IMG/VR virus record: IMGVR_UViG_3300042453_003699
Location: 1-64,000 of that record
Direction: 5' to 3' (one strand)
DNA length: 64,000 nucleotides
Origin: a virus
Part shown: positions 1-64,000 of the stretch, one piece after another
Position numbering within the stretch: position 1 is the first letter of the stretch
How the letters are laid out: each line of letters opens with the position of its first letter
Translations under genes and position numbers: made by a program
Notes under the pieces: model-generated
Database searches by the model: none
What the model was told of the DNA's origin: nothing
Seen by the model: the letters and a program-made list of their open reading frames with translations, nothing else

Positions 1-70
1 GCTCCGTGAGAAGTTCTTCGGACACACGGTTTTCCTTACATCCGTATGTCCGAAGAACTTCTCACGGAGC
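1..70. repeat. Near-perfect inverted repeat over the methyltransferase start
   Basis: Positions 1-29 are the reverse complement of 42-70, with 28 of 29 positions pairing and a 12-base pyrimidine-rich loop at 30-41. The right arm contains the ATG (46) and first eight codons of the next gene. In RNA this would be a very stable hairpin hiding the start codon. No Shine-Dalgarno site is visible before the ATG. It could be a regulatory hairpin, a telomere-like palindrome, or a fold-back artefact if the window begins at a contig end; the sequence alone does not decide. Confidence 0.85.
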
Positions 71-1428
71 GGATTCAACGATTTAGAAATTGTGTCATTC
101 AGCCCAATGGGAAGACTCTTCAATACAAGACCCAAGGTCTTGATATTTGCAAAAACTTCATGCCTCACATTTACGAAGCCCGCGTCGGTAAAAATCAAAG
201 CCCAGTAGTTCAATGGGGTGATGACATTAAGTTGAGGAACTTGATCCTAAACCGATTCAAGTATGCCCCCGATGTATCCGTTGCGAATATGCGTCGTGGT
301 GTAGATTTGAACTTCAAAACAGTGGCTAACTTTAAGCCTTCCGTTTCCAAGTGGATCTGCGAAAACTATGGGAATGGGGGTACGGTTTACCTGCCCGACG
401 CAGGGTTCGGGGGTAAACTTCTCGGAGCTTTGGTTTCGGATGTAAGTGGCGTGATCTGTTTGGACCCTTTGGACAAAACCATTGAAGGGTCCAAAGCGTT
501 GGCGCAACGAGTGGACCCGAACAAACCTTGCCGTTTTGTTATGGACTGCGCGGAGGATTTTATCCCAAAAGATTTGATAGGGGGAGTGGATCTTGTTCTT
601 TCCTGCCCGCCTTACTTCGACAAAGAAATCTATTCAGAAGATGAAAGCCAAAGCATAAAGCGATACACGACTTACGCGGAATGGGTGGAGAGATTCTTGG
701 CTAAGTCGATTGATAACTTTCATCATCTGCTTTCAGAAGATGGTGTGTACGCGGTCGTAATCGGAGATGAGTACCTTGACGATCTGATGAGGTGTGTCCA
801 AGGTAAATTCTACCTGTCTGACCGTTATTATGTGCCCTTGGGTAGCGTGTTCCACAAAAAGGACGGTAAGCATCTGTTCACCTACGAGTCCTTGTTGATT
901 TTTAAGAAAGGATCTCACGCTGGGGTGAGCCTTACCAAGATGGAGGGTTTGGTTCCACCCGCACCCCGTGCCAAAAAGACCGTAAAACGGAGTCAGGTTC
1001 GTAAACAAATTCAAAAAGTTGACGGTTTGTTGTGTATTCAGGCACTTCAGGCTATCGCCTCGCAGGGGTTACCGACCACTCGCGATGCGGTTAAAAGTAG
1101 AGTGGATTTGTTTCCGTTTAGTACATCGAGTGTTGAGAAGCATTTTGGTAGCTGGGGTAATTTCCAGAAGATCGCAGCCGTTGAGTCAGAGTACAAATCC
1201 AATTCGGATAGGCAAAAAGTCATCGACTACAGGCTGATGTGTCAAAAGCACGGCAGGGTGCTATCTTTTCATGAACTTGAGAAAGAAGAGAAAGTTCCCG
1301 CCAGTAGGTACAAGCGTATGTTCAATGCGGGAAAATCCTATAGCCATCTCAAGGACCAGCTAGAACAAGTTATTCTGGCGGACGATGGTATCTTCGAGAA
1401 GTGGTTGGAACAAAACTTCCCTAAGTGA
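46..1428 (+). CDS. DNA methyltransferase with C-terminal HNH-repeat-like DNA-binding region
   Basis: 460 aa, SAM-dependent DNA base methyltransferase of the amino (N4-cytosine/N6-adenine) type. A motif-I-like stretch LPDAGFGG followed by an acidic LDP segment (about residues 114-146) and the catalytic SCPPYF motif (about residue 190) are visible. The last 130 residues hold two segments resembling the repeat found beside homing endonucleases (one containing HFGSWGNFQ), which probably bind DNA. An in-frame stop at positions 7-9 fixes the start at or after 46. Likely role: modifying phage DNA against restriction. Target sequence unknown. Confidence 0.8.
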   Translation: MSEELLTERIQRFRNCVIQPNGKTLQYKTQGLDICKNFMPHIYEARVGKNQSPVVQWGDDIKLRNLILNRFKYAPDVSVANMRRGVDLNFKTVANFKPSVSKWICENYGNGGTVYLPDAGFGGKLLGALVSDVSGVICLDPLDKTIEGSKALAQRVDPNKPCRFVMDCAEDFIPKDLIGGVDLVLSCPPYFDKEIYSEDESQSIKRYTTYAEWVERFLAKSIDNFHHLLSEDGVYAVVIGDEYLDDLMRCVQGKFYLSDRYYVPLGSVFHKKDGKHLFTYESLLIFKKGSHAGVSLTKMEGLVPPAPRAKKTVKRSQVRKQIQKVDGLLCIQALQAIASQGLPTTRDAVKSRVDLFPFSTSSVEKHFGSWGNFQKIAAVESEYKSNSDRQKVIDYRLMCQKHGRVLSFHELEKEEKVPASRYKRMFNAGKSYSHLKDQLEQVILADDGIFEKWLEQNFPK

Positions 1429-1431
1429 ATC

Positions 1432-1833
1432 TTACTTAGTCTTATTGAGTAGCTTTTGAGCAAGAGCGGGGTGGTTGGAGTAGAATGACTCATTCCTCAG
1501 AGCGGATGCCACACAACCACAGCTTTTTGATTTACCTGATAGTAGCTTGCTCGAACGGATCTTTCTTTCGTTTCCGCAGAAGCATCTACAAAGCCATAGG
1601 TAATTACCGTAGTCGTCCTTGCCGAACGGCTCAATAGCTTCAAGAAACCCAAACTTTGTTCCTACTTTGATCTTTGATCTTTCCTGAAGACGCTTGATTT
1701 TCAGACAACCGCAAGACTTCGCCTTGTAGAATTTGTCTTTGGTTGTTTTGATGGTTTGACCACACTCACACCGACAAACGATGGAATCGCCGTGCTTTTT
1801 GACTATGGTTAGTAGACCGTTTTTGGTTTTCAT
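1432..1833 (-). CDS. Protein with two CxC/SCGC zinc-ribbon repeats
   Basis: 133 aa. Two similar units are visible, each with a CxCxCG-type element followed about 20 residues later by KSCGC: CRCECG...KSCGC and CRCFCG...KSCGC. Such four-cysteine units are common in phage proteins as small zinc-bound DNA-binding modules, often near mobile nucleases, but no nuclease motif is present here. The start codon overlaps the stop of the upstream oxygenase gene (ATGA), so the two are probably co-translated. Function beyond nucleic-acid binding is not recognised. Confidence 0.7.
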   Translation of the reverse strand: MKTKNGLLTIVKKHGDSIVCRCECGQTIKTTKDKFYKAKSCGCLKIKRLQERSKIKVGTKFGFLEAIEPFGKDDYGNYLWLCRCFCGNERKIRSSKLLSGKSKSCGCVASALRNESFYSNHPALAQKLLNKTK

Positions 1834-2438
1834 GTAGGGTCTGACCTACGACCTCCAAATCGACACAGCGCAGAATACCGAACGGAAGAAACCTCCGTTA
1901 CCGCGTGCTTAAAAAACGGAGGGTCGTTGAGAATCACAACCAGTCTTCCGTAAACAGGCTCAACCTCTCCACAGAGCACCTCGTTTCTTGTGAACCGAAG
2001 TAAGCCCCCATGTTCCGGCTTCCATTCTTTGTTCAGGCATAGAGCCAGATTCAATTCCGCAGGGGCGGACTGTAAATCATTATGTGGAGCCAATCCCTGA
2101 CCCTTGTAGTATTTGACTAGGGACGGTTCCATCAGAAAAGGTCCACGCTTAGAGGTGTAGTGCCTTAAAAGAGGGGACTCATGTACCATCCCCCAGAATT
2201 GGTACACCTCCCTTGGGGCTTCCTTTATGGTTTCAAAAGCGATGCAGTTGGGTACGGATTCTGCGTTACCGTCAGGTCCGTAAAGACCGTCCGTGTCAGC
2301 TCGGGCAGAATCGAAGTCCAATTCGGTCATCAACCTGTACAGATTGTCAACCTGAGCAAACCCATTCAGATCGACATAATCAAACCCTTTTCCATACAGT
2401 TGCTCAAGATCAACTGGTCGAATCGTTTCGATGTCCAT
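1830..2438 (-). CDS. 2-oxoglutarate/Fe(II)-dependent oxygenase (prolyl-hydroxylase-like)
   Basis: About 202 aa. The iron-binding HxD is in APHNDLQ, the distal histidine in FFKHAVTEV, and the 2-oxoglutarate-binding arginine in SVRYSAL, the usual order for the P4H-type double-stranded beta-helix. A longer reading begins at 2474, but the ATG at 2438 is preceded by AAAAGGA at good spacing and is preferred. Substrate unknown: these enzymes hydroxylate proteins, nucleobases or small molecules. It is the most divergent of three such enzymes in the window (others at 48384 and 49695). Confidence 0.8.
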   Translation of the reverse strand: MDIETIRPVDLEQLYGKGFDYVDLNGFAQVDNLYRLMTELDFDSARADTDGLYGPDGNAESVPNCIAFETIKEAPREVYQFWGMVHESPLLRHYTSKRGPFLMEPSLVKYYKGQGLAPHNDLQSAPAELNLALCLNKEWKPEHGGLLRFTRNEVLCGEVEPVYGRLVVILNDPPFFKHAVTEVSSVRYSALCRFGGRRSDPT

Positions 2439-2485
2439 AATGTCCTTTTCTATGTAGTTTTGGAGTCCCCTCACCGTTTGTACTC

Positions 2486-2497
2486 TAATATAGAAGT
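2486..2497 (+). promoter_or_regulatory. -10-like hexamer just before an ATG
   Basis: TAATAT at 2486-2491 is followed by six bases and then the ATG at 2498, with no Shine-Dalgarno site and no clear -35. The geometry matches the leaderless-type starts seen elsewhere in the window. Confidence 0.35.
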
Positions 2498-2842
2498 ATG
2501 AGTGAGCGTGCGATGGAATCAGAGCAAAATAGTGTCACCGAGTTGATGGAAGATATTAAGGGTGCTGAATGGCGACCCCTTCTTCTTTTCAAACCGATGG
2601 TCATTAGAGAGCTTTACGAGACTGTCGTTGGCTTGAAGAAAGAGCTGTCAGTTATTAAAGAGCCTGTTTTGCTCAAAGATCTGGCGCTCTTAGATTTGCA
2701 TATAACCAAGGCACATCTGAGCAAAAACAGGAATCAAGCTGAATTCGTAGCGCATATAACGAATGCCCTGATGGATGTAGGCTCGATCTTGGAATGGCTT
2801 TATAGAAACAAGAATTTGAGAAAATCTCAAAAGGGGGATTAA
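2498..2842 (+). CDS. Hypothetical helical protein
   Basis: 114 aa, not recognised. Composition predicts mostly helices (ELYETVVGLKKELS, ALLDLHITKAHLSKN), with no membrane segment or cysteine motif. It lies one base before the highly translated 90-aa gene at 2844, so they likely share a transcript, although that gene has its own strong ribosome site. The divergent oxygenase gene starts 59 bp upstream. Confidence 0.65.
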   Translation: MSERAMESEQNSVTELMEDIKGAEWRPLLLFKPMVIRELYETVVGLKKELSVIKEPVLLKDLALLDLHITKAHLSKNRNQAEFVAHITNALMDVGSILEWLYRNKNLRKSQKGD

Positions 2843-2843
2843 A

Positions 2844-3116
2844 ATGGCAAAGCGTATCACTCATTCTGGCGAAGTAACTTCCGCTCTTGGCGGATTCAAA
2901 GTTGGAGCTTTCACTAGCTCCGTTTACCTCGGCGACATCGGTCGTCGTAACGGACTCGGCGGAGGCGGATCAATCTACAGCCTCGGTCAAGATCAGTACC
3001 TCGCTTCGGGCGAATCCGTTGACCTCGTGGCTACTGGGGATGTTCTTCTCTCAATCGAGAAGGGTCTCATCAAGAAGCTCGCAGACATCGGTCTTCTCGA
3101 AGTCGAAGATGTATAA
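2844..3116 (+). CDS. Small glycine-rich protein, paralogue of the 57060-57335 product
   Basis: 90 aa, function unknown. It aligns end to end with the 91-aa protein at 57060-57335, sharing YLGDIGRR, a Y-LGQD-YL element and a C-terminal helix (LADIGLLEV / FSDLGVVSI). It has a strong ribosome site (AGGGGG), CGT/CGC-biased arginine codons and its own terminator, which together suggest high expression, for example a capsid decoration or other abundant virion protein. That role is inference. Confidence 0.75.
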   Translation: MAKRITHSGEVTSALGGFKVGAFTSSVYLGDIGRRNGLGGGGSIYSLGQDQYLASGESVDLVATGDVLLSIEKGLIKKLADIGLLEVEDV

Positions 3117-3130
3117 AAATTGATTAGGAC

Positions 3131-3158
3131 GGGCTACCCGAAAGGGTAGCCCTACTTT
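3131..3158 (+). terminator. Rho-independent terminator
   Basis: Perfect 9-bp stem GGGCTACCC / GGGTAGCCC with a GAAA tetraloop, then TACTTTAA. It directly follows the 90-aa gene and precedes the next start at 3160. The U-tract is short. Confidence 0.85.
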
Positions 3159-3159
3159 A

Positions 3160-3408
3160 ATGGATCAAACACGCGAACACAGAACATCTGACCTGTATTT
3201 TGGGGCTTACCTAATGACAGCCGGATGCACGCTTAAAAGGACTGAGCGTGTGTCTAACAGGGTTTTTTTCATCTTTGATTATTCTCCCATGCTCGAAGAC
3301 TTGAAACTTCAGTATTTCAATGGAGAGGCGAAGGTAAAGGCGCAAGCCTATGCCGCTCAAATCAAGAATCTAAAAAGCCTTACCCATCAGACTTTGAACG
3401 CGTCGTGA
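3160..3408 (+). CDS. DUF5659-like protein
   Basis: 82 aa. The layout TSDLYFGAYLMTAG, then VFFIFD, then YFNGEAKVKAQAYAAQIKNL resembles the small DUF5659 family, which is common in phages and bacteria and has no settled function. The ATG lies right after the terminator hairpin with no clear Shine-Dalgarno site. The family match is from memory of its pattern. Confidence 0.6.
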   Translation: MDQTREHRTSDLYFGAYLMTAGCTLKRTERVSNRVFFIFDYSPMLEDLKLQYFNGEAKVKAQAYAAQIKNLKSLTHQTLNAS

Positions 3409-3449
3409 TCCTTAAAAAACTAATTATTTAGTTCCAGTAGGGGATGCAA

Positions 3450-4361
3450 ATGAGTTTTTTACTAGGTTCCAACGCTGATTTTCTTTTTCCGGTGTCCGCT
3501 CCGGTATCTGTTTCTTCGGTTTCGGTTCTTACTGTACAGGATGTTTCCCCTGCTACCGTGAAGAGCGGAAACAAGGAGCCTTTTACAAACCTCGCCGGAA
3601 CGGGTTTGCAAATTGAAGTTCCAACGGCAGACGCAAGTCTCTTCTACTCAAGGCTTCTGGCTTTAACTCAAAAGCTCGACCTCGACACAGGTATCTTGGA
3701 CGACGACTATGAATCCATCGTGTCGGTTCCAAGTAGAGCCCTGTCAGACAGTTTTAACATTCTACTTCAAAAGCTAGATGACGATGGTGGCGTAACAGAC
3801 GACGACTACCACTCTAGCTTGTCCTATTCGACTAGCGGGTATTTCAGTGTCCAGTTTAACGCTCTCATGGACAAACTGGATGATGATTCCCACATCTCAG
3901 CAACGGATTACTCGTCCCTGAAGATCGAAGAAAAACAAACCATTTCTGTCGCCTTTAATCAGAATCTTGTCCTAGCGAGCGAGATCGCGGCTGTCATCTC
4001 TCATGCCGTGGGTGCTTCTGGGAACTTGGAAGTCACTTCTAAGAATGGATTCGTTGTAATGAACTCCGCCATCTCTGGGTCAGACGCTTACATCGGTATC
4101 AAAAGCAATAACGCGTCTCTGGGACTCAGCGTCTCAGATATTTACGGAACAGACCATCAGCTCATACCCATTTCAGCCGACATCAGCGTTGTGATGGCTT
4201 CACCAAAACTCGCCGCTGTTAGTGTCAGCTTAGACCGAAATCTTTTCTCCATTAACAAGCCCTACTTCATCGTGATGAATGATGGGGGTTCTCAACAGGT
4301 AGAGCGAATAACTATCGTCCGTCAAACTTTAGGCAGTGTTAATTTTGTGGCAGGGCTATGA
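3450..4361 (+). CDS. Virion-type protein with acidic KLDxDxG repeats
   Basis: 303 aa. Three consecutive units at about residues 65-150 share KLD-D-G-h-DDDY: LDLDTGILDDDY, LDDDGGVTDDDY and LDDDSHISATDY. Similar repeats are known in phage head and tail proteins. A later segment (SEIAAVISHAVGASGN...KNGFVVMNS) resembles a small alpha/beta module also present in the 30419 and 57862 products. The ATG at 3450 is chosen over 3444 because AGGGG lies six bases before it. It overlaps the next gene by four bases. Likely structural; exact part unknown. Confidence 0.65.
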   Translation: MSFLLGSNADFLFPVSAPVSVSSVSVLTVQDVSPATVKSGNKEPFTNLAGTGLQIEVPTADASLFYSRLLALTQKLDLDTGILDDDYESIVSVPSRALSDSFNILLQKLDDDGGVTDDDYHSSLSYSTSGYFSVQFNALMDKLDDDSHISATDYSSLKIEEKQTISVAFNQNLVLASEIAAVISHAVGASGNLEVTSKNGFVVMNSAISGSDAYIGIKSNNASLGLSVSDIYGTDHQLIPISADISVVMASPKLAAVSVSLDRNLFSINKPYFIVMNDGGSQQVERITIVRQTLGSVNFVAGL

Positions 4362-5590
4362 TTGCGATTGAGAGAGGTCAACAACTTACAAGCAGTGATC
4401 TTCAGGTGTATGTACGCGACAACGCGAGCAACCTAGTTGATCCTTTCTCTATTACCTATGCCATTTATGACCGCACGGGGGCAAAGCCTGTTCTTGTTGG
4501 AAACAAGCTAGATCAGCAACCCGCTCGTGAGTCGGTCGGTTTTTACTGGGCAAACATTCGGATAGAAGAAGCTGACAATCTCGGAGAGTACGAGATTGAG
4601 TGGACGATCAAACTTACGGAAGACTCCGTAAAGGAGTGCGTCCGGCAGAGGTTTTCAATCGTAAGGAAGAGCGACCCCCTTCAAATGCTTTCTAGCACGG
4701 GCGGGGTCGCCTACTACCCTGGTCAATTCCTCGGACCCCAAGAACTCTACATTCAGGTCTTGAACGAACGAAACAACCCTTTCGACCCAAGCGAGATCAC
4801 TTACGCGATTTTTGATCGAACCACAGGTCTCGACATTCTGGTTGGGAGCCCCGCGCAGTCTCCGGTAAGGACTGGTTGCGGTAAGTACCATGCCAATTTC
4901 CAGATCCCAAAGAGCGCAAACCAAGGGGATTGGATCATCAGGTGGAACTTCAAAGACGAGTCCACTGACAGCGAAAGAAATGTCATTCAGGAGTTCGCCG
5001 TCGTTCACCCATCTACAGTCGTGTCTAGTCCCTATAAAGAAAGGGAGCGGGACTTACTTAGAAGGCTCAGATTCCTTCTTCGCGACAACAACCCTGACCG
5101 TAACTACAAGTTCGTACCGCCCGAAAGCGAGCGGGTTATTCAGAACTTCACTGAAACTTTTGGCTTTGTCTGGACCGACGAGGAGCTGTACGAGTACCTT
5201 CTACTGGCGGTAGACGCGGTAAACAACTACCCGCCTATCGAGGAGCACTCTCTAGTGAGCGCCCCTTCACACCTGTCGGCTTTGGTTGTGTTGAAAGCCG
5301 CCTCCTATGCCCTGTCCGCTCTAGCGATCAACTGGGTTCATGACGAGTTTGACTATTCGATTGGGGGCGTATCTCTTAACATTGATAAGTCGTCCAAGTA
5401 TCAGGGGATGTCCGAAAAGTTTGACCAAGAATATCAGACACAGCTTGAGCGGTATAAGGATTTCGGGGTCAAAGTCATTCTCGGAATCCAACAACCTCGG
5501 TACGGTATTGGTATCGCTTCTGCGTTGGGTCCGTACAGCGGTCGTGGTGTTCAGAACCGTAGAAATTTCATCGGAAGTTATCGACTATAA
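4358..5590 (+). CDS. Virion protein with two Ig/BppU-like domains
   Basis: 410 aa. Residues 1-105 and 118-225 are repeats of one beta-rich domain, each with ITYAI(Y/F)DRT near the start, a G-Y-A-N(I/F) strand and a terminal FSIV/FAVV strand, like domains in phage baseplate-upper and neck proteins. The C-terminal half is helical (RERDLLRRLRFLLRD onward) and ends in a basic arginine-rich tail. Start overlaps the previous stop. Its position suggests a neck, tail or baseplate component. Confidence 0.65.
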   Translation: MIAIERGQQLTSSDLQVYVRDNASNLVDPFSITYAIYDRTGAKPVLVGNKLDQQPARESVGFYWANIRIEEADNLGEYEIEWTIKLTEDSVKECVRQRFSIVRKSDPLQMLSSTGGVAYYPGQFLGPQELYIQVLNERNNPFDPSEITYAIFDRTTGLDILVGSPAQSPVRTGCGKYHANFQIPKSANQGDWIIRWNFKDESTDSERNVIQEFAVVHPSTVVSSPYKERERDLLRRLRFLLRDNNPDRNYKFVPPESERVIQNFTETFGFVWTDEELYEYLLLAVDAVNNYPPIEEHSLVSAPSHLSALVVLKAASYALSALAINWVHDEFDYSIGGVSLNIDKSSKYQGMSEKFDQEYQTQLERYKDFGVKVILGIQQPRYGIGIASALGPYSGRGVQNRRNFIGSYRL

Positions 5591-5596
5591 TTCAAT

Positions 5597-5653
5597 AATC
5601 TCCGCTTGTTAAGGAACCAGTTACCTATAATCTAGGGTCTAGTAACGGAGATT
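5597..5653 (+). promoter_or_regulatory. Promoter nested inside an inverted repeat that masks a Shine-Dalgarno site
   Basis: AATCTCCG (5597-5604) pairs with CGGAGATT (5646-5653), and the right arm contains the Shine-Dalgarno CGGAG for the ATG at 5660. A -10-like CCTATAAT (TATAAT 5626-5631) lies between the arms, so a transcript starting there would lack the left arm. Confidence 0.5.
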
Positions 5654-5659
5654 GTTTTT

Positions 5660-6130
5660 ATGTCATTTTCACAGGTTCTCTCTACTCTCAAAGCTCAAGC
5701 TAAGGCGGTAGGAGTATCGGAAGAATCATTTTTTCTGCAACAGCTCCACAAGGTCTCTGCGGGTGGTGATCCTACCCTTCTTCAGAACCTCGTGAATTAC
5801 GCTAACTCGATTGGCGATGTTACCACAGCCGCAGTCATGCAGGATCTATTGAACGGCTGTAAGCGAGTCGGTCAAACAGTGTCAGACATCGCTAGTGGAT
5901 ACATCACAGTAACGGGGTCTGACTCCGTAGTTGTCCCCATCGGATTTTTGGTTGACGAGTTTTATGTGACGCTCGTTTCTCCAACTGACCCTGATTTCAT
6001 TACTTGTTCCCCGAGCGGTGGCGACACCGCAAGCGGATCTCTTTCTGTCCACAGTAGTAGTGCTCATAATCTCGTGATTACTTGGACAGTAGCAGGAACT
6101 CGAACAATTAAATGGCTGGCAAAAAAGTAA
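5660..6130 (+). CDS. Small virion-type protein
   Basis: 156 aa, not recognised at family level. The N-terminal 80 residues are helical (VLSTLKAQAKAVGVSEESFF). The remainder is beta-rich and serine/threonine-rich (SGYITVTGSDSVVVPIGFL, ending TWTVAGTRTIKWLAKK), as in small decoration or fibre-tip proteins. A local promoter-like TATAAT and CGGAG ribosome site precede it. It lies between virion genes and the glycosyltransferase cassette. Confidence 0.6.
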   Translation: MSFSQVLSTLKAQAKAVGVSEESFFLQQLHKVSAGGDPTLLQNLVNYANSIGDVTTAAVMQDLLNGCKRVGQTVSDIASGYITVTGSDSVVVPIGFLVDEFYVTLVSPTDPDFITCSPSGGDTASGSLSVHSSSAHNLVITWTVAGTRTIKWLAKK

Positions 6131-6145
6131 CCAGTGTGAGGGAAG

Positions 6146-7447
6146 ATGTACCGGACCGCCGTTTTTACAGGGAGTCGCATCAACGCGATTCTCAACTTTG
6201 AACCTTTAGACAGGGACTTCGTTCTTGTCCCTCCAGAGCTGTCTGATTTTTCAGACAAAGATTTAATTACAAAGTTCGAGATCAAAGACGGAAACATCCA
6301 GAAAAAAGGAACCGAGGTCAAAAAGCCAAAAGTAGCCTTAGTTTCTGATTGGGGAATCAACTGTGGCATCGCCACCTATTCAAAGTATCTAGCCGATGCC
6401 CTGAAGCCCTTAGTGGGGGAACTTTTGATATTGGCTGAAGAGGCTGAAGGTGCGGTTGAAGAGCCAAATGTGATTAGGTGTTGGAACAGAAAAGGGGACT
6501 ATCTCCGAATCATTGAGGAAGCGGACAAGTTCAACCCAGACTTAATCATCATACAGCATGAGTTCGGATTGTTTCATAAGATTAACTTATGGCAATCGCT
6601 CATGAGTCAGCTTTCACGATGGCGTGTCCTTACCACTTTCCACACGGTGCTAGAGCATCGGGTTCCTAACATCGACGCGAGCCTAGACTATAAGGCAAGA
6701 TGCTTTGCTGAGATGGCTTGCCCAGAGATCGTAGTGCATCAGAAAAAAGCGAGAGATACGCTCAGGGACCGAGGTTACTCAGGTCGGGTGCATTACATCC
6801 CGCATGGTTGTTTTTCCCCAAACAATACTCGAAAACTGAAACCCGATAAGTACGGGATGTACCCCGATCAAACTATTTTCCAATATGGTTTCGGAGGCAG
6901 ACACAAAGGTTGGGAGTTTGCCATAGACACAGTTGAAATCTTGAAAGAGAAGTACCCTGAGATTCTGTATCTCGGGGTTTTCAACTTGCCCGTCGGGGGT
7001 GAAGTTCATGCGAGCAACTACCATCAAGAGCTTGTTGAGCGTGTACGCTCAAAAGGTCTAACCAAGAATGTATCACTCATTTCTGGATTCCAGTCTGAGA
7101 CGATGCTGAGAAACATAATCTCTGGTGTGAAGGTAGGGTTTTTCCCCTATCAGAGTCCCAAGAACTGGTTTAGTTGGGGTGCGTCTGGCGCAGTGCAGTT
7201 GCCCCTTTCGATGGGACTTCCTCTAGTTCTCGGAGATTTTTCTCAGTTTGAGGATTATCGAGGCAGGATACCTTTGGTCAAAACCTCCCAAGAAGCGGCA
7301 CAAGAGATCGACAAGCTATTTTCAGACATCGAGTATTGGAGAAAGAGATCGGAAGGGTCTGTGGCTCTGTCCGAGGAAAGGAGTTGGAGCAAAGTAGCGG
7401 CGTGGTATTTGGAATGCACCCGAAACGATGACTTCGACGCTTTATGA
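6146..7447 (+). CDS. GT-B glycosyltransferase (GT4-like)
   Basis: 433 aa. After a 55-residue N-terminal extension comes a Rossmann start (VALVSDWGINCGIATYSKYLADAL) typical of GT4 acceptor domains, then TTFHTVLEHR, and a donor-site half with QYGFGGRHKGWEFAIDT, ISGFQ and a late GLPLVLGDF segment. It would transfer a sugar from a nucleotide-sugar donor. It overlaps the pyruvyl-transferase-like gene by four bases, so both probably act on the same glycan. Whether the target is a virion protein, phage DNA or host envelope is not visible. Confidence 0.8.
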   Translation: MYRTAVFTGSRINAILNFEPLDRDFVLVPPELSDFSDKDLITKFEIKDGNIQKKGTEVKKPKVALVSDWGINCGIATYSKYLADALKPLVGELLILAEEAEGAVEEPNVIRCWNRKGDYLRIIEEADKFNPDLIIIQHEFGLFHKINLWQSLMSQLSRWRVLTTFHTVLEHRVPNIDASLDYKARCFAEMACPEIVVHQKKARDTLRDRGYSGRVHYIPHGCFSPNNTRKLKPDKYGMYPDQTIFQYGFGGRHKGWEFAIDTVEILKEKYPEILYLGVFNLPVGGEVHASNYHQELVERVRSKGLTKNVSLISGFQSETMLRNIISGVKVGFFPYQSPKNWFSWGASGAVQLPLSMGLPLVLGDFSQFEDYRGRIPLVKTSQEAAQEIDKLFSDIEYWRKRSEGSVALSEERSWSKVAAWYLECTRNDDFDAL

Positions 7448-8442
7448 TCTGTCTTTGCCTAGAGCCTGTCGTAAACCCTAATCTCATGTGTTGTGCGTGT
7501 GGCAACCAGTACAAGCCTCCAAAAAAGACTGGCATTAGGATCAACTTCATCGGTTGGTACGGTATGAAGAATATCGGCGACGATTCGTTCCGCTCTGTTT
7601 TTGAGCAAGCGTTCAATGGGCATGAATTGACCTTTACCCATAAACCTGACCCACTCGCGGAAGTTCACATTCTTGGCGGGGGCGGGGTCGTTGACTTCGG
7701 TTATTTTGACGGATTGGCGGGTTCAAAAAAACCTCTCTATGCGGTTGGGGTAGACATCCCTTTGAATGGTCCGAGGTATGACCTTTTGAAACGCACGCCG
7801 TTCCGAAAGATTCTGGTAAGGTCTAAGGAATACTTTTGGCTTGCTCGCGAACAGGGTCTCAAAAATATCAGCTATATGCCAGACCTAGCGTTTTGGTTCT
7901 CTCCTCCAGAGAGGGCGCTCGCCTCCGGCAAGACGAAACTTGGGGTATCCCTCACAGAGAATTTACTGGAACCTAATCCTCATATCCAAGGGCACATCAG
8001 TCGGGTTCTTCACAGGAAAAAAGACCTTCACGACATCGTGTTCTTGGTCTTCAAACCAGAAGACGAGAGGGTGATTGAAAAGGTAATCAGCCTAAATCCA
8101 TTACCTTGTGAGATCGTGAAACCAGAAACCCCTGAGCAGATGTTGGAGCGCGTGTCTGAACTAGGGCTTATGCTTACGATGCGGTTTCATGGAGCCGTGT
8201 TCGCAAATGTGTGTCGGGTTCCGTTCTTGGGTCTGAGTACGCCAGGGAAGCACTCCGTATTTTGCGAGCAAGAAGATCTACACGACTCTTTCTTAGATTT
8301 CCGTGATGTAAACGAATACAAATTACTCGCCGCGTTAAACAGAATGTCTTCTTTCAAGATGCGAGGAACTCCTCACAAGAATCATGAATTGGTGCGGCGG
8401 GAGCTTGCTCTGATCCGTCACGAGATAGAGCGTCTAGTATAA
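7444..8442 (+). CDS. Polysaccharide pyruvyl transferase family protein
   Basis: 332 aa. Family signatures are the N-terminal GWYGMKNIGDD, the glycine loop HILGGGGVVDFG, and TMRFHGAVFANVCRVPFLGLS toward the end. Relatives such as CsaB and WcaK add ketal pyruvate from phosphoenolpyruvate to sugars. The first 25 residues carry a cysteine cluster (CLC, CCAC) that may bind metal and is not usual for the family. Translationally coupled to the upstream glycosyltransferase. Confidence 0.75.
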   Translation: MICLCLEPVVNPNLMCCACGNQYKPPKKTGIRINFIGWYGMKNIGDDSFRSVFEQAFNGHELTFTHKPDPLAEVHILGGGGVVDFGYFDGLAGSKKPLYAVGVDIPLNGPRYDLLKRTPFRKILVRSKEYFWLAREQGLKNISYMPDLAFWFSPPERALASGKTKLGVSLTENLLEPNPHIQGHISRVLHRKKDLHDIVFLVFKPEDERVIEKVISLNPLPCEIVKPETPEQMLERVSELGLMLTMRFHGAVFANVCRVPFLGLSTPGKHSVFCEQEDLHDSFLDFRDVNEYKLLAALNRMSSFKMRGTPHKNHELVRRELALIRHEIERLV

Positions 8443-8493
8443 TTCGGCGGAAAACTTTTTGATTTCGGCGGAAATCTTGAATACAATTTCCGT
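8443..8493 (+). promoter_or_regulatory. Promoter with two operator-like boxes
   Basis: TTCGGCGGAAA occurs at 8443 and again at 8464, exactly 21 bp (two helical turns) apart. A promoter TTGATT (8459-8464), 17-bp spacer, TACAAT (8482-8487) overlaps the second box, and the ATG follows six bases later. The arrangement suggests repressor control of a leaderless transcript. Confidence 0.6.
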
Positions 8494-9630
8494 ATGTCAG
8501 ATGCTTTGATCGTTTACGACGGGTACGGCGATTCAGGCGCGTTCCAAGAACTAGAGCGTGAGCTGTACTCACTCGGGTTGTCGTATCGGGTCATACCTCA
8601 TCTTTCAGAGTACGATAAATGGCGGTCTACCGTTGACCCTTCAAAGCCCGTTTTATTTTATCGAAACGAGTTCATGCGAATTAGTCAAGCTCGTGAGGTC
8701 TTGGAGTTTCATCGAGAAAACCCAAGTTTCCCGTCAACCACCGACACGAGTTGGGGGTTTTACCAGAACCTCACCATCAATCCCTCTCAGTTTGAGATGC
8801 TCGAAGGATTCAAGCTAGAGACCAAGAACCTCTGGAGTTACATCTACGGAGCCGAGTGTCGATTCTTGGACATAGCCAGACCGGAGTATGAGCAAGTTCC
8901 TATTTTTGTCCTTGCTCACAATAGACCGGAGTACCTTACCCTCACTCTAAATTCCTTGCTGTACTCAACGGCTGACCAGACCAATAGGAAGATCGTAGTG
9001 GTATTGAACGAGGCTACCCCAGAGGTGACGAAAGTAGCCCTAAGCTATTTAGCCCACGATCGGACGATGGAGTTCCTGAGTATTAGCCCCAACGCTAAGT
9101 TCGCCTCTTTGAATGTAGCCCTACAGGTCTACAATCCTCGAAAATTCATCTACTGCGAGGATGATGTCATCTTCCCAGAAACCACTAGGAACTACTTCCC
9201 GCAGTGGATCACGCAGTTTGCGAGTAGGCTTTGCGACTTTGATATAGTCGCGTGGCACTACGGTATCGAGAATGTGAATGTTGTATATGGGTTGCAGAGG
9301 CTACATTTACCCGATCACAGTAGGTGGTTAAATGTGAGCGAGCATGAGGGCTTGACGATAGGGGGTCAGTGCTTCTGTACGACTCTTGATTACTACAAAT
9401 CGAAAGCCACGGAATCGAACAACTGGACCCCAGTAGACAAGGATTTTTTCATCGGGAAAGCATATTCACCCGCGCTTCGGCTTTATCACCTTGGTTTCAA
9501 CCACAGGATTGACTACCCGCACCACACTATCAATTCCGATACCTTCAAGGTTTCTTCTGAGCAGTATGTGGCTACAAAACTTTTAACAGGAGAAACCTAT
9601 CAAGTTTCAATTCGAGACCTCATCCAGTGA
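8494..9630 (+). CDS. GT-A-type glycosyltransferase
   Basis: 378 aa. The N-terminal 130 residues are unassigned. From about residue 137 a GT-A start is visible (VPIFVLAHNRPEYLTLTLNSLLYS), then a nucleotide-binding acidic motif YCEDDVIFP and an acceptor-side WHYGIENV region. It forms, with the two preceding genes, a glycan-modification cassette but has its own promoter and operator-like boxes. No Shine-Dalgarno site; the ATG follows the -10 by six bases. Confidence 0.75.
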   Translation: MSDALIVYDGYGDSGAFQELERELYSLGLSYRVIPHLSEYDKWRSTVDPSKPVLFYRNEFMRISQAREVLEFHRENPSFPSTTDTSWGFYQNLTINPSQFEMLEGFKLETKNLWSYIYGAECRFLDIARPEYEQVPIFVLAHNRPEYLTLTLNSLLYSTADQTNRKIVVVLNEATPEVTKVALSYLAHDRTMEFLSISPNAKFASLNVALQVYNPRKFIYCEDDVIFPETTRNYFPQWITQFASRLCDFDIVAWHYGIENVNVVYGLQRLHLPDHSRWLNVSEHEGLTIGGQCFCTTLDYYKSKATESNNWTPVDKDFFIGKAYSPALRLYHLGFNHRIDYPHHTINSDTFKVSSEQYVATKLLTGETYQVSIRDLIQ

Positions 9631-9639
9631 TGAGATGCC

Positions 9640-9660
9640 TATAATAATTCAGCACGGAGG
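9640..9660 (+). promoter_or_regulatory. -10 element and ribosome site for the 9670 gene
   Basis: CCTATAAT (TATAAT at 9640-9645) is followed by a good Shine-Dalgarno CGGAGG (9655-9660) ten bases before the ATG. No convincing -35 is seen, so a phage-specific activator or sigma factor is possible. Confidence 0.45.
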
Positions 9661-9669
9661 CTGACGACT

Positions 9670-10512
9670 ATGACCCGAGAATACATCGCCACAAAATCTT
9701 TCTTCGCAGGTGAGATCAACCTAAAGATCAACGAGCAAGAGAGGATTCAATTTGACGGATTCAAAGCTACGATCCGAGGGCAAGAGTACAAGTGTAGTAC
9801 CTTGATGGCGGCTGTACGGGCAGGGCTACTCTCTTTGGCTCAAGTTGATAAATCAGGTCAGAAGATTGAACAGGCAGAGCCTATCGCCGAAGCCCCTGAA
9901 GCGAGAGCGAAGCGCCTCAAAGAAGAGCGTCTCCGCCAAATCAACGGAGCTAAGGGGAACGGGGAGATTCTTGAAGAGGTATCCACGAAGCCAAAGGTAG
10001 TGAAACGCGACGGAACCCCCGTAAAGAAGGCGGTAGAACCAGTCGAAACCCCTCCACAAAAAGTCGAGACTAAGACGCCCCCCAAGATCATTCAGGAATC
10101 AGAGGGAGAGGAAATCGCTAAGATTAAGAAATCTGCCTCCGGCACGGAAGAGGATAACTCCAAGTCTTTCTTTGAAGCCCTGCTAGACGGTGAGCGCAAG
10201 AAGCTAGAAATCTCCCGAGACCAGTACGCGGCTAAGAAGGTAATCAAAAAGGACGACCAGAGTGATGCCGTAGAGGTGAAGAAGTTGGTCGATTCGGTTG
10301 AAGGATCTTCTGAGATTCTGACTTCTAAAGACCCGCTTAAAGGCTGGAAGTCCATGAATTCTAAGAAGAAAGAGGCTTTCATCAAGAAAGCGACCGATAT
10401 TTCCCTAATCAAACGAATTATTGACAGCGAAGGTGGAGCACTCCGCCGAAAAGCTGAAGAACGATTAGCGGAAGTGGACCATGCCGAAAAATCTGTGGGA
10501 CAACATCCATGA
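9670..10512 (+). CDS. Hypothetical protein with long charged linker
   Basis: 280 aa, not recognised. About 60 folded-looking residues (FFAGEINLKINEQERIQFDGF...LMAAVRAGLLSL) precede a long Lys/Glu/Pro-rich low-complexity stretch and a helical C-terminus. The layout resembles the 17583 product (small N-terminal domain plus charged tail). It overlaps the SWIM-protein gene by 32 bases. An assembly, scaffold or tethering role is only a guess. Confidence 0.6.
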   Translation: MTREYIATKSFFAGEINLKINEQERIQFDGFKATIRGQEYKCSTLMAAVRAGLLSLAQVDKSGQKIEQAEPIAEAPEARAKRLKEERLRQINGAKGNGEILEEVSTKPKVVKRDGTPVKKAVEPVETPPQKVETKTPPKIIQESEGEEIAKIKKSASGTEEDNSKSFFEALLDGERKKLEISRDQYAAKKVIKKDDQSDAVEVKKLVDSVEGSSEILTSKDPLKGWKSMNSKKKEAFIKKATDISLIKRIIDSEGGALRRKAEERLAEVDHAEKSVGQHP

Positions 10513-11323
10513 GATCAAGTCTCCCGAAGACCTGCCAAAATCTGGAGATGTAACCTTACAGCCCGTAGATGACCTCGCGCACGCCGTACCTCATGTCGTT
10601 AAGACAGAGTTCGGAGACCTGCCTCATGAGTATTTCAGAAGGCTGTATGAGAGAGATCCTGAAACGGAGGCTCAGATACCGAGGCTGACCTCGGTTCCGA
10701 CCCGCTCTGCGTTTCTTTCGGATCAATCTCCAAACCCAGAATCCAGTTCTGAGCCTACCGAGGACCGTGACTTGGATGTCCATAACCCCTCCGCTCATGT
10801 TCAACTTGCCGAACACCCAGACCCCTACATTGAGAGGATGGCGAGGAAAGTTGTCGCGGCTTACCTTCTTGAGAGTAATCCTCAAGAGATCGACCTTGAT
10901 TCAGACAGGACAAAAGTAGCAATAAGTTTGTTAGAGCTTGTGAAGAGCACTTCGGCTCTTTCTAAAAAGAACGAACCCCGCTGTTCACCGAAGCTAGATA
11001 AAGTCAGACCGAAGCTCAATAGATACGATTTTACCGTGGTTTGCGGAGAGTCTTACTCCGATCCAAGCGGGCACGAGGTCAAGTTCAAGTTCCTTAAAAA
11101 AGGAAACGCCAAAAAGGTATGGATGTCTCGCGTTTTGGTGAGTTGTTCCTGTCCTTTTTGGAGGTACTACGGCTGTGATTGGAACTCTAATAGAAAGGAG
11201 TACCAAGAGCGGCAGATGTCTGATGGTTCCGCACCTACCGTGCGGGGCAAAACCCACCTGATCTGTAAGCATATAGCGGCGTGTGTGCCTCGGGTTAGGC
11301 TTTTCGTATTGAGGCGAAAATGA
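10481..11323 (+). CDS. SWIM-type zinc-finger protein
   Basis: 280 aa. The last 70 residues have the SWIM pattern C-x-C-x(n)-C-x-H: SCSCPFW, then an insert with CDWN, then LICKHIAA. SWIM domains bind DNA or proteins in recombinases, ATPases and transposases. The N-terminal 180 residues are acidic, proline-rich and probably disordered, with one helix (ERMARKVVAAYLLES). Start overlaps the previous gene and stop overlaps the next start (ATGA). No catalytic domain is recognised. Confidence 0.65.
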   Translation: MPKNLWDNIHEIKSPEDLPKSGDVTLQPVDDLAHAVPHVVKTEFGDLPHEYFRRLYERDPETEAQIPRLTSVPTRSAFLSDQSPNPESSSEPTEDRDLDVHNPSAHVQLAEHPDPYIERMARKVVAAYLLESNPQEIDLDSDRTKVAISLLELVKSTSALSKKNEPRCSPKLDKVRPKLNRYDFTVVCGESYSDPSGHEVKFKFLKKGNAKKVWMSRVLVSCSCPFWRYYGCDWNSNRKEYQERQMSDGSAPTVRGKTHLICKHIAACVPRVRLFVLRRK

Positions 11324-11616
11324 AAGAACTGAAGGGTCTGTTTTCTGAGTTGTTTTCGAGTCAACTAGAGCTTGTTCAAGACTATTGGGAAGGAATTGAG
11401 CTAGTAGAAGACGAAACTATCAAGAAGGCACTAAGATATAACTGCATGGAGATGGCTAAGAACCTTAGAGATATGCTTGAGCACTTCAGGGATTTGGTCG
11501 GGGAGTCCGACGATACCGTTGAGGATCTTGAGGACGATCTGGATGGACTTCAGGATCAGTTAATGGGGGGTTCTGGCGATAACTTGCTCATAAAGAAGGA
11601 AGAATATGATTCCTAA
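11320..11616 (+). CDS. Small acidic helical protein
   Basis: 98 aa, very acidic, predicted helical (FSSQLELVQDYWEGIELVED; TVEDLEDDLDGLQDQL). Coupled to neighbours on both sides: its ATG overlaps the previous stop and its end overlaps the next start by 11 bases. Not recognised; a small chaperone or partner for adjacent proteins is possible. Confidence 0.6.
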   Translation: MKELKGLFSELFSSQLELVQDYWEGIELVEDETIKKALRYNCMEMAKNLRDMLEHFRDLVGESDDTVEDLEDDLDGLQDQLMGGSGDNLLIKKEEYDS

Positions 11617-12232
11617 TGTGAATGTTTGGTCGGTGGATTCAGAGCATATTTACCTGAACTGGAAGGTTCAGGATCGAGACACGATCAAAGCGTACAATCT
11701 TTACGGATGCGACACTTCAGGGGGGTCTTACACTCTTGTTCAAGAGTCCGTCCCAAATAACGCCAATCCTATGAGTCCGGGCTCTGTCCTAGCCAAAGTG
11801 TCACGCTCTGACCTGAGCATTACCGCTGATGCCCCATATTTTTTCAAGATCACTTCGATTGACATGGAGGGTTCCGAGTCCTCTATTGCCAGTTCAGATT
11901 TCGTAGCAGTGGATGCTCTTGACGATGTTTTCCGTAACAGGTGGACTGACGATAACTCCCCTGTCTATTCGAGCAAGACCGTAACCCTCGCACACACTAC
12001 TACCAACCAACTTTTCAATGTGGTTCAAATCCTTGGAAGACAGGCGAACTACATGAGAATCACGACCAGTAAGGACATCACTATTCGGATCAATTCGCCT
12101 AGTAATGACCCTATATTGGTCACAAAAGAAATGCCGTTCTTTCCTGATAAGCACGCCATTTCAGCAAGTAGCATTTATTTCAGTACCGTAAGTGAAAACG
12201 CTACGGTGCAGGTATTTGTATCAGGAAACTAA
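11606..12232 (+). CDS. Fibronectin type III-like virion protein
   Basis: 208 aa. Residues 1-100 look like an Fn3 fold: LNWKVQDRDTIKAYNLYGCD, a serine/proline loop, then PYFFKITSIDMEGSESS. The C-terminal half is a second beta-rich domain. Such Ig/Fn3 proteins decorate capsids and tails and may bind carbohydrate weakly. Ribosome site AAGGAAGA is well placed. Confidence 0.65.
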   Translation: MIPNVNVWSVDSEHIYLNWKVQDRDTIKAYNLYGCDTSGGSYTLVQESVPNNANPMSPGSVLAKVSRSDLSITADAPYFFKITSIDMEGSESSIASSDFVAVDALDDVFRNRWTDDNSPVYSSKTVTLAHTTTNQLFNVVQILGRQANYMRITTSKDITIRINSPSNDPILVTKEMPFFPDKHAISASSIYFSTVSENATVQVFVSGN

Positions 12233-12242
12233 AGGAGAAAAT

Positions 12243-12497
12243 ATGAGTGAAAAGCTAGTCAAGTTAGCCAAAGAAATCGAAACCGTAGCTTACGAGTTGG
12301 ATGTTTTCGGCATCCATAAGGAAGCTCAAAGCCCTAGACTCTATGAGTATGAGTATGAAGGCATGAAGTTCTACACCGACAAGCGTCTTCCGCAGGGAAT
12401 TCGTCTCCCCGCAGGAAAAGCAAAGTTCACGAAGAACTATTACATGGTCGGTGGATCTCTCGCAAAAGACCTCAAGGAAGAAGATTCGGGAGAATGA
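12243..12497 (+). CDS. Hypothetical small protein
   Basis: 84 aa, not recognised. An N-terminal helix (KLVKLAKEIETVAYELD) is followed by a tyrosine-rich segment (YEYEYEGMKFYTD) and a basic loop. The ATG at 12243 is chosen because AAAGGAGAA precedes it; a longer reading to 12192 lies inside the previous gene. Followed by a terminator. Confidence 0.65.
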   Translation: MSEKLVKLAKEIETVAYELDVFGIHKEAQSPRLYEYEYEGMKFYTDKRLPQGIRLPAGKAKFTKNYYMVGGSLAKDLKEEDSGE

Positions 12498-12523
12498 AGA
12501 ACCAATCCATTCAAGGTTGATTC

Positions 12524-12557
12524 TAAAAGCCCGTGGGTTCGCTCACGGGCTTTTTTA
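12524..12557 (+). terminator. Rho-independent terminator
   Basis: Stem AAAGCCCGTG with CACGGGCTTT around a short GTTCGCT-type loop, ending in TTTTTT. It closes the 9.6-12.5 kb gene run and separates it from the subtilisin gene. Confidence 0.9.
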
Positions 12558-12573
12558 TTACACGGAGGTTTCA

Positions 12574-13776
12574 ATGAGGTTATTGTTGTGTCTTGTTCTG
12601 TTTCTTTTGCCGTCGGTAGGCAAAGCCGAAAACTACATCATCACTGTAAATCCAGAAGCGCGGATGTCATTAGGCTATGCCGTTCTCACGAACCCAGCCG
12701 GACTGTTCCATGCTTTCATGGCTCCTATCCATGCTGGTAAGTATTTCCCCTCCATTGATTCTTTCGTCGCGGACCTGACACCGGATCAGCTTCATTTCGT
12801 CAGGACAAATCCAAGCGTACAGAGCGTTTACAAGGATGGGGTGAAGTACCTCCTAGAGTTAGAGCAAACTCCTCCGCCCCCAGAATACACATACGGTTTA
12901 GTCAAGATTAAGATTCCAGAGGTGCGTGGGCGCTACCCCTTCATTGACGGCTCCGGCGTTGTTGTAGGAATCATCGACTCTGGGATTGATGCCTCCCACC
13001 CCGCCCTAAAGGGCAAGGTAGTCGCTTTTAAGGACTTCACTGATCTGGAGAAGCCTGAGCCCTACGACGACAATGGGCATGGTACTCATGTTGCAGGGAC
13101 GATCGCTGGCGTGGGCAACGAACCCAAGTTTGGGGTAGCCCCGTCGGTAAAATTGGTGATCGCCAAGGTCTTTTCGGCTTCTGGCGGAGCGAATGACTCA
13201 ACTATTTTATCGGCGATGGAATGGATGCTTTCTCAAGGGGTCTCTGTGGTCAGCAATTCTTGGGGCGGAGAGCAGGATACAACGACTTTGGACAATCCGT
13301 ATGCAAAGATGGTTTCTGCATGGGTTGAGCATAGAATGGTGCCTGTGTTTGCCGCTGGGAACTCAGGACCGTCCAAGGGGACTATGAGTATTCCGGGTGG
13401 ACTGCCGGAAGCCTATGCAGTTGGCGCTGTAAACGAGTTAGACCAACTGGCGAGTTTTAGTAGCCGTGGACCGATCGAATGGGATGGGGTTATGTACGAC
13501 AAGCCTGATATTTGTGCGCCCGGCGTCAAAATTTACAGTAGTATCCCGAACGGAGGTTACAAGGCTTATAGTGGAACCTCGATGGCAACACCTCATGTTG
13601 CAGGGGTAGCCGCTCTCATTTTGCAATCTAATCCGGCGCTCTCCGTGTCTGAGGTGAAAGAGATTCTAAATGCCTCGGCAACCCCCCTTCCTTTTAAGGA
13701 GTGTGGGTCTGGGCGATTGGATGCAAAGCTCGCGGTTTCAAAATCGCTTGCTTCGCGAAATCTTCTTTTGCAGTAG
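12574..13776 (+). CDS. Secreted subtilisin-like serine protease (S8)
   Basis: 400 aa. The catalytic triad is visible: Asp in VVGIIDSGIDASHP, His in DNGHGTHVAGTIAG, Ser in YSGTSMATPHVAGVAAL, plus the oxyanion Asn in FAAGNSGPS. It begins with a signal peptide (MRLLLCLVLFLLPSVGKAE) and has about 100 residues of propeptide-like sequence before the catalytic domain. The start is set by ACGGAGG and by the signal peptide. Export to periplasm or medium is expected, which is unusual for a phage enzyme; roles in envelope degradation, lysis or virion maturation are possible. Confidence 0.9.
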   Translation: MRLLLCLVLFLLPSVGKAENYIITVNPEARMSLGYAVLTNPAGLFHAFMAPIHAGKYFPSIDSFVADLTPDQLHFVRTNPSVQSVYKDGVKYLLELEQTPPPPEYTYGLVKIKIPEVRGRYPFIDGSGVVVGIIDSGIDASHPALKGKVVAFKDFTDLEKPEPYDDNGHGTHVAGTIAGVGNEPKFGVAPSVKLVIAKVFSASGGANDSTILSAMEWMLSQGVSVVSNSWGGEQDTTTLDNPYAKMVSAWVEHRMVPVFAAGNSGPSKGTMSIPGGLPEAYAVGAVNELDQLASFSSRGPIEWDGVMYDKPDICAPGVKIYSSIPNGGYKAYSGTSMATPHVAGVAALILQSNPALSVSEVKEILNASATPLPFKECGSGRLDAKLAVSKSLASRNLLLQ

Positions 13777-13957
13777 AGAGGGTAATCACATTATTACGCC
13801 CTTCTTCTGGTCTCGGGCACTTGCTCGTCTTGTAAAATGAGCACCGATAGCATTTGGATGAAGCGGGCTGATTTGCAATCGGGCAGGACAGCAAAGCAGG
13901 ACGCACACGAAATTCTTTTTTTCTCCACAGAGAAATCACCATTCCTCTTTCCCCCAA
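13694..13957 (-). CDS. Possible small cysteine-cluster protein
   Basis: Weakly supported reading frame of up to 87 aa with an ATG at 13942 (or TTG at 13957) behind a GGGGAAAGAGGA purine tract. It contains CPIANQ...KCYRCSFYKTSKCP, a plausible four-cysteine metal site. It overlaps the subtilisin 3' end by 83 bases in convergent orientation. If it is not real, 13777-14050 holds no gene and acts as a convergent spacer. Confidence 0.35.
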   Translation of the reverse strand: MGERGMVISLWRKKEFRVRPALLSCPIANQPASSKCYRCSFYKTSKCPRPEEGRNNVITLSTAKEDFAKQAILKPRALHPIAQTHTP

Positions 13958-14050
13958 TCAAGTTGTCCTAAAAGACTAAACGATAAACCTAATTGGTCAA
14001 TACTCTGACACGCCAAAAAGTACGATTTTGACTTTCAAAGACATGGCGCG

Positions 14051-16249
14051 TTACGGGGTGTAAAGGAGTCTGAAAGAGAGGCAACCCGAAACCTTTCTCT
14101 GGTTTTGGTACAAGTTTCCAAAAGAAAACAAATGGTTGACATAGTAAACCGTCAGCGAGTTGTTGGGTGACGCGTCGGGGCTGAAAATCTTGATCCTGAG
14201 TTTCCGATTTTTTGAGTCTGGAATAGGGGTGAAGGTAAATTCATTCCAATCATTATCTCTGGCGTACATCGAATCTAAGTAAGCAGACCTCAAGTGGGCT
14301 CCATTTTCATCTTCGATGTGAACGGACAGTGTGCAGGTATTCTTTCTCCTGAAAGTCCCAACGAAAAGTTCCACCTTTGAAAGATTTGCCCGATCTGAAA
14401 TGACCTCTTGAACGATTTGCTTGGTCCCAAATATCTCCCCGAGTTGGTGCGTATGGAACGATTGGCACATTCCGGTGATGTAGTTTTGATTGGATGCGAT
14501 GGTTTGAATCCACCAATCCGATATTTTTTGGTTCGCTTGATGAGTAACTTTGTGAAGCCCTTGGAACTGGGGCTTGAACATAAAGGTTTTGGCTTTAGAC
14601 TTCATGGACACGCCGTTAATTAACCACTCACCTTCTTCTGGGGCGCGTAGCTCTATAGCCTCAGAGCTTAGGATCTGAAGCGTTTGTGCGGTTTTGGAGG
14701 ATTCCTTCGAGGTCACCTTCGGTTCGACTTTCTCCTCTTCCTTGTAAAATGTTTTCAGAAGCTCCCCGTTCCAGAACCCAGTTGTCGTTACGACAGTGTT
14801 GAAAAGATTTTTCCATTTTTTGTGAACGCTCTTAAACTCTCTCCAGTAGATGTCCTTGCCTTTCGACAAGGAGGAAGAGCCGTTACTGTGGTGAATCGCA
14901 GACGCGTTAATCACATAGTTCTTGAGACCCTTACTGAGAGATGAAAGACTTAGATCGACAGCGTAAAAATGAAAGTGTGTAAGGGCGCTTTCATCAAAAT
15001 ACAGCTTGGAGCTTTTTTTGACGATGATGCAAAGCTCGTCTACGACATCGACTTCACCCGAAGGAAATTGACCGTAAACTCTTAGAGTTTTGTCGGGTTC
15101 TGGGGTCTTCACTCCGCCCACGCAGTTGATGTAGACTTGACCGTCTACGATTGGGACCGCCAGTCTGTCTGTCTTTGTTACCTTCTTTACCCCTGCGAGC
15201 CCCGCAACTCCAAACTTGGGGAAATTCTTTAACTGGGAGAACATCTGATCTATCCAGTCATCCGAGTATTCGACATCCTGATGAGTGAAAACCAACCAAT
15301 CCGTATTGGCTACGGTAGCGCCAAGATTGAGAGCTTGGGCGGCGCTATATGTACCTTTGAAGTTGTAGACGGGTATGATCTCGTAGCGGTGTCTGTTCTT
15401 GTATAGAGATCGAACAAGGATATTGTTGAGTTGATGAAAGTCATTTGTGCAGACAACGAAGCTCAGTTCTTTTAGTTGCGTGAATTCGTATCTTCTTGTC
15501 GGAACAGAGTCGCAGTCTGGGGTGAACAACGAAGCCCACCTAGCTTGGAACTTTCTCAAATTTTCTGGGAGGTTTGGGTTAGCTTTACTCGCGCCCTCAA
15601 TGTGGATCCCCGTGCATTCGGGGGACACGACATTTTTCTTGTTTAGATGGAAGTGTACCTTCAAGCCAAGGTCCACATCCTCATAAGCCCAGTTGTACTG
15701 AGGGTCGAATCCTTCAACACGCCAAAAGTCTTCCTTTTTTATCAGAAGGCACGCCGCTGTTACTGCGCGATGTTCCCAAGTGTCGGACATAAACACAGGG
15801 TTGACTTTGAATGCGTGCATCGAATCGGAACTCAAATTCACTGGGTCTCCGCTTGGTCCGCAAACCACCCCTGCGTGTTGTATTTTCCCATTAGGGTATC
15901 GCAACAAAGCTCCGACAGTGCCGATGTAAGGATCTCTTGCGAGAATATCGGTCATGTTTTGGAGTGTGCGGGGGTCGAGAAACACATCATTGTTCAGGAA
16001 CAATAGCCAGTCGCCACGGGCTTTCTGCGCGACCTCGTTGTTCATCGTAGAGAAGTTACCCGTGTTCTCTTTGTGAAAAACCCGCACCCTTGGGTCTTGG
16101 ATGGATTCGATCCATTCTTTAGATCCGTCGGTCGAGGTATTCTCGCGGATGAGTATTTCAAAATCTTGAAAGGTCGAGGACAGGACGGACTGAATGCACT
16201 TTTTGAAGTGCTCTCCGCCGTTTCTATTGAGAATTACTATGCTTACCAT
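14051..16249 (-). CDS. Tandem-domain GT2 glycosyltransferase with C-terminal beta domain
   Basis: 732 aa. Domain 1 (1-230) is a typical GT2: SIVILNRNGGEHFKKCIQS, acidic motif FLNNDVFLD, and an acceptor region around YEDVDLGLKVHF. Domain 2 (about 268-480) repeats the fold in divergent form: LSFVVCTNDFHQLNNILVRS and FTHQDVEYSDDW. Residues 560-732 are beta-rich, perhaps carbohydrate-binding. WbbL/rhamnosyltransferase-like enzymes share domain 1. It is the last gene of a minus-strand operon and overlaps the upstream exonuclease gene by 26 bases. Confidence 0.85.
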   Translation of the reverse strand: MVSIVILNRNGGEHFKKCIQSVLSSTFQDFEILIRENTSTDGSKEWIESIQDPRVRVFHKENTGNFSTMNNEVAQKARGDWLLFLNNDVFLDPRTLQNMTDILARDPYIGTVGALLRYPNGKIQHAGVVCGPSGDPVNLSSDSMHAFKVNPVFMSDTWEHRAVTAACLLIKKEDFWRVEGFDPQYNWAYEDVDLGLKVHFHLNKKNVVSPECTGIHIEGASKANPNLPENLRKFQARWASLFTPDCDSVPTRRYEFTQLKELSFVVCTNDFHQLNNILVRSLYKNRHRYEIIPVYNFKGTYSAAQALNLGATVANTDWLVFTHQDVEYSDDWIDQMFSQLKNFPKFGVAGLAGVKKVTKTDRLAVPIVDGQVYINCVGGVKTPEPDKTLRVYGQFPSGEVDVVDELCIIVKKSSKLYFDESALTHFHFYAVDLSLSSLSKGLKNYVINASAIHHSNGSSSLSKGKDIYWREFKSVHKKWKNLFNTVVTTTGFWNGELLKTFYKEEEKVEPKVTSKESSKTAQTLQILSSEAIELRAPEEGEWLINGVSMKSKAKTFMFKPQFQGLHKVTHQANQKISDWWIQTIASNQNYITGMCQSFHTHQLGEIFGTKQIVQEVISDRANLSKVELFVGTFRRKNTCTLSVHIEDENGAHLRSAYLDSMYARDNDWNEFTFTPIPDSKNRKLRIKIFSPDASPNNSLTVYYVNHLFSFGNLYQNQRKVSGCLSFRLLYTP

Positions 16250-16805
16250 CGCCTAATTGTCGGATCTGCTTCAGCATGAGAAAGAATATCGTAGCGGTAG
16301 TCTTTACATCTGACATGGCGGTGTGTGCGTTTTTGTTCTCAACGCCGTATGCCTTTGCCAGAGCCGCTAAGTTGAACCTTTCTGTGTTGAGGATGCCCGC
16401 CTCCTTCAAAATGAAGGCGATTTGCGAAGTATCTAGGGTGTGGTAGTTCCACATTTTAGACCACCCTGAAAACCCATAGTAGCTCGTCAGCGAATCCATG
16501 AATTCTAGGTCGAACTTCAAATTTTGACCCACTAGGATCGGCTGATATTTACTCTGAGCCTGAGTTGACCATCGGATCAACTTTTGGATTTCGTACTCGT
16601 TGTTGCCCTCTCCTGACTCGCGGGAGAAGTAGCCGTTGATTGCAAGGGCTTTACAGTCCATCGGCAGGTACGGTTTGAAGGTTAGGTGCAGAGAATCTTT
16701 TTCGGAACCGTCTTCTGCGTATACTCCAGCCGCCATCTCTAGCACTGGGTTCTCTTTTGGATTGAGTCCGCCCGTTTCGGTGTCTAATACTAGGTAGTAG
16801 TTCAC
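16224..16805 (-). CDS. DnaQ-like DEDDh 3'-5' exonuclease
   Basis: 193 aa from a GTG start. The acidic motifs are visible: LVLDTETGG (Exo I), GQNLKFDLEF (Exo II) and HTAMSDVKTT (Exo III with the H of DEDDh). It could proofread, trim nucleic acids or degrade RNA. The GTG at 16805 forms a GTGA overlap with the upstream stop and has GGGAG before it; longer readings to 16892 lie inside the upstream gene. Confidence 0.85.
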   Translation of the reverse strand: MNYYLVLDTETGGLNPKENPVLEMAAGVYAEDGSEKDSLHLTFKPYLPMDCKALAINGYFSRESGEGNNEYEIQKLIRWSTQAQSKYQPILVGQNLKFDLEFMDSLTSYYGFSGWSKMWNYHTLDTSQIAFILKEAGILNTERFNLAALAKAYGVENKNAHTAMSDVKTTATIFFLMLKQIRQLGDGKHSNSQ

Positions 16806-17239
16806 GCTTTTCTCCCTGCGAGTTGGATGATCCACACCAACAACTCTGAAAACAAAGTCGCTCCATTGAGGGTAAAATCTAGCATTTCCCAATCAAAACT
16901 AGGGTCGCTCGGCGCGATGACTCGCGTGAGCGGGATTTTTTCCTCAATCTTGCTTTCGTACATCTTAAAAACAGTTTCACCGTTGGGTCGTATTTCAACC
17001 ACATTCGGCGGAAACTTTTCTCTGGCTTCCCCAGACACCCCTTTGATGAACAAAGGCTGACCTACCCGATACAAGGAGTGCGACACAAATTTGAAAGTGT
17101 GCCCGACTTTGAACGGGTACTCAGAGTCGGAGGAGGGGTTGATCTTTACGATCAACCCGTTGCTAAGACGGTAAGCCTCCCACGGCAAGGTGTGGGCTAA
17201 GTTGTACCTGTCGTATAGACCGTACAGATCAAAGGTCAT
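16802..17239 (-). CDS. Hypothetical protein
   Basis: 145 aa, not recognised. Mixed beta and loop content (YRLSNGLIVKINPSSD; FPPNVVEIRPNGETVF) with a hydrophobic C-terminal helix (LFSELLVWIIQLAG) that could be membrane-associated. Starts by overlapping the upstream gene by four bases and ends overlapping the exonuclease start. Confidence 0.6.
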   Translation of the reverse strand: MTFDLYGLYDRYNLAHTLPWEAYRLSNGLIVKINPSSDSEYPFKVGHTFKFVSHSLYRVGQPLFIKGVSGEAREKFPPNVVEIRPNGETVFKMYESKIEEKIPLTRVIAPSDPSFDWEMLDFTLNGATLFSELLVWIIQLAGRKA

Positions 17240-17541
17240 CGGATCAGCGGTCCTTTAGATTCTGGGGGCATATTCGTTGCGGTGATGATCCCCGTGTCTT
17301 TCTGAATCCAGAAGTTCGTGTACGATTCCCGCATCGAATCCTTCAGGTCAGACTCTACCGCGACCTTTTCTTTTCTTACCTTCATCTTCTTCTCGAAGAG
17401 GGGGTGCAAACCAAGACCGAACTGACCCGCTTGATTCGGAACAGCCATCAGGGGCTTGGTTAGAATCAGGTAGTCCCCTTCCTCCTGAACTTCTGAGAGA
17501 AAGATTCCAACGCCATCAATAACTAAAGTTTTTACTTCCAT
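17236..17541 (-). CDS. Hypothetical protein, first gene of minus-strand operon
   Basis: 101 aa, not recognised. Beta-rich N-terminus (VKTLVIDGVGIFLSEVQEEGDYLILT) and a basic middle (KKMKVRKEKVAVE). Its ribosome site GGAGGA lies inside the CGGCGGA box, so any protein bound there, or an RNA structure, could affect both this gene and the divergent 17583 gene. Confidence 0.6.
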   Translation of the reverse strand: MEVKTLVIDGVGIFLSEVQEEGDYLILTKPLMAVPNQAGQFGLGLHPLFEKKMKVRKEKVAVESDLKDSMRESYTNFWIQKDTGIITATNMPPESKGPLIR

Positions 17542-17548
17542 TTGGTCC

Positions 17549-17582
17549 TCCGCCGAAAACAGACTATCGCGCTAATCGGGTT
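17549..17582. promoter_or_regulatory. Divergent control region with CCGCCGAAAAC box
   Basis: A 41-bp gap between divergent starts holds CCGCCGAAAAC (17550-17560). On the plus strand a weak -10 CTAATC (17572-17577) lies five bases before the ATG at 17583. On the minus strand the box runs into the GGAGGA ribosome site of the 17541 gene. Confidence 0.45.
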
Positions 17583-18422
17583 ATGTCTATATTAGTATCA
17601 GGGGGCGCTTTGAAAAGATTCACAGGGGCGGTAAAGCCGTTTTTCAATCTGGATGGTCTGAATCTCACTATTAGATATGGCGAGGTTGTTTCTCTTGCGG
17701 AGTGGCAGACGAGTCACCCGAGCTTTCGTTTTGCCTTAGAGAATGGGTGGGTAGTCTCCGTGGATCGCAAAACTATCGTCTTCAACGCCGAAACCCCAAA
17801 GAAGCCAAGTAACGCTATGCGTTCTAAAAGAAAGAAATCCGCCGAAATCGTACAGGAGTTGCCAGAAAGCGGTTTAGATCCTGTGATTCTTCAAACAATC
17901 TTGGATAAGCAGGAGGGGTTCGTGCGACAAGCCCAAAAAACCTTTGAACGCCTAACGGCTCAGAAAAAAGAACCAGAGCAACCGACGGTAACGCCTGAGA
18001 TGTTTGCCTCGATGCTAGAGAACCAACGCAAGATGATGGAGATGCTCGAAAAAGAGAAACAGCAACCAGTGCCCCAAGCCCCCGCCTTGGATCAAACCGC
18101 AGTGCTGAATGCTCTCAAGCTCCTGACTAATGAGGTCAAGCGTCTTCAAGAATCAAAACCATCAGAAGCGTCTGTGAATACCGACCAGATTTTAGAGGGC
18201 GTAAAACAAGTAATGTCCCAGTTCAGTCCGTCCTCGGGTTCCTATAATGGAACTAAGAAAGACCCAAGTGGCTTTCAGATACGGGATGATTTTGAAGAGA
18301 AGTTCATTCCAAAAGTAGAAGACTTAGAAGTGAAGAACTCAAATATCGTAGCCCAAGAAAAGGACTCAGGAAGTGTTGAGGAGGCTCTCGCGGCTCTCCG
18401 AAAACTCAAGGAGAAGAAATAA
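17583..18422 (+). CDS. Coiled-coil protein paired with actin-like gene
   Basis: 279 aa, not recognised. A 75-residue N-terminal domain (FNLDGLNLTIRYGEVVSLAEWQ...FALENGWVVS) is followed by a basic patch (MRSKRKKS) and long Gln/Glu/Lys-rich helices likely to form coiled coils (FASMLENQRKMMEMLEKEKQQ). Its stop overlaps the next ATG (TAATG), so it is co-translated with the actin-like protein and may be its adaptor or cargo-binding partner. Confidence 0.65.
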   Translation: MSILVSGGALKRFTGAVKPFFNLDGLNLTIRYGEVVSLAEWQTSHPSFRFALENGWVVSVDRKTIVFNAETPKKPSNAMRSKRKKSAEIVQELPESGLDPVILQTILDKQEGFVRQAQKTFERLTAQKKEPEQPTVTPEMFASMLENQRKMMEMLEKEKQQPVPQAPALDQTAVLNALKLLTNEVKRLQESKPSEASVNTDQILEGVKQVMSQFSPSSGSYNGTKKDPSGFQIRDDFEEKFIPKVEDLEVKNSNIVAQEKDSGSVEEALAALRKLKEKK

Positions 18423-19468
18423 TGGAACAGTTGCAAAACCAATCAGTCCCCGCAAGCCCTGTCGCTAAGGATAAGAAGTATCTTGTTCGCGGGTTGGATA
18501 TTGGGACAGGTACAATCATCGCATCCTATCTTGATGAAGCCTCCAATACGGTAAAAAGCAAGCGGGTTCGCGACGCATTCGTATCTCTTGCGGTCGAACA
18601 GAAGCAGATGCTCAAGCTATCAAACATTTCGTACATTGAGGAAGGTGATCGAGTCATCATTGTCAGCGACGATGCCGCTAACATCGCCAACATCTTCAAT
18701 CAGCCTCTTCGCCGTCCTCTCAGTCGAGGAACGATCTCCCCTTCAGAGATCGAAGCACAGAAGGTTATCAAGCACCTCTTTCGTGAAGTTTTGGGGGAGG
18801 CGCAGGTGCCCGGATCGGTATGCGTGTACTCTATCCCCGCAAATCCGCTCGACGCAGATCAAGATGTAACTTTTCACGAAATGATTATGGGGCAAATGCT
18901 TGAAAGCCTCGGTTGGAAAGCAGTCGCCGCGAATGAAGCACAAGCCATCGTTTATTCCGAGTGCGCCGACACCATGTTCAGCGGATTTGCCATGAGCTTC
19001 GGAGCAGGGATGGTCAACTGCGCTCTTTCATACAAGTCTATCCCTCTTATCACTATGTCGGTTGCCCGCTCTGGGGACTATGTGGATGAGCAATCCGCCA
19101 AGGCTACTGGGCTGTCTCCTGCAAAAACTTGCGCTATCAAAGAGAAGGGCGTGGATCTTCTCGCCCCGAAGGGTCGCGAGCAAGAAGCAATAGCAGTCTA
19201 TTACAAGGCGCTCATCAAGTATGCTCTTACGAACTTTATCGAAAAGATTAAGTCCCAGAATGTCATGGCGCAGATCGACCTGCCTGATTCCATTCCGGTG
19301 GTAGTCGGCGGAGGCACATCGCTCCCCATCAACTTCCTTGCTGTGGTCAAGGAAGAGGTGAACCGCCTAAAGGGATTTCCGTTTTCTGTGACTGACATTC
19401 GCCATGCAAAAGACCCGCTGTATGCAGTTTCTAGGGGGCTTCTCATCATGGCTCAGAACCAAGACTAA
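18422..19468 (+). CDS. Actin-like ATPase (ParM/MreB/FtsA superfamily)
   Basis: 348 aa. Actin-fold nucleotide motifs occur in order: phosphate-1 GLDIGTGTIIASYLD (Asp26), a connect-type segment around NEAQAIVYSE, phosphate-2 FAMSFGAGMVNCALS, and adenosine VVVGGGTSLP. The length is normal for bacterial actins. It probably binds ATP and may polymerise. Known phage or plasmid actins segregate DNA or position it in the cell. Position next to virion genes is atypical, and the phosphate-2 loop lacks the usual DxG aspartate, so it may bind nucleotide without rapid hydrolysis. Confidence 0.75.
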   Translation: MEQLQNQSVPASPVAKDKKYLVRGLDIGTGTIIASYLDEASNTVKSKRVRDAFVSLAVEQKQMLKLSNISYIEEGDRVIIVSDDAANIANIFNQPLRRPLSRGTISPSEIEAQKVIKHLFREVLGEAQVPGSVCVYSIPANPLDADQDVTFHEMIMGQMLESLGWKAVAANEAQAIVYSECADTMFSGFAMSFGAGMVNCALSYKSIPLITMSVARSGDYVDEQSAKATGLSPAKTCAIKEKGVDLLAPKGREQEAIAVYYKALIKYALTNFIEKIKSQNVMAQIDLPDSIPVVVGGGTSLPINFLAVVKEEVNRLKGFPFSVTDIRHAKDPLYAVSRGLLIMAQNQD

Positions 19469-19478
19469 GGGAGTGTAG

Positions 19479-20834
19479 GTGTACTACTACTTATCCCGAG
19501 AGGTAAAACGACGATTCATTGAGGAGATGCGGGAAATTTTCAAAGAGTATCCCGGTCTCCAAAAGATGAAAGTATCCGATAAGTTTCCCTACCAAGAGAG
19601 ACCTCAATACGGTCTTGTCGTCAAAAATGTCTCTGGAAACCCTATTCCGTTGGCAGGGGACAACTTCATCGGGACCGTCATAAGTCATTGCTTCTTAGCG
19701 AAACTCAAAGGCAAAAAAGGTCTTTTACTCGATTGGGTTCGCGAGAACCCAGAACAAGTTACGGTCTTTGTCGAAGAGGATCTTTCCTCTCAGGTGGACG
19801 GATCTAGCCGAGAGTTTCTCCTACAGCATTTTCCTACAATCGGGTCTCAAAGTATTGAGTTGGCTCAAAGAGGGGATCGCGCCGTCGAAGTTCTTGTCAA
19901 CGGAAAGCCTTTTGTCGTTCCGATGTCTTTCCAATCTAAAAAGATCATTCTTCCGGTCGCACCTGCGATGGGAACCAACCTTGTTGCCAAGTATTATCGT
20001 CGGGGTCTGGCAGATGCGGGTCTTTATTATGTAGAGGTCATGACGACTACGGCAGGTTCGGCTACGGTGATGGTGGACACTCTTCTCGACTACGAGTCCA
20101 TAATCATTGAATCCGCTACTGGGGCTGAGTCCTCGTTCAGCCTCCCTCACTTCCCTGTTCACGATAAGACTTTTTCTCTCATCGAAAACGATTCCTTCGT
20201 GATGACTGAGGGTGTTCACTACACGATCAATTTGCAGACGGGGGTTGTTACCTTTTTGAACAACCCAGAAGACCCGACTCAAAAGCTAAGACCTACCTCA
20301 AGTTACCGAGTTCAGTACAAGTACCAAGGACCGTCTTTCGGTCCCTTCACGGTTAAACCGTCATCAGCTTCGTATGATATAATTCCGGGCGTGACGCTTG
20401 CCTTCTCCAACTGGCTAGAGGTCGGGGACAAGCAAGTTGTGATCGTAAGTCCGACTCGTGAGGAGGTCTCTCAGGAGTACGGAGGTCACTTTGAGGTGAG
20501 CTTGAGTCTGGACATTTACAGCCGAGATCCCGTTCAGCGAGAACTCATAGCCGATTTGCTTGCTGTGAAAGTCTTCGGGGAGATCAAGCCAAGATTTGAT
20601 TCTCAAGGATTAGCTATTGTTAGCGTATCACTCAATGGGGAATCCGAAGACATTTACGACGAAAACACAGACACCGTTTACTACATGGCAGGGATGGATG
20701 TCTCGTTCAACACGGATTGGCGACTGTACGCCCCGATGATTCCTAAGATTAAAACACTTAGCCTTGATGTTGAGGTCGTTCAATCACTGAATGATTTCAG
20801 GGTCAGCTTTAGCCAAGGGGAGTCGATAAAGTAA
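19479..20834 (+). CDS. Virion structural protein, neck/tail type
   Basis: 451 aa from a GTG start with GGGAG upstream. After a helical N-terminus (REVKRRFIEEMREIFKEYP) two beta modules resemble those in the sheath: one with VDGSSREFLLQHFPTIG...ILPVAPAMGTNLVAKYY, one with TGAESSFSLPHFPV...GVVTFLN. The C-terminus is a further beta domain. Its place before the FmdB ribbon and sheath suggests a tail-terminator or neck protein; that role is inferred. Confidence 0.6.
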   Translation: MYYYLSREVKRRFIEEMREIFKEYPGLQKMKVSDKFPYQERPQYGLVVKNVSGNPIPLAGDNFIGTVISHCFLAKLKGKKGLLLDWVRENPEQVTVFVEEDLSSQVDGSSREFLLQHFPTIGSQSIELAQRGDRAVEVLVNGKPFVVPMSFQSKKIILPVAPAMGTNLVAKYYRRGLADAGLYYVEVMTTTAGSATVMVDTLLDYESIIIESATGAESSFSLPHFPVHDKTFSLIENDSFVMTEGVHYTINLQTGVVTFLNNPEDPTQKLRPTSSYRVQYKYQGPSFGPFTVKPSSASYDIIPGVTLAFSNWLEVGDKQVVIVSPTREEVSQEYGGHFEVSLSLDIYSRDPVQRELIADLLAVKVFGEIKPRFDSQGLAIVSVSLNGESEDIYDENTDTVYYMAGMDVSFNTDWRLYAPMIPKIKTLSLDVEVVQSLNDFRVSFSQGESIK

Positions 20835-21226
20835 TGCCATTATACCAATACTACTGCGTTGAGTGTCAGTTGACCTTTGAGGAGTCTTTCAAAAAGCCGG
20901 AGGATATTACATCCCCCTGCCCCAAGTGCGCCTCAGAGTCGGATCGAATGATCTCTGCCCCTAATGTTTTGAAGTCCAATACAAGTCGTGAAAGCGTGGA
21001 CATCAAGATTGGCGCGGAGTCTGAAAAGCGTTGGGCTGGCATCCGGCAGAGACAGGCGGAAAAGGAAAAGATCCGAAAAGAGTCGGGAACCACCGCCGTT
21101 GAAGTGAAACACGGAAAAGATTCCTCGGGTCAAATAACTTACGAATACAAATCAGTGAGTAAGGAACGAGTTGCGGAAAGAAAGAACCTCTACGGAGAGT
21201 ACCTCTCCTCCAAGAAGAAGCCGTGA
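20834..21226 (+). CDS. FmdB-type zinc ribbon protein
   Basis: 130 aa. N-terminal zinc ribbon MPLYQYYCVECQLTFEE...PCPKCASESDRMIS with two CxxC pairs, as in the FmdB regulatory-protein family, followed by a charged helical tail. Many large phages carry one near structural genes; function unknown. The ATG overlaps the previous stop (TAATG). Confidence 0.8.
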   Translation: MPLYQYYCVECQLTFEESFKKPEDITSPCPKCASESDRMISAPNVLKSNTSRESVDIKIGAESEKRWAGIRQRQAEKEKIRKESGTTAVEVKHGKDSSGQITYEYKSVSKERVAERKNLYGEYLSSKKKP

Positions 21227-21298
21227 TCGCCCGATATGTACATTCATATTTAATTTCTAACATATTGAAATAATTAACTTTAACTTGGAGGTTCAACC
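21227..21298 (+). promoter_or_regulatory. AT-rich leader of the sheath gene
   Basis: A short AT-rich island (21238-21284) with several -10-like hexamers (TATTTAAT, AATAAT) precedes the strong ribosome site TTGGAGG. It probably contains a late promoter, but no single element is convincing. Confidence 0.4.
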
Positions 21299-24049
21299 AT
21301 GAGTATTTTCAGTACATACGCCCCTCCCGGCGTATATGTTCAAACTTTGACGGATCTTACCGCCGCGAATATCGTTGCGGGGCTCCGTATGCCTGTGTTC
21401 ATCGGAGTTGGGCGCGAAAGCCTGACCCTGAGCAATTTCGAGATCATTCGCGGGTCATCGGCTACTTCCGACATCCGTATGCTTGGCGAAGATGTCAGTT
21501 CCCAGTTCACTGGGACCAACCGCCAGTTCACGGTCGCCAACTACCCCGTCGTTGACGGAAGCGGTCGCGCAGTTACTACCAATGACCCAAATGTTGTTTC
21601 TGTCACTATCGACGATCAGCCTACTGGCGTGATCGCTGTGGACGGAGCAAGCGGTCTTGTGACCCTTGGAGCAATTCCTCCGATGGGTTCGGTGGTCAAG
21701 GTGGGCTATTTCTTTAGCCGTAAAGACCTAAAAGTCACTGACGAAGACCTCAGCTATCAAGCTGACGGCTCAAATCTTGAGTTCAAGGTCAATAAGTCCC
21801 CGATTGTAAACGGAAACAACGGTGGTATTATTACTACCGAAGTATCTCGTGTGGTCGTTACAGTTGACGGAAGCGCCGTTGAAGTGGCTTCCCTTGATGG
21901 AATTCACGGCGTAATCACTCTCGCTTCGGCTCCTGCCGACGGCGCTGAGGTTCTGGCAACCTACTACACCAACACATTCCAAGACACTTACGATTACCTG
22001 CCACAAGACATCAACATCTTGTCGGTCAAGGCAATCGGCAACAGCCCCGGTCGCCAAGACTACTTCCTCGGACAAGACTATGTTGTTCAGAACGGGAAGA
22101 TCATTTGGGGATCTGCTTTCGACATCCGAAACGGGTCTGCGGCAACCGGAAACGCCTTCGGGTCTGAGCAGATTTCTGCAACCCTTGTGGACAATCGCTT
22201 CTTCATGAGGGAAGCAGCCGGAGCTTCCAACGGTACAAACAAGAAGTTCGTGCTTGAAGAAATCCCTGTCGCCGGAGACGGGCGCGATGTTCCAACCGAC
22301 GACCTTTCTAAGATTCAGGTTTATGTGGGAACAAGTGTGGCTTCCGCTTTTGCGGCAGGTCCGGTTGATGTGATGTCCCTTAATGGCGTTTCAGGCGAGG
22401 TTGTTCTCAAGAACGCTCCGTCTGCGGGTCATAAAGTGTATGCCACTTACTACTACAACATCCTTACCGATGACATTTTCACTGTCACGAATCGCGTGGC
22501 TTCTACCTTTTCGGTAACAGGGGAGTACGATGTTATCAGCGCAAATGGGGGTGCTTGTTTTGCGGGAGAGTTCTCTGAAGCTGACTCAACTGTAGCCGCA
22601 CCTGCTTTCGGAACGGAAGGAATTAAGTTTCCTGCCGATACTGCGGATGTGGTGACGGTGCCGGGCTATTCGGTGGAAGAAGATGTCACCCTTACCTTCA
22701 CAAGCGCCACTCAGTACACCGTCAGTAGCTCACTCGGAGCAGACGGTTCTTCTGGAACTGGTCATCTGAATCAAACCTATGTCGATGCGAAGACTGGTCT
22801 TCGTTTCACTATTCTTGCTCCCTCCACCTTCAACTATGCGGCTGGGGATGAGCTAGTTTGCTATGTGACAGGTCAGCAAGAGACAGGGATTCTTCCTAAA
22901 AAGATCATTCCTGGTCTCAATCTTGTCGTCTCGAATACAACGGGTGTCACCGTTGGTTCCACAGGTCTTGTTGAATGCTTCAATAAGACTGGAGGGGAGC
23001 CTTCCATTGGTGACTCGTACTTCGTGACTCTCGACTATGAAAAGACGGACTACAAGCCCGCTGTTTACACGAATTTCCGTGATGTGGTGACGGCTTTCGG
23101 TCCTCTCAATGTCGAAAACAGGCTGACTCTTGCGGCTTATCTTGCGTTCCTCCAAGGCGCTCCCGCTATTGCAATCTCTCAGGTGAAGAAAGCCTCCGGC
23201 GGACTTCAAGCTAGTGATGCGGCGTTCCTTGAGGCTATGACGGCTCTTGAGAATCCGCTCGAAGGTGATGTTCGTCCGAATATCCTTGTTCCTCTCACTA
23301 CTTCACGCACTGTTCTTCAGGCGGCTAAGAAGCACTGTGAGAAGGTTTCTAGCTCCCGCTATGCGATGGAACGAACCATGATGTTCGGTTTTGCTATCGG
23401 GACGCTTCCAGAGACCGCACAGGAATTCGCTAAGGCGCTCGCTTCCGAGCGTTGTTTGGGTGTCTACCCCGACGGCGCAGTGGTTGCGATCGAAGACGCT
23501 TTTGGGCGTGAGATCGAGAATACCGTGGATGGCAGTTTCTTGGCGGCGGCTCTTGCAGGTCTTGCTTGCAACCCTGTTTTTGATGTCGCTACCCCTCTGA
23601 CTCGTAAGAGTTTGACTGGGTTCCGCCGATTGTTCCGCCGTCTTGACGCGGTGCAGTCTAACCAAACAGCGGTTTCGGGTCTTACCGTTATGACGGAGAA
23701 CCAAGCGTCGATTCAGATTCGTCAGGCAGTTACGACTGATCCTAGCAACATTCTGACTCGGGAGCCTTCGATTGTGTTCATCAAGGATGAAATCCAACAG
23801 CTCACCCGTACAACTCTTGAACCGTTCATTGCAGAGAAGTTCCTTCCCGGTCGCCTCACCGACATCGAAATTGCTCTCGCAAATATGTTCAAGAACCAGA
23901 TTCAGGCGGAAAAAGTCGTTGCTTTCACGGGTATCAAAGCTACCCCAAGGGCAACTGACCCTACCGTTGCGGATGTCGTGGCTTTCTACAGCCCTGTATT
24001 CCCATTGAACTGGATTCAGGTCACTTATACGCTCCGTACTACGCTCTAA
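21299..24049 (+). CDS. Contractile tail sheath protein
   Basis: 916 aa. The C-terminal third has the sheath hallmarks: MFGFAIGTLPETAQEFA, a SLTGFRRLFRRLDAVQ stretch, SGLTVMTENQASIQIRQAVTTD and a helical FIAEKFLPGRLTDIEIALANM end. It is longer than typical sheaths because three tandem beta modules (about residues 60-140, 145-220 and 295-385), each ending P-G-V-Y-Y, are inserted in the outer region. CGT/CGC-biased arginine codons, a strong ribosome site and a terminator fit very high expression. Forms the contracting outer tube of the tail. Confidence 0.9.
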   Translation: MSIFSTYAPPGVYVQTLTDLTAANIVAGLRMPVFIGVGRESLTLSNFEIIRGSSATSDIRMLGEDVSSQFTGTNRQFTVANYPVVDGSGRAVTTNDPNVVSVTIDDQPTGVIAVDGASGLVTLGAIPPMGSVVKVGYFFSRKDLKVTDEDLSYQADGSNLEFKVNKSPIVNGNNGGIITTEVSRVVVTVDGSAVEVASLDGIHGVITLASAPADGAEVLATYYTNTFQDTYDYLPQDINILSVKAIGNSPGRQDYFLGQDYVVQNGKIIWGSAFDIRNGSAATGNAFGSEQISATLVDNRFFMREAAGASNGTNKKFVLEEIPVAGDGRDVPTDDLSKIQVYVGTSVASAFAAGPVDVMSLNGVSGEVVLKNAPSAGHKVYATYYYNILTDDIFTVTNRVASTFSVTGEYDVISANGGACFAGEFSEADSTVAAPAFGTEGIKFPADTADVVTVPGYSVEEDVTLTFTSATQYTVSSSLGADGSSGTGHLNQTYVDAKTGLRFTILAPSTFNYAAGDELVCYVTGQQETGILPKKIIPGLNLVVSNTTGVTVGSTGLVECFNKTGGEPSIGDSYFVTLDYEKTDYKPAVYTNFRDVVTAFGPLNVENRLTLAAYLAFLQGAPAIAISQVKKASGGLQASDAAFLEAMTALENPLEGDVRPNILVPLTTSRTVLQAAKKHCEKVSSSRYAMERTMMFGFAIGTLPETAQEFAKALASERCLGVYPDGAVVAIEDAFGREIENTVDGSFLAAALAGLACNPVFDVATPLTRKSLTGFRRLFRRLDAVQSNQTAVSGLTVMTENQASIQIRQAVTTDPSNILTREPSIVFIKDEIQQLTRTTLEPFIAEKFLPGRLTDIEIALANMFKNQIQAEKVVAFTGIKATPRATDPTVADVVAFYSPVFPLNWIQVTYTLRTTL

Positions 24050-24082
24050 TAGTGCGTAGTTTAGAGCTTTTTGTTCGAGGAG

Positions 24083-24116
24083 GGCGGGGTTCGGAAGAGC
24101 CCCGCCTTTTCTTTTA
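24083..24116 (+). terminator. Rho-independent terminator after the sheath
   Basis: Seven-bp GC stem GGCGGGG / CCCCGCC with a 10-base loop and a TTTTCTTTT tract. Confidence 0.9.
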
Positions 24117-24132
24117 ATTTTATGGGGTTTTG

Positions 24133-24615
24133 ATGCTTACCATCTATGTAAAACCTATCTTAAATGGAGTGGTCCGAAAAAACGATCTCGCGAAAGTCCT
24201 TTTAGGTAGGCTCAAGTACAGTCTTGCTCGGTTGGGGGAGAAACAAATCCGAAAAGCGACCAAAGACTCGTTTAAGGGTGGAGGTAAAAGAATCAGAAAG
24301 TCGGTATCCTACACCATAGGAAAAAGTAGTGTCACTTTTCACATCAGCCAGATCGGTATTTACCATAACTACGGGGTACGAAGGCACAAAATGGAATACC
24401 TCAAGAAAGCCAAAAGACCGATACCGATAACACTAGAAAACGGTGAAGTTATTTTCCGTTGGGCATCGAAGAAGTCGATGAGCAAGAGAGGCTCTTGGTA
24501 TCATCCCGGAATCAAAGCCAAAGGTTTCCTAGAAAAAGGCACAGCCAAAACGAAACAGGAGTTCCGAAAAAGGTTGATTGAAGCAACCAGTCGGTACTTG
24601 CGAGGCGCTAAATGA
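24133..24615 (+). CDS. HK97 gp10-like tail-completion protein
   Basis: 160 aa, strongly basic. The layout (N-terminal helices, central SVSYTIGKSSVTFHISQIGIYHNYG strands, then SWYHPGIKAKGFLEKG and a terminal helix) resembles gp10-like proteins that cap the tail or join it to the neck. The ATG at 24133 is preceded by ATGGGG. Overlaps the first fibre gene by four bases. Family assignment is moderate. Confidence 0.6.
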   Translation: MLTIYVKPILNGVVRKNDLAKVLLGRLKYSLARLGEKQIRKATKDSFKGGGKRIRKSVSYTIGKSSVTFHISQIGIYHNYGVRRHKMEYLKKAKRPIPITLENGEVIFRWASKKSMSKRGSWYHPGIKAKGFLEKGTAKTKQEFRKRLIEATSRYLRGAK

Positions 24616-25748
24616 ACATTCAAATTCTAAATCTTGAGAACTCTTTCAAAAAAGATCTGAGGATGTACGCGCAGTTCAGTGGCTCTAGCGTCTTCATTTA
24701 CCCATCAAGAGCGAACAGCTCAGGGAAGAATCTCTACACAATCTTTTCAGGGGAGTCGTTCTCCAAGTTCCCAAGGAACTCCTCAGAGTCTTTTGTAAAT
24801 CAAGTTACTCAGATAGATTTTTCTACGGGGTCGGTGGGGGATGGTGTCTCTTCCAGCTTTACCCCAATATCTCCCTCGGTTGGGCAAGCAGTCATCGGAG
24901 TTATCGCTATTGACCGAAACGACCGAATCTTCATCAGAAACAACTCTGCCCAGAGCATCTCTTCTGCGGATTTTGATTTTCAAAACGCCGCTTTCCCAGT
25001 TCAGAAGGGGCGCATTCCCTTGTATGGGTTTATGGTCTCCAATGAATCAGGGGTTTCTAAGGTAGCCAAGATTTTTGATCTTCGCCCTGATTTCAACAAT
25101 GTCCCTTTTGATACAGCGGATGTGGTCTACACAAACACGGACAACTTTTCGATAGGGTCTGTTTTTAGAGAGTACCTATACGCCGATGCAGTGGCGGCGC
25201 AGAATCAAATCACAATACGGTCTACTAAGCTAAAGAGGGGAGATAGCATTTCGATTATTTCCTCAACGACGGTAGCTCAAGTGAGAACTGTTTTGTCTGT
25301 AAGCTACGGCGATGTGTTTGATACGATCACACTGGATCAAAACTTAACAAGCCCCGTCACAGTTCAAAACTGTGCTGCTATTACCATCAACACATTCTCC
25401 GACGCGTCACAGGTGTTTAACGGCGGGTACGGAAAGGTTCTTTTTGATTTTGGATGGCGTTCCTGTTCTTCGGGTTTGGCAGAAACACTTACTCACAATT
25501 TATCGCTTCCTTTAGGAACCTACTACCCTGTTCTGTACTTCAACTCCACGAGAACAATGAACGGTGCAAAAACGCTTTGTGCTTTTAATTACAGCGCGAC
25601 CTCGGTTGGCGTTCAACTCATACTTACCAGTACAACAACAGTTGTAAGATTTGCGAGCAATGGGATTTATCCCACTCTCAATAGTTCTGGTCAGGTAACA
25701 GGATTTCAAACGACTGGCTTTTACAGGCTGATTATTTTGGGGAACTAG
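24612..25748 (+). CDS. Tail fibre-like protein, paralogue 1 of 3
   Basis: 378 aa. Shares with the next two products an N-terminal domain (M-N-I-x-I start, then S-FPR/PK and a DF-x-G element) and a C-terminal domain that begins near FDFGWRSCSSGL and ends in an F-I/L-R-hydrophobic strand. A central TKLKRGDSISIIS segment is also shared. Probably an alternative or co-assembled fibre or adhesin subunit. Confidence 0.65.
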   Translation: MNIQILNLENSFKKDLRMYAQFSGSSVFIYPSRANSSGKNLYTIFSGESFSKFPRNSSESFVNQVTQIDFSTGSVGDGVSSSFTPISPSVGQAVIGVIAIDRNDRIFIRNNSAQSISSADFDFQNAAFPVQKGRIPLYGFMVSNESGVSKVAKIFDLRPDFNNVPFDTADVVYTNTDNFSIGSVFREYLYADAVAAQNQITIRSTKLKRGDSISIISSTTVAQVRTVLSVSYGDVFDTITLDQNLTSPVTVQNCAAITINTFSDASQVFNGGYGKVLFDFGWRSCSSGLAETLTHNLSLPLGTYYPVLYFNSTRTMNGAKTLCAFNYSATSVGVQLILTSTTTVVRFASNGIYPTLNSSGQVTGFQTTGFYRLIILGN

Positions 25749-26903
25749 ATGGCAAACATAAACATTCAAACTTCGGAACAAAACAGTTTAAGGGGTGTTT
25801 CAAATTCCATCAGCTTTTTCCCAGTAGGGAACTCTCTGGTAATGAGCATTCCAGAGGGTCAGCGTGTATTTTTTGAACAGGGTAGACCTTCTCTTTTTCC
25901 AAAAAGCTCCTCTGGGGATTATTCTGGGGGCGGGTCGGTTTTCTTCAACTTTGTAAACGGAGAGGTTTCCGGCAAAGATGAGTCTTCCGATAACTTCATA
26001 CCTTCAATTCCCGCGACGGGTCAGTTTCGTGCGATTACTTTCGCTCTGGATCAAAACAGCGAACTCGTCTCGTTTTCTGGAACATCCGGCACGCAGGTTC
26101 AAGTAACTGATGGTGTTCTAAGTTCTGATCCTGTGTACTTGGGCACTCAGCCGATACAAACCACGAAACTTTTTACTGTCGTCCTGAGTTCCACGGACGG
26201 TGTATCCCTAAACGATATAGACGAGGGGCTCATCTTCTCATATCTCAACTCGCTTAGTTCTAATCCTGTGTCCGAGGAGATTTCCTACACGGGGCAATCT
26301 CTTACCGTAAAAGAAGCAGTCTTGAACGATCTGTTTGTAGGGGCAACGAGCTACCAAACATCAAGAACATCTCTCAAAGCAGGGGACGCAGTAGTAATTG
26401 AGCGAACAGTAGGTCTGGCTCTTGAGGAGTACCCTGTCACTATCACTGGGGTTACTAATGGAGCTACCAACGATACGGTTTCTTTCTCACCTGCTCTGGT
26501 TTCACAGCACATCTTGGAGTTGAAGCCCTCTGTCAGAGTGGAATCACCCACGGCGTATAATCTCAATAGGGCTCTGTTCCAAAGGAACAAAAGGTTGGTT
26601 TTTGATTCGGGTTGGATTCAGGTTGTCCTTAATTCAAACGGAATCGTACAAACCAATATCCCTGACCCATTGAGCGTGGTCCCGCTTGTTGTTTGGAACA
26701 GTACGAAAGATAGTTCAAATGTGACTGTTTTACTCAACAGCTTTAGATCAAGCACCTCTAAAATAGGGGTACAGCTTTTTCCAGAAGGTGGGGGGCAGGG
26801 GACGATCTCCTACCACATCGGGGCTAACGGTGTTTTCTACAACTTTGAAACTTCCTCACTGGTCTTGGGGGGCTTTATCAGAATTTTCTTGAGGGAGATT
26901 TGA
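25749..26903 (+). CDS. Tail fibre-like protein, paralogue 2 of 3
   Basis: 384 aa, beta-rich. Same order of domains as its neighbours: MANINIQTSEQNSL start, FPKSSSGDYSGGGSVFFNF, central SLKAGDAVVIERT, then FDSGWIQVVLNS and a final GGFIRIFLREI. It starts immediately after the previous stop. Divergence from paralogue 1 is substantial, so the copies are not recent. Confidence 0.65.
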   Translation: MANINIQTSEQNSLRGVSNSISFFPVGNSLVMSIPEGQRVFFEQGRPSLFPKSSSGDYSGGGSVFFNFVNGEVSGKDESSDNFIPSIPATGQFRAITFALDQNSELVSFSGTSGTQVQVTDGVLSSDPVYLGTQPIQTTKLFTVVLSSTDGVSLNDIDEGLIFSYLNSLSSNPVSEEISYTGQSLTVKEAVLNDLFVGATSYQTSRTSLKAGDAVVIERTVGLALEEYPVTITGVTNGATNDTVSFSPALVSQHILELKPSVRVESPTAYNLNRALFQRNKRLVFDSGWIQVVLNSNGIVQTNIPDPLSVVPLVVWNSTKDSSNVTVLLNSFRSSTSKIGVQLFPEGGGQGTISYHIGANGVFYNFETSSLVLGGFIRIFLREI

Positions 26904-26904
26904 G

Positions 26905-29900
26905 ATGTCAAATATCAGAATTTTAAGCGCACAGAACTTCTCCTCTTCTGATGACTCACGGCTGTCTCTGTCCTTGATCGGCAAATCTACGGTCAGCTTG
27001 TCTCCAAGCCGAAGTGTTTCTTCAGACGGAACGGTAAAAGTCTCAAGACTCAGCCTGAACAAAGTATCCAAGTTCCCAAGGGATATGTCCGAGAATTTCC
27101 TAAATCTTGAGACTCGCATCGACTTTCAAGAGGGCTTGATTTCTGGGGGTTATCAAATTGAGAAAAGTTTCAACTTCGTAATTCCTGATACAAACAAGGC
27201 AGTTTGTATTTCGATACAAATAGACGAAGACGATCGAATCAAGTTTGTCTATGGCAACGAAGACACCCTGACTAATTGCAGGACAGCGGCTAAGAACGCG
27301 GACACTTCAAATGGTTTAGTGAAATACGATTCCTCCTGCGCTCTCATCTGGATTGTTGTGGTAAACTCGATTGACGGGACCACTCTTGAAAACATCACCG
27401 ATCAAGACCTTTTTGACATGAGGGTTTTTACAAACACCTCTGATGTTTCAACAAAAAACCTTCAGCATAAAGACAATCAAGAGACCACAGGTCCAGTTCA
27501 TTTCATCTTGGAAGATGTCGCTTCAGGTGAAAACGACTTGTTGGTAGCGGGGTCTGTGTCTTTTGATACGGACGAAGTTTTTATTTTGAAGAGTCGTAAC
27601 AGCCAGACCTCAACTGTGATTGAAGGTAGTCTGATTGACCTCACTAATGGGTCGTACAGTGTTCGTCCGGTTTCAGAATCATCCTCCTCCAAGGCTCTGA
27701 GAAAGAGCAGTGGCGCGGATTGGGCTTTGGGTGTTGACTACAGTTATGGGAACAACCTCAAAACCGTTCCCGCAGTCGGCGATAAACTTTACGGCTCCAG
27801 TAGCGGGATCACCCTTTACAATGACTTCAACGGTCAGTCCGGCGGGTACGGAAGCCGAGAGTTATCTGAAATACTACCTGACCTACAGGTTTTTGCTCGG
27901 GATCTCAGCTCTTATGCTTCCTACACACCTTTGAATCGAGAGGTGGCGATCGACCCAGAAAGAGGAATTCTAAAGTTTGGGTCTGACCTCTACATGGGAG
28001 ACGGCAGAGACGGAAATCTAATTCTTTCTAGTCCTTCCATTTTCAACCTAAACGACCCTATCGGTGGAATCACCTACTGCCGTTCAAGGAAAGTGACCAA
28101 CAAGGTCAAAAAACTTGATCGGGTGATTGAATACTCAGGGGCAGACTTAGCCTTGAACTCAGGGGACATTGTTGTCATCTATACGGGTCAAGTATCTTCC
28201 CTTTCGTCGAGCGTGGGTAATTACAGCGTACTCAAGGTAGACTCCGCAACGGCGAATGAAATCACGGTCTCTGAAAATATATCTCACAACCAGATTGGAG
28301 CTTCCTTCGATTTTGATGGCGAGTCCGATTTGGTCTTTGTGATGACCGTGCCTCAGTTCAACAATGTTACGGTTTCCGCAGGGGCAACTCTTACCTGTAG
28401 TGCTTACTCAGACACAGACGGTTTTGGTATCCTGAGCTTTTTTGCTAAAGGAACCGTTCAAACCCAAGGAACTGGAATCATCTCAGCCGATGGTAAGGGC
28501 TACAGAGGTGGTACAGTTCATGGTGGGGCGGGAGAAGGCTACTTACTATCTAGTTGGAATCAAATCAGGTCTAACTCAACCGACACCGGAGGAGCAGGTG
28601 GAACTTTCGGTCTTGATGGGGTTGATGGGGAAGTAGGTGGTTCTGACGGTTCTGGGTCTTTCCAAGCGATTGCCGGAAACGGCGGGGGTTCCGGCGGAAA
28701 CGGCGGAGGCTCCGGCGGAGGAGGCGGTTACTCAGCTCTCGGTCAAACCGGAGGCTCAGGCGGTGTGGCAGGAGCCGGAGGAGGCGGAGGGGGAGCTACC
28801 TCTATTGCACCATCTCTTCCTTCAGGAACATCGTCTGACGGCGGACAAGGGGATTCAGGTTCAGGGTCATTCTCGGGCGCTAACGGTGGTGTTGGGGGAT
28901 TTGGATTTACCGCAGGTTATAGCGCATCTGGCGGATCAGGGGGCGGTCTAGCGAATGCTTCCTCGTTGGGCGGGTCTGGGGGTAATTCCGAAGGTTCCGT
29001 TGATGTTGTTTCGGCTTTGTTTGGAGGGGGAGGCGGAGCCGCTGGTAAAGGCGGCGACGGAGGAGACGGTGCTTCGGCAGGGGGAGTGTCAGATAGTTCG
29101 GCAGGGGCATCAGGAGGAGGCAACACGGCGGGCTCTGGATCTTCCGGCGTAAGCTCAGGCGGGAATGGCGGGGGCTTGGTCTTGATCTTTGCCGATACAA
29201 CTTCAAACCTTCGTGTTAGCTCGCGTGGATTATCAGGTCTTGCGGGCGCGGCGGGCATCTTGGGCGGTAGCGCAGGTAATGGAAGCGTCTCTGGGACGAT
29301 GTTTCCTCTAAGTGGATTAGGGGAAGGCGGACACGGCGCGGGTGGCTCGTCAGGAGCAGGGGGCGGTGGGGGCGGTGGCGCAGGAGGCACGATACTGCTT
29401 TTTGTTAGGGACTCGTCTTCTGTCAATTTCATAAATGCTACTGGAGCGTCGGGAGGCGCAGGGGGTAGTTTAGCCTCGTCTGCCTCCGCAGGTACAGGCG
29501 CTATCAACGGATTTGCTTCCGCAGGTGGCGGTGGCGCGGGAGGGGCGGGAACCGCAGGTTCCTCTGGAGGCTTGGGGGCGGACGGTCGCATCCGGCTCAA
29601 CTATTTTTGGTACTCGGGGGCATACCCATCCGCCGGATCTGGCGCTTCTGCGTGGTCTGTTTCAACCCCGACTGGATTTTTGGGCAAGATCAAACGGGTC
29701 GATGAAAGCAGATACATTCGGGCATCTTACAACTTCTACGACGAGAACACAGACTTTGACTCAAAGTCCGAAGTGTGTGCTTTTGATTCGTTAGCGACAG
29801 AAAATTACGGGGCTATCGTAGCTTCTCGCTTAACCTTGAAAGCCCCTCTCAAGCTATCCCACAGTCTTTCTGACGGAGCGTGTATCGTTAGGAAAAAACA

Positions 29901-30258
29901 ATCCATGCCCGTGGATCGCTTGTTGAACCGCTATCCAAACAGAATACTTTTTGACAGCGGTCTTCTCGCGGCGAGCGTAGGTACGCAGGTGAATGGTTTG
30001 AAGCACGGCGTAAAACTAAGTCCTTCCCAATACACTCCGCTTATCTATGTCTACCCTGCAACTTTTACCAACTATCTGGACTCTGCGCCGTTCTTCAATG
30101 ACCGATTTGTGAATGGTTCCGAAGTGGTGGGGGTCTACCTCGAAGTGGAAGAAACCACTTTGTCGTACACGATAGGTCATAGCGCAATATACTATTTGTT
30201 GGAAGAGAACATCAATCTTACCAATGGGTTCATCCGTATAATTTTTGTGAGGAACTGA
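26905..30258 (+). CDS. Large glycine-rich tail adhesin, paralogue 3 of 3
   Basis: 1117 aa. It keeps the N-terminal (FPRDMSENFLNLETRIDF) and C-terminal (FDSGLLAASVG...GFIRIIFVRN) domains of its two neighbours but carries a huge insert. Residues about 530-900 (28500-29600) are dominated by GGxGG, GSGG and GGGG runs with few bulky residues, as in polyglycine-II adhesins such as phage S16 gp38. It probably binds the host surface and sets host range. The opposite strand of this stretch reads as an open proline-rich frame, which is only a composition effect. Confidence 0.75.
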   Translation: MSNIRILSAQNFSSSDDSRLSLSLIGKSTVSLSPSRSVSSDGTVKVSRLSLNKVSKFPRDMSENFLNLETRIDFQEGLISGGYQIEKSFNFVIPDTNKAVCISIQIDEDDRIKFVYGNEDTLTNCRTAAKNADTSNGLVKYDSSCALIWIVVVNSIDGTTLENITDQDLFDMRVFTNTSDVSTKNLQHKDNQETTGPVHFILEDVASGENDLLVAGSVSFDTDEVFILKSRNSQTSTVIEGSLIDLTNGSYSVRPVSESSSSKALRKSSGADWALGVDYSYGNNLKTVPAVGDKLYGSSSGITLYNDFNGQSGGYGSRELSEILPDLQVFARDLSSYASYTPLNREVAIDPERGILKFGSDLYMGDGRDGNLILSSPSIFNLNDPIGGITYCRSRKVTNKVKKLDRVIEYSGADLALNSGDIVVIYTGQVSSLSSSVGNYSVLKVDSATANEITVSENISHNQIGASFDFDGESDLVFVMTVPQFNNVTVSAGATLTCSAYSDTDGFGILSFFAKGTVQTQGTGIISADGKGYRGGTVHGGAGEGYLLSSWNQIRSNSTDTGGAGGTFGLDGVDGEVGGSDGSGSFQAIAGNGGGSGGNGGGSGGGGGYSALGQTGGSGGVAGAGGGGGGATSIAPSLPSGTSSDGGQGDSGSGSFSGANGGVGGFGFTAGYSASGGSGGGLANASSLGGSGGNSEGSVDVVSALFGGGGGAAGKGGDGGDGASAGGVSDSSAGASGGGNTAGSGSSGVSSGGNGGGLVLIFADTTSNLRVSSRGLSGLAGAAGILGGSAGNGSVSGTMFPLSGLGEGGHGAGGSSGAGGGGGGGAGGTILLFVRDSSSVNFINATGASGGAGGSLASSASAGTGAINGFASAGGGGAGGAGTAGSSGGLGADGRIRLNYFWYSGAYPSAGSGASAWSVSTPTGFLGKIKRVDESRYIRASYNFYDENTDFDSKSEVCAFDSLATENYGAIVASRLTLKAPLKLSHSLSDGACIVRKKQSMPVDRLLNRYPNRILFDSGLLAASVGTQVNGLKHGVKLSPSQYTPLIYVYPATFTNYLDSAPFFNDRFVNGSEVVGVYLEVEETTLSYTIGHSAIYYLLEENINLTNGFIRIIFVRN

Positions 30259-30446
30259 TGTCCAACGAATGGAAAAAAGATCATCCTAAAATTCTGAACA
30301 AGCTGGAGGGGATACTCTTCCAAACCTCTTGGCTCATGGAGCAAGAGCTTAAAAAACAGGAAAAGAAACTCAAGCAGGTTAAGGCTGTTCTTGAACAGAG
30401 CTTGAAGAATGAGGCGGAATGTCGAGCACGAACTGGGAAGAAATAG
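30258..30446 (+). CDS. Small coiled-coil protein
   Basis: 62 aa, almost entirely one charged helix (WLMEQELKKQEKKLKQVKAV). Its ATG overlaps the previous stop (TGATG), and its end overlaps the next gene by 28 bases. Possibly a fibre chaperone or small baseplate part; unrecognised. Confidence 0.6.
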   Translation: MSNEWKKDHPKILNKLEGILFQTSWLMEQELKKQEKKLKQVKAVLEQSLKNEAECRARTGKK

Positions 30447-32890
30447 CAGGAGGATTCCTGTTTGGAAAAGTATTCTCTCCCCTTGAAAGCCTAGCGACAG
30501 GCATTCAAAAGATACTCGCGCCCATCAATACTATCCTTGGCGTTTTAAGGTCGATCCTAAAAATCATCCGAGTTTTCCTGATCGAGACCACTTCGATCAT
30601 CCTTGCTTTGATAAAAACGCTAGTCAAGCAGATCACGGATTTCATACGAAGCATAGCTAACGCGGGGATTTATTGGTTACTGATCGCCCCAGACAACACA
30701 AGCACCAAGTCGTTTTTTGAAACAGGTCGCGGTGGCTTTGACGGCTTTGTGAACAAGATCATCAACAGTTTGGATGACAGTGCTGATCCGCTTCGCCCCC
30801 AGTTTTCAGAAGCAGAAAAAGTCGGCGGTGTTGCTCTCGCTTTAAGCAGTGGGAACATCATGCAAGCGATGAATTTTCTCAGCCTAATTAGTCAGGCTTT
30901 TACAAGAACTTTCGACAAGATTTACCCTGCTCTGAGTATTACGGGGTTTTCTGGAAACAGCGCAAATGTGATTCAGTTCAAGCGCCCTTCTCTGCCCACG
31001 ACCTTCTTCACGAATGTTAAGTTCATATTGGAGAGGTCAACTCAATCAGGTGGTGAGGAGCAAGCCTTTGCCGCTCAAAGATCCGCTACGAATAATGTGG
31101 TGGGACAGGACTTGACCGAAACCCGAGTAGATGACCAAAGAAATAGTCAGACAATAGCAAAGTGGATCACGGTGAAAACCGTAGAGTATAACAATCAGCT
31201 TGTTGCGCCTGAGCAGATATTGTTTATTGACCAAAACACTTCAGGTCTTGCTCCCCACTTGGTGAAGTTTGATCTTAGTAAACAAGCTCAATCCCAAGCG
31301 TTTTTTACAAATGTGAGCACCGAGAGTCGCGGGGCTTTTATTTCATCTGTCAGAAATCTTGGCTCCCTTGGACCTAAGACCTTCGATATGTTCACCACGA
31401 ACATCGCCGGATTTCCTTTAGTTGCCCCCACACTTGCGACCATATCTCAAATAGAGACCACGATCCAACGATCGGCGATGTCAGACACATTCAAGTCGAA
31501 ACTTATGGGACAGGCGTATATTGACTTCAGGATCAATGGAGTCCCTATCCCCTTTAAGACAAAATACACGGGCTCCGACATATCTACAGCACCCGACTAC
31601 TATGTAACTGATGTCACAGACACTAGAATTACTTTGAACAAGCCCGTTCCTATTGGCTCCACGATTGAACTTTACACCTATGTAATGGCATCGTCAGCCG
31701 ACATATTGGTTTTGCGGGAATTCAACGCAGGTCACTCCGTCCGTATTCCCTTCACTGGGGTCAATCTTGGGGGCGGTTACACTTCGATAGAGCTAAACAG
31801 TAATACGGGGTCTGCCGACAAGCCGTTGCTACAAAACGGTCAGCCCTATTTTTACAGACTACGCATCGAAGCTAATGGGTTCACTAGAGACGGTATCAAC
31901 GGCGGTGTTTCAAACGAGATTAGACTCGTACCCAAGCAAGCGTTTGCTCCGAATCAGACTCCTGCCTTTTGCATGAGCGGTAAGCAGGGTCCGTTTATCA
32001 TCCAACCCGGCGAAAACATCCTTCATTTAGAATTATCGAACGGTAAGAAGTACGCGGTAAGCCTTCCCATTTCAAAAAGAAATGTGTTTGCTCAAACCTC
32101 TACAGAGTTCAACAACAACTTCGGTTTGATTATCAGTGACAAGTTCAGTGGAAGAGCGACTACAGCTCTTTTAAGTGACACTCTCGAAGCCGCCATCGAA
32201 AAGTCCAGAAGAGGGGTAAACGGTTTAACCTTCGATTATGTGGATGGTGCGGGCAATCGTGTGCTGATTCTACCCGGCGACTACATACCGATTGATATTG
32301 AAGAGGTGATCTCCGAGATACAAACCCAAATCGGCGACCCCTCCGTTCTAGTAAGGGCTCACAACGGCAGAGTTTTGATTCAAGACGCTTCCAACACGGC
32401 TTCGGGTAGTATGGTTAAATTTTTGAGAGACTGCCCGTCCCTTGGATTTAGCACTGGGATTTGCATGAATGTCATCAAGCCGACACCTCCTGACTGGGCT
32501 CGTGCGGCTGTAAAAGATTTATTCCCGCAGATCAATCAAGTCGCAGACCTAATTGATGCTTTTACCAACAATGTTCTTAGTTCCGCAGAATCGGCGGTAA
32601 AAGCCATCGTTGATTTTATCGACTTGTTGGACGCAAAGATAAAGTCGATTCAAGATTTCATCACAAGAATCAACTCCCTTTTGGATGTCGTCAAGAATCT
32701 CAAGCTAGAGCTACCAAATATGTACAAGTTGGAGATCCCTCTACAGAACGGTACGAGCGGTCTTCGCAGTTTCATTGAATCGGCTATTCGACCAACTTCT
32801 AGTTCTTCTGACTACACAGTAGGGATTGTTCTCGTTTCAGGGGGGAAGGGATCAGGAACCATTGTTCCGATCCTGCACGCGATTATATGA
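30419..32890 (+). CDS. Large baseplate/tail protein with hydrophobic helices
   Basis: 823 aa, not recognised as a named family. The N-terminus has hydrophobic or amphipathic helices (GVLRSILKIIRVFLIETTSIILALIKTL), the centre is beta-rich with an Fn3-like segment (YFYRLRIEANGFTRDGINGG), and a C-terminal helical region (VADLIDAFTNNVLSSAESAV) follows. Hydrophobic ends may be buried in the tail hub or act on membrane. GAGG lies before the ATG. Overlaps the next gene by four bases. Confidence 0.6.
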   Translation: MSSTNWEEIAGGFLFGKVFSPLESLATGIQKILAPINTILGVLRSILKIIRVFLIETTSIILALIKTLVKQITDFIRSIANAGIYWLLIAPDNTSTKSFFETGRGGFDGFVNKIINSLDDSADPLRPQFSEAEKVGGVALALSSGNIMQAMNFLSLISQAFTRTFDKIYPALSITGFSGNSANVIQFKRPSLPTTFFTNVKFILERSTQSGGEEQAFAAQRSATNNVVGQDLTETRVDDQRNSQTIAKWITVKTVEYNNQLVAPEQILFIDQNTSGLAPHLVKFDLSKQAQSQAFFTNVSTESRGAFISSVRNLGSLGPKTFDMFTTNIAGFPLVAPTLATISQIETTIQRSAMSDTFKSKLMGQAYIDFRINGVPIPFKTKYTGSDISTAPDYYVTDVTDTRITLNKPVPIGSTIELYTYVMASSADILVLREFNAGHSVRIPFTGVNLGGGYTSIELNSNTGSADKPLLQNGQPYFYRLRIEANGFTRDGINGGVSNEIRLVPKQAFAPNQTPAFCMSGKQGPFIIQPGENILHLELSNGKKYAVSLPISKRNVFAQTSTEFNNNFGLIISDKFSGRATTALLSDTLEAAIEKSRRGVNGLTFDYVDGAGNRVLILPGDYIPIDIEEVISEIQTQIGDPSVLVRAHNGRVLIQDASNTASGSMVKFLRDCPSLGFSTGICMNVIKPTPPDWARAAVKDLFPQINQVADLIDAFTNNVLSSAESAVKAIVDFIDLLDAKIKSIQDFITRINSLLDVVKNLKLELPNMYKLEIPLQNGTSGLRSFIESAIRPTSSSSDYTVGIVLVSGGKGSGTIVPILHAII

Positions 32891-33348
32891 GCAGATTTAA
32901 TTTTCTAGGTCACCCCACAAAAGATCAGATTGACGACTTGATGGAGTATTTGGATGTCAAATACAAGCTCATCGGTCAGCAAAAAGAGGCGCTTCAACAC
33001 GAACTCAACAATCTTCAAGCCGTTTTAGGAAAACTCCTAAAAGCGGAAGCGAAACTGGCATCTCAGACCAACAAGAAACCTGCTCATTTTGCTCTTGTCT
33101 CCTACATCAAAGCCCCTGTCATAAATGAGGACAAGACTTACTTTGATACCCACCGATACGCCTCAATCGAGACGGGTGCGGTCGTAGACTCTTTGCTGAG
33201 ACCTTGGGTGGACCATGTGAAAAGAGATCAGGAAGACCTCGACTACAAGATACGAAAGGTTAAGTATTTGATCGAGCAGAGAAGCCAACAGATTCAAATA
33301 CTGACTCAACTAGAAAGCGAGCTTAGGGACAAAGATGCAAACGAGTAA
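32887..33348 (+). CDS. Coiled-coil tail-operon protein
   Basis: 153 aa. Two long heptad-rich helices (KYKLIGQQKEALQHELNNLQ and IRKVKYLIEQRSQQIQILTQ) flank a short beta segment (PAHFALVSYIKAPVINED). A helical hairpin with a head domain is likely. Coupled on both sides. Function unknown beyond the tail context. Confidence 0.6.
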   Translation: MSRFNFLGHPTKDQIDDLMEYLDVKYKLIGQQKEALQHELNNLQAVLGKLLKAEAKLASQTNKKPAHFALVSYIKAPVINEDKTYFDTHRYASIETGAVVDSLLRPWVDHVKRDQEDLDYKIRKVKYLIEQRSQQIQILTQLESELRDKDANE

Positions 33349-33877
33349 GTTACAAGAAGTCCTTATCGCTATGGCGGACAACCTACGAGGTTATCCGAAC
33401 ATCAATCGCGAGGCATTTACCACGCTTGAGCGAGAGCTTCAGCAATCTTGGAACTACACTTATGGGCTAAAGTCGGTCTACTCTGATCGCAATTATGTGT
33501 TCAATGGGTGGGGTTCAGCTCCAGATGGTCTAGTAGTGGAACTTGTCGTTTTAGCTGTTCATGGAACGATGCTTTCCTCGACCGTAAAAAATGACGGACC
33601 ACAATCCAAAAATGAAATCATACTCTTGAATAAATCTTGGGTTCCGCCAGAGGCGAATGATCTCCAAAACACATCTAAAACCATTACGATGACGCTGAAC
33701 ACTCAAAAGAACCGTAACAAAAAGGTGACGATGAATAAGGATACTTTCATCCGAGCGCCGGGCGTTTTCATCGTCAATGAGCCTTTGATAGAGGAGATTA
33801 CGGATATTTGGCAGGGCATCACCAATCCAATAAGTAGCTCACCAATTTTAACCTATAAGTACGAGAAGAAAAAATGA
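33335..33877 (+). CDS. Hypothetical tail-operon protein
   Basis: 180 aa, not recognised. Contains LERELQQSWNYTYGLKSVY, a hydrophobic strand (GLVVELVVLAVHGTML) and a basic strand-rich C-terminal half (TITMTLNTQKNRNKKVTM). Start is within the last codons of the previous gene; end overlaps the next start by four bases. Confidence 0.55.
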   Translation: MQTSKLQEVLIAMADNLRGYPNINREAFTTLERELQQSWNYTYGLKSVYSDRNYVFNGWGSAPDGLVVELVVLAVHGTMLSSTVKNDGPQSKNEIILLNKSWVPPEANDLQNTSKTITMTLNTQKNRNKKVTMNKDTFIRAPGVFIVNEPLIEEITDIWQGITNPISSSPILTYKYEKKK

Positions 33878-34641
33878 GTACAGAGGTTAAGATTGAGACA
33901 TTATGTGACCACAAGATCGTTGAGGATCTAGCGTTCCTTGAAGCGGATCGTAGAACTATATCTATTCCTAGAAGAGTAGCTGTAAGCAAAAGTCTGAAAC
34001 TGAAGAGAAACGGATTCTTGATTTCACCCGATAGTCCCGAGTTTGGGTTCATCGTGGAAGAGTTAGAGCCGGGCATCAAGAAAGTCCTCTTCAAGAAACC
34101 GTTGAAGTCTCAAGACGACTTCTTTGAATTGACCTACATCACTGTGGCGGAGGATTGCCCCAAGTGTGACGGAACTTCATTCCATTTTGATTTTGCGATT
34201 GATGAGCTTGGGCGTGCGGTTGTCATCCAAGGTGAAGAAAAACTAACACAGGATGTCGTCAAAGGGACTTTAACGATCAAGGGAACAAACCCCTATCACC
34301 CTTGGTACGGCACGATCTTGAACACCCTAATAGGATCAAAGATTGCGGACTTCGAGAAGCTAAAGCTCCTTATCTCCCAAGACATTCAAGAATTGTTTAG
34401 TAATATCAAGGATTTACAGATACAACAATCCGAAGTTCAGGAGATTGCCGACAAGGAACGAATCGAACAGCTTATCTCGATTCAGAGCGCCCGCCCAGAC
34501 CCCTCGAACCCATCCCTCGTTACTGTTTCGATAACTTACAGGAATAGGGCAGGAAACATCCGAGAAATCCAACGCGTACTCGACAGAAATACGGCGAGGG
34601 TGTTCGGGACTGCCCAAGATCGCCTGAAGGGTTACAAGTGA
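33874..34641 (+). CDS. Baseplate-associated protein
   Basis: 255 aa. The N-terminal half is beta-rich, and a CPKCDGT pair may bind metal. GTNPYHPWYGTIL in the middle recurs in phage baseplate wedge proteins. The rest is helical with a final strand pair ending in RNREIQ-like sequence. Just upstream of the J-like gene, as expected of a wedge partner. Only one CxxC is present, so zinc binding would need partner residues. Confidence 0.55.
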   Translation: MSTEVKIETLCDHKIVEDLAFLEADRRTISIPRRVAVSKSLKLKRNGFLISPDSPEFGFIVEELEPGIKKVLFKKPLKSQDDFFELTYITVAEDCPKCDGTSFHFDFAIDELGRAVVIQGEEKLTQDVVKGTLTIKGTNPYHPWYGTILNTLIGSKIADFEKLKLLISQDIQELFSNIKDLQIQQSEVQEIADKERIEQLISIQSARPDPSNPSLVTVSITYRNRAGNIREIQRVLDRNTARVFGTAQDRLKGYK

Positions 34642-34642
34642 T

Positions 34643-37600
34643 ATGTCAGTAAGTGCTCCTCAAATCCTTTTTCCGACCTCTGAGCCAGCGTTCAGTACGA
34701 ACCTGTCTCATATCTATTTGAGTGGCATATCCGAGATCGGCGTTAGTTCTATTCTTGTAAATGGGGTCACTGCCGGAACAACGGTAGATCCAAGTGGCAA
34801 CTGGTCTTGGAGTGGAACTCTAAGGGCGGGAGAGAACATCTTTGTCGTTCAGTCAGTAAAAGACAATGATTTATCGACCTCGGATCAGGTTTCCATCATT
34901 TATGATGCAGGTCTCGACACAACACAACTTGTGGATCTGCCCACAGGAATACGGATTCGACAAGGCAGAAACAACATCACTCTTGCAGTGCCCCTTCTAA
35001 CGGACTCTAGCTTCGTTGGTTTCAATTTTTACGGTTCTGAAAATGTAGGCGGGGGTTCAACAGGATACACCCTGTTGAATACTGCCCCTATCAGCAATGT
35101 TGTGTTTTTTGAGGATCAGAGAACGCAACTCAGTAAGGTGGTTACTAAATCGGGTTCCCAAGAAACTACAACCGTAGTTGAGAATGTAGAGAGGATCAAC
35201 TTTACTCAGTTCGTACATGATCGCCTAAACCAACCTCTCGGCAACTCGCCCATAACTGAAAAAAACCATTATGTGGTCTCTGCGGTCATCTTCGACCCTT
35301 TCAACAAGGTCTTGATTGAATCGGGTTACAGTGAAGAACTATCCGGCGTTCCAATCGTTATTGATACTCGATTGAAAGAGATCGACCAAAGGACTGAACA
35401 AGATTTCCGACTTTCCTTGATCGACCAGATGTTACAGGCAAACGAGGGGCTAGACCTGAAGCCCGGTCAAGTCTTGCGAGATGTGGTCATCGACCCTGCT
35501 TCAAGCCTTTTTGCCAGAATGTTTACCATTCTGAGATTTATCAACACCTCCCAGTCTTTCCCGACCCTTTTGGCTTTCGATGACGCGGACGGGGACAGTG
35601 TTTCAGACCCCGTTTTGACAAGTGCGGAAAAGAACTCCCTTCGTCTCGCTCTTTTGGTTCCTGAAGACAGCGCAGACCTAGTTCAACAACTTATCGACTC
35701 TGCTTTTGACAAGCTCGCAGGTAATGTCAACAAGACGAGGTTACCTGCTCGCGAGTCTGTCGGAGAGATCACTGTTTATACTAAGAAAAGACCCGACAAA
35801 GATGCTGTCGTTCAAGCGGGGGCAATCGTAGAGACCTTGGCTGACCAGACCAATAACACCCCTTCTGTAAGATTCGAGTGTCTGTCTGGGTTTGTTCTCC
35901 GCGTGGCTGACCTTGAAAACTATTTCAACGCAACAAACAACAGATACGAGTTCAAGATTCCTATAAGAGCTTCCGTGGCGGGAACCATTGGAAATGTGGA
36001 GGCGGGTAAAATCGTTTCTCCTGCTTCGGGCTTTGACCCAGTTTTTGCGGTTGTCAATGATTTCGCAACCGCGTTTGGTGAAGACCTTGAGTCAAACTCA
36101 AGCCTTGCTCAACGAGCTTTGCTTGCGTTCATGTCAGTGGATTCTGGAACCGAGGCGGGTTACTTCTCAAATACCGTTGCAGTGAAGGGCGTTACAAGGG
36201 CTAAGATTGTATCCGCAAACGCGCCCCTGATGCAAAGAGACTTGGACCCAATCCGAGAAATACACTCCTTCGGAAAAGTGGACATTTATGTTCAGGGTAA
36301 ATCAAATCGTCAGGTGTCAGAGACCTTTGGTTTTGCCTACAAGAAGGTTCTCAACGAAAGGTTCTACATTCAGAACAGAAACTTCATGAGGTTTAACACC
36401 ATCAACCCTTTGGTTGATGAAGTACACCCTATTTTCAAGCTCATAGAAGTTAGGAATGTGAGCCGAAACTTGGTCTATGACCTGACGAATGCTGTTATTA
36501 CCAACGACGGGAATGTCATCGACCTTGACGAGACTATTCTGGCAAACCAACTGATCGGGTTGGGTATCAACGACATCATTAGGGTCAGCTATGTTTATCG
36601 TAGGTCTGACAATATCAAGCTAAACTTTCAGCCCGTTGAGCGGATCATCTCCGTCTCCGGCTCCAAGTCTGGAGACTTAACCGAAGATAACTTCCAGCTC
36701 TATCGAAAAGACGACCCCCTTCTTTTGGGGCGCTCCACTTCTGCTACTGACGAAGTTCAGTTCACCTTCGCAAATGGAGTTCCGAATGCAGAAATGGAAG
36801 TAGTGACAAACGAGAACATCGTCCTTATTGGGACTCAGGCTCAGGCGCTTTCAAATGTCGGGGTGGACTTATCGACGCTGTATGTAACGGACACAGACGC
36901 TAACCCTTATGTAGTGAATGTGGACTACGAGATCATACCCGGTGATGCCAAGACCCAAACCTCCATCGCAAGGACCGAAGACTCCTCGATTCCTTCAGGC
37001 TCCGTTGTCTATGTTTCTTACGAGTCCGGCGAGTTGATGACCGTCAACTATGAAATCAACGATATTTTGACAACTGTTCAGGACAAGATCGACGAAATGA
37101 AGCATCTTACCGCAGATGTTGTCGTCAAGTCCGCGCAACCCACTTTAATTGACCTAGATTTCACCGTTTCTCTTGATTCCGGTGCTGACCCAGTAACAGT
37201 TGACCGGAACATCCGAACAGCTCTAACCAACTTCCTGTCCAGTGCGAAGTTAGGTCAGAGCATCTATCAGTCCGACATTATTTCGGTCGTAGAGAGTGTT
37301 ATCGGTGTTAGGTTTGTCGTTGTACCTCTTTCCAAGATGGTTAAGAGTTCTGGAGTTCAGGTAATTCGTGAAGTTCTCGCCAATCCGCAGTTTTTTCTTT
37401 ACCAGACTGGATCTGTCAGTGCTTACAGAAGCATCGAGAAACTCAACTCGAACACGACTGATCGAGGCGGACCTGATTATGAGTTCAAGGGGGTCTTTGA
37501 AAACGATTTCCTTTTAGAGATGCAAGTTAGCGACACCACGGTTTCCGGCGGATCAGGAAGAGCCTATATTTCCGAAAATGGAACTCTGATCGTATCTCCA

Positions 37601-37759
37601 AGAAAAGGCGGAGACCCCAACGGATCAAAATGGTCTGTGACCTATGTGGTTGGCACTGAAACAGGAGCCAAGGACATTATCATTTCTCAGATCGAGTATG
37701 TCCAGATCAAGTCGCTGTCCATCACTTACGCAAACACTGGGCAGGTGTTTAGCTCATGA
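34643..37759 (+). CDS. Baseplate J-like protein
   Basis: 1038 aa. The baseplate J core is visible: GQVLRDVVIDPASSLFARM early, then RASVAGTIGNVEAGKIVSPA, a SNSSLAQRALLAFMSVDSGT region and a VKGVTRAKIVSANAP stretch. It adds an N-terminal Ig-like domain (about residues 1-90) and C-terminal beta modules. J-like proteins form the baseplate wedge that triggers sheath contraction. Overlaps the next gene by four bases. Confidence 0.85.
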   Translation: MSVSAPQILFPTSEPAFSTNLSHIYLSGISEIGVSSILVNGVTAGTTVDPSGNWSWSGTLRAGENIFVVQSVKDNDLSTSDQVSIIYDAGLDTTQLVDLPTGIRIRQGRNNITLAVPLLTDSSFVGFNFYGSENVGGGSTGYTLLNTAPISNVVFFEDQRTQLSKVVTKSGSQETTTVVENVERINFTQFVHDRLNQPLGNSPITEKNHYVVSAVIFDPFNKVLIESGYSEELSGVPIVIDTRLKEIDQRTEQDFRLSLIDQMLQANEGLDLKPGQVLRDVVIDPASSLFARMFTILRFINTSQSFPTLLAFDDADGDSVSDPVLTSAEKNSLRLALLVPEDSADLVQQLIDSAFDKLAGNVNKTRLPARESVGEITVYTKKRPDKDAVVQAGAIVETLADQTNNTPSVRFECLSGFVLRVADLENYFNATNNRYEFKIPIRASVAGTIGNVEAGKIVSPASGFDPVFAVVNDFATAFGEDLESNSSLAQRALLAFMSVDSGTEAGYFSNTVAVKGVTRAKIVSANAPLMQRDLDPIREIHSFGKVDIYVQGKSNRQVSETFGFAYKKVLNERFYIQNRNFMRFNTINPLVDEVHPIFKLIEVRNVSRNLVYDLTNAVITNDGNVIDLDETILANQLIGLGINDIIRVSYVYRRSDNIKLNFQPVERIISVSGSKSGDLTEDNFQLYRKDDPLLLGRSTSATDEVQFTFANGVPNAEMEVVTNENIVLIGTQAQALSNVGVDLSTLYVTDTDANPYVVNVDYEIIPGDAKTQTSIARTEDSSIPSGSVVYVSYESGELMTVNYEINDILTTVQDKIDEMKHLTADVVVKSAQPTLIDLDFTVSLDSGADPVTVDRNIRTALTNFLSSAKLGQSIYQSDIISVVESVIGVRFVVVPLSKMVKSSGVQVIREVLANPQFFLYQTGSVSAYRSIEKLNSNTTDRGGPDYEFKGVFENDFLLEMQVSDTTVSGGSGRAYISENGTLIVSPRKGGDPNGSKWSVTYVVGTETGAKDIIISQIEYVQIKSLSITYANTGQVFSS

Positions 37760-40431
37760 GCTTCGGTATAAACAAAGGTGTAGAAGATACCAAAGCAACG
37801 AGATTGCTTATTATCGAGAAAGCAAATCTCATGCTTAACTCTTTGTTAGCTTCGGTTGGTTCGGTCTATGTTAGGTCCAATTCTTTCCCGTTGTTCGCCA
37901 CTCAGCTAAAGGCAATCGCTTTTGAAGCCGCTCGGGTTATCGTCACGGCAGAGAACATTTACAATGATCTTATCTTCAAAAACACCCGACCTGAATTTAT
38001 CTTCCAGAATATCCAGTCGTTCCTCTTCCTCAACTCAAACTATACGCACTCGGAAGAGGATGATGTTGCTCTGAGATCCTTCTTGCTCGCTCTCATTCAG
38101 TCCTATTTTCAAGGCGCTACGAAACTATCAATCCAGAATGCCTTGCAACTTGCGATCGAGAACAAAGCATCCGTTGAACTTGAAGAAATCTACCTTCAAG
38201 GTCGAGGGAACACGCTGATTGATTCCGTTCCCCTCATGCACCGCTTCTTGGTTTCTATTTTCGTAGCAAGCAACACGATTGATGTCGTAAAACTTCAGAA
38301 CTCGATCACTTTTCTTGCCAGTCTAATCAAACCCGCGCACACTGCAATCACCACGCGATTTGTTTACATCGACCCTATTGATGAGCTAGGGTTCTCAAAT
38401 GCTTGCGTTCTTGTAGTAGATCCATTAACAGGTAAGACGGTAGTTGGACCAGATGGATTTGAGTTGACCCAAAAACTTCGACCAAACGCCATTTGTGATG
38501 TCTTTAACATGGCTATTTTTGACTATGGCTATGGCGACATCAGGAAGAATTGCCTAGCCACAAAAGAGCTAGAGGTTTCTCAAGAAGCGATCTTGGTAGT
38601 GACTCCAACAAAACTTAAAACCCGTTACGGTCCCCTTTCTAACGGAGCTAACGGAATTCTGAGTGATGTATCTCAGGTTAAGGTCTATGTAGACGGTGAC
38701 GAGGTTGAGGTAGAATCGGTCGATGCGCTCAAGGGGATCATCAACCTAGTAGATCCAATTCCATACGGTTCCGTGGTTAGAGCTGACTATACTTTCCTAA
38801 GACGGCACTTTGAGTATTTCACAATCAACAACACGGATACCGTTCTTAATCAGTTTGACCCCTATACGGAGACCATTCATACCTTTAGGTACTCCTCTGT
38901 TTTGTGGGCACCTGAGTTCGACATACCCAACCGAGAGGCAAAAACTTGTGACTACAAGTATTCGGGGTTCGATGCTTTGAACTCATCCTTGTTGAACGAT
39001 CCTAACACTCTCGTTTTCAATAAGTCTTCTGTTCGGGACAAGCTAAACGATTACAACATCTTCAAAAGCTACGGATATGATGACGGCGAGCACATCGTTT
39101 CGTTGAATTACGGAGAGTATCTTTTCCCTACGAGGATGGAAAAAACTCTCATACCCCAAGACGACACGGTAGCTCTGTTCAAGCTGAACGATCCTCTTAG
39201 CCTAATGAACACACTTACACACAACCTATTGGGCGGAAGAACAAGCCATCAGGCTTTTGGAGACACCGCCAAAAAGGTGTACGCAGATTTCACGATCGAA
39301 TCCACTTGCACGAACGGTGTAGAGGATAACCTGAAACCCATTTGCGAAGATGGTCTCGACCTATTTTTCGACTTTGCTTCAAGCTCAGACACCTACAAAG
39401 GCATTGAGAAGTCCGTGGACGAGGTACTTGTTCTGAACAACTCAGGGTATGTGTTGAACCGATTTGAGTTGTTCTTCCCGCCGGAACTAGCTGTGAATAG
39501 CAGTTTTTCAAAGATCGAATTGAATCAGAGGCTATCCGATGACTACGCTCTGATTGATGAGGTGATCTCAGGTTTCCATCAAGAGGTGGAATGGTTCGAG
39601 TTGGACTACAAAAACAAAGACCTGAACCAGATGGTGACAAATTCGGTAGATCACGGAATTGGGACCACGGGTACGCTGTTGCCTCCGAATCCTAGCTTTC
39701 CTTTTGAAGACCTTCTTATTTGGAATGTGGGTATGTATGGCGAAGAGAACTTCCTCCTACCTAAGTTTGTTCTGAATGATTTCAGGTCACATCTGAATGA
39801 TGTGGGTAGCCTGTACTCGTACATCCGACGCAAACCCGGCAACAACGACCAGTACATTTCAGACTTCTTGCGCGAGTTTAGAACCACCCAGACATTCGAG
39901 ACCTACTACAACGAGGAATTCGACATCACTGGGGGTGGCGCGACCGAGCAGGAATTCATCCAAATCAATGATTTTATTAGTGAATTTCCGATAACTGGGT
40001 ACGACCAAATCCTAGAGTTCAACATGGCGATGTACCAGAACGAACTCATCCCGCAGGTCACGGAAGATAACCCTTCTGGTTTCAGCTTCCGTTTCCAAGA
40101 CGGGTTCCCAAGAGGTCATGTGGTGCTGTTCCCGTACTTCATGGCGAACTTTGCTCCTATCTTTGACATCTTGCAAAGTCAGCAAATCACCCTCTCGGGC
40201 GGTGCCTTCGAGGAAGCCTTCGCTCCGATTGAGGATCTCTACATGAACTGTTTTCATCCGAGCTACTCTGAACAGATGCCTAGAATGTTAGAGGAACTCA
40301 CAAGTTTGAATATGGAAGACGGGGCATTCATGGTGAAAGCGCCCGTGGCAAATATCATCCCTTCCGAGGAGATGCTCTCCAAGTTTGACGGTTCAAATAA
40401 GTCAGACTGGGGCATTTCGGGAGGGGTATAA
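37756..40431 (+). CDS. Large baseplate-periphery protein
   Basis: 891 aa, helical N-terminus (LLIIEKANLMLNSLLASVGSV) then mixed beta. It contains one copy of the module seen in the sheath (VKVYVDGDEVEVESVDALKG...VDPIPYGSVVRADYTF). Being next to the J-like gene it may play the gpI-like part that links J to fibres, but sequence similarity is not evident. Ends in TATAA that may form the -10 of the next gene. Confidence 0.6.
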   Translation: MSFGINKGVEDTKATRLLIIEKANLMLNSLLASVGSVYVRSNSFPLFATQLKAIAFEAARVIVTAENIYNDLIFKNTRPEFIFQNIQSFLFLNSNYTHSEEDDVALRSFLLALIQSYFQGATKLSIQNALQLAIENKASVELEEIYLQGRGNTLIDSVPLMHRFLVSIFVASNTIDVVKLQNSITFLASLIKPAHTAITTRFVYIDPIDELGFSNACVLVVDPLTGKTVVGPDGFELTQKLRPNAICDVFNMAIFDYGYGDIRKNCLATKELEVSQEAILVVTPTKLKTRYGPLSNGANGILSDVSQVKVYVDGDEVEVESVDALKGIINLVDPIPYGSVVRADYTFLRRHFEYFTINNTDTVLNQFDPYTETIHTFRYSSVLWAPEFDIPNREAKTCDYKYSGFDALNSSLLNDPNTLVFNKSSVRDKLNDYNIFKSYGYDDGEHIVSLNYGEYLFPTRMEKTLIPQDDTVALFKLNDPLSLMNTLTHNLLGGRTSHQAFGDTAKKVYADFTIESTCTNGVEDNLKPICEDGLDLFFDFASSSDTYKGIEKSVDEVLVLNNSGYVLNRFELFFPPELAVNSSFSKIELNQRLSDDYALIDEVISGFHQEVEWFELDYKNKDLNQMVTNSVDHGIGTTGTLLPPNPSFPFEDLLIWNVGMYGEENFLLPKFVLNDFRSHLNDVGSLYSYIRRKPGNNDQYISDFLREFRTTQTFETYYNEEFDITGGGATEQEFIQINDFISEFPITGYDQILEFNMAMYQNELIPQVTEDNPSGFSFRFQDGFPRGHVVLFPYFMANFAPIFDILQSQQITLSGGAFEEAFAPIEDLYMNCFHPSYSEQMPRMLEELTSLNMEDGAFMVKAPVANIIPSEEMLSKFDGSNKSDWGISGGV

Positions 40432-40465
40432 TGAACTATTATGATTTCGATTTAGGGAGAACAAA

Positions 40466-41047
40466 ATGAAGAAGCCGACGAGCCAAGAATTCTTTAACCA
40501 ACCCGCCGAAACAGCCTCTTCGGGCTTCGGTCTTGTTGAACACGAGCGCCCGCAGTTTGGACTGGAAGGTCATCTTTTTGCGGAGATGAGACACCAAGAC
40601 GGTCGTATTGAACACCGAGACTTGGGTAAAAACATCATCGTGAACTCCGCGTCTATTCTCCTTGCCCGCTTGGTCAAGGACAGCTCGGACCCTGCTTATG
40701 GGGCTTTCGGTCTTGCGGTCGGTCTTGGTGGAGCTTGGGACCCTCTCAACCCTCCCCCTGCCACTGCAAGCCAGACTCAACTTGAGAACGAGCTTACTCG
40801 CAAAACATTCCAGTCGGTGAACTTCATCAACGCAGGTATGGTTGTTTCCTACCCAACGAATGTTATCGACCTTACAACTTTCTTTAACGAGTCCGAAGCA
40901 GTCGGCGCTCTTATGGAAATGGGTCTTGTTGGCGGTGATGCTACCCTTGCTCCAAACACGGGAACGCTCATCAACTACCGGACTTTCGCAGTAATCAACA
41001 AACCTAATACTGCGACACTCACCATCACCTGGCGATTGACATTCTAA
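40466..41047 (+). CDS. Conserved virion protein
   Basis: 193 aa. The stretch KNIIVNSASILLARLVKDSS followed by GAFGLAVGLG recurs in structural proteins of large phages. The second half is beta-rich (TFQSVNFINAGMVVSYPTN) and ends TATLTITWRLTF. CGT/CGC-biased arginine codons and the AGGGAGAA ribosome site suggest an abundant part. A long opposite-strand reading is a shadow. Confidence 0.7.
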   Translation: MKKPTSQEFFNQPAETASSGFGLVEHERPQFGLEGHLFAEMRHQDGRIEHRDLGKNIIVNSASILLARLVKDSSDPAYGAFGLAVGLGGAWDPLNPPPATASQTQLENELTRKTFQSVNFINAGMVVSYPTNVIDLTTFFNESEAVGALMEMGLVGGDATLAPNTGTLINYRTFAVINKPNTATLTITWRLTF

Positions 41048-41069
41048 GGTTTTTACAAGGAGGTCTGTT

Positions 41070-41435
41070 ATGGAACAGATTGTTGCATTTGCAAATGAAG
41101 TCCTTACCGCCGTTAGCGGCTGGAAAGGTATGCCCGTCGAATTCGTTATGGCGGGTGTTGTTACCCTTTTGGTTTCAAGCCTAAAGGTCGATCTCATCCG
41201 TGCTTTTTTCTGGGATAAACTAGGAGTCGCCAAGGTTTTTGTTGCTCCTAGCCTGTCTCTGGTTGGTGCGCTGTTGGTCGTGGAGCCTTTCACTTGGGCA
41301 ACCGCTTGGGTGGCGCTTTCAACAGGTGCCGGAGCTATCGCGATCTATGAGATTTTAAGTGCTGTGAAGCCTTTTGTCTCTCCGCTTCTTTCAAAGGTCC
41401 TTGATCTAGTCATGGGTCTTTTCAAAAAGCAGTAA
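41070..41435 (+). CDS. Small membrane protein, holin candidate
   Basis: 121 aa with about three hydrophobic segments: VEFVMAGVVTLLVSSLKV, VFVAPSLSLVGALLVVE and an alanine-rich WATAWVALSTGAGAIAIYE; ends with a helix and a short basic tail (FKKQ). Length, topology and basic tail fit a holin, but no lysis enzyme is adjacent. Strong AAGGAGGT ribosome site and an immediate terminator. Confidence 0.6.
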   Translation: MEQIVAFANEVLTAVSGWKGMPVEFVMAGVVTLLVSSLKVDLIRAFFWDKLGVAKVFVAPSLSLVGALLVVEPFTWATAWVALSTGAGAIAIYEILSAVKPFVSPLLSKVLDLVMGLFKKQ

Positions 41436-41441
41436 CTTGAA

Positions 41442-41472
41442 GAGGAGGGGCACACGCCCCTCCTCTCCTTTT
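41442..41472 (+). terminator. Strong hairpin terminator
   Basis: Stem GAGGAGGGGC / GCCCCTCCTC with ACAC loop, followed by TCCTTTTT. Closes the tail operon. Confidence 0.9.
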
Positions 41473-41484
41473 TAGAGGATATAC

Positions 41485-42558
41485 ATGAATTTCTTAAAAG
41501 AGCTGTTGTTTCTCCAAAGCTGGTACAATCGTCTTGCCGCGCCCCCTGCGAAGAATTATCCGCCGGGCTGTGTCGCGACGGCTATTCGTACCTGTAAAGA
41601 GCTTGGTCGTGACGATCTAGCTGAACAGGTTGAGAAGGTCTGGGGCGAATGTTTCCAGAAGCACTCGACCGAAATTTTCAAATACCGTGATCGTGGCGAC
41701 GGTTATATGTTCGCTACAGCTACCAACATTGCGGCTCGTTCTTTGAACAAGAATCTATTTGGTGGTCCTACTCCTTCCGCTGAAAAGGGTTCGTTCGCAA
41801 AAAACTTTGGGTGGTGGTTGGACAAGCAACTAGGCGATAAGAAAGCCCCTGCTCTGCCTCCGATGCCAGACCCGTTGGATTCTGCTCCTGCTATTGCATT
41901 GCCGAAAGCCAACGAAGATATTGACGACTGGGCGGCACAAGCTAAGAAAACTCAAGAGAGCTTGCAAGCCCTTCAAGCCGCATTTGCAGACACAGAAGAC
42001 TTTATTCAGGTTCTTGAAAAAGAGATCGGTGAGATTGGGCGTAAGATCGCCGACTACGGACCCGGAGGCTCTAAAGAAGTCACCAAGTCTGGGAAGCCTC
42101 ACAAGTTGTCCTTGCGCGTTCCTAAGTGGCAAATAGAACTTGAAATTTACAAAGCTAAACTCGCTGAAACTAAGAGCGGAGTTTCCTCGGCTAAAACTAA
42201 GATGGAATCCGCTGAAGCGGCATATCGTAAGAGTCCAGCCGTTACCGTAGCTTACGAGAAGGAAGCTCAACAATCTCTTGAAGGTGTTCTTGAAGTCATC
42301 ATGGACATGAAAGACCTCAAAAAGCAGAAAGAGATGCTCGCTAAGTTCAATGAAATGGTTAAGAACATGGAGAAGGAAGACAAGAAAGTCGCAAGTATGG
42401 AGCGTTCTGCGTCGTTCTGGGACACCATCTTCAACGCGTTTGATTCCGTTGTTTCGTTCTTCTCTTCTGCGTGGAAGGGTCTGGTCAAGTGGACCAAATC
42501 TCTGTTCGGCGCAGTGGACAAATTTGATAAAGTTGCAACCGAACTAGGACGCTACTAG
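41485..42558 (+). CDS. Abundant coiled-coil protein with amphipathic C-terminus
   Basis: 357 aa, not recognised. The N-terminus (LKELLFLQSWYNRLAAPPA) is followed by a small helical domain, then a long coiled-coil region (about 150-310), then a C-terminal amphipathic stretch (FWDTIFNAFDSVVSFFSSAW). CGT-biased arginine codons and flanking terminators suggest a separate, high-level transcript. It might be an internal head or tail-tube cargo, or a membrane-acting protein. Confidence 0.65.
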   Translation: MNFLKELLFLQSWYNRLAAPPAKNYPPGCVATAIRTCKELGRDDLAEQVEKVWGECFQKHSTEIFKYRDRGDGYMFATATNIAARSLNKNLFGGPTPSAEKGSFAKNFGWWLDKQLGDKKAPALPPMPDPLDSAPAIALPKANEDIDDWAAQAKKTQESLQALQAAFADTEDFIQVLEKEIGEIGRKIADYGPGGSKEVTKSGKPHKLSLRVPKWQIELEIYKAKLAETKSGVSSAKTKMESAEAAYRKSPAVTVAYEKEAQQSLEGVLEVIMDMKDLKKQKEMLAKFNEMVKNMEKEDKKVASMERSASFWDTIFNAFDSVVSFFSSAWKGLVKWTKSLFGAVDKFDKVATELGRY

Positions 42559-42575
42559 GACCAAGGTCGAGTTGC

Positions 42576-42606
42576 GGGGCGAGCCTTCTACGCCGAGGCT
42601 CGCCCC
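42576..42606 (+). terminator. Hairpin terminator
   Basis: Perfect 11-bp stem GGGGCGAGCCT / AGGCTCGCCCC around a 9-base loop, 18 bases after the stop. No U-tract follows, so it may instead protect the mRNA 3' end. Confidence 0.75.
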
Positions 42607-42631
42607 ACCTTAAAAGAGAGGCTACGGCATA

Positions 42632-42958
42632 ATGAAGGATGTATTGGCGGAAATTCAGGTTTTGGAACGAAAGATCGCGGAAGCCTACAAGAAGAAATAT
42701 GACACGCTCGCAAAGCGTATCAAAGCGATCAAGAAGCCAAATTTCATTTGGAATTTCAAGAAACCGCTTCCCAACGGAAGGACTTTCATCATTTCAAAAG
42801 GGGTCGTAAAAGAAAAAGGGAAGTACCGATTAGAGGGGGAGTGGTGGAATACTCCGTGGTTTGATTCACTAGAAAAACTTGTCAAAACTATTGATTGGGT
42901 CGATTTTGAGAGGCGAAGTAAGTACGAAGAATTCGTGAAGGGGAATAGTCCGTTCTAA
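42632..42958 (+). CDS. Hypothetical basic protein
   Basis: 108 aa. A charged helix (IQVLERKIAEAYKKKYD) precedes a beta segment (RTFIISKGVVKEKGKYRLEGEWW). Not recognised. AGAGAGG lies 11 bases before the ATG. Confidence 0.6.
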   Translation: MKDVLAEIQVLERKIAEAYKKKYDTLAKRIKAIKKPNFIWNFKKPLPNGRTFIISKGVVKEKGKYRLEGEWWNTPWFDSLEKLVKTIDWVDFERRSKYEEFVKGNSPF

Positions 42959-42973
42959 TACTTTTGGATAACC

Positions 42974-43016
42974 TTTCCGCCGAAAACCTAGTTGAGAGAA
43001 TCTCCTATAATGGGGG
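42974..43016 (+). promoter_or_regulatory. Operator-like box and -10 before the 43017 gene
   Basis: TTTCCGCCGAAAA at 42974-42986 overlaps where a -35 would be, and TATAAT at 43006-43011 is five bases before the ATG. CCTATAATGGGGGATGC is nearly the same as the 45460 start region. Confidence 0.55.
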
Positions 43017-43760
43017 ATGCAAAAACTCATTCAGTGGTATCAGCGTCAGGTCAAGATCGACGCAACTCTCTCCAAAGAACAACAGACAAAACAAATATAC
43101 ACACAGCTAAAAGCTCTCCGTGATGCGAAATGTAGGGGCGCAAAAAGCCTAAATGACATACTGCGTTACGAATATGCCTACATTTGTGCGGCACTCAATC
43201 TGCGTAACCAAGTGTGGGAATACAACTTCATGGATTTCAGTCGGAGGTTGGGTGAATTTTGGGAGAGTTTCTGCAAAGCCGCCTTCCGAAACGCCAACCT
43301 CAGAATGTATTCTCCGCCGAAATTTGATTCAGTCCGTCAAGAGCTTAAACTGCCCAAGAAGCTAATGCCTCTGATTGGCGAAGTGAATCTCAGGCAGGAT
43401 GTGTCTTTTTACTTCAACCGTAAGCTCCATGTGATTGATCTCAAAGGCAGTTTGAACTCGAACGAGAAGGGTCATATCGAGAGGTTACTTCGAGTAGGTG
43501 TCGTCTATGAACTGTGGAAACCAAGGTCTAAACGGCTGGTCCTCGTCCGCGAGCCTGATGAGAACAATTCTTATTTAGATAAGCTGACCGCTTGTTGGGA
43601 AGTGTATGCGGGCGACCAAGCCTACGACAAGATCCGAGACATCACGGGAGTTGACTTGAAGGCGTGGGTTGACCGGAATGTGGACTTCAAAAAACACCTC
43701 GACCGCCGAATTTTGTCCGTTGTCCGTGACCAAAATCTTGAAAAATATCTATCATGGTAA
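43017..43760 (+). CDS. Candidate PD-(D/E)XK-fold nuclease
   Basis: 247 aa. A possible active site is QDVSFYFNRKLHVIDLKGS at about residues 125-144: an Asp, then a hydrophobic strand ending D-x-K, the restriction-endonuclease-like arrangement. Helical flanks contain basic residues (EYAYICAALNLRNQVW). No family-level match is claimed. It has the box-regulated leaderless-type start typical of the accessory genes here. Confidence 0.5.
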   Translation: MQKLIQWYQRQVKIDATLSKEQQTKQIYTQLKALRDAKCRGAKSLNDILRYEYAYICAALNLRNQVWEYNFMDFSRRLGEFWESFCKAAFRNANLRMYSPPKFDSVRQELKLPKKLMPLIGEVNLRQDVSFYFNRKLHVIDLKGSLNSNEKGHIERLLRVGVVYELWKPRSKRLVLVREPDENNSYLDKLTACWEVYAGDQAYDKIRDITGVDLKAWVDRNVDFKKHLDRRILSVVRDQNLEKYLSW

Positions 43761-43804
43761 ATAATCAAATGAATCACAACGGTCCAATGACCAAGGAGGT
43801 AACT

Positions 43805-44143
43805 ATGGCTAAGAAAGCCGTTTCTAAAGCAAAGACCAAGAGCGCGAAGAGCGCAAAACCATCAACCAAGAGCGCGAAGCCCAAGACTATGGCGGCAAGG
43901 CGTGCAGTAGCGACGACCGATAAGACGGGTGATGTTTTCCGTTCTATCGTCGGTACTGTTCTTTCCAGCCCACAAAAGGTTTTCACTTCGGCTGATGTCG
44001 TTCGCAAGTCTAAGTCTTCGGCTCGTCACAGCCGTCGCACTCTGGCTTTCCTAGTCAAGAACAACGCCCTGAGCGTCAATCGCACAGAGCGCCCATACCG
44101 TTACCAGATTTCCTCTAGGGATCAGCTCAAGCGGTTTGCCTGA
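43805..44143 (+). CDS. Histone H1-like DNA-binding protein
   Basis: 112 aa. The first 40 residues are Lys/Ala/Ser-rich with SAKSAKPSTKSAKPK-type repeats like a histone H1 tail. The rest looks like a winged helix (VFTSADVVRKSKSSARHSRRTLAFLVKN). The start at 43805 follows a perfect AAGGAGGT; a longer frame from 43754 is not needed. CGT/CGC arginine codons suggest abundance. It may compact phage or host DNA. Confidence 0.7.
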   Translation: MAKKAVSKAKTKSAKSAKPSTKSAKPKTMAARRAVATTDKTGDVFRSIVGTVLSSPQKVFTSADVVRKSKSSARHSRRTLAFLVKNNALSVNRTERPYRYQISSRDQLKRFA

Positions 44144-44147
44144 AAGT

Positions 44148-44186
44148 TTAGGACGGGGGTGCAAATTTATTGTGCCCCCGTCCTAA
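44148..44186 (+). terminator. Long hairpin terminator
   Basis: TTAGGACGGGGG pairs with CCCCCGTCCTAA, and four more weak pairs extend the stem. No U-tract follows; the hairpin is symmetric and could act in both directions. Confidence 0.75.
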
Positions 44187-44227
44187 CCGTCTAATTTTTA
44201 TTAAAATAGACAGCATAGGAGAGACCA

Positions 44228-44893
44228 ATGGCAGAACAGAAATTTCAGAGGATTCTATTAAGGCGGGGGGCTCTAGCCGACCTTCCTTCTTTGTCGGAAG
44301 GGGAACCGGGCTTTGCCACTGATTCGGAAGAACTATTCGTAGGTACAGCTAATGGTAACCGCCGCGTTCTGGCTCCGGTGTACAACCTCATGTACACTCC
44401 ATTTGACTACACAGACAAGTCTGCGAGCTTGAAGTATTGGGAGCGCGTCTCCGGCACAGGTACGATGTCTTACGAAAGCTCGGATTCTGTCATCGGTGCG
44501 GGTTGTTGGTCTGTCACAGGAACCGGAGTATGGGCTGTGAACTTCAGCATCCCTTGTAACCCTACCCTCGGTATGGGTGGTCTGGCGTATGTAAAACAGG
44601 CTTCAGGTGCCGCTACCATTTCTATTGGATTCAGGGCTTACGATAGCTCTGGGTCTGAGATTGCTTTCAATGCCTCAGCACAGAACTTTTTAGCCAACGC
44701 CGTCTCCGCTTCAGCAAGTTGGACGCAGTATCGTTCTCACGAGCTTGGAGAGGGTGCAGGTGCATCTCAGCTTCCTTCAGGTACACGATTTGTCCGCGCT
44801 CGTTTTGAAGTTTCTGCAAACACAGGAACCACAAGGCTCGACCATCTCCTGCTCATGCCTTTAGGTTTTTCAGCATACTCGTTGTACGGTTGA
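44228..44893 (+). CDS. Fibre-like protein with phage tail N-terminal repeat
   Basis: 221 aa. The first 45 residues (RILLRRGALADLPSLSEGEP...FVGTANGNRRV) match the short virion-attachment repeat found at the start of many fibres, including the major tropism determinant type. The rest is a jelly-roll-like beta domain (GCWSVTGTGVWAVNF; RFVRARFEVSANTGTTRLDHL), probably receptor-binding. TAGGAGAG ribosome site. Confidence 0.7.
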   Translation: MAEQKFQRILLRRGALADLPSLSEGEPGFATDSEELFVGTANGNRRVLAPVYNLMYTPFDYTDKSASLKYWERVSGTGTMSYESSDSVIGAGCWSVTGTGVWAVNFSIPCNPTLGMGGLAYVKQASGAATISIGFRAYDSSGSEIAFNASAQNFLANAVSASASWTQYRSHELGEGAGASQLPSGTRFVRARFEVSANTGTTRLDHLLLMPLGFSAYSLYG

Positions 44894-44902
44894 GGTTGAA
44901 TA

Positions 44903-45454
44903 ATGTCAGTCGGTGTATTTTGGAAAAAACTAGCTGAGACCTACTTTGTTCAGGATGGATCTAACATCGTTAGAACCCCTAACCTTTTTAGCAATGGTAA
45001 CGACTGGTTTTTGATTGATCCGACCGTTCTTCAGAGCAATTCAGGCGGACCTACGATAACTTCATCTACCTCTGTTTTGAATCTTTTGAGGAAGACGGAC
45101 GCTACCCTTACTGCACCTACCGCAAACTGTGCGGAGGGTGCGTGGTCGGCTAATGGTTGGGATACAGGACCGCAGTTAATCATTCAACTTTCGGACTGGG
45201 TGAGCGAAAACTTTGATAATCCCGCGTTGAATATCAACTACAACGCCATGAACCTTCTCTACACCGAAGTAATCATCTCAGGCACTAAGCACATCCTAGC
45301 CTGTTGTTATTTCGGAAATACGGGTTCTATTGCGATTGCTGATGGCGGGTCGTTTACCTATCAAGACTACTCCTATGAGCTTGTCGGGTACACATTCACT
45401 AGCACCATTGACAACCCTCAGCCTGTCGATGGCGGTCTTTTCGTTTACACCTAA
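44903..45454 (+). CDS. Hypothetical virion-type protein
   Basis: 183 aa, beta-rich and Asn/Ser/Thr-rich (SNGNDWFLIDPTVLQSNSGG), nine bases after the fibre-like gene. Not recognised. Probably a fibre tip, decoration or chaperone acting with its neighbour. Confidence 0.55.
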   Translation: MSVGVFWKKLAETYFVQDGSNIVRTPNLFSNGNDWFLIDPTVLQSNSGGPTITSSTSVLNLLRKTDATLTAPTANCAEGAWSANGWDTGPQLIIQLSDWVSENFDNPALNINYNAMNLLYTEVIISGTKHILACCYFGNTGSIAIADGGSFTYQDYSYELVGYTFTSTIDNPQPVDGGLFVYT

Positions 45455-45459
45455 GCCTC

Positions 45460-45470
45460 TATAATGGGGT
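45460..45470 (+). promoter_or_regulatory. -10 directly before the 45471 ATG
   Basis: TATAAT at 45460-45465, then GGGGT, then ATG. No clear -35 or Shine-Dalgarno site; leaderless-type. Confidence 0.5.
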
Positions 45471-46493
45471 ATGCAGGTACTTTTCAAAAATGTGAGCGTG
45501 GAGTTGGTTTCAACCTTTCACGCAAAGAGCTTTTTCCTTTACGACATCATCCTTCTTACTGACAAGCACGACCCTTTGTTCACGGTCAATGACAAGCCCT
45601 ATGTGAACAAAGAGAGTAATCTCTCCGCCTTCTTGTCAAAGGTCTACAAAGGTGATTGGGAGCCTCTTTTCCTCGACCTATTTAACTACAAACCAAATGC
45701 AGACGGTCGTCTGCTCACTCTCTTTCTGTCTGATGAGGACTATGTAACCTTTGTAGGAAAGTTCATCTGCTCTGTGTTTCCAGAGTTGTCTGTGGCGCAT
45801 AAAGCAAGGCTGATTCAAGCCGTGTGCGACGACACGCGGTATGTGAAAAGTGGTGTGTTTATGGAAAGGGCGGGGGCTTATTTGAATTTCAACCCTAGCC
45901 AAGAGCAGGTCATGGAGGCGGCAAAACAGGAAGCGTGTAAGCTACCCGACGGGTTTGCAGATCACCTCAGATTTGATTGGGTGGTAGGGCATCATTGGGG
46001 GGATCAGGCTCGATTCTTTCCCAAAGTGATTAAGAATATCCGGTCTATTAGTTTCCAAGAATTCCGCTCGATCGTGTTTAACGATCTGCCCGGAGCTCGC
46101 GGTCTTTTCGCGTTCAGCACGGAAAGACCTCTCCGCGATGTCATGTCAGATGCAGTATTAGCCCCGAGCTTTGATTCTAGCTTTGAATCGAAGTCTTACT
46201 ATTCAGACCCCGAAGGCTCTGATGTGAAGAGCTTTATTGAAAAATACGGGGTGAGTTGGATCAGAGAACTCAGCAAAGATATGGCTGTAGGCGCGGACTA
46301 TCTGCAAAAGTTTCCCGTAGAGCTGATGGTGGACGAGAATGAGATGGTAGCTATCGCTTCATCTCCAGAAAAGATGGAGGAATGGTTCCGCCGACTTGTT
46401 CTAAACTCAAGTTTTAGGCAGTCCCTCAATTTCCCTCTCCTTGCGGAGTGGGTGAAGCTCAGGAGAGAAGGTGTTTCTGTCAAAACAGCTTGA
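45471..46493 (+). CDS. Hypothetical accessory protein
   Basis: 340 aa, not recognised. Mostly helical, with a distinctive WVVGHHWGDQARFF segment (about residue 170) whose two histidines and acidic residue could bind metal. It overlaps the convergent 46480 gene by 14 bases. Leaderless-type start suggests it belongs with the accessory genes. Confidence 0.6.
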   Translation: MQVLFKNVSVELVSTFHAKSFFLYDIILLTDKHDPLFTVNDKPYVNKESNLSAFLSKVYKGDWEPLFLDLFNYKPNADGRLLTLFLSDEDYVTFVGKFICSVFPELSVAHKARLIQAVCDDTRYVKSGVFMERAGAYLNFNPSQEQVMEAAKQEACKLPDGFADHLRFDWVVGHHWGDQARFFPKVIKNIRSISFQEFRSIVFNDLPGARGLFAFSTERPLRDVMSDAVLAPSFDSSFESKSYYSDPEGSDVKSFIEKYGVSWIRELSKDMAVGADYLQKFPVELMVDENEMVAIASSPEKMEEWFRRLVLNSSFRQSLNFPLLAEWVKLRREGVSVKTA

Positions 46494-47214
46494 TGTTCCC
46501 TACGCTACGGCTGTGGTAGTCCAACTGAAATCCCTCTTTCATCCAACGAAGGATCGCCTCTAAATCTTCCCTTTCGCTCATCGGAGGGGTCGGGACAGAG
46601 ATCAAGTGGGATTGGGACTTCAGTATCGTTTCGTCGATGTGAGTTGAGTAGCTTTTGTTCACCTCTACCAAAACGGAAAAAACAAACCTTGCGCTTCTTC
46701 GATCAGGGAAGAAAAGATTCGAGCTTTTACTGTATGTCTGGAATGTCAGGGTGGGCAAGATCCGTAAAATATGGGGTATGTCGTACAGCTTCCCAATCGC
46801 GAGCTTCTTGTTCGTCAAGTTGTCAAAAAAGATAGTGGTGCTGTTGCAAGAAAATCGGCAATTTCTTCCGACAAAAGAATAGCTATCCGTTGTTAGATCC
46901 GAAGAGGTCTTCATGGACCTTGATGACAGATTGTTCCCCGAGATCGAGAACTCGGTGTTGGGGTAGATAGCCAAAAGGTCGCAGGGGTCTGCAACCACCT
47001 GCTTTCCATCTACTGTCGCTATTCCGCCTTCTGGGGCTAAGATAAAAACAAAATCCTCGGAGACCATGACTTCTTGAGTGAGTTCAAATGTCTTTAGAGA
47101 ACTCTGATCGAAGTCCCGAAATGCGGGTTCGTCTAGGTCAACATTTGGAATGCCCAAATGCACAAGGTCATACTTATGTTCTTTGATGAAAGGTCCGTCA
47201 ATAAAACAGATCAT
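46480..47214 (-). CDS. Hypothetical accessory protein
   Basis: 244 aa, not recognised. N-terminal MICFIDGPFIKEHKYDLVHL, a DFVFILAPEGGIATVDGK beta segment and a serine-rich middle. TACAAT lies six bases before its ATG with TTGTGG 17 bp further up; these sit in the end of the upstream gene, so it could be co-transcribed or separately initiated. Confidence 0.55.
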   Translation of the reverse strand: MICFIDGPFIKEHKYDLVHLGIPNVDLDEPAFRDFDQSSLKTFELTQEVMVSEDFVFILAPEGGIATVDGKQVVADPCDLLAIYPNTEFSISGNNLSSRSMKTSSDLTTDSYSFVGRNCRFSCNSTTIFFDNLTNKKLAIGKLYDIPHILRILPTLTFQTYSKSSNLFFPDRRSARFVFSVLVEVNKSYSTHIDETILKSQSHLISVPTPPMSEREDLEAILRWMKEGFQLDYHSRSVGNIKLF

Positions 47215-47664
47215 TCATATATTGTAGGAGGGCGTGTAAAGCTCCACAATTCTTTGCTCAAGCTCTGTAGTCTTCTCCTCGACATCAGGAGGATCAATCC
47301 ACACTGTCAAAAAATGATTGTACTCAGAACCAAAAGCATTCTTCGTGGACTCAGATTGATCGGTCTTAGAGGAAAAAAACTGTTCTGTTTCAGTGAGGCG
47401 GTACTCCGGCACAATTTCCTTGAACCGATCAAGCTCGCTTTTTAGTTTGAAGGCGAGAGTGATCTCTCGGTTGTCGCGATCCTCTGGGTGCCCCTCGCAC
47501 GATGACACCGTGCGTAAACCTTTGGATAAACACGCCATAACGAGACGAACTACGCCATCTTCAATGTTCGACAAAAAATTAGGATCTTTCGGCGGTACGA
47601 ATCTGCCCAAGTTGTCAGTGTTCGGAACCACGATACGCCCCGATTTTTGTCTTTCATTTCTCAT
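47215..47664 (-). CDS. Protein with conserved-looking CEGH motif
   Basis: 149 aa. A VSSCEGHPEDRDNREITLAF segment (about residues 53-72) looks like a small-family active or metal site, but I do not recognise the family. The promoter TTGATC, 17 bp, TAGTAT ends six bases before the ATG, with no Shine-Dalgarno. The stop codon abuts the next start. Confidence 0.55.
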   Translation of the reverse strand: MRNERQKSGRIVVPNTDNLGRFVPPKDPNFLSNIEDGVVRLVMACLSKGLRTVSSCEGHPEDRDNREITLAFKLKSELDRFKEIVPEYRLTETEQFFSSKTDQSESTKNAFGSEYNHFLTVWIDPPDVEEKTTELEQRIVELYTPSYNI

Positions 47665-47699
47665 GGTTCGATACTACCTTTGAGTCTATGTCAGATCAA
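47665..47699. promoter_or_regulatory. Overlapping divergent promoters
   Basis: Minus strand: TTGATC (47699-47694), 17 bp, TAGTAT (47676-47671), six bases, ATG at 47664. Plus strand: ATACTA/TACTAC in the same place may be the -10 of the 47688 gene. The two starts are 23 bp apart. Confidence 0.5.
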
Positions 47700-47909
47700 G
47701 ATTTTCGGCGGATTTCTGCCATGCCGTTAGAAAAGGTTTTCAAAAACCAATCGTCTGCTCAGGACTGGATAGCTGAAAAGCTGTCCCTTGAACCTCACAT
47801 GGTTCATGTAAATCGAGTAGAGGTTTTCGACGGAAAAGTGTCCACCTCGGGGAAAATCTTACTGGCGGGTGTGAAGCCCGTGAAGTTTGAGTTTGAGATG
47901 GAGCTTTAA
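47688..47909 (+). CDS. Small hypothetical protein
   Basis: 73 aa, not recognised. A helix (SSAQDWIAEKLSLEP) is followed by a beta sheet (VNRVEVFDGKVSTSGKILLA). A TTTTCGGCGGATTT box lies in codons 5-9 and could act as a downstream operator. Confidence 0.5.
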   Translation: MSDQDFRRISAMPLEKVFKNQSSAQDWIAEKLSLEPHMVHVNRVEVFDGKVSTSGKILLAGVKPVKFEFEMEL

Positions 47910-48172
47910 GCCCAACACTCAAATGCTCTGAGTTCTCCTTTAACTTTCATCCGGCTCACAGATACGACGAACAAGGCATTCCAAGACTTGAGGAGATAGA
48001 AGGGTTGACCTGAGATGAGGTCATGCCCCTCATAGGCTTCTGTGGGCTCGTTATAGACGCTAGACAGGGCTCTCTTGGCAGTCTCCGCTTCACCACAAGG
48101 CTTCAGGCGTTCCAAGACTCCCCGATGCGCGTTCGGGTCTATTTCGTAGACAAACCATCGTATCTTTTCCAT
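47906..48172 (-). CDS. Small hypothetical protein
   Basis: 88 aa, mixed alpha/beta (KIRWFVYEIDPNAHRG; NALFVVSVSRMKVKGEL). Last four bases overlap the convergent 47688 gene. Lies two bases after the upstream Cys-rich gene, so likely in one operon. Confidence 0.5.
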   Translation of the reverse strand: MEKIRWFVYEIDPNAHRGVLERLKPCGEAETAKRALSSVYNEPTEAYEGHDLISGQPFYLLKSWNALFVVSVSRMKVKGELRAFECWA

Positions 48173-48174
48173 AT

Positions 48175-48366
48175 TCAGTCCCAGTATTTGCAGATGCAGA
48201 AAGCATCTGGGTTATTGCAGACAGTGCAAGTTTTTACTTCTGCCCACTCCTTACAAGTCTCCATCGCGCCCGTGCTTTTGCGGTGCATCGTGCAATAGAA
48301 CAGGTTGAAAGAAAGCTCCGCATGGCAACATCCTGAACAGGGCTTTTCTTTGTCGTCTTTATCCAC
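48175..48366 (-). CDS. Small cysteine-rich protein
   Basis: 63 aa with nine cysteines and two histidines (CSGCCHAE, FYCTMH, CTVCNNPDAFCICK), enough for two zinc sites. Not recognised. First gene of a two-gene minus-strand unit; its ATG lies 17 bp from the divergent oxygenase start at 48384. Confidence 0.55.
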   Translation of the reverse strand: MDKDDKEKPCSGCCHAELSFNLFYCTMHRKSTGAMETCKEWAEVKTCTVCNNPDAFCICKYWD

Positions 48367-48383
48367 GAATACTAGAATTATTT
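48350..48383 (+). promoter_or_regulatory. Sigma70-like leaderless promoter
   Basis: TTGTCG (48350-48355), 17-bp spacer, TAGAAT (48373-48378), five bases, ATG at 48384. It lies largely in the start of the divergent 48366 gene. Confidence 0.6.
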
Positions 48384-49079
48384 ATGGATTTGCGCTCCTT
48401 GTTTCAGAAAGGGTATTCGGTAACAAAGATCGAAAAGTCGCTCGCTGACAAGGTTTTGGAGGCGATGCCACGGCAGACTTTCAAGTACCCCGACAAGATT
48501 ACCCAGAAAGAGCACCCTATGTATCATTCCGACACGGGTCTCTTTTATTGCGAATGCGTCACCCCTTTCACCTCAGATCAACCGCCCTTGATGGGTAGGG
48601 GATTTCATGAGGGGGATCTCGATTTTTTCACGGAGTTCTGGGGGCTGATTTCCTATTCGGAAACCTATAAGTGGTATCGGGAATCGTTTGGACCTGTAAC
48701 GAGGTTCTCAAAGCAGATGCACGATTTCAAAAAGGGGGAGTCTCTTGGGTTTCATTTTGACTACAAGGACGCAACGCCCTTCATCAACATACTGTATGTC
48801 GGGGACGATGACTTCACCGAAGGGGACGGAGGCTATTTAGAAGTTGGTAAGTGTCGGGTTACGGATGGTTTTGAAATCATCAGGGACTCGATTGAAGTCA
48901 CGGGTCGGATTTTCCCGAATCACGGAACCCTTGTGACCCTGAACAATATGACTCCGTACTTCGTTCACTCCGTGGCTCGGCTGATGTCCTCAAAAAAGAG
49001 ATACAGCTTCATCTGCCAGTTCGGTCACAAGGAAAACGAACTCTATTCCTTGATCTCTAAGGGTTGGAACATCCGCTAA
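48384..49079 (+). CDS. 2-oxoglutarate/Fe(II)-dependent oxygenase
   Basis: 231 aa. Iron ligands HxD in GFHFDYKDAT and His in YFVHSVARL, with the cosubstrate Arg near SSKKRYSF; a GDGGYLEVG turn and NHGTLVTLNN strand fit the P4H fold. Starts LRSLFQKGYSVTKIEKS, closely matching LRSFFKKGYCVAKVEKS in the 49695 enzyme, so the two are paralogues. Substrate unknown. Leaderless-type start. Confidence 0.8.
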   Translation: MDLRSLFQKGYSVTKIEKSLADKVLEAMPRQTFKYPDKITQKEHPMYHSDTGLFYCECVTPFTSDQPPLMGRGFHEGDLDFFTEFWGLISYSETYKWYRESFGPVTRFSKQMHDFKKGESLGFHFDYKDATPFINILYVGDDDFTEGDGGYLEVGKCRVTDGFEIIRDSIEVTGRIFPNHGTLVTLNNMTPYFVHSVARLMSSKKRYSFICQFGHKENELYSLISKGWNIR

Positions 49080-49093
49080 TACTGCCCTACTGT

Positions 49094-49708
49094 ATGAAAA
49101 AGATTTATCGTAGGCTAGTTCTTAGTCTCATGCAGTCTAGGCTGTATTCTTGGGCGTTACTCCATGTGATCCCTTACATTCGATTTACGACTTACTATAC
49201 CTCACTGCGTGGGTGGAAATACCAAAGGGGCTATCGACTTCTTCAAGCAGGAGACATCCTTCTAACGATTGATCGGAAAAAGCTGACGACGGTTCTGATA
49301 CCGGGCGAGTTCAGTCACGCCGCCTTGTGTGTAGACAAAGGGTCTGAATTTGAGATCGCTGAGATGACCCACTCCCACTTCACCCGAAGCACTTTTTTTG
49401 ACATCTGCAAGGAGTCAGACCGAGTTGTGATTCTCAGGTGTAAGACTTTCGATTACCCCTACATCCAAAAAGTAGTCGAGAAATGCCTGAGCTTTTCTGA
49501 AGCGAGTTACGACATCGGATTCGAGTTGGGTATCCAATCTCTCTATTGCTCGGAACTCGTGTACCAATCGGATTTTGAACGAAGGATTGGAGCTGACCTT
49601 ACTGACTTGGCAGGGTTAGGGAGACCCTACATTTCCCCGACAGGGCTTCGGCAAGCTGATAATGTCGAAGTGGTCTGGGACAGTGACTTGGAAGTTAAGG
49701 CTCAATGA
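49094..49708 (+). CDS. Permuted papain-like (YiiX/NlpC-P60) hydrolase
   Basis: 204 aa. Begins with a hydrophobic or amphipathic helix (VLSLMQSRLYSWALLHVIPY). The catalytic layout of the permuted superfamily follows: QAGDILLT, His75 in FSHAALCV, and Cys near 152 in YCSELVYQS. Relatives cleave peptide or acyl-amide bonds; membrane-associated lipid substrates are known. It is flanked by the two paralogous oxygenase genes. The ATG at 49094 follows the oxygenase stop; an upstream TTG reading is less likely. Confidence 0.75.
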   Translation: MKKIYRRLVLSLMQSRLYSWALLHVIPYIRFTTYYTSLRGWKYQRGYRLLQAGDILLTIDRKKLTTVLIPGEFSHAALCVDKGSEFEIAEMTHSHFTRSTFFDICKESDRVVILRCKTFDYPYIQKVVEKCLSFSEASYDIGFELGIQSLYCSELVYQSDFERRIGADLTDLAGLGRPYISPTGLRQADNVEVVWDSDLEVKAQ

Positions 49709-50354
49709 CATTTCGGATGTCTTTGAGTCTCGCTTTGGTGAGGGTGTGCTCGACATAACCCAAGTGAAAAAGGAGGGTATTCCTTTCCTTCTCCGCCTTC
49801 ACGGGGTCAACCCTGTGTTGGTTCGTGGGGTCTAGGTTGTTGATGACTACGAGGGTTCCGTGATTCGGAAGTATCCGATCGAATAGGGCGACTGAATCCC
49901 CGATAGCCCGACCCACTCCAAGCCAACCCCCATCTTCGTATGTAAACTCATCGGGCGTTAGATACAGACAACAGGTGATGGCGGTAGCGTCCAAGGAGTC
50001 GGTATGCCAAACCATACCGTCCCCGTTTCGGAATCGGTTAATCATAGGGCAACCCTGAGAAAACTCACCTAGAGCCTCTCTGATCGGCTTGAAGAAGGAG
50101 TGTACCTTGGCTTGGTTGTAGAAGTCGGTAAGCTCCTGCGGGGCATCCTTGTTCTCTGAGGGGATAATTTTACTGCTTTCCCATTTGGATATGAGGGGTG
50201 CGCGGAAGTTTTCACTCGCGTAAACCCCATCCCCTTCCACAAAAGGTTGCCTCTGGATCACCCCTAACAGGTAGTCGCTCATGGATTTTTCAACCTTAGC
50301 GACGCAGTAACCTTTTTTGAAAAATGATCTAAGGTTCAGATTTCCTTCAATCAT
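49695..50354 (-). CDS. 2-oxoglutarate/Fe(II)-dependent oxygenase, paralogue of 48384
   Basis: 219 aa. HxD in VWHTDSLDAT, distal His in NQHRVDPV, Arg in KERNTLLFHLGY, plus YEDGGWLGVG and NHGTLVVINN. Convergent with the hydrolase gene, overlapping by 14 bases, and divergent from the 2H phosphoesterase with only 22 bp between starts. Substrate unknown. Confidence 0.8.
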   Translation of the reverse strand: MIEGNLNLRSFFKKGYCVAKVEKSMSDYLLGVIQRQPFVEGDGVYASENFRAPLISKWESSKIIPSENKDAPQELTDFYNQAKVHSFFKPIREALGEFSQGCPMINRFRNGDGMVWHTDSLDATAITCCLYLTPDEFTYEDGGWLGVGRAIGDSVALFDRILPNHGTLVVINNLDPTNQHRVDPVKAEKERNTLLFHLGYVEHTLTKARLKDIRNVIEP

Positions 50355-50376
50355 TCACCTATACTCCCGTATAAAC
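50355..50376. promoter_or_regulatory. 22-bp divergent start region with palindromic TATAC
   Basis: The entire gap between two divergent ATGs contains TATAC-TCCC-GTATA (50360-50373). A -10-like hexamer can be read on each strand, so the promoters probably reach into the opposing coding sequences. Confidence 0.45.
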
Positions 50377-51339
50377 ATGATAGGCAGAAAGGCACGCACG
50401 CTATCAAATACTTTGATCGCCTTCGATGCGGATTCCACCCAGTTCGAGAAGCTGAGTGATCGCGTCATTGCGTACCTTCGTGAAAACCAGATTATGGCTT
50501 TGCCCACGGACCGCCCGTTCCATGTATCCGTATCGTATATCTCGAATGCCCAAGAAGAGGACGATTTGATTGGACTCATGGAAGAGGCTGAGGGTGCGGG
50601 GAGGTTCCACAGTAAGACGCTTGTTCCGTTAAAAGGGAAAAATGGTAGTACCTACATAGCGTTGCAGGTGGAAGCCTCCCCAAAGTTTTTCAATTTCAAG
50701 AGGAAGGTGGACGACCACACCAAGTCTCGGGGCTTTGCTCGTGGGTTCAAGACCCACATAAGTCTTGCGAAATTTCCATCTTGGCAAATGCGACAGGGGT
50801 TGATGGAGGAGCTAAACAAAAAGTTTAATCCAGTATTTTCCATCAACTCTGACAGGGTACTTTTGTACGACCAGTCCCATAAGATTTACAGGTCAATGGA
50901 GGCTAACTTGGAACTTGCAGATCATCTCAAAGCTCACAACCGAATGAGCTACCGTTCGATGGAAACCATGATGCGGAAGATTTTGGACCGCAACACGAAA
51001 GGGTTCTTCAAAGACAATCACTGGGCTCCCGTCCACAAGATTCAAAACGAGCTTTCGGCTGAAATGATCGACATGGACCTGATGCGTTCCAAATACTTCC
51101 ACAACAAAGACTCCACCTCATCGGAACCTGACGGTAAAGAATGGGTTTTTGAGGTGTACTACGGGGATGAAGGTGGTTGGACCCTGCGCGTAGTCGCGAG
51201 TTTCGGTCCAAGCCCGACCAGCGACCCTATGTCGGTTTACGATTTGGTCTACACTCTGACATGGAGCAAAAAAATCAAAAAGGAAGCCTCTCTTTCTTCC
51301 AAGCTCCGTAAGATCGCGTCTTCCTTAAAAATGGGCTGA
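50377..51339 (+). CDS. 2H phosphoesterase family protein (possible anti-CBASS)
   Basis: 320 aa. The two HxS motifs of 2H phosphoesterases are present: FHVSVSYI (His49) and THISLAKF (His127), 78 residues apart. Family members open 2',3'- or cyclic-oligonucleotide bonds; phage Acb1 uses this fold to destroy CBASS signal molecules. The remaining half is unassigned, with a basic C-terminal helix (SSKLRKIASSLKMG). Specificity cannot be read from sequence. The start at 50377 is chosen over an upstream reading that enters the divergent gene. Confidence 0.7.
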   Translation: MIGRKARTLSNTLIAFDADSTQFEKLSDRVIAYLRENQIMALPTDRPFHVSVSYISNAQEEDDLIGLMEEAEGAGRFHSKTLVPLKGKNGSTYIALQVEASPKFFNFKRKVDDHTKSRGFARGFKTHISLAKFPSWQMRQGLMEELNKKFNPVFSINSDRVLLYDQSHKIYRSMEANLELADHLKAHNRMSYRSMETMMRKILDRNTKGFFKDNHWAPVHKIQNELSAEMIDMDLMRSKYFHNKDSTSSEPDGKEWVFEVYYGDEGGWTLRVVASFGPSPTSDPMSVYDLVYTLTWSKKIKKEASLSSKLRKIASSLKMG

Positions 51340-51342
51340 CCG

Positions 51343-51415
51343 TTTCCGCCGAATCTTCAAAAATTCCGCCGAATTCACCGAAAGGCGTTGACGCGACCAT
51401 TTTGTTGTGTAAATT
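51343..51415 (+). promoter_or_regulatory. Tandem operator-like boxes upstream of a promoter
   Basis: TTCCGCCGAA at 51344 and again at 51364 (20 bp apart), then TTGACG (51388-51393), 16-bp spacer and TAAATT (51410-51415), eight bases before the ATG at 51424. Confidence 0.6.
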
Positions 51416-51423
51416 ACTCTTTG

Positions 51424-51822
51424 ATGTCTGATAAGAACGACCAGAAAGAGAAGGACAAAAAGGACGGCATTGTGCTTAAAGCCATGCTCTCCCCTTCTGA
51501 CATCGACGAGATGTTAGACCGATACGCTTTACCTGAAGGCAAGCGGACCAACTCTTTCGCTCGACAAGCCCAACTAGACATTCGTAGGCTTCTGTCTGAG
51601 ATCGAGTTCATGAAGAGGCTACTGGACAACGGCTCCTTTTGCGGACCCGGCGTCCACGACCTCCGCATCATGACGACGAACTACTACAAGAAGATTCCGG
51701 GCACGGACGAGGACGATCGAACCTGCGCTTACGCCAGTCTATTCTGCACTAAGTGCGCGTGGACTAAGGAGATTGTGGCGGCGGACTACCGAGGTACTTA
51801 CTTCACCAAGAAGGATGAGTAA
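51424..51822 (+). CDS. Hypothetical protein with CxxC site
   Basis: 132 aa. Charged N-terminus, helices (RRLLSEIEFMKRLLDN), then CAYASLFCTKCAWTKE, which with an earlier FCGPGVHD could bind metal. Not recognised. Start at 51424 follows the promoter; an upstream TTG would overlap the -35. Confidence 0.6.
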   Translation: MSDKNDQKEKDKKDGIVLKAMLSPSDIDEMLDRYALPEGKRTNSFARQAQLDIRRLLSEIEFMKRLLDNGSFCGPGVHDLRIMTTNYYKKIPGTDEDDRTCAYASLFCTKCAWTKEIVAADYRGTYFTKKDE

Positions 51823-51845
51823 AGATTCAATATCCTTCGCCTTGT

Positions 51846-52985
51846 ATGGGAAAGGTAGCCGATCGGCTCCGACAGATAGCCAAAATAGCCGTAGCCAAGT
51901 ATGTCACTCGTTCGGGGGACTTACTGGTAGCCTACCCTAATAGAAGCGGTGCGACCGTTCTAGTCAAGAAATCAGGGACCAAATATGAGATCGTCTCCCT
52001 GAAGCAAAATAGGATTTGGGGGAGCTACGCAATCTCTTACGCTCAGGCAAAGGGCGTTGCGGGTATTGTACCCAACATCAGGCTTCGCGATGTCACCAAC
52101 GAAGCCGCTTTTCTTGAGGTTCTGGAAAACCCCAGTCGTGTTCTTAAAGGCGACTTGATGCAGGACATAGCACAGCTATCAAAAATACTTGGCAAGCTCA
52201 AGTATTACGAGGTGGTCGATGAGGCGAAAGCCCTCAAGCTCCTCACGCTCAAGGAAAGCATTCCCGTCGCCTATCTCAAGAGATACCTTCCAGAGCTTCC
52301 TACGGATCAGGAGGGGTCGCATCAGAAGATTGGACCGTTTGATGTCTCCTTTGACCACGAAAATGAGGGCGAGAGGCAAGCGATCGAAAACTTGATTGAA
52401 CGCGCTGTCCAGACGCTAGGGTCGGCGGGCTTCGGGGATTACCTGTACGGCAAGATATTTGTTGTAAGCAAACTCAAGGGGCGCACCGTAGCTGATTACC
52501 ACCCCTCAGACGATTCTATCCGACTCAGCCACAAGGCTAAGGGCAAAGAGGATTTGAGAACCTTCATTCACGAAATTGGGCACCGCATACTTAACAAGGG
52601 TGGCGCGGATTATCCCAAGATCAAAGCTAAGTTCCGTGAAGCAGTGCAGGGTTTTTCTCTTGAGGTCAAACCGGGTACGATCCTGAAAGACAAGAAAGAC
52701 GGAAAGACCTACAAATATGTGGGGCAATCTTTTCAAGCTCGTTCTACTCCATACAAGATTAAGCAGGTTTTGACTGAGAACGGCGAGACCATCGAACGAG
52801 GTGACTATAGGGTCAGCGCATTCTATTTCACGAACTTCGAGGGAGACTTTAAGATCAACGGCGAGTGGTTTCCCACTGCCTATTCCAAAACGAACCAAGA
52901 GGAATGGTTCTGTGAGATTCTGTCTTTCGCACTCACGAGGGGAGATAAGATTTTCCTAGATTTTATCAAGGAAGTCAGGAAGTGA
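51846..52985 (+). CDS. HEXXH zinc metallopeptidase
   Basis: 379 aa. Catalytic FIHEIGHRI near residue 242; a later NQEEWFCEILSFAL may supply the third Glu ligand of a gluzincin. The N-terminus (VADRLRQIAKIAVAKYV) resembles the N-terminal peptides of three other nearby proteins. The region 1-150 is unassigned. Might process virion proteins or attack host proteins after injection. Confidence 0.75.
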   Translation: MGKVADRLRQIAKIAVAKYVTRSGDLLVAYPNRSGATVLVKKSGTKYEIVSLKQNRIWGSYAISYAQAKGVAGIVPNIRLRDVTNEAAFLEVLENPSRVLKGDLMQDIAQLSKILGKLKYYEVVDEAKALKLLTLKESIPVAYLKRYLPELPTDQEGSHQKIGPFDVSFDHENEGERQAIENLIERAVQTLGSAGFGDYLYGKIFVVSKLKGRTVADYHPSDDSIRLSHKAKGKEDLRTFIHEIGHRILNKGGADYPKIKAKFREAVQGFSLEVKPGTILKDKKDGKTYKYVGQSFQARSTPYKIKQVLTENGETIERGDYRVSAFYFTNFEGDFKINGEWFPTAYSKTNQEEWFCEILSFALTRGDKIFLDFIKEVRK

Positions 52986-53024
52986 CTTGATTTTGTGTCT
53001 TGCTCGTCGAATACTAAATTGGTG

Positions 53025-53366
53025 ATGTTCAGAATCGGCGGAAAACAAGAACAACTTGTAATGACCAGAACAGGGGTCACTGCCGAATCCCTACTACGAG
53101 TTCTTCAGCTTTTCAGGGACCACTCTCCTGACAATCAGATCCGAAGTGGCGCTAGGTTCATGATTTTATTGATTTCTCAGACACTTCGATCATCTATACG
53201 GAATGTAGGCTTGACGAAGGTCACGGTGAGTTTCAAATGGCTCCGCGAGCTTTCAACTAGAGTAAGTAGCATGGCTGTTCACAAGAATCTGCCAGCCGCT
53301 TGGTTTGTGGTTGCCTTGGTAAATGAGATAGTGCCGCAAGAAAAGGACGAGGAGCTTACTCAATGA
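53025..53366 (+). CDS. Small hypothetical protein
   Basis: 113 aa, helical (ESLLRVLQLFRDHSP; WFVVALVNEIV). The ATG at 53025 is chosen, with GGTG just before and TAAATT close upstream. Codons 4-8 contain an ATCGGCGGAAAAC box. The stop overlaps the next ATG. Confidence 0.5.
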   Translation: MFRIGGKQEQLVMTRTGVTAESLLRVLQLFRDHSPDNQIRSGARFMILLISQTLRSSIRNVGLTKVTVSFKWLRELSTRVSSMAVHKNLPAAWFVVALVNEIVPQEKDEELTQ

Positions 53367-53503
53367 AGTACAAAATCGTGATTGAATTTGAAGCCGACAA
53401 TGTTTCCGCTACCGAGATTAAGAACTTAATCGAGACTACGGTGGATTGTTGCCCTCTTCTTATGGAAGGGGCTACTGTCGAGATGACGGAGACTACGGGT
53501 TGA
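53363..53503 (+). CDS. Very small hypothetical protein
   Basis: 46 aa, starting MKYKIVIEFEADNVSATEIK and ending EMTETTG. The ATGA overlap with the upstream stop and a sensible alpha/beta composition support it. It overlaps the convergent 53493 gene by 11 bases. Not recognised. Confidence 0.55.
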   Translation: MKYKIVIEFEADNVSATEIKNLIETTVDCCPLLMEGATVEMTETTG

Positions 53504-53687
53504 GGGCAGACTTTACTAACTCGAATACAAATTCAGGAAACCCATTCTTCGAGAAGTCTCTTCGCTCGGTTTTTTCTTTAGACCACTGTAGATAGGCATT
53601 ATTCTCAGGGGTCTCGTAGTTGTAGCAAGACAGGATCTTTTTCAAGACCTCCTCGTACTTCTGAGCTTTCAGCTCTAACTCTGTCAC
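53493..53687 (-). CDS. Small hypothetical protein
   Basis: 64 aa, helical (LELKAQKYEEVLKKILSCYN). Its ATG overlaps the upstream stop. Last gene of a three-gene minus-strand operon. Confidence 0.5.
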   Translation of the reverse strand: MTELELKAQKYEEVLKKILSCYNYETPENNAYLQWSKEKTERRDFSKNGFPEFVFELVKSALNP

Positions 53688-54019
53688 TTTAGAATCCTTT
53701 CAAGACTGGCTATCTCTTCTAGTATAGTAGCGTACTTCTCTTGAAACGATTCAGGGGCTCTATCGAACTTGTCGTCGTACTTCAGTTTCCGAGTGACGAA
53801 AGTTTTTGGCATCATGCCCATGTCGATTAACTTGGCTAAGTCGTCAAAGCTGACTGCTTTTCCTAGAGCGCCGAAAGTCCAGTTCACGAAAGTCGGGATA
53901 GACACTTTGCCAACATCAAGGATCATCTCGATCTGACTCTTCTTGGTGATCTTACCCTCTCGAACATAGTCCATGAGGGTCTCAAGGTACTTGTTCTCGT
54001 CGATCTTACTTGTTTTCAT
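53684..54019 (-). CDS. Hypothetical protein
   Basis: 111 aa, helical (ENKYLETLMDYVREGKITKK). The ATG at 54019 overlaps the upstream gene's end by 14 bases and is preferred over a longer frame. Not recognised. Confidence 0.55.
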   Translation of the reverse strand: MKTSKIDENKYLETLMDYVREGKITKKSQIEMILDVGKVSIPTFVNWTFGALGKAVSFDDLAKLIDMGMMPKTFVTRKLKYDDKFDRAPESFQEKYATILEEIASLERILK

Positions 54020-54245
54020 ACTCATCCCACAAACTCTGACAGAACGCCCAAGTAGCATCATCCGAAGGGAACTTATCCTTCATCTTGTCGTGGCACTTGG
54101 TTCTCTTGTGCTTCGCGTCACCGACTAGGGTGTCCCAGAACTGCTTACGGGAGCCTTCGTTCCAACCCTCGGGCATGGAATCCCACTTAGTGGCTACTTT
54201 TGCTTCAAGAGCTTGGATCTGGGATTCGATGTCTTTTTTCTTCAT
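54006..54245 (-). CDS. Small protein with KCHDKM / FCQSLW motif
   Basis: 79 aa, helical and charged. TKCHDKMKDKFPSDDATWAFC carries two cysteines and a histidine. Similar short Cys/Trp-containing proteins occur in phages with unknown function. GAGGAG ribosome site; divergent from 54299. Confidence 0.55.
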   Translation of the reverse strand: MKKKDIESQIQALEAKVATKWDSMPEGWNEGSRKQFWDTLVGDAKHKRTKCHDKMKDKFPSDDATWAFCQSLWDEYENK

Positions 54246-54298
54246 GAGGCTCCTCTATATCTCTTTAATAATAGTCGTACTTTATCAGGAGAAGTCTC

Positions 54299-54613
54299 AT
54301 GAGCATCAGTTACAGGGTCGCGAAAAGATTCGAGTTACGGCGGGAGAAGCTAATAGCGGATTTCTTGGCGGGTATCGGGACTACCTCCGAGAGTGAGGCA
54401 GCGTTTTTCCTATCAAACGAGTTTGGGATCAATCCTTTTGATGCTCGTGATTTGATTGAAGAGTACCGCGAGTTGGAAAGTGCGGGGCACCCCTCCGAAA
54501 AAGATGTTCTCCCCCTCATTTCAAAATACGCTACCGCTGAAAAAGTAGCCTGTGGGTGCGGATGTGGTTGCGATTGCTACAATAAATGTGACTGCGGGTG
54601 CGGGTGTCACTGA
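54299..54613 (+). CDS. Protein with metallothionein-like cysteine tail
   Basis: 104 aa. The N-terminus has the shared peptide (SYRVAKRFELRREK), then two helical segments, and the last 20 residues are CGCGCGCDCYNKCDCGCGCH-like with nine cysteines, a plausible multi-metal cluster site. CAGGAGAA ribosome site; stop overlaps the alarmone-synthetase ATG (TGATG), so the two are made together. Confidence 0.65.
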   Translation: MSISYRVAKRFELRREKLIADFLAGIGTTSESEAAFFLSNEFGINPFDARDLIEEYRELESAGHPSEKDVLPLISKYATAEKVACGCGCGCDCYNKCDCGCGCH

Positions 54614-55638
54614 TGAAAAAGATAGCGCGTATTCACAAAATTGCTTGGTCGATCGCCCTTCGTTTTGCAAAGGTGAAAGACAAGTTCGAGATCACCGAGA
54701 GCGACCTTGTTAAAAACCCAAACCCCAAAGGGGTCAAGGAATGGGTTACCCAAGAATACGCGGATCAATTCCTATCAAAAGCAAAGAGTCCTAAGAGTCA
54801 TGGGGAAAAGCTCAAGCAGAACCCCCCTCAGCCATCGGACCCAGAGATGAGGTTTACACCTCCGGCGGGTAAAGAACGAGCTGAGTTTAACCGTGAGCAA
54901 CTGAAGAAGAGAGACCCTAGCTCCAAGAACAAGCACAAGTTCCGTGGTCTAAGTCCTGAAGAAACAAAACGAGCCGAAGAGCTTTCAAAAAAGAAGGGTT
55001 CCGAGTGTACCTTTGACGACATTGCTGAGTTTATAGGATTTTTTGAAAAGTCCTACGAAGAGTCCAAGAATTGGGCAAAAACCTTCCTCAAGGGTGGTGC
55101 AAAAACTTACAGCGGTCGTTGGAAGGACGAGCAGTCTCTTTTAGAAAAAATGAACGGTAAGTTTGCACACCGAACTCTTGAGACTGTCGGAGATGTAGTT
55201 GCAAATAGGTGCGTGTGCTCTTCGAGAGCCGATCAAGCGAAACTGGTCGATTACATCTACGAAAATTGCGTCATCCTTGAGCACGACAACATTGTCGATA
55301 ACCCTCGCGGGGACGGGTACAGCGCCCACCATTTTACTTTGGAAGCGCCTGACGGAAGGCTCATTGAGCTTCAAGTGAAAACTGAGAACCAACAGACCTT
55401 CTCGGGTTGGAGCCATGACGCGATTTACAAGAACAAAGAGGTCAGTGAAAACGGCAAGCCTAAGTACCCAGAGGTGGCGAAGTATGCCCTAGATTTGGGC
55501 AACTACATCAATGAAATTGACAGTGGTAAAGAACCATCTACCCCGCCCCCTCAACCCCCTGCTATACTGTTAAAGATCCTAAAGGGTCAAAATAAGAAAC
55601 CGTTTGATCTCAAGGAAATTAAGAGGGTTGGGGCATGA
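54613..55638 (+). CDS. RelA/SpoT-like alarmone synthetase
   Basis: 341 aa. Synthetase motifs are visible in order: SGRWKDEQSLLEKM (the R-x-K...S...K nucleotide-binding element), catalytic Asp in VGDVVANRCV, GDGYSAHHFTLE, and LIELQVKT with the second acidic residue, then WSHDAIYK. No HD hydrolase or TGS/ACT regulatory domains, as in small alarmone synthetases or toxSAS enzymes. It could make (p)ppGpp-like nucleotides or pyrophosphorylate another target. About 130 residues of charged N-terminal region precede it, beginning with a basic helix. Confidence 0.75.
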   Translation: MKKIARIHKIAWSIALRFAKVKDKFEITESDLVKNPNPKGVKEWVTQEYADQFLSKAKSPKSHGEKLKQNPPQPSDPEMRFTPPAGKERAEFNREQLKKRDPSSKNKHKFRGLSPEETKRAEELSKKKGSECTFDDIAEFIGFFEKSYEESKNWAKTFLKGGAKTYSGRWKDEQSLLEKMNGKFAHRTLETVGDVVANRCVCSSRADQAKLVDYIYENCVILEHDNIVDNPRGDGYSAHHFTLEAPDGRLIELQVKTENQQTFSGWSHDAIYKNKEVSENGKPKYPEVAKYALDLGNYINEIDSGKEPSTPPPQPPAILLKILKGQNKKPFDLKEIKRVGA

Positions 55639-55856
55639 AGAACTTTTTAGTGGTTAGAGACGAGCATAAGAATACTTTAGAAGTTTTGGAGTTTGATACC
55701 ACTGCGGATGCTCGGAAAGAAAAGCTATCTCGCAGGAAGAGCGGGCACAAAGGCGAACTCGTTCTTGCATACGGTTCAGACTTGAAATCGTTTCTTGAAA
55801 CTTTCACAGAGTATCGCCCCGAGAACTGGCGAGAGCTGATTAGAAAATCCCTTTAA
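55635..55856 (+). CDS. Small hypothetical protein, coupled to alarmone synthetase
   Basis: 73 aa, alpha/beta (NFLVVRDEHKNTLEVLEFD; DLKSFLETFTEYRPENW). The ATGA overlap with the synthetase stop suggests co-translation, so it may be an antitoxin or regulator; that is speculation. Overlaps the convergent 55840 gene by 17 bases. Confidence 0.55.
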   Translation: MKNFLVVRDEHKNTLEVLEFDTTADARKEKLSRRKSGHKGELVLAYGSDLKSFLETFTEYRPENWRELIRKSL

Positions 55857-56199
55857 CGCCCGTCTTTCCACTTTTTGCTTTCTTTTGTGACGGAAGAGGG
55901 CGCTCAAATACATGGTAAAGCTGATCGGGGTATTCCCCGACTTTGGTGCTACCCAAGTAACGAAGCCCAGCGGAGTGAACGATTTCACCTGTTCTGAAAA
56001 TGTGGAATATCCGCTCTCGGTATGGGGAGTGATCCGCGCACTCAAGGCAAATCAGATACAGTATGAAGTTCCCCTCATAGCAGACGCTCTGAATACCAAT
56101 GACTTTAGTTAGGATTGGTAGAGCCACCTTGCATTCCGGTGGTTTCAACTCATAGACGCTGATGATCTGGTTGCCCTTGGTGAGCGTTTCTTTGACCAT
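55840..56199 (-). CDS. Hypothetical protein
   Basis: 119 aa. Beta-rich with CYEGNFILYLICLECADH and a basic C-terminal tail (PSQKKAKSGKTG). The ATG at 56199 is the first after the upstream stop region. Not recognised. Confidence 0.5.
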   Translation of the reverse strand: MVKETLTKGNQIISVYELKPPECKVALPILTKVIGIQSVCYEGNFILYLICLECADHSPYRERIFHIFRTGEIVHSAGLRYLGSTKVGEYPDQLYHVFERPLPSQKKAKSGKTGVKGIF

Positions 56200-56213
56200 A
56201 CCCAAGGAGCATA

Positions 56214-56684
56214 TTACTCTGCTAACCTTTTTAGCCAGTTTTTGTAGGAGTTTGTTACCTTTTTCACATACGCACGAATATGCGAGTTGTTGGTGCAAGC
56301 CGAAACCTTCACCGCGAATCCCGCGTTGTGGCAACAAATGATCTGCTCGGGGTCGTCGAAACGCTCCGCGCATTTCTTCAGATGCAGAACCCCTAGCCGT
56401 GTGTTCACGGAGGGGTTCATGAGTTCTTCTACCGTTCCTTTGAATCCCATCGACCGAGCGGTCGGGTAAAATAGTTGAAACAACCCTACGCTATAGGTCT
56501 TGAATTTCGGCTCGTATCTTAAAGCCTTGTGGTTGAAATTGCTCTCTACCTCCGCTACTGCCAAAACCAGAGCGGGTTCTAAACCATGAGCCTGAGCCGT
56601 TTTTTTAATCTCATCGTGGGTTTTGCTCTCTTGTGCAAAGACAGCGGAACTCACGAGGAGTAGTAAGATGGGTGTAAATTTCAT
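56214..56684 (-). CDS. Secreted lytic transglycosylase (SLT-like)
   Basis: 156 aa. Signal peptide MKFTPILLLLVSSAVFA then QES; catalytic Glu47 in AVAEVESNFN, followed by YSVGLFQLFYPTARSMGF and a LGVLHLKK helix, the lysozyme-like core. It would cleave peptidoglycan in the periplasm, for lysis or DNA entry. The start is one base from the upstream stop. Confidence 0.85.
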   Translation of the reverse strand: MKFTPILLLLVSSAVFAQESKTHDEIKKTAQAHGLEPALVLAVAEVESNFNHKALRYEPKFKTYSVGLFQLFYPTARSMGFKGTVEELMNPSVNTRLGVLHLKKCAERFDDPEQIICCHNAGFAVKVSACTNNSHIRAYVKKVTNSYKNWLKRLAE

Positions 56685-56939
56685 TCAGTTGAGGCGAGTG
56701 GAGATTCCAGCCGCCAAGTCGAATCCGCTGAGGATGTCTTGGTTGAACTGGATCTTGCTCGCTTGTTTAAGGCGATCGTTCTCTCGATTGAGGCGTTCCA
56801 CCCTCTCGACAAGATCGCCCTGCATTGCGATGATCCTTTGCATATCGCGCAGTCTCTCAGAGAGATGAATGTTCTCTGCTCGCAGAGTCTCATTCGCCAT
56901 CTCAAGCTCGTCAATGCGTTTCGTGTAATCGGGTCTCAT
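56685..56939 (-). CDS. Coiled-coil protein upstream of the transglycosylase
   Basis: 84 aa, heptad-rich (RIDELEMANETLRAENIHLS, LVERVERLNRENDRLKQ). Directly followed by the transglycosylase gene. No signal peptide. Might regulate or scaffold; unrecognised. Confidence 0.55.
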   Translation of the reverse strand: MRPDYTKRIDELEMANETLRAENIHLSERLRDMQRIIAMQGDLVERVERLNRENDRLKQASKIQFNQDILSGFDLAAGISTRLN

Positions 56940-57008
56940 ATTCCTCCTGATTTTAGCTCCGACTATCTTAGTCAGAGAATGTTACCTATTGTGGTTTAAT
57001 CTTGCAAA

Positions 57009-57037
57009 TAAAAACGCCGAGGTTGCCCTCGGCGTTT
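57009..57037 (-). terminator. Rho-independent terminator (minus strand)
   Basis: AACGCCGAGG pairs with CCTCGGCGTT around a TTGC loop; on the minus strand it is followed by TTTTTATTTG. Terminates the 57060 gene. Confidence 0.85.
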
Positions 57038-57059
57038 AGTAAAAACTAACTGATAGATT

Positions 57060-57335
57060 TTAGCCAGTTACGCCGTGCGTAATGCTGACAACTCCCAAAT
57101 CGGAGAAAGTCTTGAGGGCACCGATAGATGCGGAGAGGAGAACTTCTCCGGTTTCTTCGACGAGAAGGTCGTCGCCGGGATTGAGGTAGAAGTCCTGTCC
57201 AAGATATTCAAGAGTGCCTACATGGTCTAAACGACGACCAATGTCTCCAAGGTAGATAGCTCCGACGGTATCACCGACGGCAAAACCACCGCCAGCGGTG
57301 GAAACAGTTCCATTGTGTACAAGACGAGTTTTCAT
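57060..57335 (-). CDS. Small glycine-rich protein, paralogue of 2844-3116 product
   Basis: 91 aa. Shares YLGDIGRR, YLGQDFYL and the C-terminal helix with the 90-aa protein at 2844, including the strong ribosome site (AGGAGAAC), own terminator and similar length. Glycine-rich loops differ. Both may be abundant virion or nucleoid proteins; function unknown. Confidence 0.75.
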   Translation of the reverse strand: MKTRLVHNGTVSTAGGGFAVGDTVGAIYLGDIGRRLDHVGTLEYLGQDFYLNPGDDLLVEETGEVLLSASIGALKTFSDLGVVSITHGVTG

Positions 57336-57369
57336 TCTGTTCTCCTGTTAGATGCGAGGTATTAGTCCT

Positions 57370-57819
57370 CTATTTGAAGATCCAACTTAGAGCTTTAGTC
57401 AAACTATTCTCGACTTCTGGCTCCAAGGTGTGCGGGGGTTCAAACGCTACCCCCACAACGAAAGTTAAGGTTACATTCTTCAGTTCGCTCATTTTCTTGG
57501 GTACTCCCCAGTAGTCCTCAAGCCATGCGGTCAGCTCAAAGTCCGTGAGCTTTCTGATTACTGAGTGAAGTTCCGAGTCGAGCTTCTTCTTGTTGGATTG
57601 ACTGAAAAACAACTCCTCGAAGGCTTCGCTGAGGTTTTCATCATCCAGATGAGAGTCCGTATAGTACATCGCCTCGGCATCGAGTTCGGCGGAATGTTTG
57701 GTCATATCGCCTAGATTGACCTTGATTTCATACAGGATTTTACCCCGTTCCTGATCTTTCTTTTGGGTACTGGTTTGGAAAGAAGCCCAACGCAAGGCTA
57801 CCCTATCCGCAGTTTTCAT
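57370..57819 (-). CDS. Hypothetical protein with shared N-terminal peptide
   Basis: 149 aa. MKTADRVALRWASFQT resembles the N-termini at 54299, 54613 and 51846. The middle is acidic and helical (HLDDENLSEAFEELFF). An ATG at 57834 with adjacent AGAGG would add five residues; the shared peptide favours 57819. Confidence 0.55.
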   Translation of the reverse strand: MKTADRVALRWASFQTSTQKKDQERGKILYEIKVNLGDMTKHSAELDAEAMYYTDSHLDDENLSEAFEELFFSQSNKKKLDSELHSVIRKLTDFELTAWLEDYWGVPKKMSELKNVTLTFVVGVAFEPPHTLEPEVENSLTKALSWIFK

Positions 57820-57861
57820 CCGAACGCGCCTCATCCTCTATTATTTTATTAGGTAAATAGG

Positions 57862-60468
57862 ATGTTATTCAAAGAACTAGGGCTAACCGCCCAAACAGAC
57901 GCTACGGGTTCGGATCTTTTCGGGTTTTCGGTCTCATTGAACGAGATCGGGGATCTTTTTGCAGTAGGGGCTCCGGCTCATCAATCCAATGTCGGCGCTG
58001 TCTACTTGTTTCGCCGAAACCACGACGGTTCGAGAACTCAAATACAGAAGATTACGCCCTCCGACTCTCCGGCAGGAGGAAAGTTTGGTTCCTCTGTAGC
58101 TATTTCAGCGGGGGTTCTGGCAGTCGGGTCTCCCAATGTCACTGGGGTCTCCGGCAGAACCGATCATGGGGCGGTTTATCTTTACTTCTGGGACGGCTCT
58201 TCTTTTTCCAGTGAACAGAAGATCATTCCAACGGGGGGTCAAACCCCGTCATCGGGCTCCTTGAACAATACCTACTTTGGACATTCCGTTAGTCTTTCAA
58301 CCGATGGGAATTATTTGGCGGTGGGAAACAACGCCTCAAACGAGGAGGGTTGCCTAGTTTACGCCTATCAAAAAACAGGCGCTTCGTTCGCACTTGCGTC
58401 GGTCTTGTCTAATCCAAGGTCTGGCGCGTATGTTTCAAAGTTTGGTAAAGCGGTGTGTTTAGATGAGCGAGGAACCACTCTCGTATGTGGCGCTCCTATG
58501 CTCGCGTCCTCGGATAATCTTTCCGTAAAAATGGGCGGGGCTTTTACCTATGTCCGAAGAACAGCGTCATTCAACCTGATGGACAGTATTTACTTCCCAT
58601 CGACTGGAATCGCTTTTTCGGAATTCGGAGCCTCCGTATCAGTGAGCCAGAGAGGTAGTATTTTTACTTTTGGAGTTCCGGCTTACAACAACCAACAAGG
58701 CGCTGTCGCCCTACTGTTGTCTTCAGCTCCTACATTTTCAATGAATCTCAGTCAGCCTGTTGTTTTTGAAAACCACGGATTTTTGATTGAGCCTACAGTG
58801 GGCACTGGGTCTAACCTCAGATTCGGTTCAGCGCACTCCTTGGATAAGCGAGGAGGTCGTCTTTTAGTTGGCATGGACGGTTCCGCAGACACCGTGGGAA
58901 AAACTTGGGTTTTTGAGATTTTTGCTGACCTTGGGTATAAAAATTTCAGCTCAGGTCAAGCATTTGAACAAGTTTTTGAATGGAACCCGCCATCTATCAC
59001 TCAATCTGGTCAAAAATACGGGCAGTCTGTCGCTATGTCGAGCGATGGGTTGGTGACCTTGGCGGGAGCGCCTTATCACAATTCAAACGGATCGGTGTTG
59101 AGTTACAAGTCAAGGCTCAACTGTTCCTTGGTCGTTCAGGACATCGCTCACAATTTCTACTCAGAGCTTGAGGTAGACACAGGAATTGACTTGTCCTCTT
59201 ACGACACCCCATTCAATGCCATACCTCCTGTCAGCAAGGTTGCCCAAAAGATGGTGAACACTGTCACCTATACGGGTCGCTTGGATCTGATTCTGGAGAA
59301 GACTGGATCTCCTTCGGGTAATTTGAGTTTTCAGTTTGTGTTTGGAGATGCGGTTGGACCTTATTCCGATCCTTCAGCGGTGATAGCCTCTTCCTCGAAT
59401 CTTGCGATCAGTTCAGTGTCCTCGCTAGGAACTTATTCTCTGGATGTCCCGAACAAGCTCATCCAAGAAAACGATCAGGTGTGGATTGTTTTGGAGTTTG
59501 ATTCGACCTATCTTTCTTCCGCCGATGCTTCAAACTATGCGACCCTTTACGGAATCAACGGGACCTTCCCTGAGTTTAGGTCTTACAATGGGTCTTGGTC
59601 TACAGTCCCTAGCTTCGGTCTTTGCTACAAGCCCGTATCCACATACGCAGTCGGTCGGAGTGAATACGGGTATTTGAGTGTTCCTCCATTTGACATCAAC
59701 AACTCCCTCGTTACGGCAAAAGGCGCACCCTATTCAGTAAACGGAGGCGAGAAGATCATGCTCGAAAAGAACGGGTTTCTAAAACAAACCTTGTATCTGC
59801 CTACTCCCGCCGTAGCGGGTCAGCTTACTCAAGCCGAGCTGATTAGTTTCCTGAACGCGAACTTGGATGCTCGGTTTAACTGTACCGCTCAAGCCGCAAC
59901 TGTGGGGGGCAAGGATGTCGTAGTGATTAGAAACAACGACCTTTTCACTAACTACTACGGCGCTGTAGAAGCCCAAGGCTTCATCCGTGCCGACACGGAG
60001 TGGGATCTGGCTTCAAATGGTACGAATCCCGCCGACGATGCTTTAGCTTTTACGAACGGGGCGAACATCTGGCTTTTCAAACCGGATCTCATGGAGAACT
60101 TTGGGATCACAAAAACGACAGTCGCGTCGGACTGGCACGATTGGCATGAGACGATACATAAACCCCTTCAGAGTTTCTATTTCAGCAACTCCGATGTGGG
60201 GGGACCGCAGGTCTATTTCAGACCAAAAGTATTCATCTTCCCGATGGGACCGCTCGCGGTGAATTGGAGCTTGAGAGAGCTATACGCTTTCGTAGTCAAT
60301 AACTTCGTTCTGAACCCAACCCAGAAGAAGGTCTTGGATATGAATGGCAACTACGCGCCCGCGAGCTTGTCCGCTCTCACGGATCAGACCTATATCAATT
60401 TAGTCCTACTGTTTCAGTACGATAGCGCAAATGACCAACAGTACATAGGGGCTTACTGGTATCGCTAA
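57862..60468 (+). CDS. FG-GAP (integrin-like) beta-propeller fibre protein
   Basis: 868 aa. The first 420 residues contain repeats of FG-x-S-V-S-(6)-G-(2)-L-A-V-G-A-P type (FGFSVSLNEIGDLFAVGAPAH; FGSSVAISAGVLAVGSPN; FGHSVSLSTDGNYLAVGNNA; FGKAVCLDERGTTLVCGAPM), the FG-GAP/integrin-alpha propeller. The rest is beta-rich with a module (ELISFLNANLDARFNCTAQ) like that in the 3450 and 30419 products. Most likely a fibre or host-binding protein. Weak ribosome site. Confidence 0.75.
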   Translation: MLFKELGLTAQTDATGSDLFGFSVSLNEIGDLFAVGAPAHQSNVGAVYLFRRNHDGSRTQIQKITPSDSPAGGKFGSSVAISAGVLAVGSPNVTGVSGRTDHGAVYLYFWDGSSFSSEQKIIPTGGQTPSSGSLNNTYFGHSVSLSTDGNYLAVGNNASNEEGCLVYAYQKTGASFALASVLSNPRSGAYVSKFGKAVCLDERGTTLVCGAPMLASSDNLSVKMGGAFTYVRRTASFNLMDSIYFPSTGIAFSEFGASVSVSQRGSIFTFGVPAYNNQQGAVALLLSSAPTFSMNLSQPVVFENHGFLIEPTVGTGSNLRFGSAHSLDKRGGRLLVGMDGSADTVGKTWVFEIFADLGYKNFSSGQAFEQVFEWNPPSITQSGQKYGQSVAMSSDGLVTLAGAPYHNSNGSVLSYKSRLNCSLVVQDIAHNFYSELEVDTGIDLSSYDTPFNAIPPVSKVAQKMVNTVTYTGRLDLILEKTGSPSGNLSFQFVFGDAVGPYSDPSAVIASSSNLAISSVSSLGTYSLDVPNKLIQENDQVWIVLEFDSTYLSSADASNYATLYGINGTFPEFRSYNGSWSTVPSFGLCYKPVSTYAVGRSEYGYLSVPPFDINNSLVTAKGAPYSVNGGEKIMLEKNGFLKQTLYLPTPAVAGQLTQAELISFLNANLDARFNCTAQAATVGGKDVVVIRNNDLFTNYYGAVEAQGFIRADTEWDLASNGTNPADDALAFTNGANIWLFKPDLMENFGITKTTVASDWHDWHETIHKPLQSFYFSNSDVGGPQVYFRPKVFIFPMGPLAVNWSLRELYAFVVNNFVLNPTQKKVLDMNGNYAPASLSALTDQTYINLVLLFQYDSANDQQYIGAYWYR

Positions 60469-60479
60469 ATTTTTGTTGC

Positions 60480-60492
60480 TTTCCGCCGAAAA
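60480..60492 (+). promoter_or_regulatory. TTTCCGCCGAAAA box
   Basis: Perfect copy of the box 12 bases after the propeller stop and 18 bases before the GTG start at 60511. No strong -10 is evident nearby. Confidence 0.45.
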
Positions 60493-60510
60493 GGGTGGAA
60501 CAACTTTCTT

Positions 60511-60753
60511 GTGTGGTGGTCAGATCATTCTCACTTCGTAACAAACCTCGCGGGTTCGCTCGCATCCAAAGAAGAAACCGTTCTTATGGCACGGCGCGTC
60601 AACGATCAGTGGGAATATGCTGTGGTTTTGTTGGATCACCCGAAACAAACCGCCCTGTTACTGAAAACCGTACAGGGCAATGTTAGTATGGGATACGCTG
60701 AGACATCCGTTATGACAGGATCTTGGAGCCGCATCCCGCACTCCTCTTCTTAA
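60511..60753 (+). CDS. Small hypothetical protein
   Basis: 80 aa from a GTG start (or about 55 aa from the ATG at 60586). Beta-rich (QWEYAVVLLDHPKQTALLLKT). Not recognised. Start uncertain because neither candidate has a clear Shine-Dalgarno site. Confidence 0.45.
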   Translation: MWWSDHSHFVTNLAGSLASKEETVLMARRVNDQWEYAVVLLDHPKQTALLLKTVQGNVSMGYAETSVMTGSWSRIPHSSS

Positions 60754-60849
60754 TCAAGGAGGACTGCGCGTGTAGCCGACAACTGAGTTTAGAAGTTTCC
60801 TGAAATCAACGACCAGAGCCTCGCTCTGGAAAAATGAGGTGTCTTTGTA
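60754..60849 (+). promoter_or_regulatory. Long structured leader of the RRM gene
   Basis: 96 bases without a gene. CCAGAGC-CTC-GCTCTGG (60813-60829) forms a hairpin ending six bases before the ribosome site GAGG (60836-60839). Such leaders can be bound by the encoded RNA-binding protein; that is inference. Confidence 0.5.
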
Positions 60850-61269
60850 ATGCAAACTACTGTTTATGTTTCTAATCTTCCCTACTCCGCCACAGACGCG
60901 GATCTCCAAACCTATTTCAGCGTCTTTGGAGCCATCAAGACCATCAAAATGCTAACCGATAGGGAGACAGGTCGCCCTCGCGGTATCGCCTTTGTTGAGT
61001 ATCTTGATGAAGCCACGGCTACGAACGCGATTGAAGGTACGGACAAGCGGGATTTCATGGGTCGCGCTTTGAATGTTTCTCTTGCTCGTCCAAAAGGACA
61101 AAAGCCTGAGCGCACTATTCGCGAGGCTCGCGCCCCGCGTGAGTATTCTCAGGATAACTACCGTGAGTATTCACAGCCGGAAATGTCTTGGCACGATCCG
61201 AACTTCGACAGTTACAATAAGCGCGATCGTCGTGATCGTCGCGATAATCGTCGTAAGTACGATCGCTGA
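60850..61269 (+). CDS. RRM RNA-binding protein
   Basis: 139 aa. A complete RNA recognition motif covers residues 3-80: RNP2 VYVSNL, RNP1 RGIAFVEY, with a TDRETGRPRG loop. The C-terminal tail is Arg/Asp/Tyr-rich (YNKRDRRDRRDNRRKYDR). Resembles bacterial (cyanobacterial-type) RRM proteins. CGT/CGC codons suggest high expression. It could affect mRNA stability or translation in the infected cell. Confidence 0.9.
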   Translation: MQTTVYVSNLPYSATDADLQTYFSVFGAIKTIKMLTDRETGRPRGIAFVEYLDEATATNAIEGTDKRDFMGRALNVSLARPKGQKPERTIREARAPREYSQDNYREYSQPEMSWHDPNFDSYNKRDRRDRRDNRRKYDR

Positions 61270-61361
61270 TTTTATTGGGGTTCCGAGTAGGCAGGAGCAA
61301 GGGTCTACACCGTCCAGTGGGTTAAAAACCCAGAAGCCAATGGTGAACCTGCCCCATCAAA

Positions 61362-61709
61362 TCAACCGTCTGCATCTGTGTCTATCTTGTATCCACGAGA
61401 CATCCACGGCTCCGGCTTGATGTTTCGGAACCAATCAGAAACGGTCGGCACTCTTCCGCCACAGTCCTCTTTGATGTGTTGCTCGCAGATGTAGCGCACA
61501 GGAATCTGCTTACCGTCCGCGTTCGTGATGGTCAGACCGAACACTCGTTCAGCCTCAAAGATTCCTTGAGAGTGGTGTCGTAAGGCGCGATGCCTAAAGT
61601 CACAAAATGTTTCCTTGGTCGAGTCAAGCCATTGGTGAATAGGGGTGTAATCTTCCGCTTTACCGCCGAAGATTTTGGCTGATGTTTCCGAATGATGGCA
61701 GGGGTGCAT
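61362..61709 (-). CDS. DUF6915-like protein
   Basis: 115 aa. MHPCHHSETSAKIFGGKAED, IHQWLDSTKE, HRALRHHSQGI and CEQHIKEDCGG form a His/Cys-rich pattern as in the DUF6915 family, probably metal-binding, function unknown. GGAGGAG ribosome site favours the ATG at 61709. The 92 bp between this gene and the convergent RRM gene hold only a short GGGTTAAAAACCC hairpin. Confidence 0.65.
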   Translation of the reverse strand: MHPCHHSETSAKIFGGKAEDYTPIHQWLDSTKETFCDFRHRALRHHSQGIFEAERVFGLTITNADGKQIPVRYICEQHIKEDCGGRVPTVSDWFRNIKPEPWMSRGYKIDTDADG

Positions 61710-61710
61710 A

Positions 61711-62154
61711 TCAAAACTCCTCCGAGTGTGTTTCAACGGTCGTGATCCGTTGGTTGTGTTCGAGGCTTACCTTGCCTGTATCGGGGTCAATCGTTATTTC
61801 TCCGTAACCCCCGTCGTTGTTGACCCAATCAAAACCCGCTTTTTCCAGAACTTCGTAGCAGAAGTCTCGGATGATCTCTTCCAGTTCCATGTCCTCTGTT
61901 TTTTCTTTTTCGATCCATGTGCCCTTCGAGAAAGCACCTTTCTTGGAAGTCCACTTAATCTTGATCCCGTCGATGTTGATTTTTTTCAGTTCGGGTTTAC
62001 TGCCAAGTTTCTTTTTGACTTTGGTGATGTCACAAGAACCGTAAGCCTGAACCTCGGTGATTTGACCGTCATCTCCTGATCCGTCATAGGTCACGACTAC
62101 AGACCCGACATTGTTTTGTTTCAGTGCGTCCATCAATTCCTGTTTGTTTTTCAT
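61711..62154 (-). CDS. DUF6878-like protein
   Basis: 147 aa. VVTYDGSGDDGQITEVQ near the start and WVNNDGGYGEITIDPDTGKV then SLEHNQR near the end are typical of this phage/bacterial family of unknown function. The start overlaps the ligase stop by four bases. Confidence 0.65.
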   Translation of the reverse strand: MKNKQELMDALKQNNVGSVVVTYDGSGDDGQITEVQAYGSCDITKVKKKLGSKPELKKINIDGIKIKWTSKKGAFSKGTWIEKEKTEDMELEEIIRDFCYEVLEKAGFDWVNNDGGYGEITIDPDTGKVSLEHNQRITTVETHSEEF

Positions 62155-63122
62155 GCTACCTCCTGATCTCTCACCCGACCCGCTTTCGCATTCTTGGTCA
62201 TGTCGTCCTTGAGCTTTTGAAGCGTACAGCTTTGTGGGGACAGGTCATCGCGTAGCCGATGAAATGTCGGGTGTCGCAGTCGAGAGGATTGCATCTCTTG
62301 AGCAAACACATCGACTACCCTGCCGATAAACGCTTGCGGGTTTTGTGAAATCTCCTTGCGGAGTTTGTCGTTGAACCCACTGGCGAACCCAACCTCGATC
62401 AGTTTACCCGCCTCGTAAACAGACAGGGCAAGGGAGCCGATCTGACCTTGCGAGTATTTACCCTTGCCTTCTTTGAAGCCGGAGATCACGCACGATACAT
62501 CGAAAGCCTTTTTGACTTTCGCCCAACCGCGTCCGTAAGGCGAGTCAATGCGCTTGACCACGATACCCTCACCACCTTCCGCTACAACCTTCTCAAAATA
62601 CTTTTGAAGATTGCCCTGCACGGCTTGAACGACTTTGATGTGCGGGTTGTTGAGCTTGGCTACGACATCCTTGAGAAGTTTGCGTCGTTCCATGTACGGC
62701 ACACTGCGAACATCGCGACCGCATAGCATGATGATGTCGAACGCATAGTAGTAGAGATTGCCCTGCTCCCTCTGCTTCTCAATCGCTCGCTCCGGCGAGC
62801 TGTTCATGATTGAGTTGGTCGAGAGGAAATTGCTCGCCGTGATCTCACCGTCGAGAACGGTTCCCTCCATGCCCGCGTAGTCGATGTTTGTCAGGTGAGG
62901 GACATTTCTGGAGCGGTCAACATACTTCTTGTCGCCCGTCGAAAGCCGTCTGGACAGAAGCGTGTGCCGTGTGGCGCGGTTTCGGTTGTAGGGGTCAAAC
63001 CCAAGATACAGGACATACCGCGACCCATCCAACTTCAACTCGCCCACATAGTTGGGGGACGAGAGGTCGTCTGGGGGGAGGTCTTCGCATCGAGCGGGTT
63101 CAATAGGGTCTAGCATATACAT
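62151..63122 (-). CDS. ATP-dependent DNA ligase
   Basis: 323 aa. Adenylation motif GELKLDGSR (Lys), then LDGEI, YAFDI, EGIVVKR and WAKVKK (motif V), followed by an OB-like domain with GFKEGKGKY. Compact, as in phage ligases with only the catalytic core. Seals nicks in DNA repair or replication. AAGGAG lies before the start. Confidence 0.85.
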   Translation of the reverse strand: MYMLDPIEPARCEDLPPDDLSSPNYVGELKLDGSRYVLYLGFDPYNRNRATRHTLLSRRLSTGDKKYVDRSRNVPHLTNIDYAGMEGTVLDGEITASNFLSTNSIMNSSPERAIEKQREQGNLYYYAFDIIMLCGRDVRSVPYMERRKLLKDVVAKLNNPHIKVVQAVQGNLQKYFEKVVAEGGEGIVVKRIDSPYGRGWAKVKKAFDVSCVISGFKEGKGKYSQGQIGSLALSVYEAGKLIEVGFASGFNDKLRKEISQNPQAFIGRVVDVFAQEMQSSRLRHPTFHRLRDDLSPQSCTLQKLKDDMTKNAKAGRVRDQEVA

Positions 63123-63189
63123 AAAAGGACTCCTTACTGGGTAAGACGATAGTTACCAATCGTCCGAAAAGCCCTATCATTTCAATCAG

Positions 63190-63202
63190 TTTTCGGCGGA
63201 AT
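63190..63202. promoter_or_regulatory. TTTTCGGCGGAAT box in divergent region
   Basis: Near-perfect box between the ligase gene (minus) and the 63246 gene (plus). A TATCAT hexamer (63233-63238) seven bases before the ATG may be a -10. Confidence 0.45.
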
Positions 63203-63245
63203 TTCCGATGGACTTTGGGTATTCCCTTGTGTTATCATGGTTTTA

Positions 63246-64000
63246 ATGCGCTACGACACAATCTTACACCCTGAAATGATTTTGAACAAACGCGGACCTG
63301 AGTTCGCCCGATCTTTTTTGAAGAGTGCGCTCGACATGATCGAGGTTCGCAAGGGCGGGGTTTACTTCGAGGCTCATGATCCGACCTCGCACTTCATCGC
63401 TGAGAGTCTCCATCGGGACAAAGTGTTCCTACGATGTCTGACGACCTGTAAAATCTTCCGCGACCAGAAACCGCCGATTTACCACATCGGGCGGGACTTC
63501 TTGCAGACCCTTCAGAAAATCGACAGGGAGATTCCAGTCGATATTTTGCCAGAGAAGTTTCTTGCCTACTTTCAGTTCGCTGAGAACGCTATCTTCGATG
63601 ACGATGGCGTGGTGGAAGGGGGGTATATCTGTATTGATAGGGGGATCAACTTAGGCATGACTGAATCCCTTCAAGACAAGAGAGTTTTGAGTTTCACCTA
63701 CTTGTGCCAACCCAAAGTCGAGGGCATGAGTGCGTTTGCCAGTATGACGGTGGAGCTAGACGCAAAAAAGATCAGCGAACTCTCTTCTGGGATCATCGTC
63801 GAGGATCACCTTCTAGGCGAAACCAGAACGCCGGAACAGATCGAGAAGAGAAACAATGTGTTCAGGGCGCTCCTCAACGCGACCATCTATCTCTTTTCGG
63901 AAGACCCTGTTCTTGAGAAGACTAGACCGTTTCGTGAGATGGGGTTCTCGGTCAAAGAGATGAAGAGGCGTGGTCTTATCATCAATGAGACTCTCGTACC
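63246..64000 (+). CDS. Unknown protein, truncated by window end
   Basis: At least 251 aa, starts MRYDTILHPEMILNKRGPEF and runs off the edge. Mixed alpha/beta with PEKFLAYFQFAENAIF, a VLSFTYLCQ strand and a FRALLNATIYLFSED helix. The order of these elements faintly recalls AcrVA2-like proteins, but I cannot support that assignment. Leaderless-type start with a box upstream. Confidence 0.6.
   Translation, partial: MRYDTILHPEMILNKRGPEFARSFLKSALDMIEVRKGGVYFEAHDPTSHFIAESLHRDKVFLRCLTTCKIFRDQKPPIYHIGRDFLQTLQKIDREIPVDILPEKFLAYFQFAENAIFDDDGVVEGGYICIDRGINLGMTESLQDKRVLSFTYLCQPKVEGMSAFASMTVELDAKKISELSSGIIVEDHLLGETRTPEQIEKRNNVFRALLNATIYLFSEDPVLEKTRPFREMGFSVKEMKRRGLIINETLV

What the first reader, a model, noticed from the sequence alone, without database searches (positions are those of the whole stretch)
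50377..51339. 2H phosphoesterase, possible anti-CBASS or anti-Thoeris enzyme with an extra domain
Two HxS motifs spaced 78 residues apart match the 2H fold used by Acb1 to cleave immune cyclic nucleotides. It is longer than typical Acb1, so the C-terminal half could be a new targeting or sensing domain. Its position in an accessory block supports counter-defence.
Basis: partly seen in the sequence, partly recalled or inferred. Interest (0 to 1): 0.68.

Follow-up and report, generated by a model that had tools for sequence, protein, structure and literature searches.

The report
Orphan 2H phosphoesterase in huge-phage accessory island
A fragment of a very large bacterial virus carries a probable small-RNA or signal-nucleotide cutting enzyme with an extra, unrecognised tail region, sitting among swappable genes that look like tools for disarming the host; it is plausible counter-defence, but its target is unproven and it is not a recognisable member of the known anti-CBASS enzyme family.

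Summary
The 320-residue ORF at 50377-51339 has HVS (His49) and HIS (His127) motifs 78 residues apart. It matches Pfam 2_5_RNA_ligase2 weakly: E=0.0044 against the whole library, 5e-5 genome-wide, below the curated cut-off. Both histidines fall on the model's catalytic columns by estimated position. A divergent 2H phosphoesterase is likely.

It is not a recognisable Acb1. The Acb1 model gives no match, while T4 Acb1 scores 202.7 bits and a 2H domain in a related huge phage passes that model at 29 bits.

No relative of the protein or of its 140-residue C-terminal extension turned up in viral contigs, phages, plasmids, bacterial genomes, PHROGs, NCBIfam or PDB.

The record is a 78-kb fragment of a huge-phage lineage. 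A sister phage is collinear up to 47.7 kb and then diverges completely, so the gene lies in a variable accessory island. Nearby separate genes encode a RelA/SpoT synthetase, a HEIGH metallopeptidase and a C92 papain-like peptidase. Such domain types are known from injected 'polyvalent' phage proteins, where 2H domains also occur, including in this lineage.

Best guess: an accessory effector that cleaves immune oligonucleotides or RNA. The substrate is undecided. The anti-Thoeris idea has no support.

The parts
50377..51339 (+). CDS of the putative 2H phosphoesterase, 320 aa (alternative TTG start at 50317)
50404..50901 (+). 2H domain, about residues 10-175
   Evidence: PF13563 match residues 44-157; predicted strand/helix order of low-confidence models
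50521..50529 (+). first HxS motif, His49-Val-Ser
50755..50763 (+). second HxS motif, His127-Ile-Ser
50911..51282 (+). C-terminal region, residues 179-302, no recognised family
   Evidence: no relatives found
51289..51330 (+). predicted C-terminal amphipathic helix (SLSSKLRKIASSLK), weak resemblance to terminal helices of other proteins of this phage group
46480..47664 (-). two genes that are the last ones shared with sister phage G002; the variable island begins after them
49094..49708 (+). Peptidase_C92 (YaeF/YiiX permuted papain-like) protein, neighbour in the island
   Evidence: E=1.4e-14
49695..50354 (-). 2OG-Fe(II) oxygenase, divergent neighbour; paralogues at 48384-49079 and 1830-2474
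51846..52985 (+). putative zinc metallopeptidase (HEIGH motif), neighbour in the island
   Evidence: motif; weak Peptidase_Mx1 match over another stretch
54598..55638 (+). RelA/SpoT-type alarmone synthetase, neighbour in the island
   Evidence: PF04607 E=9.2e-14

Best explanation
The gene encodes a divergent stand-alone 2H-superfamily phosphoesterase, used as an accessory effector in host conflict. His49/Ser51 and His127/Ser129 would form the catalytic tetrad and, without metal, cleave phosphodiester bonds next to a ribose 2'-OH (or open 2',3'-cyclic phosphates) in a short oligonucleotide, most likely a nucleotide immune messenger or damaged/host RNA. The C-terminal extension would give substrate or partner specificity, and its terminal helix may be a localisation or packaging tag. 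Shown: the motifs, the weak family match, the accessory location, the effector-like neighbours. Inferred: fold, catalysis, substrate, timing and localisation.
For: Two HxS motifs with 2H spacing; PF13563 match. By my arithmetic on the reported match ranges, His49 falls at profile position ~27, the same as the first His of a kin-phage 2H domain, and His127 at ~111 versus ~110. Sister phage G002 is collinear to 47.7 kb, then carries entirely different genes. Neighbours are RelA/SpoT, C92 papain-like and HEIGH peptidase genes. In the same sheath lineage, 2H domains sit inside multidomain proteins with InPase, topoisomerase IB, ART-PolyVal, GNAT or metallopeptidase domains, the 'polyvalent' proteins for which signal-nucleotide degradation or RNase action was proposed (PMC5512222). 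No RNA ligase or tRNA gene was found, which weighs mildly against RNA repair.
Against: The family match is below Pfam's curated cut-off. Profile comparison with kin 2H domains gave no support. Single-sequence structure models are poor (pLDDT 37 and 55) and fold searches gave no 2H match. No homologue exists to show conservation of the catalytic residues. No direct evidence bears on substrate.
Confidence: 0.5

Rival explanations
1. It is an anti-CBASS enzyme that works like Acb1, cutting cyclic di- or trinucleotides, though not a sequence member of Acb1.
For: Acb1 is a 2H enzyme with the same type of catalytic tetrad (PMC9117128); the gene lies in a variable accessory island; a kin phage (G007) carries a 2H domain that passes the Acb1 model at 29.0 bits.
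Against: No Acb1 HMM match to this protein; HxS rather than HxT motifs; 78- versus 69-residue spacing; the conserved Acb1 ligand residues could not be mapped; the 320-aa length means the Acb1 C-terminal lid is not recognisable.
Confidence: 0.2
2. It is an RNA-processing enzyme: an RNA 2',3'-cyclic phosphodiesterase for tRNA/RNA repair, or an RNase resembling Usb1.
For: PF13563 is the best match; HxS tetrads are typical of Usb1-like 2H enzymes (own knowledge); the polyvalent-protein study proposes an RNase role for phage 2H domains (PMC5512222).
Against: No RNA ligase in the 78-kb record and no tRNA gene in the window, though the record is a fragment; no match to HVSL/Usb1 or LigT_PEase models.
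Confidence: 0.25
3. It is not an active 2H enzyme: the two HxS motifs are coincidental in an unrelated orphan phage protein.
For: Sub-threshold Pfam score; no profile-profile support; motif pairs occur by chance in about 2 of 1,482 proteins.
Against: E=5.4e-5 genome-wide with both histidines on the expected columns; true 2H enzymes such as T4 Acb1 score even lower on this model.
Confidence: 0.15

Closest known systems
2_5_RNA_ligase2 / 2H phosphoesterase superfamily (Pfam PF13563)
   Different: score 17.5-19.1 bits, below the 27-bit cut-off; a C-terminal extension of about 140 residues without relatives
Acb1 (T4 gp57B, Pfam PF23474)
   Same: 2H superfamily enzyme of a phage; proposed counter-defence role
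   Different: no sequence match; HxS/HxS instead of HxT/HxT; spacing 78 instead of 69; 320 aa instead of 152
2H domains of phage polyvalent proteins (Iyer et al. 2017, PMC5512222)
   Same: same superfamily; same company of effector domains (RelA/SpoT, metallopeptidase, papain-like); such proteins exist in the same sheath lineage
   Different: here the enzymes are separate genes and this one is a single-enzyme protein; the sequence is not related to the kin 2H domains by BLAST or hhalign
T4 internal proteins (IP, Alt) with capsid-targeting sequences
   Same: idea of a short terminal helix on dispensable effector proteins
   Different: T4 tag is N-terminal and cleaved (own knowledge); here the helix is C-terminal, weakly supported, and virion presence is untested

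Membership tests
2H phosphoesterase superfamily | two HxS/T motifs in the right order and spacing | tested here: met
   H49VS and H127IS, 78 apart
2H phosphoesterase superfamily | match to a family profile over the curated cut-off | tested here: not met
   PF13563 17.5 bits (19.1 in six-frame search) versus 27 needed; E=0.0044 / 5.4e-5. Divergent true members also fail: T4 Acb1 scores 13 bits
2H phosphoesterase superfamily | bilobal 2H fold with both motifs facing each other | tested here: inconclusive
   models at pLDDT 37 and 55 from a single sequence; fold searches without a 2H match
Acb1 (anti-CBASS protein 1) | match to Pfam Acb1 PF23474 | tested here: not met
   no match at E<=10; positive controls T4 57B 202.7 bits, kin G007 29.0 bits
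Acb1 (anti-CBASS protein 1) | HxT/HxT tetrad plus aromatic ligand residues and C-terminal lid | tested here: inconclusive
   motifs are HxS/HxS; aromatic positions cannot be aligned (features from PMC9117128)
Acb1 (anti-CBASS protein 1) | cleavage of cyclic di/trinucleotides | not testable with these tools
   needs biochemistry
LigT-like and Usb1/HVSL RNA phosphodiesterases | match to PF02834 or PF09749 | tested here: not met
   no match
Polyvalent proteins | two or more unrelated effector domains in one polypeptide | tested here: inconclusive
   one candidate enzyme domain plus a region of unknown nature
Polyvalent proteins | packaged in the virion and injected | not testable with these tools
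   needs virion proteomics

The most novel reading that the evidence does not exclude
The island is a set of virion-packaged effectors, a 'disassembled polyvalent protein': separate enzymes (2H phosphoesterase, alarmone synthetase, peptidases) each carrying a short terminal amphipathic helix that directs it into the capsid for injection, with the 2H enzyme clearing an immune nucleotide signal before phage genes are expressed.
Probability: 0.12. Interest if true: 0.65.

Novelty: new member of a known kind. Interest (0 to 1): 0.36.

Why it matters
If active, it adds a 2H enzyme outside every current family model to the pool of phage enzymes that may destroy nucleotide immune signals. Its unrecognised C-terminal region could reveal a new specificity or delivery module. 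The island also gives a concrete, testable list of candidate injected effectors in uncultivated huge phages.

Tried and rejected
Homologue searches with the whole protein, the 2H part and the C-terminal part found nothing significant in viral contigs, phages, plasmids or GTDB genomes, nor in 43 sheath-kin records, LR745208 and Tunturi_5 or sister records. A degenerate-motif search of viral contigs with distant 2H domains found nothing. The kin 2H alignment was too divergent to search with, and hhalign of it with this protein gave 0.3% probability. Similarity of the C-terminal region to the G002 protein at 42542 looked suggestive by eye but had Z=0.4 against shuffles. Single-sequence AlphaFold models were too poor to identify a fold. 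An apparent second 2H gene in G004 beside a RelA/SpoT gene was rejected as probable antisense noise. A search for close kin by the gene at 43017 found only G002 again.

Full report
OBSERVATION. The ORF at 50377-51339 on the + strand encodes 320 residues. Such a pair arises in 0.3% of shuffles of this protein and in about 2 of 1,482 shuffled proteins of related phages per pass, so the motifs alone are suggestive but not decisive. Pfam gives one relevant match, 2_5_RNA_ligase2 (PF13563), residues 44-157, 17.5 bits, E=0.0044 over the whole library and below the curated cut-off. A six-frame search of the 78-kb record gives 19.1 bits and E=5.4e-5, with no other hit in the record. Taking the reported match ranges as ungapped near the ends, His49 lies at profile position about 27 and His127 at about 111. 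The histidines of a confident kin-phage 2H domain lie at about 27 and 110 (my arithmetic). For scale, T4 Acb1, an experimentally proven 2H enzyme, scores only 13 bits (E=0.11) on the same model. I conclude that a divergent 2H domain is likely (about 85%), not proven.

WHAT IT IS NOT. The Pfam Acb1 model finds nothing here at E<=10, although it finds T4 57B (202.7 bits) and a 2H domain of a related huge phage (29.0 bits). LigT_PEase and HVSL/Usb1 models also find nothing. Acb1 is defined by an HxT/HxT tetrad (H44/H113 in T4), aromatic base-stacking residues and a C-terminal lid (PMC9117128). This protein has HxS/HxS, a longer spacing and no alignable ligand residues. 'Works like Acb1' stays possible; 'is an Acb1' is not supported.

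AN ORPHAN WITH AN EXTENSION. Searches with the whole protein or its halves found no relative in viral contigs, GenBank phages, plasmids, GTDB genomes, PHROGs, NCBIfam, PDB sequences or 43 records sharing the tail sheath. Without homologues the structure models were poor (pLDDT 37 for the whole protein, 55 for the first 182 residues) and fold searches were uninformative. The order of predicted elements (helix, strand with HxS, helix, strand, strand, helix, strand with HxS, helix, strands) is compatible with a 2H fold but cannot establish it. Residues 179-302 match nothing. Residues 305-318 form a predicted amphipathic helix.

WHERE IT SITS. The window is part of a 78-kb virus record. Its tail sheath relates it to 60-odd viral records, some over 400 kb, and to Tunturiibacter phage Tunturi_5 and a 485-kb uncultured phage, so it is a fragment of a huge phage. 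A sister record, G002, is collinear from about 13 to 47.7 kb with most proteins about 50-80% identical. It then carries a completely different gene set. Neighbours there are a RelA/SpoT synthetase (PF04607, E=9e-14), a C92 papain-like protein (E=1e-14) and two 2OG-Fe(II) oxygenases, plus a protein with a HEIGH metallopeptidase motif.

MEANING OF THE COMPANY. Kin phages carry 2H domains inside long multidomain proteins together with topoisomerase IB, InPase, ART-PolyVal, GNAT or metallopeptidase domains. These fit the published class of polyvalent proteins thought to be injected with phage DNA. For their 2H domains the authors proposed degradation of immune nucleotides or RNase action, because they never observed them beside RNA ligases (PMC5512222). 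RelA/SpoT and peptidase domains belong to the same repertoire. In the present phage comparable domain types occur as separate genes. No RNA ligase lies in the record and no tRNA gene in the window, though the record is incomplete.

POSSIBLE TAG. The last residues (SLSSKLRKIASSLKMG) resemble helices of G002 island proteins (SKLLSELRKIEASLK, SVLAEIRKIEARLE, KKLLAEIKHLEHKVA) and of the window protein at 42632. A matrix built from those four ranks this site fourth among non-seed sites, with 4 observed at or above its score against 0.7 expected in shuffles. This is suggestive only. A second motif, RVAxRY/F, is clearly over-represented in some kin phages (12 versus 3.2 and 11 versus 1.9 expected) and often lies at N-termini or between polyvalent domains. 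Its role is unknown.

VERDICT. Likely a divergent, stand-alone phage 2H phosphoesterase in an effector-rich accessory island. The most likely role is cleavage of an immune signalling oligonucleotide or of RNA. The exact substrate, the fold of the C-terminal region and any packaging are untested. Anti-Thoeris activity has no support.

Noticed in passing
window 54598-55638: Phage-encoded stand-alone RelA/SpoT-type alarmone synthetase (PF04607 E=9e-14) with an N-terminal helix-like stretch MKKIARIHKIAWSIALRF; only 2 of 45 kin records have a RelA/SpoT match.
   Followed up: partly
kin records G007, LR745208 (W02), window 54299 and 57370: Recurrent RVAxRY/F/H/W motif at protein N-termini or domain junctions, above shuffle expectation in two huge phages (12 vs 3.2; 11 vs 1.9) and in the window's record (4 vs 0.6), not enriched in G004. 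Possible packaging, cleavage or localisation signal.
   Followed up: partly
L103:2221-5190, L105:3835-7305, L104:906-2405, L106:2355-11630: Polyvalent proteins in kin huge phages: 2H + topoisomerase IB + InPase; 2H + topoisomerase IB; 2H (passing the Acb1 model) + metallopeptidase-like HELGH region; a 3,091-aa protein with ART-PolyVal, GNAT and 2H.
   Followed up: partly
window 1830-2474, 48384-49079, 49695-50354: Three paralogous 2OG-Fe(II) oxygenase genes in one phage fragment, two of them close upstream of the finding.
   Followed up: no
L148:92-911 (phage T4): In T4 the acb1 gene (57B) lies directly beside ipI, an internal virion protein gene; a possible parallel to 2H genes among injected effectors.
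   Followed up: no
window 18422-19468: One protein is 96% identical to its counterpart in sister phage G002 while neighbours are mostly 50-80% identical: strong constraint or recent exchange.
   Followed up: no

What the first reader, a model, noticed from the sequence alone, without database searches (positions are those of the whole stretch)
54613..55638. Phage-encoded RelA/SpoT-like alarmone synthetase
All expected synthetase elements and both catalytic acidic residues appear to be present with no hydrolase domain. Made together with a cysteine-rich protein and a small downstream ORF, it could raise (p)ppGpp, modify host tRNA or nucleotides like toxSAS enzymes, or act as superinfection exclusion. 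The small coupled downstream gene may be its regulator.
Basis: partly seen in the sequence, partly recalled or inferred. Interest (0 to 1): 0.8.

Follow-up and report, generated by a model that had tools for sequence, protein, structure and literature searches.

The report
Phage toxin-antitoxin pair, alarmone-synthetase type
A large tailed phage carries an enzyme related to bacterial stress-signal (alarmone) synthetases, and the small gene overlapping its end looks like the antitoxin that holds such enzymes in check, so the pair is probably a toxin-antitoxin or anti-competitor module rather than a lone synthetase.

Summary
Confirmed: window 54613-55638 (+) encodes a 341-aa protein with a RelA/SpoT synthetase domain at residues 168-276 (Pfam E 1e-13). 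All catalytic positions are intact, no hydrolase domain was found, and the fold matches RelQ, RelP and CapRel. It lies in a 78-kb fragment of a contractile-tailed phage. It is translationally coupled to a Cys-rich gene upstream (TGATG) and to a 73-aa gene downstream (ATGA).

New here: the 73-aa product is very probably a stand-alone version of the antitoxin (pseudo-zinc-finger) domain fused to the toxin in CapRel. It is a clear outlier among 346 small phage ORFs (hhalign 25.6, next 18.7), and 1 of 5000 shuffles scores as high. It keeps the second, essential tyrosine of the YXXY plug (F57-T-E-Y60), and its partner keeps both adenine-clamp arginines (R169, R199). The likeliest reading is therefore a bicistronic toxSAS toxin-antitoxin pair, comparable to Phrann gp29/gp30 and CapRel.

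The synthetase domain itself scores best against RelA-like domains fused to or near phage head proteins (MuF, protease, portal), so virion delivery is a live rival. A proposed virion-targeting N-terminal peptide failed its control. The product (ppGpp, ppApp or tRNA) cannot be decided from sequence. It is a new variant of a known kind.

The parts
54613..55638 (+). RelA/SpoT-type pyrophosphokinase (putative toxin), 341 aa; synthetase domain residues 168-276, family-specific C-terminal tail about 279-325, N-terminal extension 1-160 of unknown role
   Evidence: Pfam PF04607 E 1e-13; catalytic residues invariant; Foldseek CapRel/RelP/RelQ
55114..55440 (+). RelA_SpoT catalytic domain
   Evidence: profile match in six-frame search, E 8e-16
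55635..55856 (+). 73-aa putative antitoxin, pseudo-zinc-finger (CapRel C-terminal domain) family; FXXY plug F57-T-E-Y60
   Evidence: hmmsearch 8.2 bits, 1 of 5000 shuffles as high; hhalign E 1.1e-4, top of 346 small ORFs; profile family hits CapRel 310-370 at E 6.6e-7; predicted beta-beta-alpha-beta-alpha order
54299..54613 (+). 104-aa upstream coupled gene with Cys-rich C-terminus (CGCGCGCDCYNKCDCGCGCH); role unknown
   Evidence: TGATG overlap with the synthetase gene; no Pfam match, no convincing PHROGs match and no phage homologue

Best explanation
The locus is a bicistronic toxSAS-type toxin-antitoxin pair carried by a large contractile-tailed phage. The 54613 gene makes a catalytically complete RelA/SpoT-fold 3'-pyrophosphokinase. 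It would transfer pyrophosphate from ATP to a 3'-OH acceptor: a purine nucleotide or the tRNA CCA end. The translationally coupled 55635 gene makes a CapRel-type pseudo-zinc-finger antitoxin. Its F57-T-E-Y60 segment would plug the ATP-donor pocket between R169 and R199, as YXXY does between R79 and R116 in CapRel. While the antitoxin is bound the cell is unharmed. When it is displaced or lost (by another phage's protein, or by host shut-down), the enzyme drains or poisons nucleotide or tRNA pools and stops growth, excluding a competitor. Shown here: ORFs, domain, catalytic residues, fold, gene coupling. Supported by statistics: the antitoxin relationship. Inferred: inhibition, trigger, product and ecological role.
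For: Synthetase domain and intact catalytic residues. Downstream 73-aa protein against a 12-member profile of the C-terminal domain found fused to RelA_SpoT in PADLOC PDC-S33-type proteins: 8.2 bits, first of all ORFs from four phages, 1 of 5000 shuffles as high; hhalign score 25.6, E 1.1e-4, next best of 346 small phage ORFs 18.7. That domain is CapRel's antitoxin domain: the profile hits CapRel 310-370 at E 6.6e-7, and a PDC-S33 protein from Nostoc matches CapRel along its length at E 7.5e-43. Y60 aligns with CapRel Y355, V43-L44 with V338-L339, and R169/R199 with R79/R116 (residue roles from PMC9712102 and PMC11782079). The single-sequence model of the small protein gives TM 0.51 to the FaRel2 antitoxin (8pu2), the highest query TM among the listed hits, although E is 2.5. 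An unrelated viral contig (L022) carries the same two-gene order, toxin then antitoxin domain.
Against: The antitoxin assignment is remote: plain BLASTP to the L022 partner fails, PADLOC does not call the small protein, hhalign probability is only 56%, and the first tyrosine of YXXY is F. The toxin domain scores better with head-associated phage RelA domains than with PDC-S33/CapRel-type synthetases (99.5 against 25.7 bits). The gene is coupled to a Cys-rich protein that, to my knowledge, known toxSAS operons lack.
Confidence: 0.62

Rival explanations
1. It is a virion-delivered effector: a stand-alone relative of the RelA-like cargo domains fused to MuF, prohead protease or other head proteins. 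It would be packaged in the head, injected with the DNA and used to reset host nucleotide metabolism; the small gene would be its immunity protein in the producing cell.
For: Profile of head-associated RelA domains built without the query gives 99.5 bits, against 51.5 for small alarmone synthetases, 36.6 for long RSH and 25.7 for PDC-S33; the C-terminal tail, not used to find those loci, alone scores 11.5 bits against a shuffle maximum of 5.8. Members lie in MuF fusions beside portal and protease (L016, L018), a protease-like fusion (L017), or between portal and capsid in Pro-Nvie1. BFVD fold matches include large polyvalent phage proteins. Neighbouring genes look like a 2H phosphoesterase and a HEIGH metallopeptidase, other solo parts of polyvalent proteins (PMC5512222).
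Against: No MuF or other head domain in this protein; no head gene was recognised beside it. The N-terminal VA.R[FYW] peptide proposed as a virion signal is enriched only in this record (post hoc p 0.004) and not in the related 485-kb phage (p 0.43). Tree tests do not resolve placement (AU p 0.37-0.55, long branch).
Confidence: 0.25
2. It is a metabolic helper: a (p)ppGpp synthetase made during infection to slow host transcription and translation, with no toxin-antitoxin logic; the small gene is unrelated.
For: Domain resembles genuine (p)ppGpp synthetases RelQ/RelP in profile search (E 1e-22) more than toxSAS CapRel/FaRel2 (E about 4e-7 to 6e-7); the record also encodes an IMPDH/GMP reductase.
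Against: The adjacent gene's relationship to the CapRel antitoxin domain would be coincidence (top of 346 ORFs).
Confidence: 0.1
3. A decayed or inactive remnant whose RelA fold is kept for binding only.
For: Long branch in the tree (2.22); S instead of R after the G-loop tyrosine (GYSAHH against GYRSxH).
Against: Every catalytic position is kept, frame intact, tight gene coupling.
Confidence: 0.03

Closest known systems
PhRel:ATphRel (mycobacteriophage Phrann gp29/gp30)
   Same: Phage-encoded (p)ppGpp-synthetase-like protein plus a small neighbouring partner thought to hold it inactive; defends against other phages (PMC9262239)
   Different: Phrann is temperate and mycobacterial; no sequence of that pair was compared here. 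Here the record is a large myovirus fragment and the toxin domain resembles head-associated RelA domains
CapRel (CapRelSJ46; PADLOC PDC-S33 matches this type)
   Same: Toxin domain with the R79/R116 clamp (R169/R199 here) and a pseudo-zinc-finger antitoxin domain with a plug tyrosine (Y355; Y60 here); CapRel is a top fold match
   Different: CapRel is one polypeptide, here two genes; toxin domains only distantly alike (25.7 bits); first plug Tyr is Phe; a 160-residue N-terminal extension is extra
FaRel2:ATfaRel2 (tRNA-pyrophosphorylating toxSAS)
   Same: Bicistronic; antitoxin of about 73 residues; model TM 0.51 to ATfaRel2
   Different: Fold match not significant (E 2.5); substrate here unknown
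Apk2 and other MuF polymorphic toxins with RelA-like domains
   Same: Phage RelA-like domain family associated with head proteins
   Different: Not fused to MuF here; no Aph1-like hydrolase recognised next to it; (p)ppApp specificity unknown
Nitrososphaera prophage Pro-Nvie1 gene 6
   Same: Closest named phage relative found: 26% identity over 160 residues including the tail ...DSGE
   Different: Lies between portal and capsid genes; lacks the N-terminal extension, and no antitoxin-like gene was found near it

Membership tests
RelA/SpoT synthetase superfamily | Whole synthetase domain above curated cut-off | tested here: met
   51.9 bits against 27, model positions 1-112 of 113
RelA/SpoT synthetase superfamily | Catalytic residues and fold | tested here: met
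Small alarmone synthetase (no hydrolase, no regulatory domains) | Single synthetase domain without HD domain | tested here: met
   but a 160-residue N-terminal extension is unusual
toxSAS toxin-antitoxin pair | Adjacent cognate antitoxin | tested here: met
   Remote but significant similarity of the 55635 protein to the CapRel antitoxin domain; function untested
toxSAS toxin-antitoxin pair | Toxicity neutralised by the partner | not testable with these tools
   Needs expression
CapRel / PDC-S33 | Toxin domain closest to CapRel-type synthetases | tested here: not met
   25.7 bits, lowest of four profiles; tree unresolved
CapRel / PDC-S33 | Fused antitoxin domain with YXXY | tested here: not met
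   Separate gene; FXXY
Head-associated phage RelA family | Sequence match including the C-terminal tail | tested here: met
   99.5 bits, tail 11.5 bits against 5.8 maximum in 2000 shuffles; the loci were found with part of the query, so partly circular
MuF polymorphic toxin / Apk2 | N-terminal MuF domain | tested here: not met
   No MuF match
Virion-delivered effector | Present in the virion | not testable with these tools
   Indirect peptide test failed its control

The most novel reading that the evidence does not exclude
A large phage loads a toxSAS enzyme into its virion to hit the next host at entry, while making a CapRel-type antitoxin to protect the cell that builds the virions: a link between head-associated RelA cargo and intracellular toxin-antitoxin modules.
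Probability: 0.17. Interest if true: 0.78.

Novelty: new variant of a known kind. Interest (0 to 1): 0.52.

Why it matters
toxSAS pairs have been described mainly as bacterial or prophage defence. A split pair in a large contractile-tailed phage, joining a head-type RelA domain to a CapRel-type antitoxin domain, would show that the antitoxin domain moves between different synthetase lineages. It would also provide a simple two-gene system for testing whether such phages use nucleotide poisoning against rivals or hosts.

Tried and rejected
Single-sequence and full-alignment searches of viral contigs found no relatives; a short core alignment was needed. A tree could not place the query. The idea that recurring N-terminal VA.R[FYW] peptides mark virion proteins was rejected for lack of enrichment in LR745208 and absence in the sister phage G002. 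With only four members the antitoxin-domain profile was inconclusive (2.8 bits, 26 of 976 shuffles as high); the 12-member profile decided it. MAFFT pairwise alignment of the two small proteins misregisters them and was not used. BLASTP between them gives nothing. No relA-like domain was found in the related phages Tunturi_5, LR745208 or the two sister fragments. Promoter and terminator scans were no better than shuffles.

Full report
Observation. The ORF at 54613-55638 is real and correctly described. Its residues 168-276 match nearly the whole Pfam RelA_SpoT model at E 1e-13. No hydrolase domain is found. Relatives from viral contigs show that the catalytic set is invariant (R169, K171, K179, D194, R199, Y236, H240, E252, Q254 among others). 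The AlphaFold model is good in the core and poor in the first 85 residues; Foldseek finds CapRel, RelP and RelQ with probability 1.00. The upstream stop overlaps the start (TGATG) and the downstream start overlaps the stop (ATGA), so three genes are coupled.

Setting. The window is part of a 78,033-base virus record. A tail sheath at 21299-24049 is 79% identical to that of two other IMG/VR fragments and resembles those of large myoviruses, such as Tunturi_5 and a 485-kb uncultured phage. The sister fragment G002 is syntenic up to window position about 47.6 kb; its last 5.5 kb differ and no RelA domain was found in it. The synthetase gene therefore lies in a stretch not shared with the sister fragment.

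Which RelA family. A search with a short core alignment found eight viral loci. Two are giant proteins in which a RelA domain follows a weak MuF match next to portal and maturation protease genes (L016, L018). One is fused to a segment that looks like a capsid protease (L017), two contain HPRDxxGxF-type segments (L015, L019), and the Nitrososphaera prophage relative lies between portal and capsid. A profile of this set (seven of the eight loci plus Pro-Nvie1; L022 groups with PDC-S33) without the query scores 99.5 bits on the query, against 51.5 for small alarmone synthetases, 36.6 for long RSH enzymes and 25.7 for PDC-S33. Part of this is circular, because the loci were selected with residues 221-278: outside that core the N-terminal half scores 16.3 bits against 18.2 for small alarmone synthetases. 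The C-terminal tail, however, is independent and supports the link (11.5 bits; best of 2000 shuffles 5.8). The tree does not resolve the query.

The small downstream gene. One of the eight loci, L022, has an 85-aa gene right after its RelA gene. Its relatives are C-terminal domains of longer RelA_SpoT proteins in bacteria and plasmids, the type PADLOC lists as PDC-S33. A 12-member profile of that domain puts the window's 73-aa protein first among the ORFs of four phages, with 1 of 5000 shuffles as high. hhalign gives score 25.6 and E 1.1e-4; the next of 346 small ORFs scores 18.7. The same profile hits CapRel residues 310-370 in the PDB at E 6.6e-7, and a PDC-S33 protein matches CapRel along its length at E 7.5e-43. 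So the domain is CapRel's pseudo-zinc-finger antitoxin domain. In CapRel, Y352 and Y355 (YXXY) block the adenine site between R79 and R116 (PMC9712102), and in ATfaRel2 the second tyrosine is essential (PMC11782079). The window protein has F57-T-E-Y60, and its partner has R169 and R199 at the clamp positions. Its single-sequence model has strand-strand-helix-strand-helix order, and ATfaRel2 (8pu2) appears at TM 0.51, though with E 2.5.

Mechanism and rivals. The most economical reading is a bicistronic toxSAS pair, toxin first and antitoxin second. By analogy with Phrann gp29/gp30 (PMC9262239) and CapRel (PMC9712102), its likely use is exclusion of other phages, but this is inference. Virion delivery is the main rival: RelA/SpoT, 2H and metallopeptidase domains are known parts of co-injected polyvalent proteins (PMC5512222), MuF proteins carry RelA-like toxins (PMC5576092, PMC12226406), and possible solo 2H and metallopeptidase genes lie close by. 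No direct evidence places this protein in the virion, and the N-terminal peptide idea failed its control. The product is open: the family profile is nearer to RelQ/RelP than to CapRel/FaRel2, but specificity cannot be read from sequence; in Apk2, swapping synthetase motifs did not change it (PMC12226406).

Novelty. RelA-like phage proteins, bicistronic toxSAS pairs and MuF RelA toxins are all known. New here are the combination of a head-type RelA domain with a CapRel-type antitoxin domain, the split arrangement, and the setting in a large contractile-tailed phage.

Noticed in passing
window 18422-19468 (+): Full-length match to Pfam Volactin (actin-like; E 2.9e-65), 96% identical in the sister phage G002 although most other shared proteins are about 45-79% identical; sits close upstream of the tail sheath.
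   Followed up: no
window 50377-51339 (+): Possible 2H phosphoesterase (HVSV and HISL motifs; Pfam 2_5_RNA_ligase2 E 0.004, below cut-off); no phage homologue. Could be an anti-CBASS-like or RNA end-processing enzyme.
   Followed up: partly
window 51846-52985 (+): Putative metallopeptidase with HEIGH motif; relatives in the 485-kb phage LR745208 and inside a 2,183-residue open frame next to the terminase of Virus Rctr197k.
   Followed up: partly
record 67393-68403 (L002:7393-8403): Phage-encoded IMPDH/GMP reductase (E 1.7e-94) in the same record as the alarmone-type synthetase; both concern purine nucleotides.
   Followed up: no
window 48384-49079 (+), 49695-50354 (-): Two paralogous 2OG-Fe(II) oxygenase-like genes (one above the Pfam cut-off, one below), distantly related to 1830-2474 (-).
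   Followed up: no
window 60850-61269 (+): Small RRM RNA-binding protein (E 6.7e-21), unusual for a phage.
   Followed up: no
window 54299-54613 (+): Coupled upstream protein ending in CGCGCGCDCYNKCDCGCGCH, possibly metal-binding; no relatives found in the phage collection.
   Followed up: partly
L016:5028-9485: Giant MuF-type phage protein with a HAD-like domain, a RelA domain, a second weak RelA-like match (E 0.016) and a metallopeptidase-like HEFMHH motif in one chain.
   Followed up: no
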